Below are positions 1 through 64,000 of a DNA stretch of 64,000 bases, piece by piece (position 1 is the first letter of the stretch; each line of letters begins with the position of its first letter). Origin of the DNA: Bacteroidales bacterium (GTDB lineage Bacteria > Bacteroidota > Bacteroidia > Bacteroidales > Paludibacteraceae); the NCBI GenBank assembly GCA_012837935.1, contig DUQG01000032.1, positions 36,527 through 100,526 on the forward strand, given 5' to 3'. The notes under the pieces were generated by a model. That model did not search any database, had not been told where the DNA came from, and was given only the letters and a program-made list of their open reading frames with translations. A program made the translations under genes and the position numbers.

Positions 1-1
1 T

Positions 2-1915
2 ATTTTTGTGAGCATACATTCCTTGCACCGAATTTCTAAATACAAAGGGAAAGACGGCGAAGCGCCTAAAATTAACAAACTCGGTTCCGGTGCATGGGAA
101 CGACTGAAAGAGCGCACAAAATCCAAAGTAAAGGACATTGCACGCGACTTAATAAAACTTTATGCCAAGCGAAAAGCGGAAAAAGGATTTCAGTATTCGC
201 CGGATACTTATTTGCAAAATGAGTTGGAAGCTTCATTTATTTATGAAGATACACCCGACCAAGTGAAAGCCACTACCGACATCAAAAAAGACATGGAGTC
301 TGATGTGCCGATGGACAGGCTGGTCTGTGGCGATGTAGGTTTTGGAAAGACCGAAGTGGCCGTGAGAGCTGCATTTAAAGCTGTGGCTGACAATAAACAA
401 GTAGCGGTGCTTGTACCTACCACAGTGCTTGCCATGCAGCATTACAATACATTTATGAGCAGGTTAAAAGACTTCCCTTGTAATGTATCTTATATCAGTC
501 GCGCTAAATCAACTAAGCAAACTGGAGAAACCCTTGCAAAATTGGAGAAAGGCGAGATAGATATTATTATCGGTACACATAAATTGGTTGGTAAAACTGT
601 GAGGTTCAAAGATTTGGGATTGTTGATTATTGATGAGGAACAAAAGTTTGGAGTTTCGGTAAAGGAAAAGCTAAAACAACTAAAAGTCAATGTGGATACG
701 CTAACCCTGACTGCTACGCCTATTCCGCGAACATTGCAGTTTTCACTTTTTGGCGCTCGTGACTTGTCGATAATAAACACACCACCGCCTAATCGTTATC
801 CGGTACAAACCGAGCTTCATACCTTTGATGAGGAAATTATCCGTGATGCTATTAATCTGGAAATGAGCCGAAACGGTCAAGTATTCTTTGTAAATAATCG
901 CATTCAGAATATTTACAAGATTGAAGCCATGATAAAGCGACTAATTCCGGAATGTAGAGTTTGCGTGGGTCATGGTCAGATGCCGGCTAACGATTTGGAG
1001 GAAATTATCATGGACTTTATTGATTATGAGTACGATGTGTTGATTGCTACAACGATTATTGAAAGTGGTATAGACATTCCAAATGTGAATACCATTATTA
1101 TAAATAGTGCTCATCGTTTTGGTTTGAGCGATTTGCATCAGTTACGAGGCAGGGTAGGACGAAGCAACCGAAAAGCTTACTGTTATCTGTTGGCACCGGA
1201 AATGAGTTTGCTTACACCGGATGCTCGTCGTCGCTTGCAGGCAATTGAAACATTTTCGGAATTGGGAAGTGGTTTTAATATTGCCATGCAGGATTTGGAT
1301 ATTCGAGGTGCCGGAAATATGCTTGGTGCTGAGCAAAGCGGATTTATTACCGACTTAGGTTATGAAACTTATCAACGTATTTTGAATGAGGCTGTTCACG
1401 AACTAAAAGACGAGGAATTTGCCGAACTTTATGCCGATGAAAGAGAAGCGAATAAACAGACGGCTTATGTAACGGATTGTCAGATTGATACGGATTTAGA
1501 AGTGATGTTTTCAGACGAGTATATAGAGAATGTTTCCGAGCGAATAATGCTTTATCGTGAGCTTGATGATTTGAAATCAGAGGATGCATTAGTTGATTTT
1601 CAGAAAAATCTGGAAGACCGTTTCGGAAAAATTCCGAAACAAAGTCTTGGTCTTTTGTTGGTTGTTCGATTGCGTTGGTTGGCAATGAAGTTTGGAGTGG
1701 AAAAGCTGGTGCTGAAAAATGGTCAAATGACGGCATTCTTGGTTGCTAATTTTAATTCGCCTTACTATCAGTCAGACGAGTTTGGTAGGGTGCTACAATA
1801 CATGGCACGAAATCCGCGAAAAACAAAGTTGAGAGAGAATAACAACAAGCGTTCGGTTGTGTTTGCAGAAATACGTTCAGTAGAGGATGTTTGGAAGGTG
1901 TTTAATGAGTTTTAA
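2..1915 (+). CDS. mfd: Transcription-repair coupling factor Mfd, C-terminal part (5' end outside window)
   Basis: Helicase motifs (GDVGFGKTEVAVRAAFKAV, TLTATPIPRTL, ESGIDIPNVNTII, QLRGRVGRS) and a TRCF C-terminal domain; the reading frame stays open to the window edge (IFVSIHSLHRISKYKGKDG). Confidence 0.96.
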   Translation: MFVSIHSLHRISKYKGKDGEAPKINKLGSGAWERLKERTKSKVKDIARDLIKLYAKRKAEKGFQYSPDTYLQNELEASFIYEDTPDQVKATTDIKKDMESDVPMDRLVCGDVGFGKTEVAVRAAFKAVADNKQVAVLVPTTVLAMQHYNTFMSRLKDFPCNVSYISRAKSTKQTGETLAKLEKGEIDIIIGTHKLVGKTVRFKDLGLLIIDEEQKFGVSVKEKLKQLKVNVDTLTLTATPIPRTLQFSLFGARDLSIINTPPPNRYPVQTELHTFDEEIIRDAINLEMSRNGQVFFVNNRIQNIYKIEAMIKRLIPECRVCVGHGQMPANDLEEIIMDFIDYEYDVLIATTIIESGIDIPNVNTIIINSAHRFGLSDLHQLRGRVGRSNRKAYCYLLAPEMSLLTPDARRRLQAIETFSELGSGFNIAMQDLDIRGAGNMLGAEQSGFITDLGYETYQRILNEAVHELKDEEFAELYADEREANKQTAYVTDCQIDTDLEVMFSDEYIENVSERIMLYRELDDLKSEDALVDFQKNLEDRFGKIPKQSLGLLLVVRLRWLAMKFGVEKLVLKNGQMTAFLVANFNSPYYQSDEFGRVLQYMARNPRKTKLRENNNKRSVVFAEIRSVEDVWKVFNEF

Positions 1916-1958
1916 ATCATATAGAGACGGTGCATGCACCGTCTCTATATGATTTAAA
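1911..1958. repeat. Perfect 48-bp palindrome of the AGAGACG...CGTCTCT family, overlapping the mfd stop codon
   Basis: TTTAAATCATATAGAGACGGTGCA / TGCACCGTCTCTATATGATTTAAA are exact reverse complements with no loop. Confidence 0.9.
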
Positions 1959-2278
1959 AATAAAAAACCGCATTGTTATCTGTTGAGAAAACTCCTGTAA
2001 ACAGGATTTGAGGCAATCGGTTCTCTCTGTAATCTGCCGTTCGTCCTCAGACGAATACCCAAAGGCGCAGCCCGCCATTAAAAACCTTTGTATCTCGGTA
2101 AAAATTGTGTGTTGAGTTTTCCAATCTCTAAACAATACGGTATTGCAAATATAACAATTTATATTCAACTTTCCTACTAAAAGTATTAAAAAAAGATTAG
2201 AATTTCTTCTTTTTCTCAAAATTAAATTGATAGGTGAAAAAGTGGATGGAATATTTCGCTATGTAAAATAAAAACTTT

Positions 2279-2286
2279 ATTTTTGT
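2279..2286 (+). promoter_or_regulatory. Putative Bacteroidota -7 box (TATTTTTG)
   Basis: TAnnTTTG match ahead of the 2323 ORF; the same 'TTTGTAGCTTGAA' context recurs at about 6293. Confidence 0.5.
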
Positions 2287-2322
2287 AGCTTGAAATCAAA
2301 AATTAGAAACAAATTATCAAAT

Positions 2323-2994
2323 ATGGCTAAAAAAGAAACTAAAATTGAAGAATTGGAAAGCGTTGGACGCGTTTTATCTTCTTCAGAAGCATTTATTGAA
2401 AAAAACCAAAAATCAATCCTTATCGGGGTTGCTATTGTAGTTTTAATTGTTTTAGGAATCATGGCATTCCGTAATTTCTATCAAAAACCAAGAGAACTTG
2501 CTGCCGAAAACGCAATGTACAAAGCACAAGAATACTTTGCGATTGACTCATTTAGAGTAGCTTATGAAGGCGACGGTGCTCAAGTAATGGGATTCAAAGA
2601 AATTGCATCGGAATATGGTATGACAAAAAGCGGCGAGTTGGCAAGTGCTTACTCAGGCATCTGTCTTTATCATATGGGAAAATACCAAGAAGCCATCAAG
2701 CATTTAACCCAATACAATGGCAAAGATAACTACTTCAAAACCTCTATAGTCGGTCTTATTGGTGATTGCTATGCAGAATTAGGTGATAATGGAAAAGCTC
2801 AAAATTACTACAAAAAAGCTATTTCCGAAAAGAATGACTTGGCACCGATTTATTTGAAAAAATCAGGAATACTGTTCGAGTCTGAAAATAAAAATGCGGA
2901 AGCAGAAAAAGCATATCAACAAATCAAAGACGATTATCCAATGAGTAACGAAGCTTATGATATTGATAAATATCTGGCTCGAGTTCAAGGATAG
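2323..2994 (+). CDS. Tetratricopeptide-repeat membrane protein (YfgM-like)
   Basis: One TM segment (ILIGVAIVVLIVLGIMAF) then TPR-like repeats (YQEAIKHL, GKAQNYYKKAI). Start set at MAKKETK because the 2290 start would lie next to the promoter box. Confidence 0.75.
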   Translation: MAKKETKIEELESVGRVLSSSEAFIEKNQKSILIGVAIVVLIVLGIMAFRNFYQKPRELAAENAMYKAQEYFAIDSFRVAYEGDGAQVMGFKEIASEYGMTKSGELASAYSGICLYHMGKYQEAIKHLTQYNGKDNYFKTSIVGLIGDCYAELGDNGKAQNYYKKAISEKNDLAPIYLKKSGILFESENKNAEAEKAYQQIKDDYPMSNEAYDIDKYLARVQG

Positions 2995-3018
2995 TTCTCA
3001 AGTAGAATAATATTTTAG

Positions 3019-3053
3019 AAAACTGCTTTTTACGACGAAAGCAGTTTTTTTAT
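3019..3053 (+). terminator. Rho-independent terminator
   Basis: AAACTGCTTT...GAAAGCAGTTTTTTT hairpin plus T-tract after the TPR gene. Confidence 0.75.
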
Positions 3054-3072
3054 CCAATTAACTTTAATCGTT

Positions 3073-3588
3073 ATGGCAACTGTTTATCAAAATTTATCCG
3101 ATTACGATGCGGAATTAATGCCACCAAAAGAGATCGTAGCAACTCAAACTTACGCGATAGTAGTGGCTGAGTGGAATCCGGAAATTACCAATGCGCTCAA
3201 AGAAGGTGCTGTAAATTCTTTGGTTGCAAATGGTGTGTTAAAGAAAAACATAAAAATTGTATATGTACCCGGAACTTTTGAGCTTACACATGCAGCTTCA
3301 AAACTAAGCAGACAAAGAAAAGTCGGGGAAAAAGAGCCTAAATACGATGCTATTATTGTTATCGGCTGTGTGATTCAAGGCGAAACCCCGCACTTTACAT
3401 TTGTGTGCAATGGCGTTACGCAGGGAGTAACCGAATTGAACCTTTTACCGGATGGATGTCCTGTTATTTTTGGTGTACTCACTACCAATACCTTACAGCA
3501 AGCTAAGGACAGAGCAGGCGGCAGACATGGAAATAAAGGCGATGAAGCTGCCATTACTGCTATAAAAATGGCGAATATTGTTTGGTAG
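3073..3588 (+). CDS. ribH: 6,7-dimethyl-8-ribityllumazine synthase
   Basis: VAEWNPEITNAL, VPGTFELTHAA, GCVIQGETPHFTFVCNGVTQG, FGVLTTNTLQQAKDRAGG. Confidence 0.95.
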   Translation: MATVYQNLSDYDAELMPPKEIVATQTYAIVVAEWNPEITNALKEGAVNSLVANGVLKKNIKIVYVPGTFELTHAASKLSRQRKVGEKEPKYDAIIVIGCVIQGETPHFTFVCNGVTQGVTELNLLPDGCPVIFGVLTTNTLQQAKDRAGGRHGNKGDEAAITAIKMANIVW

Positions 3589-3677
3589 ATAAAAAATTAT
3601 TACTTACCTTTGCAACCGCAAAACAGAAATCAAGTTTGGTGAAAAAGTTTACCAAATTTACTTAGTAATCTGTTTTT

Positions 3678-3760
3678 GGGCAGTTACCAAAGTGGCCAAC
3701 TGGGGCTGACTGTAACTCAGCTGTCTTTCGACTTCGGAGGTTCGAATCCTTCACTGCCCA
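3678..3760 (+). tRNA. tRNA-Tyr (anticodon GTA)
   Basis: Acceptor stem GGGCAGT/ACTGCCC, long variable arm, T-loop GGTTCGAATCC, anticodon loop CTGTAAC. Confidence 0.93.
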
Positions 3761-3868
3761 CGATGTTAGTTAACAAGTTTATAATGGACGAGTAAACAAG
3801 ACTTTAAAAAGTTACTATTTACTGAAATTAAAGTTTACTTTTAATCTTGTTTACTAGTCAACTAAAAT

Positions 3869-3941
3869 GCGGAAGTAGCTCAGTTGATAGAGCATTAGCC
3901 TTCCAAGCTGAGGGTCGCGGGTTTGAGCCCCGTCTTCCGCT
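3869..3941 (+). tRNA. tRNA-Gly (anticodon TCC)
   Basis: GCGGAAG...CTTCCGC acceptor stem, TTCCAA anticodon loop, GGTTTGAGCCC T arm. Confidence 0.93.
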
Positions 3942-3944
3942 CTA

Positions 3945-3987
3945 AGAAAAAACACTGTAAAACTATGATTTTACAGTGTTTTTTTGT
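3945..3987 (+). terminator. Rho-independent terminator after the tRNAs
   Basis: ACACTGTAAAACTATGATTTTACAGTGTTTTTTT hairpin plus T-tract. Confidence 0.85.
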
Positions 3988-3996
3988 TTTTTTCGT

Positions 3997-4030
3997 TACC
4001 GAAGGACTGGTTTTAAGCCAGTCCTTCAGT
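3997..4030. repeat. Hairpin of the AAGGACTGG...CCAGTCCTT family
   Basis: GAAGGACTGGTTTTAAGCCAGTCCTTC; a related hairpin occurs at 57735-57765. Confidence 0.7.
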
Positions 4031-4046
4031 AAGAGCATGGGTAATA

Positions 4047-4074
4047 GTAGAGACGCCATATTATGACCTCTCTA
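4047..4074. repeat. Degenerate AGAGACG-family palindrome
   Basis: TAGAGACGCCATATTATGACCTCTCTA; relatives at 1911, 40094 and 53309. Confidence 0.55.
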
Positions 4075-4090
4075 TATGCGTTTGAACCAA

Positions 4091-4846
4091 TTAAATCCTA
4101 ACCGGAATTCCTTGTTTGGCAAGGAATTTTTTTAATTCTGGAATTTTCACTTCGCCGTAATGGAAAATACTTGCGGCAAGTGCTGCATCAGCTTTTCCTT
4201 TTGTAAAAGCATCCACGAAATGTTCCATCGTACCGGCACCACCGCTGGCAATTACGGGCACATTAACCGCCTCTGAAATAGCTGCAGTAATATCCAGAGC
4301 AAAACCATCTTTGGTTCCATCATGGTTCATGGACGTTAGCAGTATTTCGCCTGCACCAAGTTCTACTGCTTTCTTTGCCCAATCTACAGCTTTAATATCT
4401 GTCGCTACACGACCGCCATTTAGAAAAACGTACCACTTGCCATCTACTAAATTAGTGTCAATAGCAATTACCACGCATTGACTTCCGTAAGTTTCTGCTA
4501 ATTCTTTGATTAGTTGCGGATTACGAACAGCAGCCGTATTCACTGAAATTTTATCGGCGCCACTTTCCAGTAAGATTTTCACATCTTCTACGGACGAAAT
4601 TCCACCGCCTACGGTAAATGGAATATTAATTTCTGCCGCAATTTTGGCAACTAATTCCGATAAGGTTTTTCGCTTTTCGTTGGTGGCAGTTATATCTAAA
4701 AAAACCAACTCGTCTGCACCCATTTCGGCATAGTGTTTTCCGAGTTCAACGGGGTCGCCCACGCCTTTGATATTTTCAAAATTTATTCCTTTTACCGTTT
4801 TTCCATCCTTTACATCCAAGCATGGAATAATCCGTTTTGTTAACAT
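4091..4846 (-). CDS. hisF: Imidazole glycerol phosphate synthase subunit HisF
   Basis: [56 protein letters not shown]. Confidence 0.96.
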
Positions 4847-4882
4847 AAGTGGTTGATTATTAGTGAGTACAAAATTAACTCT

Positions 4883-6190
4883 TTATTCTGAAATTGTTGA
4901 TGCAATATTTTCTTTGCTTATCGTTACTGTTTCGAAAGTATTTACTAAATTTTTGTCGTAGTTCTTTCTTAGGCGAATGTAATTCTCTGTAAATCCGAAC
5001 ATGCTTCCGGTACTACTGCGTTTACTTTCCCAAAGTACAGTCGCTGTTTTTCCAATCTGTTTTTCGTAGAAAGCGATTGTTTTTTCATCGGAAATTTTAT
5101 GTAACAAATCACTTCTACGCTTACGTTCTTTTATTGGAACTTTATGCTCAATTTCAAGCATTTTGGTGTCGGAACGTTCCGAATAAGTGAATACATGCAG
5201 TTGAGAGAAGTCCAGATTTTGGATAAATTGCACGTTTTTATCAAATAATTCTTCGGTTTCTCCACGAACACCCACAATGGTATCTACGCCAATAAAAGCA
5301 TCCGGTAAATGGTGACGAATGATAGCAATTTTATCTGCAAAATCAGCAGTAGTATAGCGCCGTTTCATAATTTTTAGCACTTCGTCTGAGCCGCTTTGAA
5401 GTGGAATGTGAAAGTGAGGCATAAAGCGTTTACTTTCGGCTACAAATTGGACAATTTCTTCAGTCAATAAGTTTGGTTCTACGGATGAAATACGAAAACG
5501 AACCTCAGCATCTATATTGTCCAATTCCTTTAATAAATCAATAAAAGTTTCGCCGTTTCGCTTGCCAAATTCGCCTGTGTTTACACCTGTCAGTACAATT
5601 TCTTTTGCACCGTTGGCAATAATTTCCTCTGCCATTTTTACGGTTTCTGTTATTGTACCGCTTCTACTGTGTCCGCGTGCCAATGGAATAGTGCAGTATG
5701 TGCAGTAGTAATCACAACCGTCTTGAATTTTAAGGAAATAACGTGTTCGGTCAGCGTGTGAAATAGCAGGTTTGAATTCTTTTGTTTTTAATATATTGCT
5801 ACAGACAATTTGAGAACTGTCAAGCTCATCCCAATTATCCAAATAGCTTAGTATATCAAATTTTTCGTGATTGCCAAGCACTAAGCTTACACCCTCAATT
5901 TGAGCAATCTCTTTTGGCTTCAATTGTGCGTAGCAGCCTGTTACAATTATTTTTGCACTTGGATGCAAACGATGCAGTCTGCCTATCGCTTGACGACATT
6001 TATGGTCGGCTGTGTCGGTTACCGAGCAGGTGTTGATAATACAAATATCAGCTTCCTCACCCGAGCGCACTCTTGTAAATCCCTTATCAGCAAGCTGTTT
6101 GCCGATGGCGGAAGTTTCTGCAAAGTTGAGTTTACAGCCCAAGGTGTGGTAAGCTACTTTTTTATTTTTAAATATAGTTCTATCAATCAT
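4883..6190 (-). CDS. mtaB: tRNA (N6-threonylcarbamoyladenosine) methylthiotransferase MtaB-like radical SAM protein
   Basis: HTLGCKLNFAETSAIG, CDYYCTYCTIPLARGHSRS (CxxxCxxC), FIGVDTIVGVRGET. Start chosen at MIDRTIFKNKKVAYHTLGC; the ORF extends to 6217. Confidence 0.85.
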   Translation of the reverse strand: MIDRTIFKNKKVAYHTLGCKLNFAETSAIGKQLADKGFTRVRSGEEADICIINTCSVTDTADHKCRQAIGRLHRLHPSAKIIVTGCYAQLKPKEIAQIEGVSLVLGNHEKFDILSYLDNWDELDSSQIVCSNILKTKEFKPAISHADRTRYFLKIQDGCDYYCTYCTIPLARGHSRSGTITETVKMAEEIIANGAKEIVLTGVNTGEFGKRNGETFIDLLKELDNIDAEVRFRISSVEPNLLTEEIVQFVAESKRFMPHFHIPLQSGSDEVLKIMKRRYTTADFADKIAIIRHHLPDAFIGVDTIVGVRGETEELFDKNVQFIQNLDFSQLHVFTYSERSDTKMLEIEHKVPIKERKRRSDLLHKISDEKTIAFYEKQIGKTATVLWESKRSSTGSMFGFTENYIRLRKNYDKNLVNTFETVTISKENIASTISE

Positions 6191-6285
6191 TTTCAGAAAA
6201 GCAGTGAGATTTCCCACAAAAATAAGATTGCAAAGTTACTAAAAAACTGAGCTTCTTGAAAATGAATTGTAATCCATTCATTTTT

Positions 6286-6295
6286 TTTATCTTTG
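6286..6295 (+). promoter_or_regulatory. Putative Bacteroidota -7 box (TATCTTTG)
   Basis: TAnnTTTG match about 25 bp upstream of the 6320 ORF. Confidence 0.5.
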
Positions 6296-6319
6296 TAGCT
6301 TGAATTATAACAATTTGAA

Positions 6320-8266
6320 ATGAGAAAAACTATACTATTTATATCGCTATTTTTCACTGCGCTTGTATTTGCTGAAACGAGCAGTACGATTTCAATCTCG
6401 CAAATTCAAGGAAGTGGAAACCAAAGTCCTTACGTGGGTCAGACTGTAACTACTGAGGGAGTTGTAACGGCAAAATTTATCGGTTCGGGGATGATTAACG
6501 GCTTTTTCTTGCAAGATAAAGTCGGAGATAATAATCCTGCCACGTCAGATGGTATATTTGTTTACTTGACTGACGCGAATCAAATTTCTGTAGGTGATGA
6601 TATCCTTTTAACAGGACGAGTGTCTGAATACTATGGCAGAACGCAGATTCAGGCAGATAATATTACTATTCGCAGAAAAAATGCCAAAGTAGAGCCGACA
6701 AAGCTAAGTTATGAAGAACTGACAGGTAATTGGGAAAGATACGAAGGGATGTTGGTGGAAATTCAGCAAACGCTTTGGGTAGATAATAACTACAATTTGG
6801 ATCGTTACGGCGAGTTGGAACTTCGTGACTTTCGAAAACAAATTCCTACTAATTTAGCATTTCCACGAACAGAAGAATATAGTACTATAGTCAAAAAAAA
6901 CGGAAAATCACCTATTTATTTGGATGACGCTTATACGGGAAGCTACAAAACGCCTGCGGTTTTTGCGGATGAATATGGAACTCGACGGACAGGCGAAAAA
7001 GTGGAAAAACTTTTGGGTGTGGTTGATTATGCCAATTCAAAATATGTTATTTATCCGGTTTCCGAAGTGGAGTTTTTTGGAAATCCAAGACGTAGAACAC
7101 ATAACGATATCGGTGATTACAATCTGAAAGTTGCCGGATTTAATTTGGAATATTATCTGACTTCGCCTAACTCATCGAGCATGGGACCAAGCACGCAACT
7201 GGAACTTGAGCGACAGCACACGAAAATTGTGGACGCAATGATTGCCATAGATGCGGATATTTATGGATTGTTGGAAATAGAGCAAGGTCAAAAAGCGTTA
7301 ACAAAACTGACAGCTGCCATGAATTCTGCTACCGGCTCTGTTCGATATGCTTATATTGATGATGGAACGTCAATTAATGGAACATATACCAAAGCTGCCT
7401 ATATTTATCGTACAGATAAAGTTACACCGCATATGGGGTTGCGAAATATCAACAATCCTTCGCCTATTAATCGTAAAAAACTTCAAGCTTTCACGTTGAA
7501 ATCAAATGGTGAGCGGTTTATTTTTAGTCTCAATCACTTTAAAGCAAAAAGCGGATGTGAAAATGCTTCCGGTGCTGATGCCGATCAAAGCGATGGGCAA
7601 AGCTGCTTCAATGCAACGCGTGTGGCAGAGGCAAAAGCCGTAATCTCAGCTATTAATGGCGCAAAAGCCTATTATGCTGATGAGGATGTGCTTGTGATGG
7701 GTGACTTGAATGCTTACGCAAAAGAAGATCCGATTCGGGAATTTATCAATGTCGGATATGTAGATTTACTGCATCAATTCCATGCGGATAGTGCTTACAG
7801 CTATGTCTATCGTGGCGAAGCAGGTTATTTAGACCATGCCATTGCGAATGAGAGCATGGCTCGCCAAATAACGGGTGTTACTGCATTTCATATTAATGCC
7901 GACGAGTTGACTTCTTACGGATATGACGGTGTAAACTATCTGCCGGATATGTTCCGTTGTTCCGACCACGACCCGATTGTGGTTGGAATTTCGTTGGGAA
8001 ATGATGTGAATACTCTCAGTATGACATTTGACGAACGGGTGAAAGTTTTCCCGACAGTAACATCCGATTTAATTAATATCTCTCAAGCTGATGGCGGTTA
8101 TATTCAGATATTCTCGTTGAATGGTATAAAACTCTACGAAAATTCCATTGATTCAGATAGTTTCAGCTTGTCTTTGAAATCAGAACTTGGATTAGTTTCG
8201 GGAGCATATATTGTTCGTTTATTGGGAGAAAATCGAATGGTGAGACGGATTGTTTTTGTGAAGTAA
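6320..8266 (+). CDS. Secreted endonuclease/exonuclease/phosphatase (ExeM/NucH-like nuclease) with T9SS C-terminal sorting domain
   Basis: Signal peptide; OB-fold-like N-domain; MGDLNAYAKEDPI and RCSDHDPIVVGI nuclease motifs; C-terminal QIFSLNGIKLYENS...GAYIVRLLGENRMVRRIVFVK. Confidence 0.85.
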   Translation: MRKTILFISLFFTALVFAETSSTISISQIQGSGNQSPYVGQTVTTEGVVTAKFIGSGMINGFFLQDKVGDNNPATSDGIFVYLTDANQISVGDDILLTGRVSEYYGRTQIQADNITIRRKNAKVEPTKLSYEELTGNWERYEGMLVEIQQTLWVDNNYNLDRYGELELRDFRKQIPTNLAFPRTEEYSTIVKKNGKSPIYLDDAYTGSYKTPAVFADEYGTRRTGEKVEKLLGVVDYANSKYVIYPVSEVEFFGNPRRRTHNDIGDYNLKVAGFNLEYYLTSPNSSSMGPSTQLELERQHTKIVDAMIAIDADIYGLLEIEQGQKALTKLTAAMNSATGSVRYAYIDDGTSINGTYTKAAYIYRTDKVTPHMGLRNINNPSPINRKKLQAFTLKSNGERFIFSLNHFKAKSGCENASGADADQSDGQSCFNATRVAEAKAVISAINGAKAYYADEDVLVMGDLNAYAKEDPIREFINVGYVDLLHQFHADSAYSYVYRGEAGYLDHAIANESMARQITGVTAFHINADELTSYGYDGVNYLPDMFRCSDHDPIVVGISLGNDVNTLSMTFDERVKVFPTVTSDLINISQADGGYIQIFSLNGIKLYENSIDSDSFSLSLKSELGLVSGAYIVRLLGENRMVRRIVFVK

Positions 8267-8270
8267 GACT

Positions 8271-8336
8271 GATGTTGGATGTCGGATGTCGGATGTCGGA
8301 TGTTGGATGTCGGATGACCGATGACTGATGTCGTAG
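8271..8336. repeat. Heptanucleotide tandem repeat (GGATGTC)n
   Basis: GATGTTGGATGTCGGATGTCGGATGTCGGATGTTGGATGTCGGATGAC: 7-bp period, about 8 degenerate units. Confidence 0.9.
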
Positions 8337-8477
8337 ATGGAAGTCGGTTGGTCGGAGTAGTTTATAGTAAGATAGATTAATAGACTAACAAATAGATAAA
8401 CATTGAGATTTTCAGGATATAATATTTCAAGATAAAATTCATTAATAGCAGCTCCTACTCCCCTTATAAAATAAAAA

Positions 8478-8556
8478 AAGTCCGCTAAGTTTCTCCCTGA
8501 AGGGGGAAATACCCGAAGGGAAAGGGGGCTTGGAGAAAGGGGTTGGGGGGATAGAG
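8478..8556 (-). repeat. CCCCCTAAATCCCCC-family palindromic repeat, diverged antisense copy
   Basis: AAAAAGTCC...CCCTGAAGGGGGAAATACCCGAAGGGAAAGGGGGCTT is a reverse-complement relative of the copies at 11246, 17088 and 19112. Confidence 0.7.
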
Positions 8557-8560
8557 GCTT

Positions 8561-10390
8561 ATGCAAAACCAACCACGTAAAATAGAACTTCTTGCACCTG
8601 CCAAAAATCTGGAATGTGGGCTTGCCGCGGTTAATCATGGTGCTGATGCGGTATATATCGGTGCGCCGATGTTTAGCGCGCGGGCGGCTGCCGGAAATTC
8701 TTTGCAGGATATTGCTGAATTGATAAACTATGCTCATCGCTATCGTACTAAGGTGTTGGTGGCTCTAAATACCGTTCTCACAGACGAACAACTTCCCGAG
8801 GCTGAGCGGCTTATTCATCAAATCTATGAAATTGGTGCCGATGCGTTGATTGTGCAAGATATGGGGATTTTGAGATTGGATATTCCACCCATCGAATTGC
8901 ATGCGAGTACGCAAACAGACAACCGAACGGTAGAGAAAGTGAAGTTTTTGGAAGATATGGGGATTTCGCGAGTGGTTTTGGCGCGCGAACTAACCTTGCA
9001 ACAAATCAAAGAAATTCACGAGAACACCCATATTGAGTTGGAAGTTTTTGTGCACGGCGCTTTGTGTGTGAGTTACAGCGGTCAGTGCTATATCAGTCAG
9101 GCGATGACGGGACGAAGTGCCAACCGTGGCGAATGTGCGCAGTTTTGTCGATTGCCGTATCAGCTTTTGGATAGCAATGGTGAAGTTTTGGTAAAAAATA
9201 AACACTTGCTTTCGCTGAAAGATTTGGATTTGTCGGAGCATTTGGCTGAATTGATTGATGCGGGTGTGAGTTCGTTTAAGATAGAAGGACGATTGAAAGA
9301 TGCGGATTATGTAAAAAATATCACAGCCTACTATCGCCAAAAGTTAGACGCTATTTTGGAAAATAGAACGGATGTGAATCCGGCATCTTTGGGGAAAACT
9401 CGATTTTTTTTTGAGCCAAACCCCGAAAAATCTTTCCGGCGTAGTTCTACGGATTATTTCCTTTTTGGACGAAAAGCCGCACAGTCTGCACCGGACACCC
9501 CAAAATCGCTCGGCGAAGAGATAGGCAGAGTAAAATATATCGGCAAGAATTTTATTGAAGTTATTACAAATAAAGAGATTAACAACGGCGACGGACTTTG
9601 TTTTCTTGGAAAAGAGGATAAACTTAACGGTTTCCATGTAAATAGGGTGGAGGGTAAGAAAATTTACCCCGGTATTATGCCTGAAATTACGGTCAATTCT
9701 GTTTTGTACAGAAATCAAGACCATGAATTTGAGAAAATTCTGAAAGGAAATATTTCAGAGCGAAAAATAAAGGTAGATATGGTCTTTTCCGAAACTGTCG
9801 ATGGTTTTTCATTGGAAATAACTGATGAGGAAAATATCTCGGCAAAAATGGAATTTCCTGCCGAAAAAACACCTGCCAACAATCCCGAAAGAGTCAATCA
9901 AACCATCGAAAATCAGCTTTCAAAGCTTGGAAACACCATTTACGAACTTGGCAAGTTGGATATTAAAACTTCATCTACTTGGTTTATTCCTGCATCGCAA
10001 CTGAATGAGTGGCGACGAGTAACGATAGAGACTTTGGATGAGATACGTGCAAAAGCTTATAAAACTCGGATGCGAAAACCGATGCAGGAAAATGTAGAAT
10101 TTCCCCTTAAGAAATTATCCTACTTAGGAAATGTAACCAATCAAAAAGCGAAGGAATTTTATGAATTTTTAGGTGTAGAGGAAGTGCTGCCCGGTTTTGA
10201 AGTGAAGGCGGAGGAAGGTGTTCCGCTAATGTTTTGTAAATACTGTATCAAGCACGCACTCGGCTGGTGTCCGAAAGAAGGCTACAAAGTTAGCTTTAAA
10301 GAACCGCTCTTTTTGCAGCATAACGAGCAAAAATTCCGATTGGAATTTGACTGTAAGAAATGTGAAATGAGGGTAGTATTTGAAAATTAG
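8561..10390 (+). CDS. Peptidase U32 family protein (collagenase-like / RlhA-YhbU type)
   Basis: ELLAPAKNLECGLAAVNHGADAVYIGAPMFSARAAAGNS; ELEVFVHGALCVSYSGQCYISQAMTGRSANRGECAQFCRLPY; C-terminal CxxC-type cysteines. Confidence 0.92.
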   Translation: MQNQPRKIELLAPAKNLECGLAAVNHGADAVYIGAPMFSARAAAGNSLQDIAELINYAHRYRTKVLVALNTVLTDEQLPEAERLIHQIYEIGADALIVQDMGILRLDIPPIELHASTQTDNRTVEKVKFLEDMGISRVVLARELTLQQIKEIHENTHIELEVFVHGALCVSYSGQCYISQAMTGRSANRGECAQFCRLPYQLLDSNGEVLVKNKHLLSLKDLDLSEHLAELIDAGVSSFKIEGRLKDADYVKNITAYYRQKLDAILENRTDVNPASLGKTRFFFEPNPEKSFRRSSTDYFLFGRKAAQSAPDTPKSLGEEIGRVKYIGKNFIEVITNKEINNGDGLCFLGKEDKLNGFHVNRVEGKKIYPGIMPEITVNSVLYRNQDHEFEKILKGNISERKIKVDMVFSETVDGFSLEITDEENISAKMEFPAEKTPANNPERVNQTIENQLSKLGNTIYELGKLDIKTSSTWFIPASQLNEWRRVTIETLDEIRAKAYKTRMRKPMQENVEFPLKKLSYLGNVTNQKAKEFYEFLGVEEVLPGFEVKAEEGVPLMFCKYCIKHALGWCPKEGYKVSFKEPLFLQHNEQKFRLEFDCKKCEMRVVFEN

Positions 10391-10425
10391 TCGCACCCCG
10401 AGCTAGTTATTAGCGGAGTGCGACT
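10390..10425. terminator. Hairpin between convergent genes
   Basis: GTCGCACCCCGAGCTAG...TTAGCGGAGTGCGAC inverted repeat. Confidence 0.55.
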
Positions 10426-10443
10426 GTTATTGGGAAAACTCCC

Positions 10444-10541
10444 TATTGCAAGGGTTTAGGAAAATTCTTGTCTTATTTCAAGGGTTAGGAAAGTCTTTGT
10501 CTTATTTCAAGGACTTAGGAAAGTCCTTGTCCCTTTCTTTT
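10444..10541. repeat. Three tandem units (about 32-33 bp), each carrying a CAAGGACTTAGGAAAGTCCTTG-type hairpin
   Basis: GCAAGGGTTTAGGAAAATTCTTGTCTTATTT / CAAGGGTTAGGAAAGTCTTTGTCTTATTT / CAAGGACTTAGGAAAGTCCTTGTC. Confidence 0.85.
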
Positions 10542-11231
10542 AATTCTCATATAGCCTACTGCCATTATCAGCATAATCCAACAGCCTTCTCCTACAGGGA
10601 TAGGTCTGTCTTTTGTTTCAATTCCCGGGTCAAAGAGTATTATTCCGCTTGTGGTAGAGGGTGCTCCTGTATAACCATTTGAAAAAGGAACAGCTAACGG
10701 ACCGTTAATTGCCCAATTGCGGGAAGTTATGTTGTCGTCGGAAGTGTTGCTGCCGGAACTTCTTAATGTGTAATTGCCGTAAGCTAATCCGTTCGATAAG
10801 GTGCCGTATAGTCTGTCTTCCTTTCTATTATTTTTGTAGGCATAATAGCCGCTACCTAAGTAGGATGAACTGATACTTTGTTGTTGATTAAAGCTGTGTT
10901 TCAGTAGATTTGACTCACCAAAACTGATATCTAATCCGTTCGATGAAGACTCTTCTGAGTCTGATGTGCGAGATCTTGTTCTGTTTGTTTTGTCCGTTTG
11001 GTTTAATAGTTTATTTATTACGTCTGTTATTTTTGATGATTTTTTAGAATTTTCATAATAATTGGGTACAAATTCTATATTTTGCTGCGACTCATCCGCA
11101 AAGAATTCATACCAAAACATACCTTTGAATGAAGTGGGGTGTGTCAGTGTGTAAAAATAATATCCGCCACCACCTACAACTATGATAAGGGTAAGTAAAA
11201 AGACTATTAGTATTTTGGTTTTTATGTTCAT
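10515..11231 (-). CDS. Small exported/membrane protein with tripartite C-terminus (PIPVGEG + TM + KRK)
   Basis: N-terminal TM (ILIVFLLTLIIVVGGGGYYFYTL); C-terminal PIPVGEGCWIMLIMAVGYMRIKRKGQ; adjacent to and co-oriented with the giant T9SS gene. Confidence 0.6.
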   Translation of the reverse strand: MNIKTKILIVFLLTLIIVVGGGGYYFYTLTHPTSFKGMFWYEFFADESQQNIEFVPNYYENSKKSSKITDVINKLLNQTDKTNRTRSRTSDSEESSSNGLDISFGESNLLKHSFNQQQSISSSYLGSGYYAYKNNRKEDRLYGTLSNGLAYGNYTLRSSGSNTSDDNITSRNWAINGPLAVPFSNGYTGAPSTTSGIILFDPGIETKDRPIPVGEGCWIMLIMAVGYMRIKRKGQGLS

Positions 11232-11245
11232 GGCTTTTTAATGTT

Positions 11246-11290
11246 AAGCCCCCTAAATCCCCCAAGGGGGACTTTTAGGACAGTGGTTAC
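11246..11290 (+). repeat. CCCCCTAAATCCCCCAAGGGGGACTTTT-family repeat
   Basis: AAGCCCCCTAAATCCCCCAAGGGGGACTTTTAGGACAGTGG. Confidence 0.9.
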
Positions 11291-11329
11291 TTATTGATTG
11301 TTTAGCATTGAATTCGAATCGTGGAACGT

Positions 11330-11371
11330 CTTTATTCTTTATTCTTTGTTCTTTGTTCTTTGCTCTTTGTT
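11330..11371. repeat. Heptanucleotide (TTCTTTG)n tandem repeat
   Basis: CTTTATTCTTTATTCTTTGTTCTTTGTTCTTTGCTCTTTGTTC: 7-bp period; similar tracts at about 18601 and 19481. Confidence 0.88.
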
Positions 11372-14300
11372 CTATTTTACTGCTACTTTTACTGTTTCAC
11401 GACTTCCGCCTGCTTGCAGATTGACCAAATAAATGCCTTTTGACAGATTAACCGGAATCTCGATTATGCCTGTCGGCATGTTTTGTAAGAATAGTGAGCG
11501 TCCGGTGGTATCGTAGAGGCTTACTTGTCCTTCTTTGTCGCTTAGGTTGCTGATAACCAACAGTTCGTTGTTCTTTAAGTAAGCGTCAAGCAGACAGATT
11601 GAACCGTCTTTAAGTTTCAGTTCACTGTTGTTGAGTATTACGAAACGTTTTTGCACTTTGCCTTGATTGATAGCGGTAAAACGGTAGTACGTAGTATCGC
11701 TATCCAGTGCGGTGCTTGTTTTAGTTACCAAATCGTGCAAGTGCAGATTATCATATTGTTCTAAGTCTGATTTTATCAGCGTCAACTCGTATTCGGTATC
11801 TGCATTGGCGTAGAAGTTGATAAGGCTTCCGTCAATGGTTTCATCTGCATTTACCTGCATCAGACCGTCTTTATTTTCGGTGAAAATATAGGCAGTGGGT
11901 GTGCCGAAGTATTTACGTCCGTCCCAGCCGTCGTCGAAACGATTGGTGGTGCCTTCTTGGCTGATAAGCCAAAGTGCATCGCGGGTGGAGGCGCTTTCGA
12001 GGTTGATGCGAAGGTAGGAGAGGGGTGCACTCTCTTTTTCAACGGATTTGAAATCCGTTGTTCCTTTTTCAGCGGATTTTTCAGCAGATTTTTCAGCGGA
12101 TTTCAAATCCGCTGTTCTGTCAGCGGGTTGGGAAACCCGCTGTCCCGTTCGCTGTCCCGTTCGCTGTCTCACCAATTGCGGTTTGGTATTTTGACGGGAA
12201 GCATACGGGATATTGATTATCTGGTCTGCTCCGTTCGGTATTAATTGATCATCGGTGAATTTCAGCATAAATCCTTGCATAGAGGGGATTTCATTGTTCC
12301 AAACGGCTCCGGCGCTGGCAGTGGGAACGGCAAACCAATTTCCGGCGCTAAGTTGCGGCGAAGTTCCGGTAGTGAGTGTTCCTGTGGTAGCCCAATCGTG
12401 AAAACGTCCCGTATTGTAGAGATAGATTGTTTTTTCTACGTTATCGGGCAGGGTGGCTGCAAAATCAGTGATGTTAATAGCTGCTGTGTAGGAATTGCCG
12501 AACAGGTTTTGACCTAAGCCGTAATGAACGTTTGGAGTGTCTCCTGTTGCACCCGATACTGCCGGTGCTTGGCGTGTCATCGTTACGGTAGTATCACACA
12601 TAAGGAGCTTTCCGGCAATACTGTAAGTAGTAGCGGTCGGTTGCGTGATAGAGTAGCCTTTAAAGGCTTCCAACACACTTTCGTTATGAAGCAAATGCCA
12701 TTTGTAGTAGAAACTTGTACCGGAGTTTAGCGTTTCATCATACATTCGCAGGTATGCTCCGTTGAATGTAGGTACAGCTACGATGCTCTTTACCGGAACA
12801 CCGAAGTACTGCCAATGGGATTGAGATTTGAATTTTTGCCCGAATGTGGGGCTTCCATCTATATTATCCGTCCATTCCGCTTCCGCAGCTTCTTTGTAGC
12901 CTTTGGCGTAGAGTTGCACGGTGCCGTAAATAGGCGGCTGGGTGCTACCCGTGGTTACGATAAGCGTACCGTTGGCTTTATTTATTTCAGCGCCTACCAC
13001 TAATTTATGTGCTTGTGCCGCCGTGCCGCTTCCTACCACTTGTCCGTTGATGGTAAGTGATGCTGTAGCAGGAATAACGGTGGCAAAATTTGTAGTTTCG
13101 TTAATCAAATTGCCTATACTTTTTGGGTCGCCTGCAGGGACGTAAAGGTCGGCTAATGCAACTTTTCCGTTACTTCCGGGTTGATTATTCGCGAATTCTA
13201 CGTTACCTAACGGCTGGGGAGGTGTTTCATCTGTCCAGTTAGTCCCTGTGTTCCAGGCATTGGCAGCTCCTGCGGTTCCGCCTACCCAAAAGTTTTTAAA
13301 TCGGACATTAATTTCATCCGTTACCGCACAGGAGGTACTTACCCCGTCAGTATAGGTAACTTCTACTTTAAAGGTACCCGATTTGTATGGACGAATATCC
13401 AAATCTTTGGCTGTGCTGATTACAGTAGTAGGTAAATAGGCAGGGTCATTCAGTCTGTACCATTTGTATAGAGTGTGTTCGTTGCCGTAGAACAAATTGG
13501 TACTAATCAGATAGGTAGCAGGGTCGGAGTTGTCTATTATATGTTCGTTCCAGTCCGGTCCTAAGGCTTGGATTTCACCGGCATTGTAGGGGTCGAAAGT
13601 GATATTATTATTGTTGCCGTTATCCGTACTTTTGGATCCGAAGTGCAGTGCGGCACCCGAAGCATTAATATCTTTGATATTGGCAAAGTCGAAGGTGGTA
13701 TTGCTGCCGGTTATATTGACATTGGCACGCGTGCCTGCCGTAGTGCTTTGGATTTGGGTTACTTCACATGGGGTGCCGCCCATAATCCAATTATTTATGG
13801 TTTGAGTTACGCCCGATTCCAAGCTATAAGTTTTTCCTGCGGAAAATTCCAATGTATTAAAGGTATTATACCCCTTTAAAGTACCATTGCCTTTCATCTC
13901 CACCCTATTAAAGTAGGCAGGGTTGGCAAGGGAACTACCGATAGAAGTAATGTCTCCTGCTCTGGTAAAGGTAAGATTATTAAACTGTTGTCCGCTGTAA
14001 CAGTAGAAAGAATTATACGTATAAATATGAGAAGTACCTGCATTTACCGTTAAATCAGGTGAATCGGCACGAAACTCTTGGGTAGCAGCGCAGTATATAT
14101 TTGAACTGCCAAGGTTAAGTGTTCGAGGTCCCATACCGGCAGAAGTGAACTTAATCGAATGTGCACTTATCGTTAGGTCGTGATTGTTGGTATTTAATGT
14201 CCCTGCTTTAAGATGAAATGTATTAGAAAGTGTTTCACAAGTAATAGTTAAATTATCCAATAGCGAAATGGATTGTTTTTCTTCTAAGTAAACATATTGG

Positions 14301-17026
14301 CGTCCGATTTCTACTCCGTTGGAGCGGATGGTTTTATGTTCATTGCTATGGCGAAAGTAAATGTTCCACACACTTAATTTAGGCATTCCGGTTTGCAGTT
14401 CAAGGGATCCGTAGATATTTAAGCTGTATTGTGTGGTAGCCGGAGTTGTCTCCTCAATGGTAGGGGGGACAGCGGCGCCATTTACCGTAAGGTTATGGCA
14501 ATGGGCGTTATTATCAATCGTTACGGTTTTGGAGTCATTGGTAAAGCCGCTGCCGGAGTCGAAAAAGACATTGTCTGTCGGTACGGGAACACAGTCTCCG
14601 CCAGCTCCGCCGGAAGTAAATGACCAATGATTGATATCGTTCCAATTGCCGGCACCTCCTACCCAGTAGAGGTTTTTAGGGGTAGGCGGGGTGATATTCC
14701 AACCGGTGTTATTACCGCCGTCCACCGAATTAAGTGCTGTAAAGGCAGCTCCTCCTGTTGCGGCTATATCTTGAATAAAGGCACCATTTACATCTATCGT
14801 AGCCCTCGGTCCTGCCGAAATAACAGCCTGTGTCCCCGGTGTTTCCGAAGTCAAACTTCCAAAACCTGCACAATCGGGGGTATTAAAGCTAAATTCCGAT
14901 AGAACGGTTTGAGTTGTATTCGGGGCTAAACTATAAGTTTTGTTTGCTGAAAATATCAGCGTATTAATGGTATTAAACCCTCTTAAAATTCCTTTGTCTT
15001 TAAACTCCACCCTATTAAAATAGGTAGGGTTGGCAAGAGTATTATAGTAAGGCTCAATCCTTGCGTGTCCTGGGTTGCCAGTAAAGGTAATATCATAAAA
15101 TTGTTTTCCGCCGGAAGTTAAGAAAGACTGATAACTTGGATTATTCATATAAATATGGGAAGTGCCGGCATTTACAGTTAATAAATTATTATTATTAGTA
15201 TTAAAAGCGGAAACATGCACATACACTTTTGAACTACCTAAGTTAAGTGTCCGAGGCTCGCTACCGTAAGTAAAAAAAGCATAAGTACCTCCTGCATTAT
15301 CCCCTATTGTTAAATCGTGGTTATTGGTATTAAATGTACCTGCTATATGACTAAAATACTTGTTTATAATCTTTAAGTTATCCAATAGTGAAATGGATTG
15401 CTTTTCTTCTAAATAAACATAATTGTATCCGATTTCTACTCCGTTGGAGCGAATGGTTTTATGTTCATTGCTATTGCGAAAGGAAATGTTCCACACACTT
15501 AATTTAGGCATTCCGGTTTGCAGTTCAAGGGAACCGTAGATATTTAAGCTGTATTGTGTTGTGTTTGGATCTATCTCTTTAATTTCAGGAGCTACAGCGG
15601 CTCCATTTACCGTAAGGTTATGGCAATGGGCGTTATTATCAATGGTTACGGTGCTGTTTCCGGCTGTAAAGCCGCTGCCGGAGTCGAAAAAGACATTATC
15701 TGCCGGACAGGGCACACAGTTATCGGTTATTCCGCCGGAAGTCAATGACCAGTGTGTGGGATCGTTCCAGTTACCGGCGCCACCTATCCAGTAGAGATTT
15801 TTTGGGGTAGGCGGGGTGAAGTTCCAGCCGGTGTTATTACCTCCGTCCACTGAATTAAGGGCTGTAAAGACAGCTCCCCCTGTTGCGGTTATATCTTGAA
15901 TAACCGCACCCTTTACATCTATGGTAGCCGCCGCTCCTGCCGAAATAGTAGCCTGTGCCCCCGGTACTCGCGGAGTCAAACTTCCAAAGCCTGCACAATC
16001 GGGGGTATTAAAGCTAAATTCCGATAGAATGGTTTGAGTCCCATCTAAACCATAAGTTTTGTTTGCCGAAAATATTAACGTATCAAAGGTATTATAGTTT
16101 CTTATAATTCCATCGTTTATTATCTCCACCCTGTTAAAATAGGCAGGGTTGGCAAGAGTACTACCGATAGCTTCAATCGTTCCTTTTCGGCTATTAAAGG
16201 TGATATTATAAAATTGTTTTCCACCGGAAGTGACTAAATACGAATCAACCGGTCTATTCATATAAATATGAGAAGTACCGGCATTTAGCGTTAAATAAGA
16301 AGATTGAGCATGAAAATACAAAACATTCAAATAGAGTTTTGAACTGCCAAGGTTAAGCGTTCGAGGTTCGCTGCCTTGAGTGAAGTAAACGTGACGTGCG
16401 GTTATCGTTACATCGTGATTATTGGTATTTAATGTACCTGCATTATGATAAAAATCATAGTATATACTAATCGTCAAGTTATCTAATAGTGAAATGGATT
16501 GTTTCTCTTCTAAGTAAATAGTTTGGTCCCCGATTTCTACTCCGTTGGAGCGGATGGTTTTATGTTCATTGCTATGGCGAAAGTAAATGTTCTGCACATT
16601 TAACTTAGGCATTCCGGTTTGCAGTTCAAGTGAACCGTAGATATTTAAAATTTGTGGTCCTGACTGATTAATCGTGGGGGGTACTGTAGCACCGTTTACC
16701 GTAAGGTTATGGCAGTTGGCTGTAATATTTATTCTTACGGTACTATTTCCGGCGGTAAAGCCTGAGTTGGCATCGAAATAGACATCGTCGGTAGGTCCGG
16801 GTACTACGGCTCTTTTAACGGTTCCGCCTGAAGTGGTTGCCCAGTGGTTAATATCGCTCCAGTTACCCGCACCGCCTATCCAGTAGTAGTCGGCAGCATA
16901 AAGCGAGGGCGCTATAATAAGCGAAAGCAACAGGATTGCCGCTGCCCTATACCGAGTTATAAAATTCTTAATTATCCCGTAAAACGGTAAACGGATTTGC
17001 TGTTTTAAGTAAAGTGGTAGTTTCAT
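11372..17026 (-). CDS. Giant (1884 aa) secreted repeat protein with three about 380-aa modules and T9SS C-terminal sorting domain
   Basis: YYWIGGAGNWSDINHWATTSGG / LYWIGGAGNWNDPTHWSLTSGG / LYWVGGAGNWNDINHWSFTSGG modules; C-terminal GQVSLYDTTGRSLFLQNMPTGIIEIPVNLSKGIYLVNLQAGGSRETVKVAVK. Confidence 0.85.
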   Translation of the reverse strand: MKLPLYLKQQIRLPFYGIIKNFITRYRAAAILLLSLIIAPSLYAADYYWIGGAGNWSDINHWATTSGGTVKRAVVPGPTDDVYFDANSGFTAGNSTVRINITANCHNLTVNGATVPPTINQSGPQILNIYGSLELQTGMPKLNVQNIYFRHSNEHKTIRSNGVEIGDQTIYLEEKQSISLLDNLTISIYYDFYHNAGTLNTNNHDVTITARHVYFTQGSEPRTLNLGSSKLYLNVLYFHAQSSYLTLNAGTSHIYMNRPVDSYLVTSGGKQFYNITFNSRKGTIEAIGSTLANPAYFNRVEIINDGIIRNYNTFDTLIFSANKTYGLDGTQTILSEFSFNTPDCAGFGSLTPRVPGAQATISAGAAATIDVKGAVIQDITATGGAVFTALNSVDGGNNTGWNFTPPTPKNLYWIGGAGNWNDPTHWSLTSGGITDNCVPCPADNVFFDSGSGFTAGNSTVTIDNNAHCHNLTVNGAAVAPEIKEIDPNTTQYSLNIYGSLELQTGMPKLSVWNISFRNSNEHKTIRSNGVEIGYNYVYLEEKQSISLLDNLKIINKYFSHIAGTFNTNNHDLTIGDNAGGTYAFFTYGSEPRTLNLGSSKVYVHVSAFNTNNNNLLTVNAGTSHIYMNNPSYQSFLTSGGKQFYDITFTGNPGHARIEPYYNTLANPTYFNRVEFKDKGILRGFNTINTLIFSANKTYSLAPNTTQTVLSEFSFNTPDCAGFGSLTSETPGTQAVISAGPRATIDVNGAFIQDIAATGGAAFTALNSVDGGNNTGWNITPPTPKNLYWVGGAGNWNDINHWSFTSGGAGGDCVPVPTDNVFFDSGSGFTNDSKTVTIDNNAHCHNLTVNGAAVPPTIEETTPATTQYSLNIYGSLELQTGMPKLSVWNIYFRHSNEHKTIRSNGVEIGRQYVYLEEKQSISLLDNLTITCETLSNTFHLKAGTLNTNNHDLTISAHSIKFTSAGMGPRTLNLGSSNIYCAATQEFRADSPDLTVNAGTSHIYTYNSFYCYSGQQFNNLTFTRAGDITSIGSSLANPAYFNRVEMKGNGTLKGYNTFNTLEFSAGKTYSLESGVTQTINNWIMGGTPCEVTQIQSTTAGTRANVNITGSNTTFDFANIKDINASGAALHFGSKSTDNGNNNNITFDPYNAGEIQALGPDWNEHIIDNSDPATYLISTNLFYGNEHTLYKWYRLNDPAYLPTTVISTAKDLDIRPYKSGTFKVEVTYTDGVSTSCAVTDEINVRFKNFWVGGTAGAANAWNTGTNWTDETPPQPLGNVEFANNQPGSNGKVALADLYVPAGDPKSIGNLINETTNFATVIPATASLTINGQVVGSGTAAQAHKLVVGAEINKANGTLIVTTGSTQPPIYGTVQLYAKGYKEAAEAEWTDNIDGSPTFGQKFKSQSHWQYFGVPVKSIVAVPTFNGAYLRMYDETLNSGTSFYYKWHLLHNESVLEAFKGYSITQPTATTYSIAGKLLMCDTTVTMTRQAPAVSGATGDTPNVHYGLGQNLFGNSYTAAINITDFAATLPDNVEKTIYLYNTGRFHDWATTGTLTTGTSPQLSAGNWFAVPTASAGAVWNNEIPSMQGFMLKFTDDQLIPNGADQIINIPYASRQNTKPQLVRQRTGQRTGQRVSQPADRTADLKSAEKSAEKSAEKGTTDFKSVEKESAPLSYLRINLESASTRDALWLISQEGTTNRFDDGWDGRKYFGTPTAYIFTENKDGLMQVNADETIDGSLINFYANADTEYELTLIKSDLEQYDNLHLHDLVTKTSTALDSDTTYYRFTAINQGKVQKRFVILNNSELKLKDGSICLLDAYLKNNELLVISNLSDKEGQVSLYDTTGRSLFLQNMPTGIIEIPVNLSKGIYLVNLQAGGSRETVKVAVK
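12038..12172. repeat. Cluster of palindromes inside the coding sequence of the giant T9SS protein
   Basis: CAACGGATTTGAAATCCGTTG, CAGCGGATTTCAAATCCGCTG, CAGCGGGTTGGGAAACCCGCTG; translated in frame as RQRTGQRTGQRVSQPADRTADLKSAEKSAEKSAEKGTTDFKSVEK. Confidence 0.85.
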
Positions 17027-17028
17027 AA

Positions 17029-17085
17029 TTAAGTTGTTATTTGGCTGCGCCGTTATTAAGTTGTTGTTTGGCTACGCCGTTATTA
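17029..17085. repeat. Two tandem units of a GTTGTTATTTGGCTGCGCCGTTATTAA-type repeat abutting a start codon
   Basis: AAGTTGTTATTTGGCTGCGCCGTTATT / AAGTTGTTGTTTGGCTACGCCGTTATT; related units at 52216-52382. Confidence 0.85.
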
Positions 17086-17087
17086 AT

Positions 17088-17275
17088 AAGCCCCCTAAAT
17101 CCCATGCCCCCTTCCCCTTCGGGACTTCCCCCATAAGGGGGAAGATTTGGGACAGTGGTGTTGATGTTTTATTAGCCCCCTAAATCCCCAGCCCCTCTAT
17201 TCCGTCAACAGGCGGAGAAGTTCTAGGGGACTTTTTGTGATAGTGCTGTTAATGTTTTATAAGCTCCCTAAATCC
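17088..17275 (+). repeat. CCCCCTAAATCCC-family repeat array (about three degenerate copies), interrupted at its right end
   Basis: AAGCCCCCTAAATCCC recurs at 17088, about 17174 and 17261, with GATTTGGGACAGTGGTGTTGATGTTTTAT spacer sequence. Confidence 0.88.
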
Positions 17276-17794
17276 CAATGTCATTAAGTTAAGGGTTAAG
17301 TTATTGATAATTAATTTTTATGTATATCTGCATTTGTTCCTAATACTTTTTTCAGTTGCCACGACTTTTAAGTCGTGGGTAGCTTGAAGGTAAAGTGCCG
17401 GGCTTTAGCCCAAACTTATATAAATCTTGGCTAAAGCCATTTTATTGAAATTTATTGAATCCACTCCCAATAACCATCGAGGATTAAAAGTCGTGGCAAT
17501 TATTACCAACCATTTTGGCAACATTACCTTAATTGACTTTCAGATTATTATTTGAACTCGTCTCGACTTTTAAAACATCCGCCGAAATCGGACACAGTAG
17601 AGAACAATAGTTAAATATATGAGCATTTTTTATTGTTTTTCGAGAACAACTTGTCCGACATAGGCGGATAGTAAAAAAATCGAAGATTTTTTTCGCTATT
17701 GTTTCCGAAATTCCGAGAATATGCACGTTTTTTTCTATGTTTGCTACTGTTTTGAAAAAGTCAAGATGACTTTTTTCTTAACTTAATGACATTG
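17276..17794. mobile_element. 519-bp MITE / IS-remnant-like element with 18-bp perfect terminal inverted repeats
   Basis: Left end CAATGTCATTAAGTTAAG (17276-17293), right end CTTAACTTAATGACATTG (17777-17794); flanks CCCTAAATCC and TCCTAAATCC match at 9 of 10 positions; no intact transposase ORF. Confidence 0.78.
17356..17500. repeat. About 145-bp palindromic element (TTGCCACGnCTTTTAAGnCGTGG ... GGCTTTAGCC ... GGCTAAAGCC ... GTGGCAAT), copy 1, nested in the 519-bp element
   Basis: TTGCCACGACTTTTAAGTCGTGG ... CGGGCTTTAGCCC ... TTGGCTAAAGCCA ... AAAAGTCGTGGCAAT; second copy at 20612-20750. Confidence 0.85.
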
Positions 17795-17940
17795 TCCTAA
17801 ATCCCATGCTCCCTTCCCCTTCGGGACTTCCCCATAAGGGGGAAGATTTGGGATAGTGCTGTTAATGTTTTATAAGCCCCCTAAATCCCCCAAGGGGGAC
17901 TTTTTGGGATAGTGCTGTTAATGTTTAGCGTTGAACTCGA
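17795..17940 (+). repeat. Continuation of the CCCCCTAAATCCC repeat array
   Basis: TCCTAAATCCCATGCTCCC...AAGGGGGAAGATTTGGGATAGTGCTGTTAATG; then AAGCCCCCTAAATCCCCCAAGGGGGACTTTTTGGGATAGTGCTG. Confidence 0.88.
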
Positions 17941-17994
17941 AACTTGGAACATGAAACATGAAACTTGGAACGTCTTTGCTGTTTGTTTTTGTCA

Positions 17995-18038
17995 GCATTA
18001 AAAAATGTTAACATAGGGAGGTTAACATTTTTTAATGC
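17995..18038 (-). terminator. Perfect 18-bp stem hairpin downstream of the HU-like gene
   Basis: GCATTAAAAAATGTTAAC-ATAGGGAG-GTTAACATTTTTTAATGC. Confidence 0.75.
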
Positions 18039-18060
18039 CTATAAAATTTTTGTCCGATAG

Positions 18061-18444
18061 TTATGCTTTTTCAAACTTCAAAGTTGCCAGTGTGTCTTTT
18101 ATTGCTTTACCGGGTGTAAAGATTACTTTTGCACCACGTATGGCATAAGCATTAACATCTTCGGCTTTGGGTTTTCCTTCACTGCTTATACTTATTCGGA
18201 AACTGCCAAGTTCGCCTAGTCGCACGTTTTGTCCGTCAGCAAGTGCACCTGTCATTACATCTACGAGTGCATATAGCACGGCACGTATGTCGGCTCCGCT
18301 TACGGTGCTTATTTTTTCAATGTCTTGAGTTAGTCCGGCTAAGGTTTTTTCTCCTGATAGCACGTTGGTTGCATAAAACTTTTTTTCGCCGCCACCCGCT
18401 ACTCCGGGTTCGCCACGTTCAATTACTTTGTACTTGATTGCCAT
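18061..18444 (-). CDS. HU/IHF-like DNA-binding protein (Bacteroidota-type DNABII-like)
   Basis: TGALADGQNVRLGELGSFRISISSEGKPKAEDVNAYAIRGAKVIFTPGKAIKDTLATLKFEKA. Confidence 0.85.
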   Translation of the reverse strand: MAIKYKVIERGEPGVAGGGEKKFYATNVLSGEKTLAGLTQDIEKISTVSGADIRAVLYALVDVMTGALADGQNVRLGELGSFRISISSEGKPKAEDVNAYAIRGAKVIFTPGKAIKDTLATLKFEKA

Positions 18445-18461
18445 GATGTTTAGTGTTTAAT

Positions 18462-18506
18462 AAGCCCCCTAAATCCCCCAAGGGGGACTTTTGGGACAGT
18501 GGTTAT
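18462..18506 (+). repeat. CCCCCTAAATCCCCCAAGGGGGACTTTT-family repeat
   Basis: AAGCCCCCTAAATCCCCCAAGGGGGACTTTTGGGACAGTGG. Confidence 0.9.
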
Positions 18507-18663
18507 TTGTTATTTACTTGTTTAATGTTTTTTTTGAACATTGAACCTACCTGCGGCATGCAGGCTCGAAACTTGGAACGTGAAACGTTAAACTTGGAAC
18601 GTCTTTGTTCCTTGTTCTTTGTTCTTTATTCTTTATCATCTGTGTTCAATCCCGAACACAAAA

Positions 18664-18698
18664 AACCCCGGCAAGGCAATAAATGCCCTGTCGGGGTA
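18664..18698 (-). terminator. Rho-independent terminator on minus strand
   Basis: Minus strand CCCCGACAGGGCA-TTTAT-TGCCTTGCCGGGGTTTTTTG: strong stem plus T-tract. Confidence 0.82.
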
Positions 18699-18754
18699 AA
18701 TAGATAAAATAGTCGATTTTTTTAGAGAAAAAAGACTATCGGAATATTGTGTAA

Positions 18755-18904
<150 letters not shown>

Positions 18905-18925
18905 GATAGAATGTGAATAATGGGG

Positions 18926-18956
18926 CAAATATAAGAAGTTATTTTTAACTATGCAA
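18926..18956 (-). promoter_or_regulatory. Putative Bacteroidota promoter (TTG-N20-TATATTTG)
   Basis: Minus strand TTG CATAGTTAAAAATAACTTCT TATATTTG. Confidence 0.65.
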
Positions 18957-19017
18957 GTGTTTTTTAACTTTCTTTCAATCAAGCAATTATTTTAATGACA
19001 CTTTTTTTGCCAGTTCG

Positions 19018-19081
19018 GACAGTTGACGAGTTGACAAGAAGACGAGTAGACAAGAAGACGAGTTGACAAGTAGACAAGAAG
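19018..19081. repeat. Octanucleotide tandem repeat (GACRAGWW)n
   Basis: GACGAGTTGACAAGAAGACGAGTAGACAAGAAGACGAGTTGACAAGTAGACAAGAAG: 8-bp period. Confidence 0.9.
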
Positions 19082-19111
19082 TTTATAGTTTGCCGTTTGC
19101 GGTCGTTTTGT

Positions 19112-19440
19112 GCCCCCTAAATCCCAAGCCCCTTCCCCTTCGACTATGCTCAGGGCAGCGCCTTCGGGACTTCCCCATAAGGGGGACTTTTTGGGATAGT
19201 GCTGTTAATGTTTTATAAGCCCCCTAAATCCCCATAAGGGGGACTTTTTGGGATAGTGCTGTTAATGTTTTATAAGCCCCCTAAATCCCCCAAGGGGGAC
19301 TTTTTGGGATAGTGGTGTTAATGTTTTATAAGCCCCCTAAATCCCCCAAGGGGGACTTTTTGGGATAGTGGTGTTAATGTTTTATTAGCCCCACCCCAGC
19401 CCTCCCCAAGGGGAGGGAGTTTGGACAGTGCTGTTGATGT
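19112..19440 (+). repeat. Tandem array of five CCCCCTAAATCCCC-family units (about 57-60 bp period in the central units)
   Basis: Units start near 19112, 19218, 19276, 19334 and 19387; shared unit AAGCCCCCTAAATCCCCCAAGGGGGACTTTTTGGGATAGTGCTGTTAATGTTTTAT. Confidence 0.93.
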
Positions 19441-19534
19441 TTAGCATTGAACCTCCCTGCGGCAGGCAGGCTTGGAACGTCTTTGCTCTTTGTTCTTTGT
19501 TCTTTGTTCTTTGCTCCTTGCTCTTTGTTCCGAA

Positions 19535-20554
19535 TTACGCTTCTTTTATTGCTTCTGTGATTTTGGCTTCCAGTTCATCCGCCAAATCAGGATTTTCTTT
19601 TAGCAGGTTTTTCACGGCATCACGTCCTTGTGCTAGTTTATTATCGCCGTAGCTGTACCATGAGCCGCTCTTTTTCATTACACCATATTCCACTCCCATA
19701 TCCACGATTTCGCCGATTTTAGAAATTCCTTCGCCAAACATAATATCAAATTCGGCTTTGCGGAAAGGCGGTGCTACTTTGTTTTTCACCACTTTTACAC
19801 GAGTTTGGTTACCAATCACATCTTCGCCGTCTTTTATTTGCGAAATACGACGAATATCCAATCGCACCGAAGCGTAGAATTTCAGCGCATTTCCACCTGT
19901 AGTGGTTTCCGGATTACCGAACATAATGCCGATTTTTTCACGTAGTTGGTTGATAAAAATACAAGTGGTGTTCGTTTTGCTGATATTTGAAGTCAGCTTG
20001 CGTAGTGCTTGCGACATCAATCGAGCTTGCACACCCACGTTTGAATCCCCCATATCGCCTTCAATTTCTTTCTTAGGCGTAAGTGCCGCCACAGAGTCAA
20101 TTACAATAATATCTACGGCTGCCGAGCGGATAAGTTGGTCGGCAATTTCAAGTGCTTGCTCACCGTTATCGGGTTGTGAAATAAGTAGGTCGTTTGTGTT
20201 GACACCCAGTTTTTCTGCATAAAAACGGTCAAACGCATGCTCTGCATCAATAAAAGCAGCGATTCCACCTGCTTTTTGTGCTTCTGCGATGGCGTGAATA
20301 GCCAATGTGGTTTTTCCCGAAGATTCCGGACCGTAAATTTCAATTACACGACCTCTCGGATAACCACCTACGCCAAGCGCCATATCCAATCCAAGCGATC
20401 CGGTTGGGATAACCGAAATTTCCTCTACTTTGCTGTCGCCCATGCGCATAATGGCACCTTTACCAAAATCTTTATCAATTTTGTCCATTGCCAGTTGTAG
20501 TGCTTTCAATTTTTCGGAAAGAACTTCCTTATTTTCATCTGTTTTTTTTGCCAT
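19535..20554 (-). CDS. recA: Recombinase A
   Basis: [76 protein letters not shown]. Confidence 0.98.
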
Positions 20555-20611
20555 ATTTTTCAGTTGTTTTTTTATGATTTTAATGACTATCGCATATTTA
20601 CCTAAAATCAT

Positions 20612-20750
20612 TTGCCACGGCTTTTAAGCCGTGGATAAATGATTTAGAGGTACACGGCTTTAGCCAAAACTTATTATAAATTGGGCTAAAGCCCGTTCTA
20701 CTGCTTTTAAATAACCCACGCCTCCCGATAGCTCGGGATGGCATGGCAAT
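20612..20750. repeat. About 140-bp palindromic element, copy 2 (same family as 17356-17500)
   Basis: TTGCCACGGCTTTTAAGCCGTGG ... CGGCTTTAGCC ... GGGCTAAAGCCC ... GGCATGGCAAT, with an internal TCCCGATAGCTCGGGA hairpin. Confidence 0.85.
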
Positions 20751-20836
20751 TAATTATAAGAATTAAATATCCGACATTCAGTTTTTTGTTTTACAAAGAT
20801 AAGGAAATTTTTCTAATACTAATTCTTTGTTATTGA

Positions 20837-22222
20837 TTAAAAATTAAACTGTGAGAAAGGCGAAACAGTTCTGGCATTGTTCATTATTTGTTTCAGTTCT
20901 TCCAGCTTTTCAGGATATTTAGCAGCTAAATTATTTTTTTCACCCAAGTCGGTATCTAAGTCATAAAGTAAGAAAACCGGACTGGTCGAGCTTGCATTGT
21001 TTTTAATAAGTTTCCAATTGCCCTTTCTAAGCGCAATAGAATTACCTTCTTTAAACTCCCAATACATATATTCATGCTCGGCTTGTGTACCGCTTTGAGT
21101 CAATGTAGGCAATATGGAAATACCGTCTGTTTCTTGTGTCCAAGTATTTTTCAAACCAAGAAGTTCCGTGAAAGTCGGCATCATATCCCAAAAAGCAGAG
21201 ATGTGGTGTGATGTAGTTCCGGCAGGAACTTTTCCATTCCACTGCACGATAAACGGCACACGAACACCGCCTTCATTAAGTGAACGTTTAGTACCTTGCA
21301 TTCGTTTTTCGGTGTTAAAGAAATTCGGGTCTGCACCACCTTCGGTGTGTGGTCCGTTATCACTGGTAAAGAAAATTATAGTATTGTCCAAAATTCCCAA
21401 CGCTTCCAGTTCGGCTACGATTTGACCAATGTAAGTATCTATTCGAGTAACCATTCCGGCATGTTGTGCGTGCGGTTTTTCGACAGCAGGATAATATCCT
21501 CCATTCCAAGCCGTTTCCGGAAATTTGTTAGTATAACGTTGATAAATACTATCGTTTGGCTGATGTAGCGCGGCATGTGGCAAAACATAGGCAAAATAAC
21601 CGAAAAACGGTTTATCCTTATTGTCGCGAATAAACTGCATAGCTTCGTTGTGAATCAAATCTTGCGAGTATGTTTTTCCATCCAATGAAACGCGTGTGGT
21701 GTTTTTCCACAAGTAAGTAGGATAGTAAGTATGTGCATGAACTTGATTGATATAGCCGTAAAACCTATCAAATCCCATGTCATTCGGTTTTGTGTTGGAT
21801 GTTTCGTGTCCTAATCCCCATTTTCCGAAAGCGCCGGTCGCATATCCTTGGGATTTAAAAAGTTGCGGTAGAATTTTCACATTCGGGTCAAGTGGTTCTT
21901 GACCATTTGGATGCTCAATATGTCCACGAATATGTGTGTGTCCGGTATGTTGTCCGGTCATTAGGCAAGCACGTGATGGACCGCTTACGGTAGAGCCTGA
22001 ATAATGTTGGGTAAAGGACATGCCGTTTGCAGCTAATCTGTTGATGTTGGGTGTAGCAATGTGCTGATTTCCATACGCTTCGATGTCGGCAAATCCTAAG
22101 TCGTCGCATAGGAAATAGATTACATTCGGTTTTTCCGGGGTTTGCCCTATGGCTGCAGGAGCAGCTACAGCAGAAAGCAACATACTACCGGAAATGTAAG
22201 GCAAATATTTCGTTTTTTTCAT
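20837..22222 (-). CDS. Sulfatase (arylsulfatase family), serine-type active site
   Basis: Signal peptide; NVIYFLCDDLGFADIEAYGN; SGPSRACLMTGQ sulfatase signature (S-x-P-S-R). Confidence 0.92.
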   Translation of the reverse strand: MKKTKYLPYISGSMLLSAVAAPAAIGQTPEKPNVIYFLCDDLGFADIEAYGNQHIATPNINRLAANGMSFTQHYSGSTVSGPSRACLMTGQHTGHTHIRGHIEHPNGQEPLDPNVKILPQLFKSQGYATGAFGKWGLGHETSNTKPNDMGFDRFYGYINQVHAHTYYPTYLWKNTTRVSLDGKTYSQDLIHNEAMQFIRDNKDKPFFGYFAYVLPHAALHQPNDSIYQRYTNKFPETAWNGGYYPAVEKPHAQHAGMVTRIDTYIGQIVAELEALGILDNTIIFFTSDNGPHTEGGADPNFFNTEKRMQGTKRSLNEGGVRVPFIVQWNGKVPAGTTSHHISAFWDMMPTFTELLGLKNTWTQETDGISILPTLTQSGTQAEHEYMYWEFKEGNSIALRKGNWKLIKNNASSTSPVFLLYDLDTDLGEKNNLAAKYPEKLEELKQIMNNARTVSPFSQFNF

Positions 22223-22240
22223 TTTAGTAGAATTAATGGG

Positions 22241-23800
22241 TTAAAATAAAATCTTTTTCACGGCTTTATATCCGTTTTTATCTGAAACTATAACAATATG
22301 TACGCCTTTCAGCTCTGTTTGTAGTGATACTTCATCGGTGTTTGCTTTAGAACTTAAAACTTTATGTCCTAAGATATTGTAAATATCTATTTTAGCACCA
22401 TTTTCAAGACCTTGAACTCTTAGCGTATTTTGGCTATAGCTAAACTTGATATTCGAGTTTTCTATTGTTGTAGGGGTAGAAGTATAGATAGGTACTCGGT
22501 AGAAATACCAACCAGAACCTGTTCCAATTCCGGCATTGTAAAGTACAATATTAAATGCAAGTCCACCGTTCAAAAGTCTATCGTTTTGGTTGTTCCATTT
22601 GATGGAGTAGCTGCCATTGCTGTGTCCACTCGGTGTTACAAAAAAGCTTGAACCTTCATCTGCAACGCTAATACTTGTGTTTAAATCGCCCGTAGCAGAA
22701 TAAATTTGTTTGCTGCTTCCTTTGTTTACCAATTTCACCATATCATCTTCAGTCGGTTCTAGTCTCCAAAGAAATTTATCGGATAGGTCGGCGGGTTTTT
22801 CAATGCGAAGCGCAGTAGTATAGCCTTCCGGGATTGTTTCTGTGTAAGCAATAAAGCGGTCAATCCTCGAATCTGTCTGTGCATTTTTAATTTGATACCA
22901 AATAGGATTATCAGCAGTACTTGGTTGAGGCTCTTCCAATGTTACTGTCGGTGCATTAAATAGTGCAATCAGGTGTGTGTGTTCGGTTAGTGTAAATTTG
23001 TAGTTTTGGCTGGTACTAACAATTTTTGTACCGTTGCTCCATCCTACAAAAACGCTTTTCGGACCACAAATAGCTTCTATTTCCACGCTTGTTCCGGCAT
23101 CGTATCTACCGTCTGCTGTTGCCGATTCGGTGAGAATTACAGCATTACCAAAATCAATGTTATTAGATGAAACGTTTAGCAGAAGTTTTGTTTGTTCTGT
23201 TTTTTCACTTACAAACACTACAAAATCATACAGAGTTCCGGATCTTAAATTGGCATCCGGTTGCATGCTTGGCGTGTTGTATGTAGTAAAATATATTCGA
23301 ATTCTGCTTTTACCAAGTTTGGCATCTTCGGGAATACTGACATTCAGACTTACACCGGCAACCTCAATATTTCTATCGGGGATGCTATGTTTTCCAAGGT
23401 CAACTTCAAATACGCCATCTCTATCCCAATCAGCAAACACATATGCATGAACTGCAGCTGTAGATGCTATTTTATTGGAAGTTAGCACGAGATTAAAAGA
23501 CTTGCCTCTTTCAAACACGGCAGGTCTGAGGGAATAGTTTACATAGTAATTGTTTGCCGGAGAACTAGCTAGGTAGGCAAGTGGTTTGCTTACGGCATCA
23601 CCCACAGAGATAGCACTTGTCAAATACGTGCCTAGATTTAGATTACCGCTAGGTAATTTGTACGTAGGGTTCTGGATTGATGTAATGTTTTGTTTTATCA
23701 TTTCCCCAATTTCCTCGTAAGGCTTCAACTGTGCTCGAAGTTCCGGAAATAAAATGAAAAACAAAGCCACCAATAAAAGGATTTTAGCTGATTTTTTCAT
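22241..23800 (-). CDS. Secreted multidomain protein (GEVED-like and InlB-repeat-like domains, lectin-like region, T9SS sorting domain)
   Basis: AYVFADWDRDGVFEVDLGKHS; YDAGTSVEIEAICGPKSVFVGWSNGTKI; C-terminal IDIYNILGHKVLSSKANTDEVSLQTELKGVHIVIVSDKNGYKAVKKILF. Confidence 0.7.
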   Translation of the reverse strand: MKKSAKILLLVALFFILFPELRAQLKPYEEIGEMIKQNITSIQNPTYKLPSGNLNLGTYLTSAISVGDAVSKPLAYLASSPANNYYVNYSLRPAVFERGKSFNLVLTSNKIASTAAVHAYVFADWDRDGVFEVDLGKHSIPDRNIEVAGVSLNVSIPEDAKLGKSRIRIYFTTYNTPSMQPDANLRSGTLYDFVVFVSEKTEQTKLLLNVSSNNIDFGNAVILTESATADGRYDAGTSVEIEAICGPKSVFVGWSNGTKIVSTSQNYKFTLTEHTHLIALFNAPTVTLEEPQPSTADNPIWYQIKNAQTDSRIDRFIAYTETIPEGYTTALRIEKPADLSDKFLWRLEPTEDDMVKLVNKGSSKQIYSATGDLNTSISVADEGSSFFVTPSGHSNGSYSIKWNNQNDRLLNGGLAFNIVLYNAGIGTGSGWYFYRVPIYTSTPTTIENSNIKFSYSQNTLRVQGLENGAKIDIYNILGHKVLSSKANTDEVSLQTELKGVHIVIVSDKNGYKAVKKILF

Positions 23801-23890
23801 AAATTTTTAAATTAATTGGTTGATATAAAGTGTTTTAGTGAATATATAAACGGTTAATAATGAGTTGTTTGTTTTAGGTTGAGCTTTCTA

Positions 23891-24077
23891 AACTTCGTAG
23901 AAGTTTCCTTCACATAACCCCCAATTTTAATTGGGGGAATTTGAATATACGACCGCTTAAACACTGTAAGTGTTTTCCAACTGCGACTTGGGAAACTCTT
24001 ACAGAGTTTTAGCTATGTAGCATTTTCCATCCCCCAGATGAATCTGGGGGTTATTTAAGGGCTTGTCCTACGGACAT
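23891..24077. repeat. Six-hairpin composite element, copy A
   Basis: ACTTCGTAGAAGT / CCCCCAATTTTAATTGGGGG / AAACACTGTAAGTGTTT / AAACTCTTACAGAGTTT / CCCCCAGATGAATCTGGGGG / TGTCCTACGGACA in order. Confidence 0.92.
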
Positions 24078-24120
24078 TTTTCCGAACATTTATTAATTCA
24101 AAAAAACGTATTCAAAGCCT

Positions 24121-27100
24121 TTATTCAATAATAAATGAAATGGTGTCGTTTAATTTCTTGCCATTGATGGCGAGAAAATAGACTCCGTTACTTAGACTAG
24201 AAGTGTCTAAGTCAAATTGCTTTTCATTTTTTGTATATAAATTTATCGTTTTTCCTACGGTGTCAACTATTTTCAAATTCACTTTTTCTTGAATAGGAAG
24301 ATTGACTGTCAGTAAGTTTTTTGTTGGGTTGGGATGAATTTTTATTTTTGAACCCAAATCATCTTTTACAGAATGAATACTTGTGGTTAAAAGCACTTTT
24401 ATTTCCGCATAAACCGAATAACTTGGGCTGCCATTATCGCTTACTTTTACAATCAAACTGAAAGAAGGGGTGTTCACGTATTTCATCGCATCTGCATCGT
24501 TGATAGTGATTTCACCCGTGCTTTCGTTGATGCTAAATGCATTCTCAACCGACTGACTGTAAATAGAATAGCTTAGTTTCTGATTTGGGTTTGGGTCGGT
24601 TGCTATTACAGTTCCTACCACCGTCCCAAAAGACAGATTTTCAGGAATGGTAAACTCAGCAGAGTGTACTACCGGAGATGAATTTGTCAGAGTATATTTC
24701 AACTTTGGCATATATTTTTCATAAATATATTTGGACATTTCTATTTCATCGCCTTCAGTTTCAGTTGGGAATTTCTCGCTGTACTTCAGCTGCCAGCCTT
24801 TTTCTAACACGTTATAAAAATTGTAGTTTTTTGCGGGTTGTCCATCCAATCTGCCTTTTAAGTCGCTGATAAATAACTCCCAACGCTTGTAATAATAATC
24901 TTTGGTTAACCCTGCCCACTCTCTGTGAGCGTAGTCATGCAAATTTGTATTTGCTCTTAAATTCCATGTAGTAATTAAAGCACGAGCATTTCTTTCAAAA
25001 AGATTTTTCTCCGTATCGTTTGTTCCCATTTTTCGAGCATCTTCAATCCATAAACCCAATAAAAACTCTTCGCGTGTACGCAATAGGCTATCTTGGTCAA
25101 GGATAATTTCAAGGAATAATTTGCTTTTTTCGTTGAAAAGTTCTTTGTTGTTAGCTCGAAATGCAGCCGTCATCTCTTTCTGAACTTCAAGTGCAAGGTT
25201 AGACAAAACTTGACGAGAAATGTCCACTAGATCATATCTGAATGTGGTTTTATCCTTGAAAACGTCAATGGAATTAATCATATGTGTCCATGCGGGAACG
25301 ATTTTAGCCGGGTCGTAATAGAGTTTTGTTAATGACCAAGTAGAAGCTCTGTCAACATCTAATGCCGGACGAGCATTGATAACCGATTCGGAACCACCGT
25401 CTTGATTGGTGTTACAAGCTAAAGCTGTCGGTTCCAAGATTTTCCAAGCTTTTGCAGTGTTGTCCAAATTCTTTCCGTAACGATAAGCAGCAAATTTCTC
25501 CATCCACGCTTGCGGATTGATTTTGGCGGTTTCCCACACATAATCCCAAACCATATCGTAGGAAACTTGATTGAAAATAATAGCTTCCGGCACAATTCCA
25601 ATTCCCCAAATATTCTTTTTGTTCGGGTCGTTTTGCATGTCATACACGCCGTTTGCAAGTTTTGACATACGACCGTAAATGCTCATTCTGCCGCCAAAGT
25701 TATTGATAACGCCATAAACCCACGGAATGCCGTTAAAGCTGTTTTTCTCTTTCCATACATTGTATTTTTCGTTGGCAATATCCAAAACCAGACATTGGTC
25801 TTTTTTCAAACCTCTGATTACATCTTCTCTCGGATTTCCAGCCCAAGCTTGCAATACCCAAACAGCTTCAGGGTTGATTTTAAACATTTCTGCCTGAATG
25901 TCTGCAGCGTATTTTGTTACATCCAAATTACCCGGCACGTTACCGCCTTCGTGGAATAAGTCGCCGCCGTAATAATTCACTGCACCAAATAAATTGGCTG
26001 ATTCTTCGTACCAAGCAGCAGCTACTTCGGCAGTTTTAGGACCGCTGATAATGGCAGGACGAGTGTACGAAAACCATTCGCCTTGTGGATGAATAACTGC
26101 ACCCGGAACTTTAGAACCGAAATTGGAAGGAACCAAACCTGCAAAACCTTGTAAAACTACTTCCATGCCCAATTCTTTGGCACGAGCCATAATTTTCTTT
26201 TGTAGTTCAACTCGTCCGTCAATATATTCTTGACTTACCGGACCGCCTTCGCCTTCCAAGTTACCCATCAGCCACCAAGCTGTGTATGCCGGACCAGGAA
26301 TGAATTTTTGAATTTCCGCAAATGTGTATCCGTATCTTTCCATCACTTTTTGCCAAACAGCTTCCGAACCGATAGGCGATAAAAACATATTAACGCCTTG
26401 CGTAGCCATCAGATCAATTTCATGCTCCCATCTTTCCCAATCCCAGAAAGACATGGTGTAGTTCATTGTACAATAGTTCAATGCGTAACGATGCATGTAA
26501 GTTGTCTCTTTTCGGATGGTTTCTGAAAGTGCAGGTAGCGGATTTGGAAGTTCGTCCTGATGTCCGTTCCATGAGAATGAAGCCTTGCAGTAGTTGTTCA
26601 TATAGTATCTCAAACCTGCTGCCATAGCGGTGGCTGAACTACCTTTGATTAAAATATTATTCCCAACGGATGAAAGTTCAAATACATCTAACACATCGTC
26701 GATTTTTTCTATTCCTGCAAATTCAAATTCGGATGCTCTTTCCGGTAAAAGTCTGTTTATCAATGCTTTTACAGCATCAATTTGACCGATTAAATCAAGT
26801 GTAATGTTGGTGGTGGTGAAGTTCGTTTTAGCAATTTCACTCAGTTTTCCGCCTGATTCAATTACGGCATAAAGCGTGTAATCTGTGGCGGGATTTAATT
26901 TGTTTACCACCCAAAAATCTTGTAATCCGGGGGTTGAGTAGGTTAGTGAACCGGATTTAACAGCACCGGTGGCAGTTTTTACTTCTGCGGCATTTGTCAA
27001 AACAGTAGAAGATGGATAGACAGCCCAAAACACCGTGCCACCCATGTCGGAATTAACGTAAGCGCGTGCTGTGGTATTTTTCACAAAGCCTGTGGAAACA

Positions 27101-27873
27101 GTAGAGATTTCAGGGTTTACTGTTTTGTTTGCGAGGGTATATTCGGCATTAAGAATAGTAAGTTTGTGAGTACCCGAAGCAGAATTGTCTGTTACAGGAT
27201 TTGCCTGGTCATTAAAGTTCCAATATCCCCAAAGCTTGCTGTCTGACGGATTAACGCCGTTTTCATATTCAGCTTTAATTTCAGTAGCAGTTCTGGCTGT
27301 GCTGTAAAAAGCGATGTCGTCTATTAAGCCATTAAAAAACTCTTTTGCACTTCCGTTTTGAAATAATCCTCCAAATCGAAAAGCATCGCCCTGAGCGTTA
27401 TTGTTCATCGGTGCAGCTCCGCTAACATAATTTCCGGTAACATCTTCACCGTTTAAGTAAAAGCTGATTTGATTATTGTTTTTTACTAGTGCTACGTGAC
27501 TCCAAAGTCCGCTAACAATCGGCGTATTTGATTTGACTTTTTTGAATGTACCGTTCCACTGTCCGTAGTAGAGATAATTGTCACCTTCCAAACGGAAAAA
27601 GTTTCCGATTTGTCCCGAACTGCTACTTGCCCAAGCAGCGATAGTTCTTTCTGCGGAAGAGTTTATAGCCGGATTAATCCATGCCGTAATGGTAAAACTG
27701 GTTGAAAATTCCGGTACAGCAGAGTTGGTCGGTGTTAGTAGCCCGTTACCATTAAGTGTGATGGCGTAGTCTGTTTCGGCTTTTTTCTTTTTAATAATAC
27801 ATGTGAATGAGTGTGCATTTGAATAAAAAACAAATAAGCACAAGCTTAGGAAAAGTAATTTTCTTTTCATCAT
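24121..27873 (-). CDS. Alpha-N-acetylglucosaminidase (GH89/NAGLU-like) with N-terminal LamG/concanavalin-like domain, cadherin-like domain and T9SS sorting domain
   Basis: GLRYYMNNYCKASFSWNGHQDELPNPLP; YCTMNYTMSFWDWERWEHEIDLMATQGVNMFLSPIGSEAVWQKV; C-terminal IHPNPTKNLLTVNLP...SNGVYFLAINGKKLNDTISFIIE. Confidence 0.9.
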   Translation of the reverse strand: MMKRKLLFLSLCLFVFYSNAHSFTCIIKKKKAETDYAITLNGNGLLTPTNSAVPEFSTSFTITAWINPAINSSAERTIAAWASSSSGQIGNFFRLEGDNYLYYGQWNGTFKKVKSNTPIVSGLWSHVALVKNNNQISFYLNGEDVTGNYVSGAAPMNNNAQGDAFRFGGLFQNGSAKEFFNGLIDDIAFYSTARTATEIKAEYENGVNPSDSKLWGYWNFNDQANPVTDNSASGTHKLTILNAEYTLANKTVNPEISTVSTGFVKNTTARAYVNSDMGGTVFWAVYPSSTVLTNAAEVKTATGAVKSGSLTYSTPGLQDFWVVNKLNPATDYTLYAVIESGGKLSEIAKTNFTTTNITLDLIGQIDAVKALINRLLPERASEFEFAGIEKIDDVLDVFELSSVGNNILIKGSSATAMAAGLRYYMNNYCKASFSWNGHQDELPNPLPALSETIRKETTYMHRYALNYCTMNYTMSFWDWERWEHEIDLMATQGVNMFLSPIGSEAVWQKVMERYGYTFAEIQKFIPGPAYTAWWLMGNLEGEGGPVSQEYIDGRVELQKKIMARAKELGMEVVLQGFAGLVPSNFGSKVPGAVIHPQGEWFSYTRPAIISGPKTAEVAAAWYEESANLFGAVNYYGGDLFHEGGNVPGNLDVTKYAADIQAEMFKINPEAVWVLQAWAGNPREDVIRGLKKDQCLVLDIANEKYNVWKEKNSFNGIPWVYGVINNFGGRMSIYGRMSKLANGVYDMQNDPNKKNIWGIGIVPEAIIFNQVSYDMVWDYVWETAKINPQAWMEKFAAYRYGKNLDNTAKAWKILEPTALACNTNQDGGSESVINARPALDVDRASTWSLTKLYYDPAKIVPAWTHMINSIDVFKDKTTFRYDLVDISRQVLSNLALEVQKEMTAAFRANNKELFNEKSKLFLEIILDQDSLLRTREEFLLGLWIEDARKMGTNDTEKNLFERNARALITTWNLRANTNLHDYAHREWAGLTKDYYYKRWELFISDLKGRLDGQPAKNYNFYNVLEKGWQLKYSEKFPTETEGDEIEMSKYIYEKYMPKLKYTLTNSSPVVHSAEFTIPENLSFGTVVGTVIATDPNPNQKLSYSIYSQSVENAFSINESTGEITINDADAMKYVNTPSFSLIVKVSDNGSPSYSVYAEIKVLLTTSIHSVKDDLGSKIKIHPNPTKNLLTVNLPIQEKVNLKIVDTVGKTINLYTKNEKQFDLDTSSLSNGVYFLAINGKKLNDTISFIIE

Positions 27874-27967
27874 AATCTGTGATTTTTTTTATAATAAATT
27901 TTAAGTAAAAAGTTTTGCAAATTTCGGAAAATAAATTGTTATAAGCAATTAATTTTCAAAATTATAA

Positions 27968-30283
27968 CTATTTCAGAATTTCCAATTTAGCGAATTTTAG
28001 CAACAACGATTTTACACCTTTTTCGCCAAAATCGATTTCAGCCTTTTCGTTTCCGTCTATAATGCTGGTTTCCAGTATTTTCCCAATACCGAATAGCTTA
28101 TGTTTTACGAATGCACCCATAGGATAGTTGGTGTTTTCTACAACTACTTTTTCGCTCGATTTTTGGCTGATTTTTGTCAGTTTTCGTGGTGATTGCACAG
28201 GTGCAGATTGAGTAGCTCGTGATTTGAACGGTGTTTTGCGGAAACGATTTCTAATGTCCGGAATGTCGTCGTAATCGCTGTACGAAGAATGTGAACGTGG
28301 CGAAAACTGTGTGTTATCGGTATATTCCAAGTATTCTTCGTTGATGTCTTTCAAAAAACGACTCGGATTGGCAAAGTTGGTTTGACCATTTCTGAAACGC
28401 GATTTTGAGTAGCTGATAAAGCAATTTTCTTCCGCTCGTGTAATTGCTACGTAAAAGAGTCGGCGTTCTTCTTCCATCTCACGCATACTTTCTGTATATG
28501 GCGACGGGAAAAGCTGCTCTTCCATTCCTACGATAAAGACATTCTTAAATTCTAAACCCTTAGCGGCGTGAACAGTCATCATACTAACTCGCTCTTTTCC
28601 ATCGTTCTTTTCGGTATCTTGGTCGGTCAGCAACGAAACTTCCGACAGAAAATCCGGCAGTGTAACTAGTTCAGCACCTTCTTCCTCTTTTTTCATATCA
28701 GAAAACTCATGAATGGCTTTCAGAAGTTCTTGCACGTTTTCCATTTGGCTGAGTGCTTCCACCGAACGGTCGTTTAAGGCATTGCTGATAATTCCGGTCG
28801 CTTTTACAATGCTTTCCGCCAACTCGTAAGCGTTTAAGGTGTTGATTTGTTGCGTGAAAACATCAATCATGTTCCTGAAATTAGCCAATTTCGTGGCAGT
28901 TCCGGCATTTACATCCAGATTGTATTTGAGCATATCTTGCAGTACCGTCCACGCACTGACTTGATGTAATTGCGCAGTGCTAAATAATTTATCTTGCGTT
29001 ACATTGCCGATGCCGCGTGCGGGATAATTGATAATGCGTTTCAGAGCTTCTTCGTCGTCATTATTGGCTACTAATCTGAAATAAGCGATTGCATCCTTAA
29101 TTTCTTTGCGCTGGTAAAATGAAAGTCCGCCGTAAATTTGATAGGGAATATTTTGCTTACGCAAAGCCTCTTCCATCACACGAGATTGTGAGTTAGTGCG
29201 GTATAGCACGGCAATGTCATTGTATGAATAGTGCTCTTTTTTGTGTAATTCGCTGATGCTGTTAGCCACTGAAAAAGCCTCTTCAAAATCGGTCATTACA
29301 GAACTTACACGGATAAGATTACCTGTCTCTTTTTCCGAAAAAATAGTCTTTTTTATTTGGTCTGCGTTTTTATCAATCAAGCTATTGGCGGCATTTACGA
29401 TGTTTTGAGTGGAACGGTAATTTTGTTCCAGCTTGAATAATTCTGCATTTTTATACGTATTCCGAAACTTCAAAATATTATCAATATTTGCACCGCGGAA
29501 TGAGTAGATACTTTGTGCATCATCGCCTACCACGCAAATACGCTCATGTTGCTCAGCCAATTTGTTGATAATCAAATACTGAGCGAAGTTAGTGTCTTGA
29601 TACTCATCGACAAGGATATAGCCGAAAACAGCTTGGTATTTATTCAAAATATCAGGATAGTCGCGGAAAAGCAAATTAGTTTGCAGTAGCAAATCGTCAA
29701 AATCCATGGCGTTAGCCTGTTTGCATCGAGCGGTGTAGATGGTAAAAATTTCGCCAGTTCGAGGTACACGACTTCGTAGGTCAGATTGCTGAATATCCGT
29801 GTTTTGATTGTATGCCGATGCAGTAATCAAATTGTTCTTTGCAAAAGAAATTCGTGAGTGGATATTTCCCGGTCTGTAAATTTTATCGTCTAGCTGAAGT
29901 TCTTTTATAATGCTCTTTATCAGACTTTTGCTGTCCGTTGTGTCGTAAATGGAAAAATCTTTGGTGTAGCCGATATGTTCCGCTTCATTTCTCAAAATTC
30001 TGGCAAAAATAGAATGAAACGTTCCCATCCAAAGGTAACGAGAATTTTGGTAGCCAACCAGTTCGCCAATTCGTTTGCGCATCTCACGGGATGCTTTGTT
30101 GGTAAAAGTCAGTGCCAAAATAGATGCAGGCGATACGCCTTGCGAAAGCAGATAGGCGATTTTGTAGGTCAGCACACGGGTCTTACCGGAACCTGCTCCG
30201 GCTATAACCAGTGAAGGACCGTCGTTGTACGTTACCGCATCCAGTTGGCTTTTATTTAAATCTTTAAGAAAATCCATTGTCAA
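27968..30283 (-). CDS. UvrD/PcrA-family DNA helicase
   Basis: GPSLVIAGAGSGKTRVLTYKIAYLL; VVGDDAQSIYSFRGANIDNIL; MTVHAAKGLEFKNVFIVGMEE; YVAITRAEE. Confidence 0.96.
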   Translation of the reverse strand: MTMDFLKDLNKSQLDAVTYNDGPSLVIAGAGSGKTRVLTYKIAYLLSQGVSPASILALTFTNKASREMRKRIGELVGYQNSRYLWMGTFHSIFARILRNEAEHIGYTKDFSIYDTTDSKSLIKSIIKELQLDDKIYRPGNIHSRISFAKNNLITASAYNQNTDIQQSDLRSRVPRTGEIFTIYTARCKQANAMDFDDLLLQTNLLFRDYPDILNKYQAVFGYILVDEYQDTNFAQYLIINKLAEQHERICVVGDDAQSIYSFRGANIDNILKFRNTYKNAELFKLEQNYRSTQNIVNAANSLIDKNADQIKKTIFSEKETGNLIRVSSVMTDFEEAFSVANSISELHKKEHYSYNDIAVLYRTNSQSRVMEEALRKQNIPYQIYGGLSFYQRKEIKDAIAYFRLVANNDDEEALKRIINYPARGIGNVTQDKLFSTAQLHQVSAWTVLQDMLKYNLDVNAGTATKLANFRNMIDVFTQQINTLNAYELAESIVKATGIISNALNDRSVEALSQMENVQELLKAIHEFSDMKKEEEGAELVTLPDFLSEVSLLTDQDTEKNDGKERVSMMTVHAAKGLEFKNVFIVGMEEQLFPSPYTESMREMEEERRLFYVAITRAEENCFISYSKSRFRNGQTNFANPSRFLKDINEEYLEYTDNTQFSPRSHSSYSDYDDIPDIRNRFRKTPFKSRATQSAPVQSPRKLTKISQKSSEKVVVENTNYPMGAFVKHKLFGIGKILETSIIDGNEKAEIDFGEKGVKSLLLKFAKLEILK

Positions 30284-30446
30284 AATGATGATTAATCAGA
30301 GTAAAATCTTTTTGAAAGTCTGAAAGTAATATTTTGGACTTCGATCAACAAAGTTACGAATTTAGGCTTAATTTTCAGAAAATACTTATCAACAACTTGC
30401 CGTTTGTTCGAAAAGATGTAGCTTTGTGAAAAAATAAGAAAATAAA

Positions 30447-30992
30447 ATGAATTTAAGTATTTGGATTTTAAAGTTATTTGGCTGGAAAGTGAAATATACT
30501 GTTGAAAAGCCGGCTAAAAGTGTGATTTGTATAGCGCCACACACGAGTAATTGGGATTTTATTATGGGTAAACTGTTTGGGTGGGCAGTAGGATTGAATG
30601 CGGGTTTTTTAATGAAAAAGTCGTGGTTTGTTTTTCCGATCGGGTATTTATTTAAAGCTATGGGTGGTGTGCCGATTGACAGAAGCAAGCGGATGTCGGT
30701 AACACAACAAATGACCGAAGAATTTGGCAGGCAGGAAAAATTGCACTTGGCTATTACACCCGAAGGAACACGCAAGCCTAATCCCGAATGGAAAAAAGGA
30801 TTTTACTACATCGCCAAAGGTGCCGGAGTACCTATTCAACTGGCGTATATCGATTATTCCAAAAAAGAAATGGGGATTACCGAAGTTTTTTATCCAACAG
30901 ATGATGAACAGGCTGATTTTAAGCATATTTTTGATTTTTATCGTGGGATAAAAGGAAAGAAAGAAGAGAATTTTGTGATTCCGGAGATTTAG
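30447..30992 (+). CDS. PlsC-family lysophospholipid acyltransferase
   Basis: IAPHTSNWDFIMGKL (H-x4-D-like), GGVPIDRSKRMS, ITPEGTRKPNPEWKKGFYYIA. Confidence 0.85.
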   Translation: MNLSIWILKLFGWKVKYTVEKPAKSVICIAPHTSNWDFIMGKLFGWAVGLNAGFLMKKSWFVFPIGYLFKAMGGVPIDRSKRMSVTQQMTEEFGRQEKLHLAITPEGTRKPNPEWKKGFYYIAKGAGVPIQLAYIDYSKKEMGITEVFYPTDDEQADFKHIFDFYRGIKGKKEENFVIPEI

Positions 30993-31060
30993 AACACTGA
31001 TTTTGTTGATTGGACTGATTAAGATGAATTATATGTAAACATCTTTGATAGTGGCGCATT

Positions 31061-31468
31061 ATGAATAAAATATATAAATCAAAAATTGGAATAGGGCTTG
31101 TTACTTTTATTGTTATTTTGATAAGTATAAGTTCGTTACCTTTGTTCCTTGGGGCATTTTCTTGGATAGGTTTTTTCATAGTGTTACTCACAGTCATTTT
31201 TATACTCTATATTTTTCTGTCGATAGTTTATGTGATAGATGGAGAAAATCTTATCGTAAAAAACAGCTTTCTCAAACCTCAAATAATTGACATAAAAACA
31301 ATCAAAGAAATATCCGAAACCCACAATCCGATTAGTGCTCCTGCTGCTTCACTGGATAGGATAGAGATAAAATATGGAAAAAATTGTAGCATAATTGTTT
31401 CGCCAAAAAAGAAGAAAGAGTTTATTAGCGACTTGATAAAAATAAACTCAACAATTGTGATTAAATGA
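31061..31468 (+). CDS. Two-TM protein with bacterial PH-like domain
   Basis: Two TM helices, then YVIDGENLIVKNSFLKPQIIDIKTIKEISETHNP...IIVSPKKKKEFISDLIKIN. Confidence 0.55.
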   Translation: MNKIYKSKIGIGLVTFIVILISISSLPLFLGAFSWIGFFIVLLTVIFILYIFLSIVYVIDGENLIVKNSFLKPQIIDIKTIKEISETHNPISAPAASLDRIEIKYGKNCSIIVSPKKKKEFISDLIKINSTIVIK

Positions 31469-31529
31469 TTGAAATGATTTTTTGTCAAAAAATGATATAT
31501 ATGTAAACTTTTTTTGTTACTTTTGTGTT

Positions 31530-31874
31530 ATGAATTTACGAAAGATAATAACTTACGATAACTATTTTGAGCGTTTTATGGAAACATTAAGCGAAAAAGT
31601 TCAAACTAAAATTCAGTATGGATTACTTTTGCTTAAAACTCAGGAACGCATATCTGCCAAATTCGTTAAATTTATTAGGGACGGAATTTTTGAATTAAGA
31701 ACTGAATATGAAGGGAATATATACAGGGTTTTCTTTATATTTGATGAAGGAAATATAGTGGTGCTTTTTAATGGATTTCAAAAGAAATCTCAAACAACAC
31801 CAAAAAAAGAAATAGAAAAAGCAATAAAAATAAAGGAGGCATATTATGCAGACAAACAATCAAAAAATAGCTGA
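31530..31874 (+). CDS. RelE/HigB-type toxin (phage Gp49-like)
   Basis: KFVKFIRDGIFELRTEYEGNIYRVFFIFDEGNIVVLFNGFQKKSQTTPKKEIEKAIKIKEAYY; overlaps a downstream XRE gene; promoter box TTACTTTTG just upstream. Confidence 0.88.
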   Translation: MNLRKIITYDNYFERFMETLSEKVQTKIQYGLLLLKTQERISAKFVKFIRDGIFELRTEYEGNIYRVFFIFDEGNIVVLFNGFQKKSQTTPKKEIEKAIKIKEAYYADKQSKNS

Positions 31875-32151
31875 TTACGACCTTGTTTTAGATGCAAAGT
31901 TTGGGGAAATAGGTACACCCGAACGAGAAAAGCATGAAAAAGAAGCCTACGTTTTTTACATGGGACAGGTAATTTCTGAAGCACGAAAAGCTGAAAAACT
32001 TACTCAAGCAGAACTTGCTGAGCGGGTAGGGATGAATAAAACTTATATTTCGCGTATCGAAAAGGGATTAATTGAGCCGGGAATAAGTACTTTTAACAAA
32101 ATTATCGAAGCATTAGGACTGAGAATGGAAATAGTAAAACCTGTTATGTAA
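31846..32151 (+). CDS. XRE-family HTH antitoxin (HigA-like)
   Basis: SEARKAEKLTQAELAERVGMNKTYISRIEKGLIEPGISTFNKIIEALGLRMEI. Confidence 0.9.
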   Translation: MQTNNQKIADYDLVLDAKFGEIGTPEREKHEKEAYVFYMGQVISEARKAEKLTQAELAERVGMNKTYISRIEKGLIEPGISTFNKIIEALGLRMEIVKPVM

Positions 32152-32158
32152 GATAAAT

Positions 32159-32929
32159 ATGCGTATTTCCCTAATCCAAACCGATATTGCTTGGGCTGAT
32201 AAAGCTGTTAATTTGCAAAAAACCGAAATAGCTTTACAGGCTTTACATAATTCCACCGATTTGGTCGTGTTGCCTGAGATGTTTACTACGGGTTTTTGTA
32301 TCGACCAACTCAACCTTGCCGAAACGATGGAAGGTGAAACGGTTCAGAAACTGGAATTGTGGGCGCGGCAATATAAGATGGCAATTACCGGAAGCTTTAT
32401 TGCTCGTGAAAATGATAAAATCTATAATCGGGCATTCTTTGTTTTCCCCGATGGTGAGATAAAAACCGCTGACAAGCGGCATCTTTTCGCGGTGGGTGGT
32501 GAGCATCGCTATTTTTCTGCCGGAAATGAAAAGCTGATTGTGAATTACTGCGGGTTTAATATCCTTGTTTTGGTTTGTTACGATGTACGTTTTCCGGTTT
32601 GGTCGCGAAATGTACAAAACGAATACGATTTACTGATTTACACGGCAAGTTTTCCGCATGTGCGGATGCAGGCTTGGGATGCTTTGCTGAAAGCACGAGC
32701 TATTGAAAATCAGTCTTTTGTGTGCGGTGTCAATCGGGTAGGTGTGGATGGGAAAAATCTTGATTATTCCGGACATTCTGTTTTACTTGATTTTAAGGGG
32801 AATGAATTGCTTAGTTTTGATGAATATAAAGCTGAGATTAAAACAGCTGAAATTACCACTTCCGAACTTAATAAATTCCGTCAAAAATATGCCTTTTGGC
32901 AAGATGCGGATAAGTTTGAGATAAAGTAG
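32159..32929 (+). CDS. Nitrilase-superfamily amidohydrolase (omega-amidase-like)
   Basis: LVVLPEMFTTGF; GEIKTADKRHLF; ILVLVCYDVRFPVWSRN. Confidence 0.88.
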   Translation: MRISLIQTDIAWADKAVNLQKTEIALQALHNSTDLVVLPEMFTTGFCIDQLNLAETMEGETVQKLELWARQYKMAITGSFIARENDKIYNRAFFVFPDGEIKTADKRHLFAVGGEHRYFSAGNEKLIVNYCGFNILVLVCYDVRFPVWSRNVQNEYDLLIYTASFPHVRMQAWDALLKARAIENQSFVCGVNRVGVDGKNLDYSGHSVLLDFKGNELLSFDEYKAEIKTAEITTSELNKFRQKYAFWQDADKFEIK

Positions 32930-33179
32930 GTAGATGGTAGTCTGTAGTTTCTAGTTTGGTTGTTCAGATGTTTATTCGTTTAGATGTTCTGTTGTTCGTT
33001 TCTCGTAGGTAACAAATATTATCCGTAAATATAGATGTTGTAGATAGTATTTAGTAATGAAAGTTAATAACCACAAAATGATTATTGAATAACCTCTTAC
33101 ATCAATTTGGGCAATTAACACCTAAAATTCTACAACTTGCAAATATAACTTGAAACATCCGAACATTTTTACGGCAGAT

Positions 33180-34931
33180 TTAGGGGGCTTTAACTTCCAA
33201 AGCCATAGCTCTTTCAGCCCATTTGCTATCCATTTCCCAGAATTTATTATTGGGTGTAAAAGATGGATTAACTGTAAACGATTGAAGATTTTTAATCGGT
33301 TCTTGCAAATAAATTGCGTAATTCAAATCATCAATATATTCACGATTTTGTGCCATCCATTTGCTGAAATTCCTTGAAAGTACTACTTGTTCGTTCAGTC
33401 CTTTCATGTTGTAAGCAATGCTACTAACGGCTACTTTCAGTTTTTTTACAAAGTCCATTTTATGTAATGATTTTGCAATTCGTCCCTTTATTAGCCATGT
33501 TCGCGCCAAATCCCCGGCAAGGTTATCAATGCTTTTATCCAGTTTTTTCAGCATAATATTATCATACGAATTGTCATTATTACCTTCATAAATTTTTATC
33601 ATCACTTCCACAGCCAATTCGCCTAGATTATCTTCCACAATTTGTCCTAATTTTTCCGCTTCGGGAATTTTTATAAACGTAGTGTAGGGTTTTGCATATT
33701 GTTTTATTTCGGGATAAAATTCTGAAATTAAGGAAGATAAGACGCTCGGAATGCTTTCTTTGATAATGCGTCTGGCGTAAGCTTGAAAATCTTCGCCTTG
33801 CAAATCATAATCAATTTTTTCGATGCGTTTTGTCGAAATTGTCAGTTGATTATCATTGCGGTATTCAATAATTCGATACGGACACGGATAGGTAACGGGT
33901 GAGCCTGTTTCAACGTCATAGAGATAGTTTCCGTTTGTGTCGTATGTTTTGGCAATGTCGTTGGCATGAAAATGTCCGGTAAAAACTACTTGAATCCCTG
34001 CATCCATAAAATCTTGCTGAACTTCTTTGAAGTTTTCGAGTAGGTAAGGTGCTGACACATCGCCTTGAAAATCAAAATGTTCTACTACATTGTGGTGCAC
34101 CATAGCTATGATTTGTTTGCCGTTTGTACGAGCTAAATCAGCTTGTTTTTTAATCCATCGCATTGTTTCGGGTTTAATTTTTCCTTCCGTTACACAATGG
34201 TCTTTCTCATCGCCTCGGCTGATGTGTTTATTTTCATAATACTTACATGCATCTATGGCGATAACACACAGTCCATCAATAGGTTCACTAACATAGCTAA
34301 GTGAGTTTACATCTCGACTGATTGCATCGCCGTAACCGAAATTACGATAAATCTCACTGAATTGGCGCGGAGTTACACTTTCGGCTTTTTCAGTTTTATC
34401 GCCGTTAAAATAGACAGCATCCGGATTATCCACATCGTGATTTCCCGGAATAACCAGCATTTTTATTCCGGCGCTTAAAACCGGATTGAATATCTCAACA
34501 AAACATTGATGGCTAAGCAGTTCTCCGTCTTTGGTCAAATCGCCGCTAACCAGTACTACATCGGGGTTTTCGGCTAGGATATTATTGGCTAATTCTTTGG
34601 CAATAGCTCGGCTTTCTTGCAAAAGTTTTCGGTCTTTTTGCAAGTAATCATCAAATGCTTTGCCGTCTTTTTTTAGCAGTTTTTCCGACATGATATGTAC
34701 GTCTGAAATAAGCATTATTTTTTTGCTGTCAGAGTTAAAAACTGCTGACGAAGAAAGTGTTAAATTTTTCATTTTTTGGGGATTTAATTGATGATTTTCA
34801 TCGTGATTTTCAGAGAGAACAGGTGCGGTTTTGTCAATGTTTGTAGTAGAAGTGGCGGTAGTTGCAGGGACGAAAAACGAAAATAATAAGAGTCCGGAAA
34901 CTAACAAATTGGGTAGTAGTTTTTTACTCAT
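33180..34931 (-). CDS. Secreted metallophosphoesterase (calcineurin-like)
   Basis: LISDVHIM, VVLVSGDLTKDGE, VIPGNHDVDNP, VFTGHFHANDIAK. Confidence 0.9.
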   Translation of the reverse strand: MSKKLLPNLLVSGLLLFSFFVPATTATSTTNIDKTAPVLSENHDENHQLNPQKMKNLTLSSSAVFNSDSKKIMLISDVHIMSEKLLKKDGKAFDDYLQKDRKLLQESRAIAKELANNILAENPDVVLVSGDLTKDGELLSHQCFVEIFNPVLSAGIKMLVIPGNHDVDNPDAVYFNGDKTEKAESVTPRQFSEIYRNFGYGDAISRDVNSLSYVSEPIDGLCVIAIDACKYYENKHISRGDEKDHCVTEGKIKPETMRWIKKQADLARTNGKQIIAMVHHNVVEHFDFQGDVSAPYLLENFKEVQQDFMDAGIQVVFTGHFHANDIAKTYDTNGNYLYDVETGSPVTYPCPYRIIEYRNDNQLTISTKRIEKIDYDLQGEDFQAYARRIIKESIPSVLSSLISEFYPEIKQYAKPYTTFIKIPEAEKLGQIVEDNLGELAVEVMIKIYEGNNDNSYDNIMLKKLDKSIDNLAGDLARTWLIKGRIAKSLHKMDFVKKLKVAVSSIAYNMKGLNEQVVLSRNFSKWMAQNREYIDDLNYAIYLQEPIKNLQSFTVNPSFTPNNKFWEMDSKWAERAMALEVKAP

Positions 34932-35208
34932 AAGATTTTGTGTTAGATGACTAATTTTTCTTGCGACAAAATAACTATATCTATATTTCTCGCTGATTAC
35001 TAATATGTTAAGAAAGTGATAAAATCCTATGTTGAGAGTTATACAAAACGATGAAGGAAAAATGAGAATTTGAAACGATTGCTACAAAATGGTTTCAAAG
35101 TAGGCATTGTGTCTTATCTTTAAATGACGCTCTTTGTGCTCAATTTCATCTGTTTTTATACGAAAAGCCGCGTTTTTTCGTTAAAGGAAAAGATAATAAA
35201 AAAACAAA

Positions 35209-36108
35209 ATGAAAGGGAAAATTTTACTTGCTATCTATTTGTTGGTTTTTTCTGTGGGATTTGTATCGGCACAGGAGCTGAAATGCAACTTGCAGATAAA
35301 TTCCGATAAAATTCAAGGAACGAATAAATCGGTTTTTAATACACTTCAAACAGCCGCTTCGGAATTTATGAATAATCGGAAGTGGACTGATTTGGTTTAC
35401 GAGGAAAACGAACGGATAGAGTGCAATATTAATATCATCATCAATTCGGTAGATGGAAATAACTTTTCTGCCGAAATGCTTGTACAATCGCGTCGTCCGG
35501 TTTTTAACTCTACCTACACAACTACTCTTCTGAACCATAGAGATAAAAAATTTGATTTTTCTTACACAGAGTTTGAGACTTTGGAGTTTAATGAGAATAA
35601 CTTAAATTCAAATCTTACGGCGGTGTTGGCGTTTTATGCCTATTTAATTATCGGCTATGATATGGATAGCTTTTCTCGTTTGGGTGGAACGCCTTATTTT
35701 AGAGCAGCCGAAAATATCGCTTCACTGGCTCAAAGTACCGATTGGCCCGGGTGGCGAAGTATTGAAAAAGATTGGAACAGATACACGGTTATCAATAATA
35801 TAATGGATGAGGCGTTTAAGAAATACCGTGAATATTTCTACGAATATCATCGTCTGGGTTTAGACGAGATGTCAATCAATGCCACCAACGGACGTGCAAG
35901 AATAGCCGGAGGAATGGAAGTGCTGCGTGAAGCTTATCGTGCAAGACCGATGTCGGTGTTGATTGCGCTTTTCTTAGACGCCAAAAACGATGAAATTATC
36001 AATATTTTCAAACAAGGAACTTCCGAAGAGAAAACAAAGGTTATTGATATTCTTACTACCGTGAACCCTTCGCAAGCCAACCGATACGAACAAATCAATC
36101 GGAAGTAA
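35209..36108 (+). CDS. DUF4835-family (PorD-like, T9SS-associated) protein
   Basis: Signal peptide; QELKCNLQINSDKIQGTNKSVFNTLQTAASEFMNNRKWTDLVYEENERIECN; located upstream of recN. Confidence 0.75.
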   Translation: MKGKILLAIYLLVFSVGFVSAQELKCNLQINSDKIQGTNKSVFNTLQTAASEFMNNRKWTDLVYEENERIECNINIIINSVDGNNFSAEMLVQSRRPVFNSTYTTTLLNHRDKKFDFSYTEFETLEFNENNLNSNLTAVLAFYAYLIIGYDMDSFSRLGGTPYFRAAENIASLAQSTDWPGWRSIEKDWNRYTVINNIMDEAFKKYREYFYEYHRLGLDEMSINATNGRARIAGGMEVLREAYRARPMSVLIALFLDAKNDEIINIFKQGTSEEKTKVIDILTTVNPSQANRYEQINRK

Positions 36109-36181
36109 TTTTTGATTTTACATTTCTTTGGTGTTTTCCTTTCGGAATTATATCTTTGCATAATAATTTCAAATCCGAAAA

Positions 36182-37834
36182 ATGCTACAATCACTAACGA
36201 TTTACAATTACGCTTTAATCAGTGAATTGCATATTGATTTTAAGGCAGGGATGTCTGTGCTTACAGGCGAAACCGGAGCCGGAAAGTCAATTATCATGGG
36301 TGCATTGTCGCTTGTGCAGGGACAGCGTGCGGATACGCGTGTGATTCGTGAAGGCGAGCAAAAAGCGGTGGTAGAGGCGGTTTTTGATTTGAAAAATTAC
36401 AATCTAAATTCATTTTTTGCCGAAAACGAACTCGATTACAGCGATTCGTGCATTATCCGACGTGAAGTAACGAGTAATAGCAAATCCCGTGCTTTTATCA
36501 ATGATACGCCCGTATCATTAAATCAACTTCGCGACCTAAGCAATCGCCTGATTGATATTCATTCGCAGCACGAAAATTTGCTGCTTTCCACAGAAAATTA
36601 TCAGTTGCAGTTGGTGGATGCAGTAGCTGAAAATAGTACTGAACTTACCGATTATCAAACTGCTTTTCAAGTTTGGAATCAAGCTAAATCTGAACTCAAT
36701 AAGCTAAAAAAAGAAGCGGAAAGACAAGCTGCTGATTTGGATTATTTGCAGTTTCAGTTGACACAACTTGAAGAAGCAAAGTTGCAGGAAGGTGAGCAGG
36801 CAGAACTGGAAAGTGAACAGGAAATGCTTAGCCATGTGGAAGAAATTAAAACCGAACTGCAAAGTGCGGATTATTTGCTGACCAACGATGAAACCAATGT
36901 GCTAAGAGCATTAAAAGACATTAGCAGTTCAATTCAGAAAATCAAATCTTATCTAACGCAAGGCGAAAGTTGGGTAGAGCGGTTGGAAACCGTTTTGATT
37001 GAATTGAAAGATATTTCTTACGATATTTCAAGTGTACAGAGTGAGTTGGAATTTAATCCCGAGCGATTGGAATTTGTGGATAATCGTTTGAGTTTACTCT
37101 ATTCCTTGCAGAAAAAATTCAAAGTGGAAACTGTAGAGGAACTGATTGAAATTCGCAACTCGTATCAAATGCAGTTAAATAGAATTGATAATTTTGATGA
37201 GGTGCTGCGTGAGGCTGAAAAGCAACTTGCTCAGGCAGAAAAACAGCTTCAAGAAAAGGCAAAAACGCTTTCCGAAACTCGTAAAAAAGCAAGTCCAATT
37301 ATCGAAAACTACTTAGTAGAACAACTTCATCTGCTTGGAATGCCGAATGTGAAATTTGTAGTTCATTTTAAAGATATAACCGATTTTACAGAAAGAGGAA
37401 CAGACGTGGTTGAGTTCCTATTTTCTGCAAATAAAAACCATTCAGTACAGCCTGTAGCAGAAATTGCATCCGGTGGTGAGATTTCACGCTTGATGCTGGC
37501 GATAAAATCCCTACTAATTAAAAAATCGGATTTACCAAGTATTGTTTTTGATGAGATAGATACTGGAGTTTCCGGAGAAATTGCCGGAAGAATGGCGGAA
37601 ATTATGCTGAAAATGAGTGAAAATACACAAGTAATCGCTATTACTCACTTACCCCAAATAGCCGCCAAAGCATCCTCTCACTTCCTAGTTTATAAAGACA
37701 ATTCCGGTAAATCCACCGAAACCTTTATCCGTCCACTTTCCCCCGAAGAACGTGTACAAGAACTCGCCGCTATGCTTAGCGGGAAAACAGTTACCGAAGC
37801 TGCGCTGATGAATGCGAGGGAGTTGTTGAAGTAG
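36182..37834 (+). CDS. recN: DNA repair protein RecN
   Basis: MLQSLTIYNYALISELHIDFKAGMSVLTGETGAGKSIIMGAL; VFDEIDTGVSGEIAGRMAEIM; THLPQIAAKAS. Confidence 0.96.
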   Translation: MLQSLTIYNYALISELHIDFKAGMSVLTGETGAGKSIIMGALSLVQGQRADTRVIREGEQKAVVEAVFDLKNYNLNSFFAENELDYSDSCIIRREVTSNSKSRAFINDTPVSLNQLRDLSNRLIDIHSQHENLLLSTENYQLQLVDAVAENSTELTDYQTAFQVWNQAKSELNKLKKEAERQAADLDYLQFQLTQLEEAKLQEGEQAELESEQEMLSHVEEIKTELQSADYLLTNDETNVLRALKDISSSIQKIKSYLTQGESWVERLETVLIELKDISYDISSVQSELEFNPERLEFVDNRLSLLYSLQKKFKVETVEELIEIRNSYQMQLNRIDNFDEVLREAEKQLAQAEKQLQEKAKTLSETRKKASPIIENYLVEQLHLLGMPNVKFVVHFKDITDFTERGTDVVEFLFSANKNHSVQPVAEIASGGEISRLMLAIKSLLIKKSDLPSIVFDEIDTGVSGEIAGRMAEIMLKMSENTQVIAITHLPQIAAKASSHFLVYKDNSGKSTETFIRPLSPEERVQELAAMLSGKTVTEAALMNARELLK

Positions 37835-37916
37835 TTAATGCGTAGAATAACAAGCATATTCTTCGCAAAATCTGCGTAGAATAAACATGTTTTTATTCGC
37901 ATTTTCCACCAAATAA

Positions 37917-37950
37917 AAAAGACTACCCTTTCGAGTAGTCTTTTCTATTT
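37917..37950. terminator. Bidirectional terminator between recN and thrS
   Basis: AAAAAAGACTACCCTTTCGAGTAGTCTTTTC. Confidence 0.8.
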
Positions 37951-37966
37951 GATTAGCTGACGTTAA

Positions 37967-39916
37967 TTAAAATGTCATTGCTTCTTTCATTATTCGCTCA
38001 ACTTCTTGATTGATGGAGTTTGCGAAATCATCTACGCTTTGAGTGAATTGATCGCCGCCACCTTGTTTGCGAACGGAAACTTCGCCGTTTTCGGCTTCTT
38101 TTTCGCCTACGATTAGCATATACGGGATACGTTTTAATTCGTTATCGCGAATTTTACGACCTACTTTTTCGTTGCGGTCGTCCACGCTTACACGGATTTC
38201 TTGTGCATCTAGTTTTTTAGCTACTTCGTTGGCGTAATCGTTGAATTTTTCACTTACAGGCAAAATAACTGCTTGCTCAGGAGTAAGCCAAAGTGGGAAT
38301 TTACCTGCGGTGTGCTCAATCAATACAGCCACGAAACGCTCCATCGAACCAAACGGTGCACGGTGAATCATAACCGGACGGTGTTTTTGGTTGTCTTCGC
38401 CTGTATATTCCAGTTCAAAACGCTCCGGCAGACTGTAATCCACCTGAATAGTTCCAAGTTGCCATTTTCGACCAATTGCATCACGTACCATAAAGTCCAG
38501 TTTCGGACCGTAGAATGCAGCTTCACCAAGCTCTACAACAGCTTTTACGCCTTTTTCTTCACAAGCTTCCACGATGGCTTTTTCCGCTTTTTCCCAGTTT
38601 TCGTCGCTACCGATATATTTTTCTTTGTTATTCGGGTCACGCAGTGAAATTTGAACTTCTACATTGCTGAAATCCAGCGCTTTGAAAATAATATGAATAA
38701 TATCCATTACTTTCAAAAATTCGCTTTTTACTTGGTCAGGACGGCAGAAAATATGCGCATCATCTTGCGTAAACGAACGAACACGTGTAAGACCGTGCAA
38801 CTCGCCGCTTTGCTCGTAACGATACACCGTTCCGAATTCCGCCATACGTACCGGAAGATCTTTGTACGAACGAGGTTTAAATTTGTAAATTTCGCAATGG
38901 TGCGGACAGTTCATCGGTTTTAGCAAATACTCTTCGCCTTCTTCCGGCGTGTGAATCGGCTGGAATGAATCTTTGCCGTATTTTGCATAGTGACCGGAAG
39001 TTACGTAAAGCAGCTTATTTCCGATATGCGGAGTAATTACTTGCTCGTATTGATATTTTTTCTGAATTCTTTTCAAGAAATCTTCTAAACGCAAACGAAG
39101 TGCCGTACCTTTTGGAAGCCATAATGGCAAACCTTTTCCTACGGTTTCAGAGAACATAAATAGTTCCAGTTCTTTGCCGATTTTGCGGTGATCACGTTTT
39201 TTTGCCTCTTCCAGCATAACCAAATACTCATCCAGCATTTTTTTCTTAGGGAATGTAATTCCGTAGATACGAGTAAGTTGTTTGCGAGTTTCATCACCAC
39301 GCCAGTAAGCACCTGCTACGCTAAGTATTTTGATGGCTTTGATTTCGCCGGTATTTGTTAAGTGTGGTCCGCGACAAAGGTCGGTAAAGTTACCTTGCGT
39401 ATATAATGTAATGGTTCCATCTTCCAATTCAGAAATAAGTTCTGTTTTGTATTCGTCGCCTTTTTCTTCAAAAAGTTTCAGTGCATCGGCTTTGGAAATA
39501 TCTTGACGTACAATGGCTTCTTTGCGTGCAGCCAGCTCTATCATTTTTTTCTCAATGGTAACCAAGTCGCTTTCTTTGATAACTGCTGTTCCGGGATCTA
39601 CGTCGTAGTAAAAGCCGTTTTCAATAGCCGGTCCGATACCGAATTTAATTCCGGGATAAAGTTCTTGCAGCGCTTCTGCCATCAAGTGAGCCGAACTGTG
39701 CCAATAAGCGTGTTTACCTTCTTCATCATCCCACTTATAGAGAACGATTGACGCATCGCTATTAATCGGACGGGAAAGATCCCATGTTTCGCCATTTACA
39801 CCAATGGATAATACCTCTTGTGCAAGCCTCGAACTGATACTCTCGGCAATTTCGTGTCCGGTAACACCGGAATTGTACTGACGGACATTTCCGTCGGGGA
39901 ATGTAATGTTAATCAT
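37967..39916 (-). CDS. thrS: Threonyl-tRNA synthetase
   Basis: TGS domain; [59 protein letters not shown]. Confidence 0.98.
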
Positions 39917-40093
39917 ATTTTTTACCTTACAAATGGTTTTTAAAAAATTAACTGCAAAGATAACAAGAAAACTTGGAAAAAATGTCTGAATTATGATTTT
40001 GTTTGATTTTGGTGATATGTTAGAACACAGATAACACAGTCTTAATAGATATCGGGAAAAGATTAATGCAGGTTATGTGTTTTGCCTAAACTT

Positions 40094-40123
40094 GTAGAGG
40101 CGTCGATAATATGGTGTCTCTAC
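40094..40123. repeat. Degenerate AGAGACG-family palindrome
   Basis: GTAGAGGCGTCGATAATATGGTGTCTCTAC. Confidence 0.6.
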
Positions 40124-40169
40124 GATATGGTGTTTTTACGGTTTGTTGAAACATTAAAACGTTAAAAAA

Positions 40170-40210
40170 CAAATGGCACTACCCGAAATTCCGAATAGTG
40201 CCATTTTTCA
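40170..40210 (-). terminator. Terminator-like hairpin downstream of infB
   Basis: AAATGGCACTACCCGAAATTCCGAATAGTGCCATTTTTC. Confidence 0.8.
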
Positions 40211-40230
40211 AAAAATATTATTTTCTTTAT

Positions 40231-43092
40231 CTAATCAAGAGTTTGTTTAACTTCAATCTCTTCGAAGGTTTCAACCATATCACCGACTTTAATGTCGTTG
40301 TAGTTTTTGATGCTAAGACCACACTCGAAGTTTGTTCCTACCTCTTTTACGTCTTCTTTGTAACGTTTTAAGGAATCTAGTTCTCCGGTGAAAATTACAA
40401 TTCCATCGCGGATAAGTCGTAGTTTATTATTGCGCGTTACTTTTCCTTCTCTTACGATACAACCGGCAATTGTTCCCACTTTAGAAATTTTGAAAGTTTC
40501 AAGCACTTCGATGGTGGCGGTAACTTCTTCCTTGATTTCCGGAGAAAGCATACCTTCCATAGCTGATTTCACTTCCTCGATAGCATCATAAATAATTGAG
40601 TACAAGCGGATATCGATTTCTTCGTGTTCAGCCATTTTGCGAGCAGATACGGTCGGACGAACTTGGAAACCAACAATAATTGCATTGGATGCGGCTGCAA
40701 GCATCACGTCTGAGTCGGAAATAGCACCTACGGCTTTGTGAATCACGTTTACCTGAATGTTTTCAGTAGAAAGTTTCAGTAAAGAGTCTGCAAGTGCCTC
40801 GATAGAGCCGTCCACGTCACCTTTAACAATGATATTCAACTCTTGGAAATCGCCTAAAGCAATACGGCGTCCCAATTCATCCAAAGTAAAGTGTTTCCTT
40901 GTTCGGATGCTTTGCTCGCGTTGTAGTTGCTCGCGTCTATTGGTAATCTCTTTGGCTTCTTGCTCGGTTTCTACCACGTTGAAAGTATCGCCGGCTTGTG
41001 GTGCACCATCCAGTCCCAGTATTAGCACAGGTTCCGATGGTTTGGCTTCTTCGATTCGTTGATTTCTTTCGTTAAACATGGCTTTAATTTTACCATGATA
41101 GGTTCCGGCAAGCACGATATCGCCTTGTTTAAGCGTTCCGTTTTCTACCAGCACAGTTGCCACATATCCACGTCCTTTATCCAATGAAGATTCAATGATA
41201 GAACCTGTTGCACGGCGATTTGGATTTGCTTTAAGTTCCAGAAGTTCAGCCTCTAATAGAACTTTTTCCAGTAATTCTTTCACACCCAATCCTTTTTTTG
41301 CAGAAATATCTTGCGATTGGTATTTTCCTCCCCAATCTTCTACCAGATAGTTCATGGTAGCAAGAGTTTCTTTAATTTTCTCCGGATTTGCAGTAGGTTT
41401 ATCAATTTTATTAATTGCAAATACAATCGGCACATTAGCTGCTGTTGCGTGGTTGATAGCCTCTTTTGTTTGAGGCATCACGTTGTCATCGGCTGCTACA
41501 ATAATAATAGCAATGTCCGTTACTTTCGCACCACGTGCACGCATCGCTGTAAATGCCTCGTGTCCCGGTGTATCTAAGAATGTAATGCGTTGTCCGTTAT
41601 CAAGCTTCACATTATAAGCACCAATGTGCTGTGTAATTCCTCCGGCTTCTCCGGCAATCACATTAGCACTACGGATATAGTCAAGCAAAGAAGTTTTACC
41701 GTGGTCCACGTGTCCCATTACGGTAACAATTGGTGCTCTCGGTTCCAAATCTTCTTCTTTGTCTTTTTCTTCAGCAAGGGCTTCAATTACATCGTGGCTT
41801 ACATATTCGGTTTTAAATCCAAATTCATCTGCTACAATGTTAATGGTTTCAGCATCAAGGCGTTGGTTGATAGATACCATCATACCGATTGCCATACAAG
41901 TACCTATAACTTCGTTAACAGACACATCCATCATCGTAGCCAATTCACTTACGGTTACGAATTCGGTTAGTTTTAGTGTTCGCTCTTCTTTTCTTTCTAG
42001 AATTTCTTGTTCTTGCTCTTGCAGTCTTGCAGTTTCACGTTTGTCTCTACGATATTTGGCTGCTTTGCCTCGTTTGTTTTTTGAACCTGAAAGTCTAGCT
42101 AGAGTCTCTTTTATTTGCTTTTGAACATCTTCTTCACTTACAACCGTTTTAATCGGTTTTTTGAAGCTTTCTTTTCTGCCACCTTTTTTACCTTCACTAA
42201 AGTTGTCCGGTTTAGATAAATCAACCTTCTGCTTATTAATTCGTTTGCGTTTTCCGCCTTCCTTTACAATTTCATCATCACCACCTTTTCTGCTTCTGGC
42301 AGTTGCAACAGATTTGTTTCTCTCTTCACGCTCTTTACGTTTTTGTTCTCTAGATTTGGATTTAGGACGAGTGCTTTGGTTGATGCTATCTAGGTCAATA
42401 GAGCCTAGTATCACCGGTTTGGAAGTAAGCTTTGGTTTGCCAATGCGGAAAATTTCCTCTTCATCATCGTCGTCATCCTCGTCTTCTATTATGGGTTTGG
42501 GTTGAGCTTTGGGTGCGGCAGTTTTAGGTTTATGCTTCGCTGTTTCCTTTTTCGAAGATTTTTCTTGCTTTTCCTCTGCTGCTTTTTTGGGAGCTTCAGT
42601 TTTTGTTTCTGTTTTTGGCGCTATTACCTCTTCCACTTTTGTAGCTTTAGGCGTTTCTGTAGTTACTTCTTTCGTTTCAGGCGTTTTAATAGCCTTTTCT
42701 TTTGCTTCCTTAGCAGGTTTTTCTTTAGCCTTAGCGGGTTTAGCTTTTTTATCCAAGTCAATATGTCCAACTTCTTTAATTGCAGGGCGTAAATCACTGC
42801 TAACTGTTGCCTTGATAACTTCTTCTTTGGGCTCAGGTTTTTTCTTCTGATACCCTTCAATGGCAACAGTCTCCATCTTTTCCTTTGATTGGCGCTCTTG
42901 ACTCAAACGCTCCGATTCTAATTTCAAAGCCATATCTTTATTGAACTCTTTGGCTAATAATAGATATTCTTCATTTGTAATTTTGAAATTAATATCGGCA
43001 GGAACATCATGTCCCTTTTTTGCTAGGAAATCTACAGCTGTAGATAACCCCACATTTAAATCTTTGATAGCTTTGTTTAATCTAATAGACAT
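40231..43092 (-). CDS. infB: Translation initiation factor IF-2
   Basis: [58 protein letters not shown]; lysine/glutamate/alanine-rich N-terminus. Confidence 0.98.
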
Positions 43093-43157
43093 ATTATATA
43101 TTTACGGTGTTTTTTATTAAAATGTTGGTTTTTGTGTTTTGAGAAATTTGACTTGTA

Positions 43158-44441
43158 CTATTCTTCGTTTTCTTCAATCTCATCTTCCTCTTCTTCAAAT
43201 TCTGCATTCAAAATCGCCAATACCTCATCAATTGTTTCTTCTTCCAAATCGGTGCGACGTAACAAATCTTCACGAGGAACGGCAAGTACACTCTTAGCTG
43301 TGTCGTAGCCAATTTTCTTCAAAGTGTCAATTACCCACTGATCGATTTCATCAGCAAATTCGTCCAGATAAATATCTTCTTCGTGCTCACTCTCATCTAT
43401 ATCTCGATACACATCCAGCGTATAGCCTGTTAGCATACTCGCAAGTTTGATGTTTAATCCACCTTTACCGATGGCTTGTGATACTTCCTCCGGCTTTAGA
43501 TAGACATCTGCTTTTTTTTCTTCTTCGTTTAGTCGAATAGAAGTGATTTTTGCAGGGCTTAAAGCACGGGCAATAAACAGGCTGATATTACTTGTATAGT
43601 TAATTACGTCGATGTTTTCATTGCGCAGCTCACGTACAATTCCGTGAATACGAGAACCTTTCACACCCACGCAAGCACCTACCGGGTCGATGCGGTCGTC
43701 ATAAGATTCAACAGCTACTTTGGCTCTTTCACCCGGAATTCGAGCTATCTTTTTGATAGTTATCAGTCCGTCATGAATTTCCGGAACTTCCAATTCGAAC
43801 AGTCTTTCCAAAAACACTGGTGATGTGCGAGAAAGAATAATTTTCGGGTTGTTGTTTTTATTATCAACCATCGCTACTACTGCTCTTACGGTTTCGCCTT
43901 TGCGGTAAAAATCGGAAGGAATTTGCTCTGATTTTGGCAGATAAAGTTCGTTTCCTTCTTCATCCATCAGCAGCATCTCTTTTTTCCAAATTTGATACAA
44001 TTCGGCGTTGACAATTTCACCAACTTTTTCGCTGTAGTTGATGTATAGATTTTGTTTTTCCAGCTCTAATATTTTAGAAGCCAATGTTTGACGAAGTGTA
44101 AGGATAGCACGACGACCGAATGATGAAAACTCCACCATGTCGGTAACCTCCTCGCCGATTTCGTAATCATCAGCAATTTTCTGAGCCTCAGAAAGTGTTA
44201 TCTCCAAATTTTCATTCTCGATTTCATCATCAGGTACTACCACGCGGTTGCGGTAAATCTCAAAGTCACCTTTGTCGGGGTTGATAATTACGTCAAAATT
44301 CTCATCACTACCAAAAGTCTTTGCAATCACATTGCGGAAGGATTCTTCCATTACGCTGATCAAAGTACTTCGGTCTATGTTTTTAGTTTCTTTGAAGTCT
44401 GAAAATGTATCAATTAAATTGATGTGCTCTTTTTTAGCCAT
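43158..44441 (-). CDS. nusA: Transcription termination/antitermination factor NusA
   Basis: VGACVGVKGSRIHGIVRELRNENIDVI; QAIGKGGLNIKLASMLTGYTLDV; position in the rimP-nusA-infB operon. Confidence 0.97.
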   Translation of the reverse strand: MAKKEHINLIDTFSDFKETKNIDRSTLISVMEESFRNVIAKTFGSDENFDVIINPDKGDFEIYRNRVVVPDDEIENENLEITLSEAQKIADDYEIGEEVTDMVEFSSFGRRAILTLRQTLASKILELEKQNLYINYSEKVGEIVNAELYQIWKKEMLLMDEEGNELYLPKSEQIPSDFYRKGETVRAVVAMVDNKNNNPKIILSRTSPVFLERLFELEVPEIHDGLITIKKIARIPGERAKVAVESYDDRIDPVGACVGVKGSRIHGIVRELRNENIDVINYTSNISLFIARALSPAKITSIRLNEEEKKADVYLKPEEVSQAIGKGGLNIKLASMLTGYTLDVYRDIDESEHEEDIYLDEFADEIDQWVIDTLKKIGYDTAKSVLAVPREDLLRRTDLEEETIDEVLAILNAEFEEEEDEIEENEE

Positions 44442-44446
44442 GATTG

Positions 44447-44914
44447 TTATTTGAATCTGATAATATATTTAGTTGTTTTAATATTCTGAAATAGTATTTC
44501 GGTATCTTCAGTAACCGTGATTTTGCGTTTTGCACCTTCTGGTTTCACCTGTTTTTCTTGTTGTAAAATGATTTTTTCCAAATCGAAACCTTGTAAAATT
44601 CCAACGAGCTTTTTGCCGTCTTTTGTCATTACTTCTACCTCGTTGCCGATATTTTTCTCGTACTGTTTTAGCACTTTAAAAGGTGAAGTAAGTCCTGCCG
44701 ATGAAACTTCCAGTTCGTAATCTTCTACGTCGCGGTTAAGTTTTTGTTCAATGGCACGAGTCAATTCTATGCAAAAATCAAGCGAAACGCCGTCAAAGTG
44801 GTCAACTTCCACGGTAATATGGTTGTTTGTGCCGACTTTGGTGTCAACCAAATAATAATCTGTGTCCGCAATGTATGCTTCTACTATTTCTGAAACAGTT
44901 TCTTTTAGTATCAT
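44447..44914 (-). CDS. rimP: Ribosome maturation factor RimP
   Basis: DFCIELTRAIEQKLNRDVEDYELEVSSAGLTSPFKVLKQYEKNIGNEVEV. Confidence 0.93.
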   Translation of the reverse strand: MILKETVSEIVEAYIADTDYYLVDTKVGTNNHITVEVDHFDGVSLDFCIELTRAIEQKLNRDVEDYELEVSSAGLTSPFKVLKQYEKNIGNEVEVMTKDGKKLVGILQGFDLEKIILQQEKQVKPEGAKRKITVTEDTEILFQNIKTTKYIIRFK

Positions 44915-45108
44915 ATCGCTATTTTACAACAAAGAAGGGGACTGATTGTCCCCCTCCACTTTCTCCTAATGCGCCGCAAAAATACGAATAATTTTTTAAT
45001 CTACAATGAATTATGATATAAATATTGAAAATATTCTGAATAAACATTGATTTTTCATGTAATTTTCATAATTTTGCAGTCCGAAAACGAAATATATTAC
45101 ATTTTAAC

Positions 45109-45828
45109 ATGGGAAGAGCATTTGAATATAGAAAAGCTACTAAATTAAAACGCTGGGGTAATATGGCTCGCGTTTTTACGAAATTAGGAAAACAAATAAC
45201 CATTGCAGTAAGGGACGGTGGTCCTGATGCAGATACGAATCCTCGTTTGCGTGTGCTAGTTCAGCAGGCTAAAAAGGAAAATATGCCGAAAGAAAACGTG
45301 GAACGTGCCATCAAAAAAGCATCCTCACGTGAAGAGTCCGATTACAAAGAAATGGTGTACGAAGGTTACGGTCCTCACGGTATCGCTATTGTTGTTGAAA
45401 CTGCCACGGACAACCCAACCCGTACGGTAGGAAATATCAGAAGTTATTTTAACAAACACGGTGGTTCATTGGGTACTACAGGTTCGCTTGAGTTTCTTTT
45501 TGATCGCAAATGTGTGTTTCATGTAGTGAAAAAAGACAATGTGGAACTTGAAGAGCTAGAGTTGGATTTGATTGATTTTGGTGTGGATGAATTGGTGGAA
45601 GATGAAGGCGAAATCGTGCTGTATGGTGAATTTACCTCATATTCTGCTATTCAGAAGTATTTGGAAGAAAACGGTTTTGAAATTACTACAGCAGAATTTG
45701 AGCGTATTCCTAATGACTTTAAGTCTGTTACCGAAGAACAACGCACTTTGGTCAACAAACTTCTGGACAAAATAGAGGAAGATGACGATGTGCAAAACGT
45801 TTTCCACAATATGGAAGAAGAAGCATAA
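45109..45828 (+). CDS. YebC/PmpR-family regulator
   Basis: MGRAFEYRKATKLKRWGNMARVFTKLGKQITIAVRDGGPDADTNPRLRVLVQQAKKENMPKENVERAIKKA. Confidence 0.95.
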   Translation: MGRAFEYRKATKLKRWGNMARVFTKLGKQITIAVRDGGPDADTNPRLRVLVQQAKKENMPKENVERAIKKASSREESDYKEMVYEGYGPHGIAIVVETATDNPTRTVGNIRSYFNKHGGSLGTTGSLEFLFDRKCVFHVVKKDNVELEELELDLIDFGVDELVEDEGEIVLYGEFTSYSAIQKYLEENGFEITTAEFERIPNDFKSVTEEQRTLVNKLLDKIEEDDDVQNVFHNMEEEA

Positions 45829-45860
45829 ATGTTAAAAAGAGAAGAAAAGTTGAAAGAAAA

Positions 45861-46949
45861 ATGAATCAAATAGTCCAGTTTTCACATAATTACCCCTTTC
45901 TTGTTGTTTTGGTTTCACTTACAATCGGCTATTTGTTTATGCCGGTGGTAATAAAAATAGCCAAAAGTTATAACTTTGTTGTTAGTCCCAATAAAAGAAC
46001 ATCGCATAATGGTAATGTTCCTAATATAGGGGGGCTTAATATATTTATATCATTTCTGATTACAGTTTTTCTGTTTTCTTATGAAATTATTGCATCCCTT
46101 CAGTTTGTGTTAATGGGGCTTTTCGTTATTCTTATTATTGGTTTTATTGATGATTTGATTAATATAAAAGCATCTACAAAGCTATTGGGTGAATTGGTTT
46201 CCGGTTTTTTCTTAATTGTAATAGCAGATATTCGGCTGTCCAATTTACATGGTTTTTTAGGAATTTACGAAATTCCCATTTTATTAAGCTATGCTCTTTC
46301 TTTTTTCGTGTTTATCGTTGTTGTTAACGCGATGAATCTAATAGACGGTATTGATGGGCTGGCATCAGGTTTGGGAATCCTGTATTCCTTGTTTTTTGCT
46401 ATTTATTTTCAATTTACCAATCATTTGTACCTTTCTATTGCTGCTTACACTATGGTAGGTTCGCTTATAGTGTTCTTTATTTATAATGTGTTTGGCAGTA
46501 AAAGTAAGATTTTTATGGGCGATTCGGGTTCTTTGCTTTTAGGGTATCTTTTCAATGTATTTGTCTTTTCTTTTTGTGAAATGAATGCCAACGGCGATGT
46601 ACCGGAAACTTATAAAATGAATGCAGCACCGGCAGTAGCATTTACAATATTGATTGTACTGCTTTTTGATACGTTGCGTGTAATGGGAACAAGGATAAAA
46701 AAAGGATACTCACCATTTAAGGCAGATAAAAACCATTTACATCATCTTTTGCTTTTATTCGGCTTAAAGCACCGTCAGGTCTCATTTATTTTGATGAGTG
46801 TTTCGGTGTTTTTCATAGCATTGGCATTGATTGGCAGAAATTTTCCCAATGAAGTTCTTGTGGCGTTGGTGTTTGTTTTATGTGTTATTCTCACTAAAAT
46901 TCTCTGGATTCTTGTTGGTAAGAAAAAAGCTGAGAGTTTAGATAAGTGA
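45861..46949 (+). CDS. WecA/MraY-type undecaprenyl-phosphate sugar-1-phosphate transferase
   Basis: SHNGNVPNIGGLNIFIS; NAMNLIDGIDGLASGLGI; IFMGDSGSLLLGYLF; KNHLHHLLLLFGLKHRQ. Confidence 0.9.
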   Translation: MNQIVQFSHNYPFLVVLVSLTIGYLFMPVVIKIAKSYNFVVSPNKRTSHNGNVPNIGGLNIFISFLITVFLFSYEIIASLQFVLMGLFVILIIGFIDDLINIKASTKLLGELVSGFFLIVIADIRLSNLHGFLGIYEIPILLSYALSFFVFIVVVNAMNLIDGIDGLASGLGILYSLFFAIYFQFTNHLYLSIAAYTMVGSLIVFFIYNVFGSKSKIFMGDSGSLLLGYLFNVFVFSFCEMNANGDVPETYKMNAAPAVAFTILIVLLFDTLRVMGTRIKKGYSPFKADKNHLHHLLLLFGLKHRQVSFILMSVSVFFIALALIGRNFPNEVLVALVFVLCVILTKILWILVGKKKAESLDK

Positions 46950-46968
46950 TTGTTTCTCAAATGACTGT

Positions 46969-48957
46969 ATGATTTCCATTGAACAACTTACTGTTGAGTT
47001 TGGTGGTTCGCCATTATTTGATAATATCGGCTTTCTAATCAACCCAAAAGATAAGATTGCTCTTGTGGGAAAAAACGGTGCGGGCAAAACTACGCTGCTA
47101 AAACTAATTGCAGGAAAACAAAATCCAACCCGAGGAAATATCATTATCCCATCCGACTTGACAATTGGTTATTTGCCTCAGCATATGATTCATAATGAGG
47201 GTACAACGGTGAAACAAGAGGCAGAAAAAGCGTTTGAGCATATTACGAAAATAGAAAAAACTATTGAACGCTATGCCAAAGAAATGGCAACTCGTACTGA
47301 TTACGACAGTCCGGAATATTTGGAACTTATCGAAAAGCATAGCCGAGCCAGTGAGCATTATCACATTATCAATCCCGGAAATTTTCAGGCAGAAATAGAA
47401 AAAACACTCTTAGGATTGGGCTTTGTGCGACAAGACTTTGATCGTCCATGTTCTGAGTTTAGTGGCGGTTGGCGTATGCGGATTGAATTGGCTAAAATCC
47501 TACTGCAAGCTCCGGATATTCTGCTACTCGATGAGCCTACCAATCACCTTGATATAGAAAGTATTCAATGGTTAGAAAATTTCTTGATAAATTCCGGAAA
47601 TGCCGTAGTTTTGGTTTCGCACGATAGAGCTTTTATAGATGCTGTAACCAATCGCACCATAGAAATTTCACTTGGACGTATTTACGATTATAACACGAAT
47701 TATTCCAAATACGTTGAACTTCGCAAAGAGCGCCACGAACAACAAGTACGAGCTTACGAAAATCAGCAAAAAATGATTCAAGATACGGAAGAGTTTATTG
47801 AACGTTTTCGCTACAAAGCTACCAAAGCCGTTCAAGTACAGTCGCGTATCAAGCAACTTGAAAAGTTGGAGCGGTTAGAGGTTGATATGGTGGATAATTC
47901 ACGCATAAATCTAAAATTTCCGCCGTCGCCACGTTCAGGGTCCATTCCGGTGGAGATTGAGAATCTTTCAAAAGCATACGGAAACCATTTGGTACTCGAC
48001 AATATCGGATTGATTGTCAATAGGGGAGAAAAAGTGGCTTTTGTGGGGAAAAATGGTGAAGGAAAATCAACGCTTGTCAAGTGTATTCTGGATGAAGTCA
48101 GCTATTCCGGTAAGTTGAAGCTAGGTCATAATGTGAAAATCGGCTATTTTGCTCAAAATCAAGCTGCGCTTTTGGATGAAAATTTAACTGTTTTTGAAAC
48201 AATAGATAGTGTTGCTGTCGGAGACATTCGCACTAAAATTCGGGATATTCTCGGAGCTTTTATGTTTGGTGGTGAAGCGTCGGACAAGAAAGTAAAAGTG
48301 CTTTCCGGAGGCGAACGAAGCCGATTAGCAATGATACGTCTGCTGCTCGAACCTGTCAATCTGCTTATTCTCGACGAACCTACCAACCACTTGGATATGC
48401 CTTCTAAAGATGTACTTAAAGAAGCAATCAAAGCTTTTGACGGTACAGCAATTATTGTTTCGCACGACCGAGAATTTTTAGATGGGTTGGTTACAAAAGT
48501 ATATGAGTTCAGCAATAAAAAAGTGCGAGAACATATGGGTGGAATTTATGATTTCTTGCGTAAGAAAAAAATCGAAAACCTGAATGAACTCGGAAGCCCC
48601 CTAAATCTCCCGCAAGGGGGACTTTTGGAGAGTGCAAAACTCAAAGGTTTTAATGATGAAGAAAGCTCACAAGGTATTTCTATTTCAGCAGGTAAGGAGG
48701 CTTATGAAGCTCGTAAAGAACTTAATCGCAAAATACGAAAAGTTGAAAAAGATGTAGAGCAAGCTGAAAGTACAGTTGAAAAACTTGAAAAAGAACTTGC
48801 CGAAATGGAAATGGAACTGCAAAATCCTGAAAAAGCTTCCGATGTGGACTTTATTATGCTTCTACACAAAAAACAGCGAGAATTGGAGCAAAAAATGTAT
48901 GAGTGGGAGATTTTAGCAGAGGAGTTGGAGGAGTTGAGAAGCTCGGCTGAAAAGTGA
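46969..48957 (+). CDS. ABC-F family ATP-binding protein
   Basis: Two ABC domains (GKNGAGKTTLLKLIAGK; GKNGEGKSTLVKCILDE), signatures EFSGGWRMRIELAK and VLSGGERSRLAMI, coiled-coil C-terminus. Confidence 0.95.
   Translation: MISIEQLTVEFGGSPLFDNIGFLINPKDKIALVGKNGAGKTTLLKLIAGKQNPTRGNIIIPSDLTIGYLPQHMIHNEGTTVKQEAEKAFEHITKIEKTIERYAKEMATRTDYDSPEYLELIEKHSRASEHYHIINPGNFQAEIEKTLLGLGFVRQDFDRPCSEFSGGWRMRIELAKILLQAPDILLLDEPTNHLDIESIQWLENFLINSGNAVVLVSHDRAFIDAVTNRTIEISLGRIYDYNTNYSKYVELRKERHEQQVRAYENQQKMIQDTEEFIERFRYKATKAVQVQSRIKQLEKLERLEVDMVDNSRINLKFPPSPRSGSIPVEIENLSKAYGNHLVLDNIGLIVNRGEKVAFVGKNGEGKSTLVKCILDEVSYSGKLKLGHNVKIGYFAQNQAALLDENLTVFETIDSVAVGDIRTKIRDILGAFMFGGEASDKKVKVLSGGERSRLAMIRLLLEPVNLLILDEPTNHLDMPSKDVLKEAIKAFDGTAIIVSHDREFLDGLVTKVYEFSNKKVREHMGGIYDFLRKKKIENLNELGSPLNLPQGGLLESAKLKGFNDEESSQGISISAGKEAYEARKELNRKIRKVEKDVEQAESTVEKLEKELAEMEMELQNPEKASDVDFIMLLHKKQRELEQKMYEWEILAEELEELRSSAEK
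48593..48635 (+). repeat. CCCCCTAAATC-family repeat inserted in frame within the ABC-F gene
   Basis: GAAGCCCCCTAAATCTCCCGCAAGGGGGACTTTTGGAGAGTG, translated GSPLNLPQGGLLES. Confidence 0.92.
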
Positions 48958-48991
48958 CTTATTTGATTATCTAGTATTATTTGTTGCAGTT

Positions 48992-49696
48992 ATGAATACT
49001 TTATATCTTATCCCCACCATGCTTGGCGAAACTGAAGATTTATCCTCAGTTCTTCCTGCCGGAAATGCGGAAATTATAACCGGATTGAAATATTTTATCG
49101 TGGAAAACTTGCGTACTGCTCGTCGTTTCTTGAAAAAAGTCAATCGAGATATAAATATCGATGAACTTACCTTTTTCGAGCTAAATAAACACACCAAGCC
49201 GGAAGAAGTCTCTCAATTTTTACAACCGCTTAAAACAGGAAATGACGTAGGAATTATTTCCGAAGCAGGTTGTCCTGCTATTGCCGACCCGGGTGCGGAT
49301 GTGGTGGCTTTGGCACAAAAGCAGGATTTTCGGGTTGTCCCGTTGGTAGGACCTTCGTCTATTTTACTTTCGCTGATGGCTTCGGGATTTAACGGACAGA
49401 GTTTTGCGTTCCTTGGCTACTTGCCTGTACAGCAAGGCGACAGAGTGAAAGCCTTGAAGAAAATGGAAAGCCGTATTTACAGCGAAGACCAAACGCAGAT
49501 TTTCATAGAAACGCCTTACCGAAACATGAAAATGCTTGATGATATTCTCGCTACATGCCAACCCAATACCAAACTTTGTGTTGCTGCAGACATCACACTT
49601 GAAACCGAGTATATAAAAACAAATCCGATTTCTGTTTGGAAAAAACAAAAACCGAATTTGAATAAAAGACCGTGTATATTTTTGTTGTACAAGTAA
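48992..49696 (+). CDS. Tetrapyrrole-methylase-family SAM methyltransferase (RsmI-like)
   Basis: LYLIPTMLGE; GIISEAGCPAIADPGADVVALAQ; VPLVGPSSILLSLMASGFNGQSFAFLGYLP. Confidence 0.88.
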   Translation: MNTLYLIPTMLGETEDLSSVLPAGNAEIITGLKYFIVENLRTARRFLKKVNRDINIDELTFFELNKHTKPEEVSQFLQPLKTGNDVGIISEAGCPAIADPGADVVALAQKQDFRVVPLVGPSSILLSLMASGFNGQSFAFLGYLPVQQGDRVKALKKMESRIYSEDQTQIFIETPYRNMKMLDDILATCQPNTKLCVAADITLETEYIKTNPISVWKKQKPNLNKRPCIFLLYK

Positions 49697-49731
49697 ACAG
49701 GAACTTACCTCTTACTGCTTGCTTTTTACCT

Positions 49732-52161
49732 CTAAAACTTAATCGTCATTCTTACCATAAAGTTCCGAGTTGCTTGCGGATAAAGTCCCACGTAATGGTA
49801 AGGCTTATCTTCGGAATTTTCTACAAAAGATGTGGATGCGTAGCCATTAGCAATATATTCTGTGCCGAGCAGGTTATTTACAAATAAATCCAACTCAATT
49901 TTGCCCCATTGCATCGGTTTGAAGTTATAACTTACAGCAGCATTGCTTACAAAGTAAGCAGGAATGCTTTTCTCGTCATTGGAAGTATTATCTAAAAACT
50001 GTTTGCTGACATATTTCCCGATTAAACGAAATTTTAAGTTATTAAGCGGTTGGTAGCTGATAATTCCGGAACTAACTATATTAGGCGAAAAAGAGATATT
50101 GGTTGCTTTGAAAAACTCGGTTTTCTGACTAACTATTTTATCCCAAAGCTCGTCGTGCACATCGTAATAAGCGGTGTAATTTTTGATTTTGTTCTGGCTA
50201 AGTGTGGCGTTGGCATCCAAGCGAAGTTTTTCGCCAATAATCGGCAAACCAACTTCCAATTCAATTCCCGTACGGTAGCTGTCTTTCACGTTTTCCATCA
50301 GTTTATAACCTATATCTGAAAGTTTTCCGGTTTGCACCATTTGATTATTGTAATCCATGTAATAGATATTTGCACCGACAGTAATTCTGTTGATGTTTAA
50401 CTTGTAGCCAAGTTCGTAATCCACCATTTGCTCAGGTAAAATATCGGCTTTTGAATTTCCTTTTACGGCATCTTTCAGATCGGGACGTTGCGGTTCGCGG
50501 TTGCTTATAGCCACCGATGCATAAAGAGCGTGATTACTATTTATTGTATAAAAGAGACCTGCTTTCGGATTGAAAAAGCGGTATTCTCTATCCATGGTCA
50601 AATCCCCGAAATCATCATCCAGACCGCTTAATCGGAAGTCTACCAACCGAGCTTGCAAATCCCCGAAAACCGACCATTTTTCATTGAGTTCGTATTCAAC
50701 TTTCACAAAAGCACTGATTTCCTGCTTTTTGACATTGTTCTCGTACCATTTATCTTTTGCTCCGATGTTTTGATTGTATTTTACCCACGGCAAGCACCCA
50801 AAATGATCGCCATCATATAGGCTGTACATAGCTCCACTTTGCACTTTCCAACCGTTTTTGGAATAATTAGCCGACACATTTGCTACATAAAAATCATTGT
50901 CCATCCATTTTTGGCGGATAACGTCGGATTTTTCATAGGTTATTCCATCAATTATTTGCGGTTCGAAACCAAATTTAGATTTCAGTTTTTGGTTTGATTT
51001 CCAATTTTCATAATAACCTGCACCGTGATTGTAGCTTAAATTGACATTCAGCGAAAACGCTTCACTAAGCTTTCGAGTAAAAAGAAACTGCACAATATTC
51101 GATGTGTAATTGTCAGTTTCATTGTCGTGATAACGAATGTTTCCTGCATCGTCCTTGTATTCTCCGGCAGGGTTGTAACGCCTTCCGTACTTGTCAATTT
51201 GTTCTTGTGTTACACCTTCCCACGTGATGCCTGTTTTTTGCTCGCCGTACATATAAATTAACTGCATCAGCTGATTTTCAGTCCGATGCGACAATGATGT
51301 AAAGAGATTCTTGTGATTAACACTTCCGTTTCGGATATAGCCGTCGCTCAGTACACGAGAGTAGCGAGCATCAAGCGATAAGCCGTTTTTCATTACGCCT
51401 GTTCCGGCGGCAATGGTGGACAAGAAACTATTGTAACTCCCTACGGATGTGGATGCTTCGCCGTGTGGATTTTGGCGTGGCGATGCTGTTTTCATCGAAA
51501 GACTTGCACCGAAAGCAGCAGAGCCATTGGTAGAAGTGCCGATGCCACGTTGCAATTGTACGTTTTCCATCGTTGCGGAAAGGTTTGGCAAGTTTACCCA
51601 ATACATTTCTTGACTTGCCGGATTGTTAAGCGGCATTCCGTTGAGAGTTACGTTGATTCGTGTGGCATCCGTTCCGCGAACACGTAAGGATGTGTTGCCC
51701 ACACCTGTTCCACCTTCGGTAAATGCTATCACCGAAGGCAACGAGTTAATCAATGTCGGGATATTTTCAGCAGTACCGCTTTCGTAAAGTTTTGCTGCCG
51801 AAACATTGCTGTACGCCATCGGTGTTTTTGTTCCGGCACGCGTGGCAGTTACGATGACTTCATCTAAATTTTTCGTCTCAGGTTGTAAAATAATAGTTAG
51901 TGAGCTACCGTTTTTTACAATTTCTTCATAAGTTTCATAACCGAGACTTTTTACTTGAAGCGAATAGGCATAATCGCTCAGATTTTCAAATAAAAATTCA
52001 CCATTTTTATCTGTACTAATACTTTTAGATAATTGTTTAAGCGTAACGACTGCTCCAATCAAAGGTTCGTTATACTCGTTGTAAACTTTTCCACGAATGG
52101 AGTTTTTTGCACTTACCGCCATCGTAACCAATAGCAGTAAAAAAAGACTTAACTTTCTCAT
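49732..52161 (-). CDS. TonB-dependent outer membrane receptor, probably for thiamine or a thiamine precursor
   Basis: Carboxypeptidase-regulatory-like N-domain, plug (DEVIVTATRAG...TSLRVRGTDATRINVTLNGMPLNNP), beta-barrel; upstream TPP riboswitch. Confidence 0.92.
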   Translation of the reverse strand: MRKLSLFLLLLVTMAVSAKNSIRGKVYNEYNEPLIGAVVTLKQLSKSISTDKNGEFLFENLSDYAYSLQVKSLGYETYEEIVKNGSSLTIILQPETKNLDEVIVTATRAGTKTPMAYSNVSAAKLYESGTAENIPTLINSLPSVIAFTEGGTGVGNTSLRVRGTDATRINVTLNGMPLNNPASQEMYWVNLPNLSATMENVQLQRGIGTSTNGSAAFGASLSMKTASPRQNPHGEASTSVGSYNSFLSTIAAGTGVMKNGLSLDARYSRVLSDGYIRNGSVNHKNLFTSLSHRTENQLMQLIYMYGEQKTGITWEGVTQEQIDKYGRRYNPAGEYKDDAGNIRYHDNETDNYTSNIVQFLFTRKLSEAFSLNVNLSYNHGAGYYENWKSNQKLKSKFGFEPQIIDGITYEKSDVIRQKWMDNDFYVANVSANYSKNGWKVQSGAMYSLYDGDHFGCLPWVKYNQNIGAKDKWYENNVKKQEISAFVKVEYELNEKWSVFGDLQARLVDFRLSGLDDDFGDLTMDREYRFFNPKAGLFYTINSNHALYASVAISNREPQRPDLKDAVKGNSKADILPEQMVDYELGYKLNINRITVGANIYYMDYNNQMVQTGKLSDIGYKLMENVKDSYRTGIELEVGLPIIGEKLRLDANATLSQNKIKNYTAYYDVHDELWDKIVSQKTEFFKATNISFSPNIVSSGIISYQPLNNLKFRLIGKYVSKQFLDNTSNDEKSIPAYFVSNAAVSYNFKPMQWGKIELDLFVNNLLGTEYIANGYASTSFVENSEDKPYHYVGLYPQATRNFMVRMTIKF

Positions 52162-52215
52162 TTTGTAAATTACTTTGTGTCATTTTGCTTCGCGATACTT
52201 ATCCGTCTTCGCCGG

Positions 52216-52382
52216 ATGTTATTTGCTCTTCGAGCGTTATTAAGTTGTTGTTTTTCCTTCGGTGGACGTTATTAGGTTTATGTTCTTGAAAATAACGATG
52301 CAATTAAATAACCACTAATAACGGCGTAGCCTAATAACCATCAAGTAACGACGTAGTCAAATAACAGCGTAGCTAAAATAAC
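52216..52382. repeat. Cluster of GTTATTnGGCTACGCCGTTATTA-type units in both orientations, between the TPP riboswitch and the TonB receptor start
   Basis: GCGTTATTAAGTTGTTGTTTTTCC; AATAACGGCGTAGCCTAATAACC; AGTAACGACGTAGTCAAATAAC; AGCGTAGCTAAAATAAC. Confidence 0.75.
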
Positions 52383-52440
52383 TGATTAATAAATAAATGA
52401 GATAGCCAAAAATACGGATTGTAATGAGAAATGATAAAAC

Positions 52441-52518
52441 TTCGTTCCCTTCCCGGAATTACCCGCGCAGGTTCAAAGGGTATGATCTCAGCCCGAAATA
52501 TTAAGGCACCCCAGTTTG
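52441..52518 (-). promoter_or_regulatory. TPP (THI-box) riboswitch
   Basis: Minus strand CAAACTGGGGTGCCTTAATATTTCGGGCTGAGATCATACCCTTTGAACCTGCGCGGGTAATTCCGGGAAGGGAACG: CTGAGA, ACCCTTTGAACCTG and GGGAAGGGA core motifs. Confidence 0.95.
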
Positions 52519-52773
52519 ATTTTGAAATTTTCAAATTTCGATGCAAAGATAGAAAATAATTTTTACTTAAAAACAACAAAAAACTTTTGGTTGCATGGAT
52601 GGGATGTTTTTTTGATTTTATCAGATAGCAGTGTACAAAAACAAAAGAAATAAATCGATTTTCTCAATGTTTTTACGAAATGTGAATAGTTTTTTACGAT
52701 TTGATGGCTTTTTTAGAATTCAAATGATTATATTTGAAAAAAATATATAATACTAACTTAAAAATCTATTATT

Positions 52774-53253
52774 ATGAAAGCAAAAAAATTATTTATGGCA
52801 TTTTTAGCCATGGGTTTATTATTTACTGCCTATTCTTGTAAAGAAGAAGATGAACCTACTGTAGAATTGAAGAATCAAATTATGCTGAATGGCGAAAAAT
52901 TTAATATTACAGAAGGAATAGCATTCCTTATGGGAGAAAGTGCAGAATTTATGTTTTTTCTGTCTGACGAAAACCATGGGATGCTTAACATTTCAAGCAA
53001 TTTGATAGGTAAAAAAACCGATATTACTACTATCAAAGAAAGTAATGATGAAAACAGACAATTTTTTGATTTTTCCTTTAATGAGATTTATTTTGCCAGT
53101 TATGAGTTAGGTGGTTGGACAGGATGGTTTAAGGTTGAAAAGAAAAGCGACACAACGTACAATGTTTCTTTTGAATTTAAAAAATCCGGAAAATCAGAAC
53201 AATCAGAACAGTCTATTAAAGCTAATTTTGATGCTACAGTGACTAAACATTAG
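52774..53253 (+). CDS. Hypothetical lipoprotein
   Basis: MKAKKLFMAFLAMGLLFTAYSCKEEDEPT lipobox. Confidence 0.65.
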   Translation: MKAKKLFMAFLAMGLLFTAYSCKEEDEPTVELKNQIMLNGEKFNITEGIAFLMGESAEFMFFLSDENHGMLNISSNLIGKKTDITTIKESNDENRQFFDFSFNEIYFASYELGGWTGWFKVEKKSDTTYNVSFEFKKSGKSEQSEQSIKANFDATVTKH

Positions 53254-53308
53254 AACTAATGCTAAAAGCGTGTTTTAGTTTTTTTTTCATAGTTTTTTGT
53301 TTGTGTTT

Positions 53309-53341
53309 AGAGACGCCTAAATTAGGCGTCTCTTTTTTTTA
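53309..53341 (+). terminator. Terminator built from an AGAGACG-family palindrome
   Basis: AGAGACGCCTAAATTAGGCGTCTCTTTTTTTT. Confidence 0.85.
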
Positions 53342-53589
53342 ACACAAATAATTTCTTTTTTTTAAAATCTTATAGTAAATTTGCACCTGATTAAAAAAGT
53401 GGATAGATTTGGACTGCTTGCAACCACTGAAAAAAATGCTAAATTGTAATCACTTTCCGTTTTTTTCTCTTCTACAGTCCTTTATAATCATCCCGTAATT
53501 ATATTTATTAACTATTGTTGGTAAGCTTGTGTAGCTTATTGAACTTATACTTCGAGCTTCATACTTCCAGCTTCAAAATTTAAAACATT

Positions 53590-54870
53590 ATGGGTTATTT
53601 ATTTTCATCCGAATCGGTGTCGGAAGGACATCCGGATAAGGTTTCAGATCAAATTTCAGATGCTATTCTTGATGCTTTTTTAGCGCAAGACCCGGAATCA
53701 AAAGTAGCGTGCGAAACGCTGGTAACAACCGGACAAGTTGTACTTGCCGGAGAAGTTAGTTCAAGCACTTATGTAGATGTGCAAAGCATAGCTCGTAGAG
53801 TGATTAACAGAATTGGTTACACTAAAAGTGAGTATATGTTTGACGGTAATTCTTGTGGAATTTTGTCGTCTATTCATGAACAATCGCAAGATATCAATCG
53901 TGGTGTAGAACGCGAAAATCCGATGGATCAAGGTGCCGGTGACCAAGGAATGATGTTTGGTTATGCTTGCAACGAAACACGAAACTACATTCCAATTTCG
54001 CTCGATTTATCACATGCGTTGGTAAAAGAGTTGGCGGTTATTCGTCGTGAAGGTAAGTTGATGAAATATCTTCGTCCGGATTCAAAATCGCAAGTTACTA
54101 TCGAGTATGACGATAATAACAATCCGGTTCGTGTGCACACTATTGTAATTTCTACACAGCACGATGAATTTATTCAACCAACTGCCAATAAAACTCAGGA
54201 TGAAGCGGACAAAGAAATGCTTGCCATTATTAAAGAAGATGTAAGAAATATCCTAATTCCACGAGTGAAAGCGCAGGTGCCGCAGTTTTATGAGCTTATC
54301 AAAGACGATTATATTTTACATGTAAATCCGACCGGAAAGTTCGTAATTGGTGGACCACATGGCGATACAGGACTAACCGGACGTAAAATAATTGTAGATA
54401 CTTATGGTGGAAAAGGTGCTCACGGTGGTGGTGCATTTTCAGGTAAAGACCCTTCGAAAGTGGACAGATCGGCAGCTTATGCAGCTCGTCATATCGCTAA
54501 AAACCTCGTGGTAGCAGGTGTTACTGATGAAGTATTGGTGCAAGTTGCTTACGCTATTGGTGTGGCAGAACCGATGAATGTTTATGTGAACACTTACGGA
54601 AAATCCAAAGTGGATTTTACAGATGCTCAAATAGCCGAAAAGGTTCAAAAATTATTTGATATGCGTCCAAAAGCAATAGAAGAACGCTTGAAACTTCGCA
54701 ATCCGATTTATGAAGAGACAGCTTCATACGGACACGTAGGACGTACCCCAAGAAAAGTTGAAAAACTATTTGTTGATGCCTCCGGCAGAGAAATTAAGAA
54801 ATCGGTTGAGCTATTTACTTGGGAAAAGCCGGATAAAGTAGATGAAGTTAAAAAAGAATTTGGACTCTAA
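53590..54870 (+). CDS. metK: S-adenosylmethionine synthetase
   Basis: [76 protein letters not shown]. Confidence 0.98.
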
Positions 54871-54892
54871 ACATAGCAATTAACAACCTTTA

Positions 54893-54978
54893 TTGACAAA
54901 AATTCTCACAACAACTTAAAACAGATATTTCTATGTAGAATTAACATCTAATGTAGGTTGTAAGTGAGAATTTTTGTG
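54893..54978. repeat. Long-range inverted repeat (14-bp arms) downstream of metK
   Basis: ACAAAAATTCTCAC (about 54895) pairs with GTGAGAATTTTTGT (about 54965), with extra AACAACTT/GGTTGTAA complementarity inside. Confidence 0.7.
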
Positions 54979-55132
54979 TACTTTTGTCGCTGTTTTTAGA
55001 TTTTCCTTGTTTTGAGTGTTTTCTTACAAAAATGAGGCAATTTATAAGACACAAAAACCAATTAAATTAATTCTAAAATGGTTTTACACGATTAATTTCT
55101 AATTTTTAAATATTCAAATTATTACTAAATGT

Positions 55133-57722
55133 ATGAAAAAAAACAATTAAACTAATACTGATTGCGCTGTTTGTTTCGTCTGTATCGTGGATACAGGCAG
55201 TTCCGGCATATCCCTATCCGACAAAAATAAAACAACCCGATGGCTCAGAGCTGACAGTGATGTTGCGTGGTGATGAGTTTCACAAATACCATGTTACAGA
55301 AGACGGCTATTTGCTAACAAAAGATAGTAAGGGAATTTTTAACTACGCTAAGTTAGATACAAAAGGTGAAATTTTAAGCACCGGAGTAAAAGCAAACAAC
55401 TTACTTCAAAGAGACAAAGCGGAGCAAGTTTTCCTTGAAAACTTAAGTCAAATACAACCAGCTACTCAAATAGCTAACGCTATGCGAGCTAAAAGAGTTG
55501 CTAAAAAACAAATGAGGGTAAAGCCACAAGCCAAATTTCCAAAACAAGGTTCGCCACGTTCATTGGTTATTTTGGTTAATTTCTCTGACGAAAGTTTTGT
55601 TATTCCAAACCCACAGGAAGCATTTACAAATATGCTGAATCAAGCTAATTACAGCGCTAATCGTGGCACAGGTTCGGCACGAGATTATTTTAGAGATAAT
55701 ACGATGGGTGAGCTAGCGCCACAGTTTGATGTGGTTGGTCCTTATACACTGCCGAATCCTTATAAGTTTTATGGTGAAAATGATGCGGATGGTTTCGATA
55801 AAAACCCGGCACAAATGGTTGTTGATGCCTGTAAACTCGCTCACGAAGCAGGGGTAAACTTTGCCGAATACGATACGGATAACGACGGTGTAGTGGATAA
55901 TGTTTTTATCTATTATGCAGGTTATAATGAAGCTGAATGGGGTGAGGATGACACGGTTTGGCCTCATCGTTGGGCAATTTATCCTTCCGAAGTATATGGT
56001 GGCAATGGTAATTACACAGGCTCTCTTGCTTCTGTTACCTTTAACTCGAAACGGCTAGAAGATTATGCTTGTGCTTCCGAGTTAAAAAGCAATACGGGTA
56101 CTAATATGACAGGAATAGGTACTTTTGTACACGAATTTAGCCACGTGCTGGGATTGGCAGATATGTATGCCACTGACGGTAGCGACCACTTTACCCTTTC
56201 CTTTTGGAATATTATGGACGCAGGTGTTTATTTGAATGAAGGGCGAACACCGCCTGCTTACAATTCTTTTGAGCGGTTCCAGCTAGGTTATTTAACCCCC
56301 GAATTAATTGACGGTGAAGTTACAAATAAATCTTTGGGAAAATTACTTACCACCAATCAAGCCTATTTGATTTCTACCACAGACTCTCATAATTTGGATG
56401 GTGATAACCCTAATCCTGCGGAGTTTTTCTTATTGGAAAATAGGCAAAAATCAAGCTGGGATGCTTTTTTACCCGGACACGGAATGTTAATTTATCGGGT
56501 TAATTATGATGCATTTGCTTGGGCGTATAATGAGCCGAATAATGACCCGGATGCTATGGGCGTACAGCTGATGGTTGCCGACGGATTAGCAGACAACAAT
56601 ACGTTGGGTGGTGACCCTTTCCCGGGAACAAGTAATGTTACGAACTTTGATTTTGTAACTCGCAGTGGTTCTTCACTTAGTAAAGGAATTTTCGATATTG
56701 CAGAAACAGATGAGAGTATTACTTTTTCTATTCGAAAGCCATTGGGTGTTCCTAGGGTTCCGGACGATGTTACTACTATTGAAGCAGGAGCAAATAGTTT
56801 TACGGCTACATGGAGTGCGGTAGAAGGTGCTGAAAGTTATTTGCTTAATGTTTATACAAAAGCTGAGACGGGCGAGCTAAGAACAGTATTGTCTGAAAAC
56901 TTTGATGGCTTTACTGACGGTAGTCCGGATGGCAATGCAGCTAGTACGGATGTGTCCGGGTCATTGGACGATTATACACAATCGCCGGGCTGGACAGGTA
57001 CTAAAGTTTTCCAAGCAGGTGGAAGTGTAAAAATAGGAAGTAGTTCTTCCCCGGGAAATATCACTTTGCCTACTCTTGATTTGTCAGCAGATGAAGGACA
57101 GTTCACTTTGAATTTTGATGCTATGGCGTGGGGTGGTGATGATACGTTTATGAGTATAAATATTGATGGAAACTTACTGCATTCTGTTACTGATTTGAAT
57201 AATGAAAGCTATACGTTTAAATCCTATAGTATTCCTTTCACAGTCGGAAGCAAATCCACATCCATACAATTTGAAAGTAATAAGAAATCAAGAGCTCGAT
57301 TCTTTATAGATAATGTGGTGGTTCAACAAGGTGCAGCAAGCACCAAAGTGCCGGTTACCAATTCGCCATTTAGTGTTAATGACACAAGCTTTCAGGTTTT
57401 AAATTTAGATAAAGACCAAATTTACTATTATACTGTTGTTGCGGTAAAAGGAACGGAAGTTTCCGAGTCTTCCAAAGAAGTGGGTCCTATCAGTTTAACA
57501 GTAACCGGGCTAAACTCGATCTTTAATCAATTGCAAGTTTGGAGTGAGAATAAAACTCTGATGTTCCAAGCTACCGAAGGCGAAACAGTTGAAGTTTATA
57601 ATGTTGCCGGACAGAAAATTGTTAGTGCAAAGGTAGCGGAAGGCTTGAATAAAATTCAGTTACAAGCAGATGGTGTAGTGATTCTTAAAGTGGGTAACAG
57701 AGTAGGAAAGCTGATTTTATAA
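55133..57722 (+). pseudogene. M6-family metalloprotease with T9SS sorting domain; signal peptide out of frame by one A (A8 tract). Main ORF 55257-57722
   Basis: GTFVHEFSHVLGLADMY (HExxH). Removing one A from 55136-55143 gives MKKTIKLILIALFVSSVSWIQAVPAYPYPTKIKQPDGSELTVMLRGDEF in frame with the downstream ORF. Confidence 0.85.
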
Positions 57723-57734
57723 TTGTATTACTTA

Positions 57735-57766
57735 CCCAAAGACTGGCTCTAAGCCAGTCTTTGGGT
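57735..57766 (+). terminator. Hairpin terminator of the ACTGGCT...AGCCAGT family
   Basis: CCCAAAGACTGGCTCTAAGCCAGTCTTTGGG. Confidence 0.7.
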
Positions 57767-57809
57767 TGTTAAAAAGTTCAGCAAAACAAGGTGTTACAAA
57801 AAGCACCAA

Positions 57810-58139
57810 TTAATCTTTCACTTCCACAAATGTTGTTTCATTGTCTTTTAAGTCAGATTTTAATTTAGCTTTCTGCAAAAGCGAATTTTCCGCAATCGTA
57901 GCAAGAGCATATCCTGTACCCAATGTCAAGAATCCACTTAAAACTGCAAAAATGGCGTATAAATAAAAAACAGGTTCATCGTTATCAGAGCCTTGAAAAA
58001 TAAGAATAAATGCAGCCAAGACACAAATAATCAAAAATATCAAAGATGATATTTTTAATGTTTTTATTCCTGTTCCGGAATAGCTGTAAGAAATTTCTTT
58101 CATATTTCTATATTTTTTAATGATTAATAATTTCAGCAA
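57810..58139 (-). CDS. Small hypothetical membrane protein
   Basis: Two hydrophobic segments (IFLIICVLAAFILIF; LYAIFAVLSGFLTLGTGYALATIA). Confidence 0.55.
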   Translation of the reverse strand: MLKLLIIKKYRNMKEISYSYSGTGIKTLKISSLIFLIICVLAAFILIFQGSDNDEPVFYLYAIFAVLSGFLTLGTGYALATIAENSLLQKAKLKSDLKDNETTFVEVKD

Positions 58140-58281
58140 TGGGGTAGAACGTTCTGATAGTTATCGGGATTGTCGGTCATTCCTATTCAGAAACCAATGT
58201 TTACACAAACTTACCCGAAATAAAAGAAAGTACCACCATCTTGTTATTTAAAAAATCAAGGCGATCAATCTCTTAAAGAAT

Positions 58282-60036
58282 TTATTTTTCTTCAGCTTTC
58301 ACTTTCGTTAGTTTCAAGATTTTTCCTTCCCATGCCGGAACAAAAACTCTGTAACGAACTTTTGAACTTAGTTGCTGAACCGGAAACTCTTCATCTTCAT
58401 TCAGAAGGTTTACTGAATTATAATAATTATCTTCCGGCAAATCGAGATATTGGAAAGTTTCTGCCGGGATATTTATTTCTACCTCTCTTCCTCTGTCGCC
58501 AAAATTAACCACACAAAGTATCAGTTCATCTTTATATTTTCTAAAATAGGCATATTGCTTATGCGGATTAAAGTCTTCGTTGTTAAAGTTAGCATACACC
58601 AAATCATACATAAGTCCTTAGCTAATGGCTTTTTCTTTGGTGGAAACATTGAGAATTTTTTCGTAGAAACCTCTTAGCTCTTTCTGCTCTTCATTTAGGT
58701 GCGCACCATCAAATTTTCCGTTATTGGTCCAAGCTTGGAAGCTTTTGATACCCCAATAGTCGAAAATCGTCGTTTTCCCATCTACGCCACTAAAACCTTC
58801 CATATCCATACCCACTTCGCCAAGTTCTTGTCCCATATATATCATAAAAGGTGCAGATGTAAGCGTTGCAGAAACAATTACAGCAGGTTTGGCATACATA
58901 CCGTTTCCACAGAAAAATCCGGATGCGATGCGTTGCTCGTCGTGATTTTCCATAAAGTGCAGCATATTTTCCGTAATTCCATTCAGACTTTGCCATGCGT
59001 TGGTAATTTCATAAGCCGGATAATTTCTGCTTACAATATTGCGCAGCAAATCGTACATTCCTACTTTGTCGTAGAGATAGTCGAACTTTCCATTGCAGAT
59101 ATAGTTTCTATATTCCGCCGGATTATAAACTTCTGCGATAAAAATAATATCCGGATTAATCTTTTTTATTCTTGGAATTACCCAACCCCAAAATTCCACA
59201 GGCACCATTTCTGCCATATCACAGCGGAAACCGTCCACTTTTTTCTCAGCCCAATAGCTAAGAATATCCAGCATTTTGTGCCAAGTATTGGGAATCGGGT
59301 CAAATTGTTTTTGGAAACCCTCGCGATAGTTTACGCCGTAATTAAGTTTAACTGTTTCGTACCAGTCAAACTCAGTTGGATGAGCCGAAAATTGGTCGTT
59401 TCCGGTTACTTTAGCCGGATACTCTTCGTAACCACCAGTATTGAAAGTAGGACGAAGTTGCTCGCCCGGCATGTAGTAATAGTTATTCAGCGGTGAAAAT
59501 GCCCAATTGGGATTATCGCCTTCGCCTAGATCTTTTACACCTTTCGGTTTTTTATCTGAATAATACTGTCTGGCTGTATGATTGGGAATAAAGTCAATAA
59601 TTGCTTTCAGTCCGGCTTTGTGCGTTCTTTCTATCAACGCCTCAAATTCTTCAATTCGCTTATCTACATTTTCCGCCAAATCGGGGTCAACATCGTAGAA
59701 GTCTTTAATGGCATAAGGCGATCCGGCATTTCCTTTGATAACGCCGGGATGATCCGACAAAATACCGTGTGCAGTGTAGTCGGTCTTGGTTGCATGCTCT
59801 AAAATTCCGGTGTACCAAATATGTGTTGCACCAAGTTTTTTAATCTCTTTTAGTGCTTTCGGGGTGAAGCTATTGAATTTTCCACAACCATTTTCTTCTA
59901 TGGTGCCATTGTGTTTACGTGTTGGATTGTAATTTCCGAAAAGTCTCGGAAATGCTTGATATATAACAAACTTTGACATTAAAATTAAATGTTTTTGATG
60001 ATTACTCGTATAGATTTTCTTTACAAATATAAACAA
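58282..60036 (-). pseudogene. Alpha-amylase family (GH13) protein interrupted by one in-frame TAA (58618-58620); segments 58618-60036 and 58282-58611
   Basis: FIPNHTARQYYSD, DGFRCDMAEMVPVEFW, FMENHDEQRIASGF; minus strand ACC AAA GAA AAA GCC ATT AGC TAA GGA CTT ATG TAT GAT continues in the same frame into a C-terminal beta-domain. Confidence 0.85.
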
Positions 60037-60105
60037 AAAGAGCTAATCTTTGTTGTATTTCTTGAATAAGAATAAGTATTTTTTAAATAATTAAACATAA
60101 TAAAA

Positions 60106-60588
60106 ATGGCAATAACAAATTTTAGTGGTAATCCCGTACAAACAAACGGCGAACTACCAAAAGTGGGTTCAAAAGCACCCGATTTTAGACTGGTAAAAGG
60201 TGATTTAAGTGAAGTTACTTTGGCAGATTTTGCAGGTAAGAAATTTATTTTGAATATATTCCCAAGCATCGACACAGGTGTATGTGCTGCTTCGGTGAGA
60301 AATTTTAACAAAATTGCATCCGAAAAAGGCATTCCGGTGCTTTGCGTTTCAAAAGATTTACCCTTTGCCGCTTCCCGTTTCTGCGGTGCCGAAGGACTTA
60401 ACGATGTGATTACAGCATCCGATTTTCGCTACAATAATTTTGCAACCGACTACGGCGTACTGATGACAGACGGACCGCTTCAAGGACTTTGTGCGCGCTC
60501 AGTGGTAGTTGTGGATGAAAATGGCGTAGTTACTTACACAGAACTTGTTCCGGAAATCACACAAGAACCTAAATACGATGTTGTATAG
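60106..60588 (+). CDS. tpx: Thiol peroxidase
   Basis: [60 protein letters not shown]. Confidence 0.96.
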
Positions 60589-60659
60589 TTAGTTCGCGAA
60601 TTAGTAGTTTGATAAAGAGATAAGACCTGCTTAAGAAAGTGGGTCTTATTTTTGTCGAT

Positions 60660-60930
60660 GTTTTTTAACATTAAGAAATTAAGATATAGTTAAGGATTTT
60701 ATTAAGAACGTCTTAATGTATCTTAACTTCTTAAAACATCTTAATGTTGTTGTTTTTAAGAAGTTAATACTGTTAGGAGAATATCCGACATTTATTTTAG
60801 CCCGTCGGTTGGATTTGTAATCCAGTCTGAAACTCTGTTAAAATCCACCAGAGGACAAACAAGTTTTGTAAATCGGATTAAAAATCCTAATAATATAAGG
60901 AAAGCTGGGATTGTAAATCCCAGCTACGTA
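60660..60930. repeat. Composite intergenic repeats: TTAAGAAnTTAAGATn units and GGATTTGTAATCC-type hairpins
   Basis: ACATTAAGAAATTAAGATATAGTTAAGG and an inverted CTTAATGTATCTTAACTTCTTAAAACATCTTAATG; then TTGGATTTGTAATCCA and AGCTGGGATTGTAAATCCCAGCT. Confidence 0.75.
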
Positions 60931-61167
60931 AAAAACAAACTTTTTTCCTTAAAATTTCAAAATACTTTTCAAGAATTAATAAGTTATTTTAATTAACAAT
61001 TATTAATCGGTAAATTTGTCCGAAAAATTTTAAAACTGACAATTTCACTCAGTCTAAAATCAAAACAAACACGCGACGAATAAACTTTTAATCAACTGAT
61101 TTCATGGATAGTATATTCGTCGTTTGATTTTATAAAATTGATAGTGTAATCTTTTAATCACATATTT

Positions 61168-63030
61168 ATGACCACCGTACTAATTATTCTGTTTATCACG
61201 GCAGCACTTTTTGTTTGGGGGAAGATTCGTTCCGATATAGTTGCACTGGCATCGTTGCTGTCGCTTGTTTTGTTGGGAATACTCACACCTTCCGAGGCTC
61301 TTTCCGGGTTCTCAAATCCCATCGTAATTATGATGGTTGCTTTATTTATAGTAGGTGGTGCTATTTTCCAAACCGGACTCGCCAAAAAAGTGAGTAACTA
61401 TCTGCTACAATTTGCCGGGAAAAGTAAAATCAAAATCTTTTTCCTGATTATGCTTGTTACGGCGCTTTTCGGCTCATTTGTAAGCAATACCGGAACTGTG
61501 GCTTTGCTTATGCCGGTAGTTATCAGCATGGCAAAAATGGCTGAGGTTAATTCTCGTCGATTGCTTATGCCGATGGCTTTTGCAAGCAGTATGGGTGGTA
61601 TGATGACGCTAATTGGTACGCCGCCTAACATGATTATTAGTAACACGTTGGCTGAAAATGGTTTTGAACCGCTGTCTTTCTTTTCTTTTACGCCTGTAGG
61701 ACTAATTACCGTGGTGGTGGGAATTGGCACTACGTGGTTTTTATCCGGAATATTAGAGAAAAAAGATAAAACTTACAAAAGCAGTGATGATGACAGCGGT
61801 GTAAAATCCCCTCAACAACTTATCAATGAATACCAAATTGCAGAAAATCTTTTCCGTGTGGAAGTGGTTAAAGACACGCCTATTCTAAATAAAAAGCTAA
61901 ACGAACTGACTGTTACTCAGGAATATGATATTTCTATTATCGAAATAAGGAAATTGCCAAGTAGTAAAAAGAGCCGATTTGGACAAGCAGCGGAACAAAA
62001 ATTGGCTTTGCCGGAAAGTGTAATTGAAGAAGGCGATTATCTCTATGTTTTCGGTAATTTTGTCAATGTACAGAACTTTGTACAAGACTATAACCTGCAC
62101 TTTGTAGATGCTAAGAAAAAACAACGTCCTATTTTCTCGGGTAAATTCAAGTTTAATGAAATTGGTATTTCCGAAGTGGTAATAATGTCTAACTCAAACC
62201 ATGTAAACCGAACAGTAAAAGAGACCGGATTTAGAAAGAAATATCATGTAAATGTACTGAGCATCAGACGAAGAGATACATTTATATATGAAAACATCAA
62301 AGACCAAAAAATCCATTCCGGCGACGTGCTTTTGGTTCAAGGCGATTGGAAAGATATTGGTCGGATGAACCGTGAAGAACCTAACATTGTGGTAGTAGGT
62401 CAACCTGAAACGGAAGCATCCAAAGTACTACTCGACCACAAAGCACCGATAGCTGCAATAATTATGCTTGCGATGGTGGCTGCGATGGCATTTAATATCC
62501 TTGAGCCGGTTATTGCATCGCTTTTGGCTGCGGTAGCGATGATTTTGACCGGATGTTTCAGAAACGTAGAAGCAGCATACCGCACCATCAACTGGGAAAG
62601 TATCGTACTTTTTGCTGCGATGATTCCGCTTGCCATTGCTATGGAAAAAACAGGTACATCAATGGCTATTTCCGGTGGAATTGTAGATGCACTTAACCCT
62701 TACGGACCTATATTGGTTATGGCAGGAATTTACTTGGCAACTTCATTCCTTACCATGTTTATCAGCAACACGGCAACAGCAGTGCTTTTTGCACCCATTG
62801 CCATGCAAACCGCCTTGACACTTGGTGTAAGTCCCTACCCGTTCCTATTTGCGGTAACTGTAGCTGCCAGTATGTGTTTCGCCAGTCCATTCTCTACACC
62901 GCCTAACGCATTAGTTATGTCGGCAGGAAGGTATAAATTTATGGATTATGTAAAAGTGGGACTGCCTTTGCAAATCATTTTAATGGTAATTATGATTTTT
63001 GCTTTACCGTTGCTGTTTCCGTTTAATTAG
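61168..63030 (+). CDS. SLC13/DASS-type anion permease with central TrkA-C (RCK_C) domains
   Basis: FVSNTGTVALLMPVVISMA; FASSMGGMMTLIGTPPNMIISNTL; FISNTATAVLFAPIAMQTAL; soluble middle with two YDISIIEIRK/YHVNVLSIRR regions. Confidence 0.92.
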   Translation: MTTVLIILFITAALFVWGKIRSDIVALASLLSLVLLGILTPSEALSGFSNPIVIMMVALFIVGGAIFQTGLAKKVSNYLLQFAGKSKIKIFFLIMLVTALFGSFVSNTGTVALLMPVVISMAKMAEVNSRRLLMPMAFASSMGGMMTLIGTPPNMIISNTLAENGFEPLSFFSFTPVGLITVVVGIGTTWFLSGILEKKDKTYKSSDDDSGVKSPQQLINEYQIAENLFRVEVVKDTPILNKKLNELTVTQEYDISIIEIRKLPSSKKSRFGQAAEQKLALPESVIEEGDYLYVFGNFVNVQNFVQDYNLHFVDAKKKQRPIFSGKFKFNEIGISEVVIMSNSNHVNRTVKETGFRKKYHVNVLSIRRRDTFIYENIKDQKIHSGDVLLVQGDWKDIGRMNREEPNIVVVGQPETEASKVLLDHKAPIAAIIMLAMVAAMAFNILEPVIASLLAAVAMILTGCFRNVEAAYRTINWESIVLFAAMIPLAIAMEKTGTSMAISGGIVDALNPYGPILVMAGIYLATSFLTMFISNTATAVLFAPIAMQTALTLGVSPYPFLFAVTVAASMCFASPFSTPPNALVMSAGRYKFMDYVKVGLPLQIILMVIMIFALPLLFPFN

Positions 63031-63325
63031 AAGAAAGTTATCTTATTATATATAGCTGTTAGTTTTAGGATTAACAGCTATTTTTTATATCTGAAAAAAA
63101 AATCAAGTGTTGAATGGTTTATTGTTAAGAATATTGTACTTTTGTTTCGTAAGTTCTACGTTAGAGCCAATGCAAATAGAAAAGATACGCAGACAGATTT
63201 TGAGACAATGATGTAATTTGACGTAGGCTTTACATATTTTTGAGTCTTTAAATTAGGGAAGCCGAAAGCTAAACAGAGTAGGCAAAATTAAAAGTTGCAC
63301 CCGACACGAATTAGGGTATGGATTT

Positions 63326-63631
63326 ATGATAACAGACGTAATTAGAAAGGGGAGTTATTACCAAACTCTCAATGATGCTGGTAAAAAAATTAGTGAAAAA
63401 CACGAAAGTTCGATTGGAGAACTTCAAGGTTTTACTGATAAATTTATGGTTTTTCGTAAGGGGAGTTATTTTGCCACTTATGATGAAACTTTTAAAAAAA
63501 TTAGTGAAAAACATGAAAGTCACCTTGGTTTCTTCAAAAATGCAGTGGGTTCTTCAATGATTTTCATTAAAGGGAGTTATGTTGCTACTTACGACGTAAT
63601 GTTTAAAAAAATCAGTGAAAGACACATTTAG
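63326..63631 (+). CDS. Small protein of 37-aa KGSYxxTYD...KKISEKHES repeats
   Basis: VIRKGSYYQTLNDAGKKISEKHESSIGELQGFTDKFM / VFRKGSYFATYDETFKKISEKHESHLGFFKNAVGSSM / IFIKGSYVATYDVMFKKISERHI; followed by a terminator. Confidence 0.72.
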   Translation: MITDVIRKGSYYQTLNDAGKKISEKHESSIGELQGFTDKFMVFRKGSYFATYDETFKKISEKHESHLGFFKNAVGSSMIFIKGSYVATYDVMFKKISERHI

Positions 63632-63632
63632 G

Positions 63633-63668
63633 AAAATATAAGGGGGTAATCGCCCCTTATATTTTTAG
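63633..63668 (+). terminator. Rho-independent terminator
   Basis: AAATATAAGGGGGTAATCGCCCCTTATATTTTTAG. Confidence 0.85.
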
Positions 63669-63699
63669 TAATAAAATCACTATTAACCGACTAAATAAT

Positions 63700-63910
63700 T
63701 GTCTGTAGGACAAATCCTTGCATAATCCGCCAAAGGTCGGACAGGCACCCCAGATTTATCTGGGGGATTAGGAAATACTACTTAACGAAACTCTGTAAGA
63801 GTTTCCCACAACCTAAGCAGGGAAACACTTACAGTGTTTATGCCGTACTTTTATTGTCTTTCCCCCCAATTAAATTGGGGGTTATTTACAGGAAACTTCT
63901 ACGAAGTTCA
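63700..63910. repeat. Six-hairpin composite element, copy B (inverted relative to copy A at 23891-24077)
   Basis: Reverse complement reads ACTTCGTAGAAGTTTCC / AACCCCCAATTTAATTGGGG / AAACACTGTAAGTGTTTCC / GGGAAACTCTTACAGAGTTT / CCCCCAGATAAATCTGGGG / TTGTCCTACAG in the same order. Confidence 0.92.
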
Positions 63911-64000
63911 AAAAGCAACCCTATAAGTTTCTAAAACACTTCAAATTGCTTCTTATAAACAGTTTGCATTACAGCAAAATATTTTAGTCGGTCAGTAGTG

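What the first reader, a model, noticed from the sequence alone, without database searches (positions are those of the whole stretch)
23891..24077. Six-hairpin composite element (about 190-210 bp) in two inverted copies, at 23.9 kb and 63.7 kb
Both copies keep the same order of six different short palindromes: ACTTCGTAGAAGT, CCCCCAATT..AATTGGGG, AAACACTGTAAGTGTTT, AAACTCTTACAGAGTTT, CCCCCAGAT..ATCTGGGG, TGTCCTACGGACA. Stems are conserved while spacers diverge (for example ATGAAT vs ATAAAT, TTTTAA vs TTTAA). That pattern suggests a structured RNA/DNA unit rather than a simple duplication. No protein is encoded. Copy A separates the GH89 gene from the next co-oriented gene, so it would lie in an operon leader or spacer; copy B follows the KGSY small protein.
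Basis: partly seen in the sequence, partly recalled or inferred. Interest (0 to 1): 0.82.

Follow-up and report, generated by a model that had tools for sequence, protein, structure and literature searches.

The report
Jumping-gene remnant with six DNA hairpins
The 190-bp unit is a gene-less mobile DNA element: the two three-hairpin ends of a small single-strand-DNA transposon whose transposase gene is missing, scattered about 19 times in this Bacteroidota genome; it matters because the transposase subgroup that fits it was reported to lack such ends.

Summary
Both copies keep six hairpins in fixed order, and about 19 full or partial copies lie scattered in this genome. Across 19 aligned copies (14 own, 5 congeneric) stems are 89% identical against 62% outside, with paired changes at 11 base pairs. 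The element is probably not an RNA gene. In a congeneric genome (L076/L149) hairpins 1-3 and 4-6 sit on either side of a Y1 (HUH) transposase gene, so the six-hairpin unit is that transposon's two ends with the gene gone: a REPIN/MITE-like element. The same layout flanks related genes across Bacteroidota: a strict triad on at least one side in 45 of 80 loci, against 2 of 329 control windows. Gene-less copies recur in another genus; one occupies a spacer over 200 bp shorter in three relatives. The transposase carries the Y---Q--HH signature of TnpAY1 subclass 1.2, described as generally lacking IS-like ends and REPs. Copy B is nested in a 323-bp IS4-type MITE (terminal inverted repeats, 9-bp target duplication), a second route of travel. 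New variant of a known kind. Transposition itself, cleavage sites and short-form boundaries are not shown.

The parts
23890..23937 (+). Copy A, outer left part: H1 (AAACTTCGTAGAAGTTT 23890-23906), linker ending ATAA, H2 (CCCCCAATTTTAATTGGGGG 23918-23937)
   Evidence: matches the H1-ATAA-H2 order beside the tnpA gene in L076
23959..24009 (+). Copy A, inner hairpins H3 (23959-23975) and H4 (23993-24009), which can also pair with each other as one long stem; the transposase gene sits between them in the complete element
24031..24076 (+). Copy A, outer right part: H5 (24031-24050), linker starting TTAT, H6 (24064-24076)
63699..63908 (-). Copy B: the same six hairpins, inverted (H6 63699-63713 to H1 63894-63908)
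63678..64000 (-). Long form around copy B: IS4-type MITE with terminal inverted repeats 63678-63695 and 63983-64000
63669..63677 (.). Left 9-bp target duplication TAATAAAAT of the long form; the same 9 bp follow the element at the start of contig C59 (the join is inferred)
63726..63747 (.). 22-bp insert TCCGCCAAAGGTCGGACAGGCA between H6 and H5, shared by most own long-form copies

Best explanation
The element is a non-autonomous mobile DNA. It consists of the left end (H1-H3) and right end (H4-H6) of a small transposon of the Y1/HUH single-strand-DNA type, with the transposase gene absent from between them; it is the REPIN/MITE counterpart of a TnpAY1 subclass 1.2 transposase. Shown by sequence: the two-ended layout around the gene, gene-less copies in two genera, structural constraint on the hairpins, dispersal, and one spacer that is much shorter in relatives. 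Inferred: a subclass 1.2 transposase recognises the folded hairpins when the DNA is single-stranded, cuts near them and joins the two ends, so that gene-less copies spread in trans; the near-invariant ATAA at the foot of H2 (TTAT after H5) is my candidate for the guide or cleavage sequence. Some copies, copy B among them, also travel as cargo of an IS4-type MITE moved by a DDE transposase that leaves 9-bp duplications. In this draft genome no transposase with matching ends was found, so the copies may be orphans that now depend on the IS4 route.
For: A Y1 gene between H1-H3 and H4-H6 in a congeneric genome. Three-hairpin ends in 45 of 80 relatives on at least one side against 2 of 329 distal windows, 3/78 and 4/77 in the wrong orientation, 1 of 775 shuffles, with constant spacing and about 40 different stem sequences. 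About 19 dispersed copies in fixed order. Paired changes at 11 pairs, 23 cells against a shuffled mean of 5.8. Gene-less six-hairpin copies in a complete genome of another genus, one at a spacer that is over 200 bp shorter in three relatives. Partner protein matches Y1_Tnp and the IS200/IS605 model and solved ISDra2/IS608 transposases. Terminal repeats and 9-bp duplications of the long form, with the same repeat upstream of an IS4-family transposase in G004.
Against: No transposition event, cut site or clean joint was seen; the boundaries of the short form are not resolved. No transposase with matching ends in the own draft genome (best 34% identity). The triad rule was relaxed once after inspecting first results, and more distant Y---Q--HH proteins mostly lack the triad (6 of 34). 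Subclass 1.2 was assigned by signature, not by a tree with the reference set. Hairpin arms can also be kept alike by template-switch repair, without selection.
Confidence: 0.83

Rival explanations
1. Only the IS4-type MITE is mobile in this genus; the six-hairpin core is its passive, structured cargo and was not moved by a Y1 transposase here.
For: Terminal repeats and 9-bp duplications on long-form copies; the nearly identical copies at contig ends are all long forms; no matching Y1 transposase in the own genome.
Against: Short forms without recognisable IS4-type repeats exist in the own genome (L002, L004, L005, L009) and gene-less copies exist in G008 with other flanks; the core equals the ends of a Y1 element.
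Confidence: 0.1
2. A structured RNA or mRNA-processing element (operon spacer, stabiliser, terminator) is the selected function, and dispersal is secondary, as has been proposed for REPs.
For: Covariation; ten of sixteen copies lie between co-oriented genes; two terminator-like hairpins in copy A.
Against: No Rfam match; mixed direction relative to flanking genes; both strands fold alike; terminator-like sites face away from the genes at copy A; hairpins bracket a transposase gene.
Confidence: 0.05
3. The palindromes are protein-binding sites, for instance for a replication protein such as DnaA at the linkers, and spread because the host keeps them.
For: The linker consensus TGTGnATAA is the reverse complement of the DnaA-box consensus TTATnCACA as quoted in PMC6006769; the ATA part was imposed by the search rule, the TGTG part was not.
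Against: Only 12 of 55 linkers match TGTGNATA[AG] fully; the unit is dispersed and nested in another mobile element; its layout is tied to tnpA genes.
Confidence: 0.02

Closest known systems
REPINs / BIMEs of RAYT (TnpA-REP) transposases (PMC3116915; PMC6006769)
   Same: Short intergenic repeats in inverted pairs, foldable in single-stranded DNA, compensatory changes, variable spacer, beside a low-copy Y1 transposase gene
   Different: Three hairpins per half instead of one REP each; linker ATAA instead of a GTAG/GTGG foot; partner protein is IS200-like with Y---Q--HH and falls below the NCBIfam RAYT model
IS200/IS605 insertion sequences and their gene-less derivatives (PATEs; PMC7290912, PMC3119063, titles and abstracts only)
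   Same: Y1/HUH transposase, hairpins at both ends, gene-less copies with both ends
   Different: IS200/IS605 ends carry one subterminal hairpin each; here three per end, the two ends mirror each other, and the gene is low-copy
TnpAY1 subclass 1.2 (PMC6006769)
   Same: Y---Q--HH signature in 79 of 80 relatives, Bacteroidota, low copy number
   Different: Described as generally without typical terminal IS200 structures and without REPs; a clade of it has elaborate ends here
IS4-family MITEs
   Same: The long form has terminal inverted repeats and 9-bp duplications; the same repeat lies upstream of an IS4-family transposase in G004
   Different: It carries the six-hairpin core as cargo

Membership tests
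REPIN (RAYT-associated REP doublet) | Two inverted palindromic units forming a hairpin or clover in single-stranded DNA, dispersed in intergenic space | tested here: met
REPIN (RAYT-associated REP doublet) | GTAG or GTGG tetranucleotide at the foot of the hairpin | tested here: not met
   Linkers end in ATAA; no GTAG/GTGG foot in the aligned copies
REPIN (RAYT-associated REP doublet) | Partner transposase belongs to the RAYT family | tested here: not met
   NCBIfam RAYT model NF047646 not reached by L076/L075; IS200/IS605 model is
IS200/IS605 family element | Y1 HUH transposase of the family | tested here: met
   Pfam Y1_Tnp 79.5 bits, NF033573 64.4 bits over a cut-off of 55; ISDra2/IS608 structures by sequence. 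Concerns the complete element in G004, not the window copies
IS200/IS605 family element | One subterminal hairpin at each end, strand-specific cleavage at tetranucleotides, insertion without target duplication | tested here: inconclusive
   Three hairpins per end; cleavage and joints not determined
TnpAY1 subclass 1.2 transposase (partner) | Y---Q--HH signature, Cyanobacteria/Bacteroidota, low copy number | tested here: met
   79 of 80 relatives carry the signature; low copy per genome; no tree with the reference set was made
IS4-family MITE (long form, copy B) | Terminal inverted repeats, target duplication, no transposase gene, same repeats on a complete IS | tested here: met
   Repeats 63678-63695 / 63983-64000; 9-bp duplications; IS4 transposase downstream of the same repeat in G004:C156; that IS is cut by a contig end
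Known structured RNA family (Rfam 15) | Match at gathering threshold | tested here: not met
   No match at either copy

The most novel reading that the evidence does not exclude
A clade of TnpAY1 subclass 1.2 runs its own single-strand-DNA mobility system with mirror-image three-hairpin ends and a conserved TGTGnATAA linker at the hairpin foot. The linker's match to the DnaA-box consensus would tie cutting to replication initiation or fork passage, a coupling I do not know for IS200 or RAYT elements.
Probability: 0.1. Interest if true: 0.8.

Novelty: new variant of a known kind. Interest (0 to 1): 0.6.

Why it matters
TnpAY1 subclass 1.2 was published as an IS200-like group that generally lacks IS-type ends and has no REPs, leaving its substrate open. 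The finding gives a concrete DNA substrate (three hairpins per end, fixed spacing, conserved linker) and dispersed gene-less copies, so binding, cutting and mobility can be tested directly. It may also account for many palindromic intergenic repeats in Bacteroidota, and shows an element of one transposition chemistry carried inside a MITE of another.

Tried and rejected
Y1 genes of the own genome (seven Y1_Tnp loci) as the partner: their flanking hairpins differ. Structured RNA: no Rfam match, no orientation bias. Terminator or attenuator for the GH89 operon: the terminator-like hairpins of copy A face away from the flanking genes. Comparison site for copy A in congeners: the neighbouring gene is not conserved. 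A first, stricter triad rule (perfect stems, outer loops of 3 only) gave 8/78 and 9/77 against 2/329 and was relaxed; controls were re-run with the relaxed rule. G-U versus Watson-Crick changes as an RNA/DNA discriminator: undecided (16 changes to G-T against 18 Watson-Crick double changes). Plasmid collection: no match. A fragment of a transposase-like ORF next to the terminal repeat in G007 had no Pfam match; its relative in G004 settled the family. Structure prediction and covariance-model searches were not run.

Full report
What is there. Copy A (23890-24076) and copy B (63699-63908, inverted) each hold six short palindromes in the same order. The halves mirror each other: an outer hairpin with loop GTA, a linker ending in ATAA, a C-rich middle hairpin, about 20 nt, an inner hairpin with loop GTA; then the same inverted (loops TAC, linker TTAT). 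Copy A folds far better than shuffles on both strands, and its inner hairpins H3 and H4 can also pair with each other, as in the hairpin and clover forms proposed for REPINs (PMC3116915).

How many. A DNA search of the own genome finds 25 places, about 19 separate full or partial copies once contig-end halves are joined. Full copies keep the order H1-H6; partial ones only lose hairpins. Across 14 own and 5 congeneric copies, stem columns are 89% identical and the rest 62%. In the stated structure 95.6% of cells pair, and 11 pairs carry changes on both sides (23 cells; shuffled mean 5.8, none of 500 as high; slid structures at most 7). Copies are related, so the shuffle count is not a probability.

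What it comes from. In a congeneric genome (G004, contig C323; the same locus is L149, a Porphyromonadaceae MAG) the order is H1-H2-H3, a Y1_Tnp gene, H4-H5-H6, with middle hairpins and linkers closely matching those of the window copies. The six-hairpin unit is therefore the left and right end of such an element without its gene. Among 80 named relatives of the transposase, a three-hairpin rule is met upstream in 27/78, downstream in 30/77 and on either side in 45/80, against 2/329 distal windows, 3/78 and 4/77 in the wrong orientation and 1/775 shuffles. Spacing is constant while the stems take about 40 different sequences. The rule was shaped on some of these loci and relaxed once after the first result, so the rates describe this clade and are not a blind test. 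More distant transposases with the same signature mostly lack the triad (6/34), and a second, small set of close relatives gave 4/11.

Generality and insertion. In G008, another genus with a complete genome, the gene carries the same kind of ends and gene-less six-hairpin copies lie elsewhere. At one of them three relatives have adjoining genes with a spacer more than 200 bp shorter. The exact joint could not be aligned, so this shows presence/absence, not a clean insertion.

The partner protein. It matches Pfam Y1_Tnp and the NCBIfam IS200/IS605 model, not the REP-associated model, and solved ISDra2 and IS608 transposases. 79 of 80 relatives carry Y---Q--HH, the signature of TnpAY1 subclass 1.2, described as generally without typical IS200 end structures, with no REPs and low copy number (PMC6006769). 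A later description of ends for this subclass was not found in the held papers; that library covers open-licence papers only.

A second vehicle. Copy B is the core of a 323-bp unit with terminal repeats CACTATTAACCGACTAAA / TTTAGTCGGTCAGTAGTG. Long-form copies have 9-bp duplications: AATATCAAT and ATTTTTAAT, exact within one contig each; ATTTTATTA and ATTTTATTT, exact across contig ends C53/C59 and C54/C76, where the join is inferred. In G004:C156 the same repeat lies upstream of an IS4-family transposase. So some copies move, or moved, as MITE cargo.

Mechanism. Shown: layout, dispersal, structural constraint, a shorter spacer in relatives, nesting. Inferred: recognition of the folded ends by a subclass 1.2 TnpA on single-stranded DNA, cutting guided by ATAA/TTAT, spread in trans. 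The own genome shows no transposase with matching ends (best 34%), so the copies may be orphans; the draft assembly (85 contigs) could hide one.

Probably not an RNA gene. There is no Rfam match, both strands fold alike, direction relative to co-oriented genes is mixed (4 same, 6 opposite), and the terminator-like sites of copy A face away from the flanking genes. An effect on mRNA as a by-product, as reported for REPs, stays possible.

Verdict. A new variant of a known kind: REPIN/MITE-like elements with three-hairpin ends, tied to a clade of a transposase subgroup thought to lack ends.

Noticed in passing
L149-L228 flanks; linkers of the triads: The linker between outer and middle hairpin has consensus TGTGnATAA, the reverse complement of the DnaA-box consensus TTATnCACA (the ATA part was imposed by the search rule).
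   Followed up: partly
L245 (G008), around the six-hairpin copy: This copy also lies inside an inverted-repeat frame (AACGTGAGTTCGATATAAG / CTTATATCGAACTCACGTT), as if nesting in MITEs recurs.
   Followed up: no
L037/L075 (G020), 1000-1260 of L075: A tandem array of right-end-like units (CCCCCAGATAAATCTGAGGGTTATATATAAAGGCATACTCTTTA) stands upstream of the tnpA gene.
   Followed up: no
window 63326-63631: 101-aa ORF with three KGSY repeats (KGSYYQTLNDAGKKISEKHES...), no Pfam match.
   Followed up: no
window 1960-2142 (-) and 53393-53452 (+): Rfam matches: Bacteroidales-1 RNA (suggested 6S) and a SAM-II riboswitch.
   Followed up: no
G000 contigs C53 end / C59 start and C54 end / C76 start: Contigs break inside nearly identical long-form copies; matching 9-bp duplications suggest C53 joins C59 and C54 joins C76.
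   Followed up: partly
L028-L029 and L031-L032 (own genome): Other Y1 genes of the genome are flanked by hairpin families of their own, such as CCACGCCTTTTAAGGCGTGG, GGCGGGATTTGTAATCCCGCC and CAGTCGGTTGGGAAACCGACTG.
   Followed up: no
L013 (own genome), inside H2: One copy carries an insert with its own palindrome (AGCCCCATCTAAATCTTCCCCACAAGGGAAGACTTG) within the middle hairpin.
   Followed up: no
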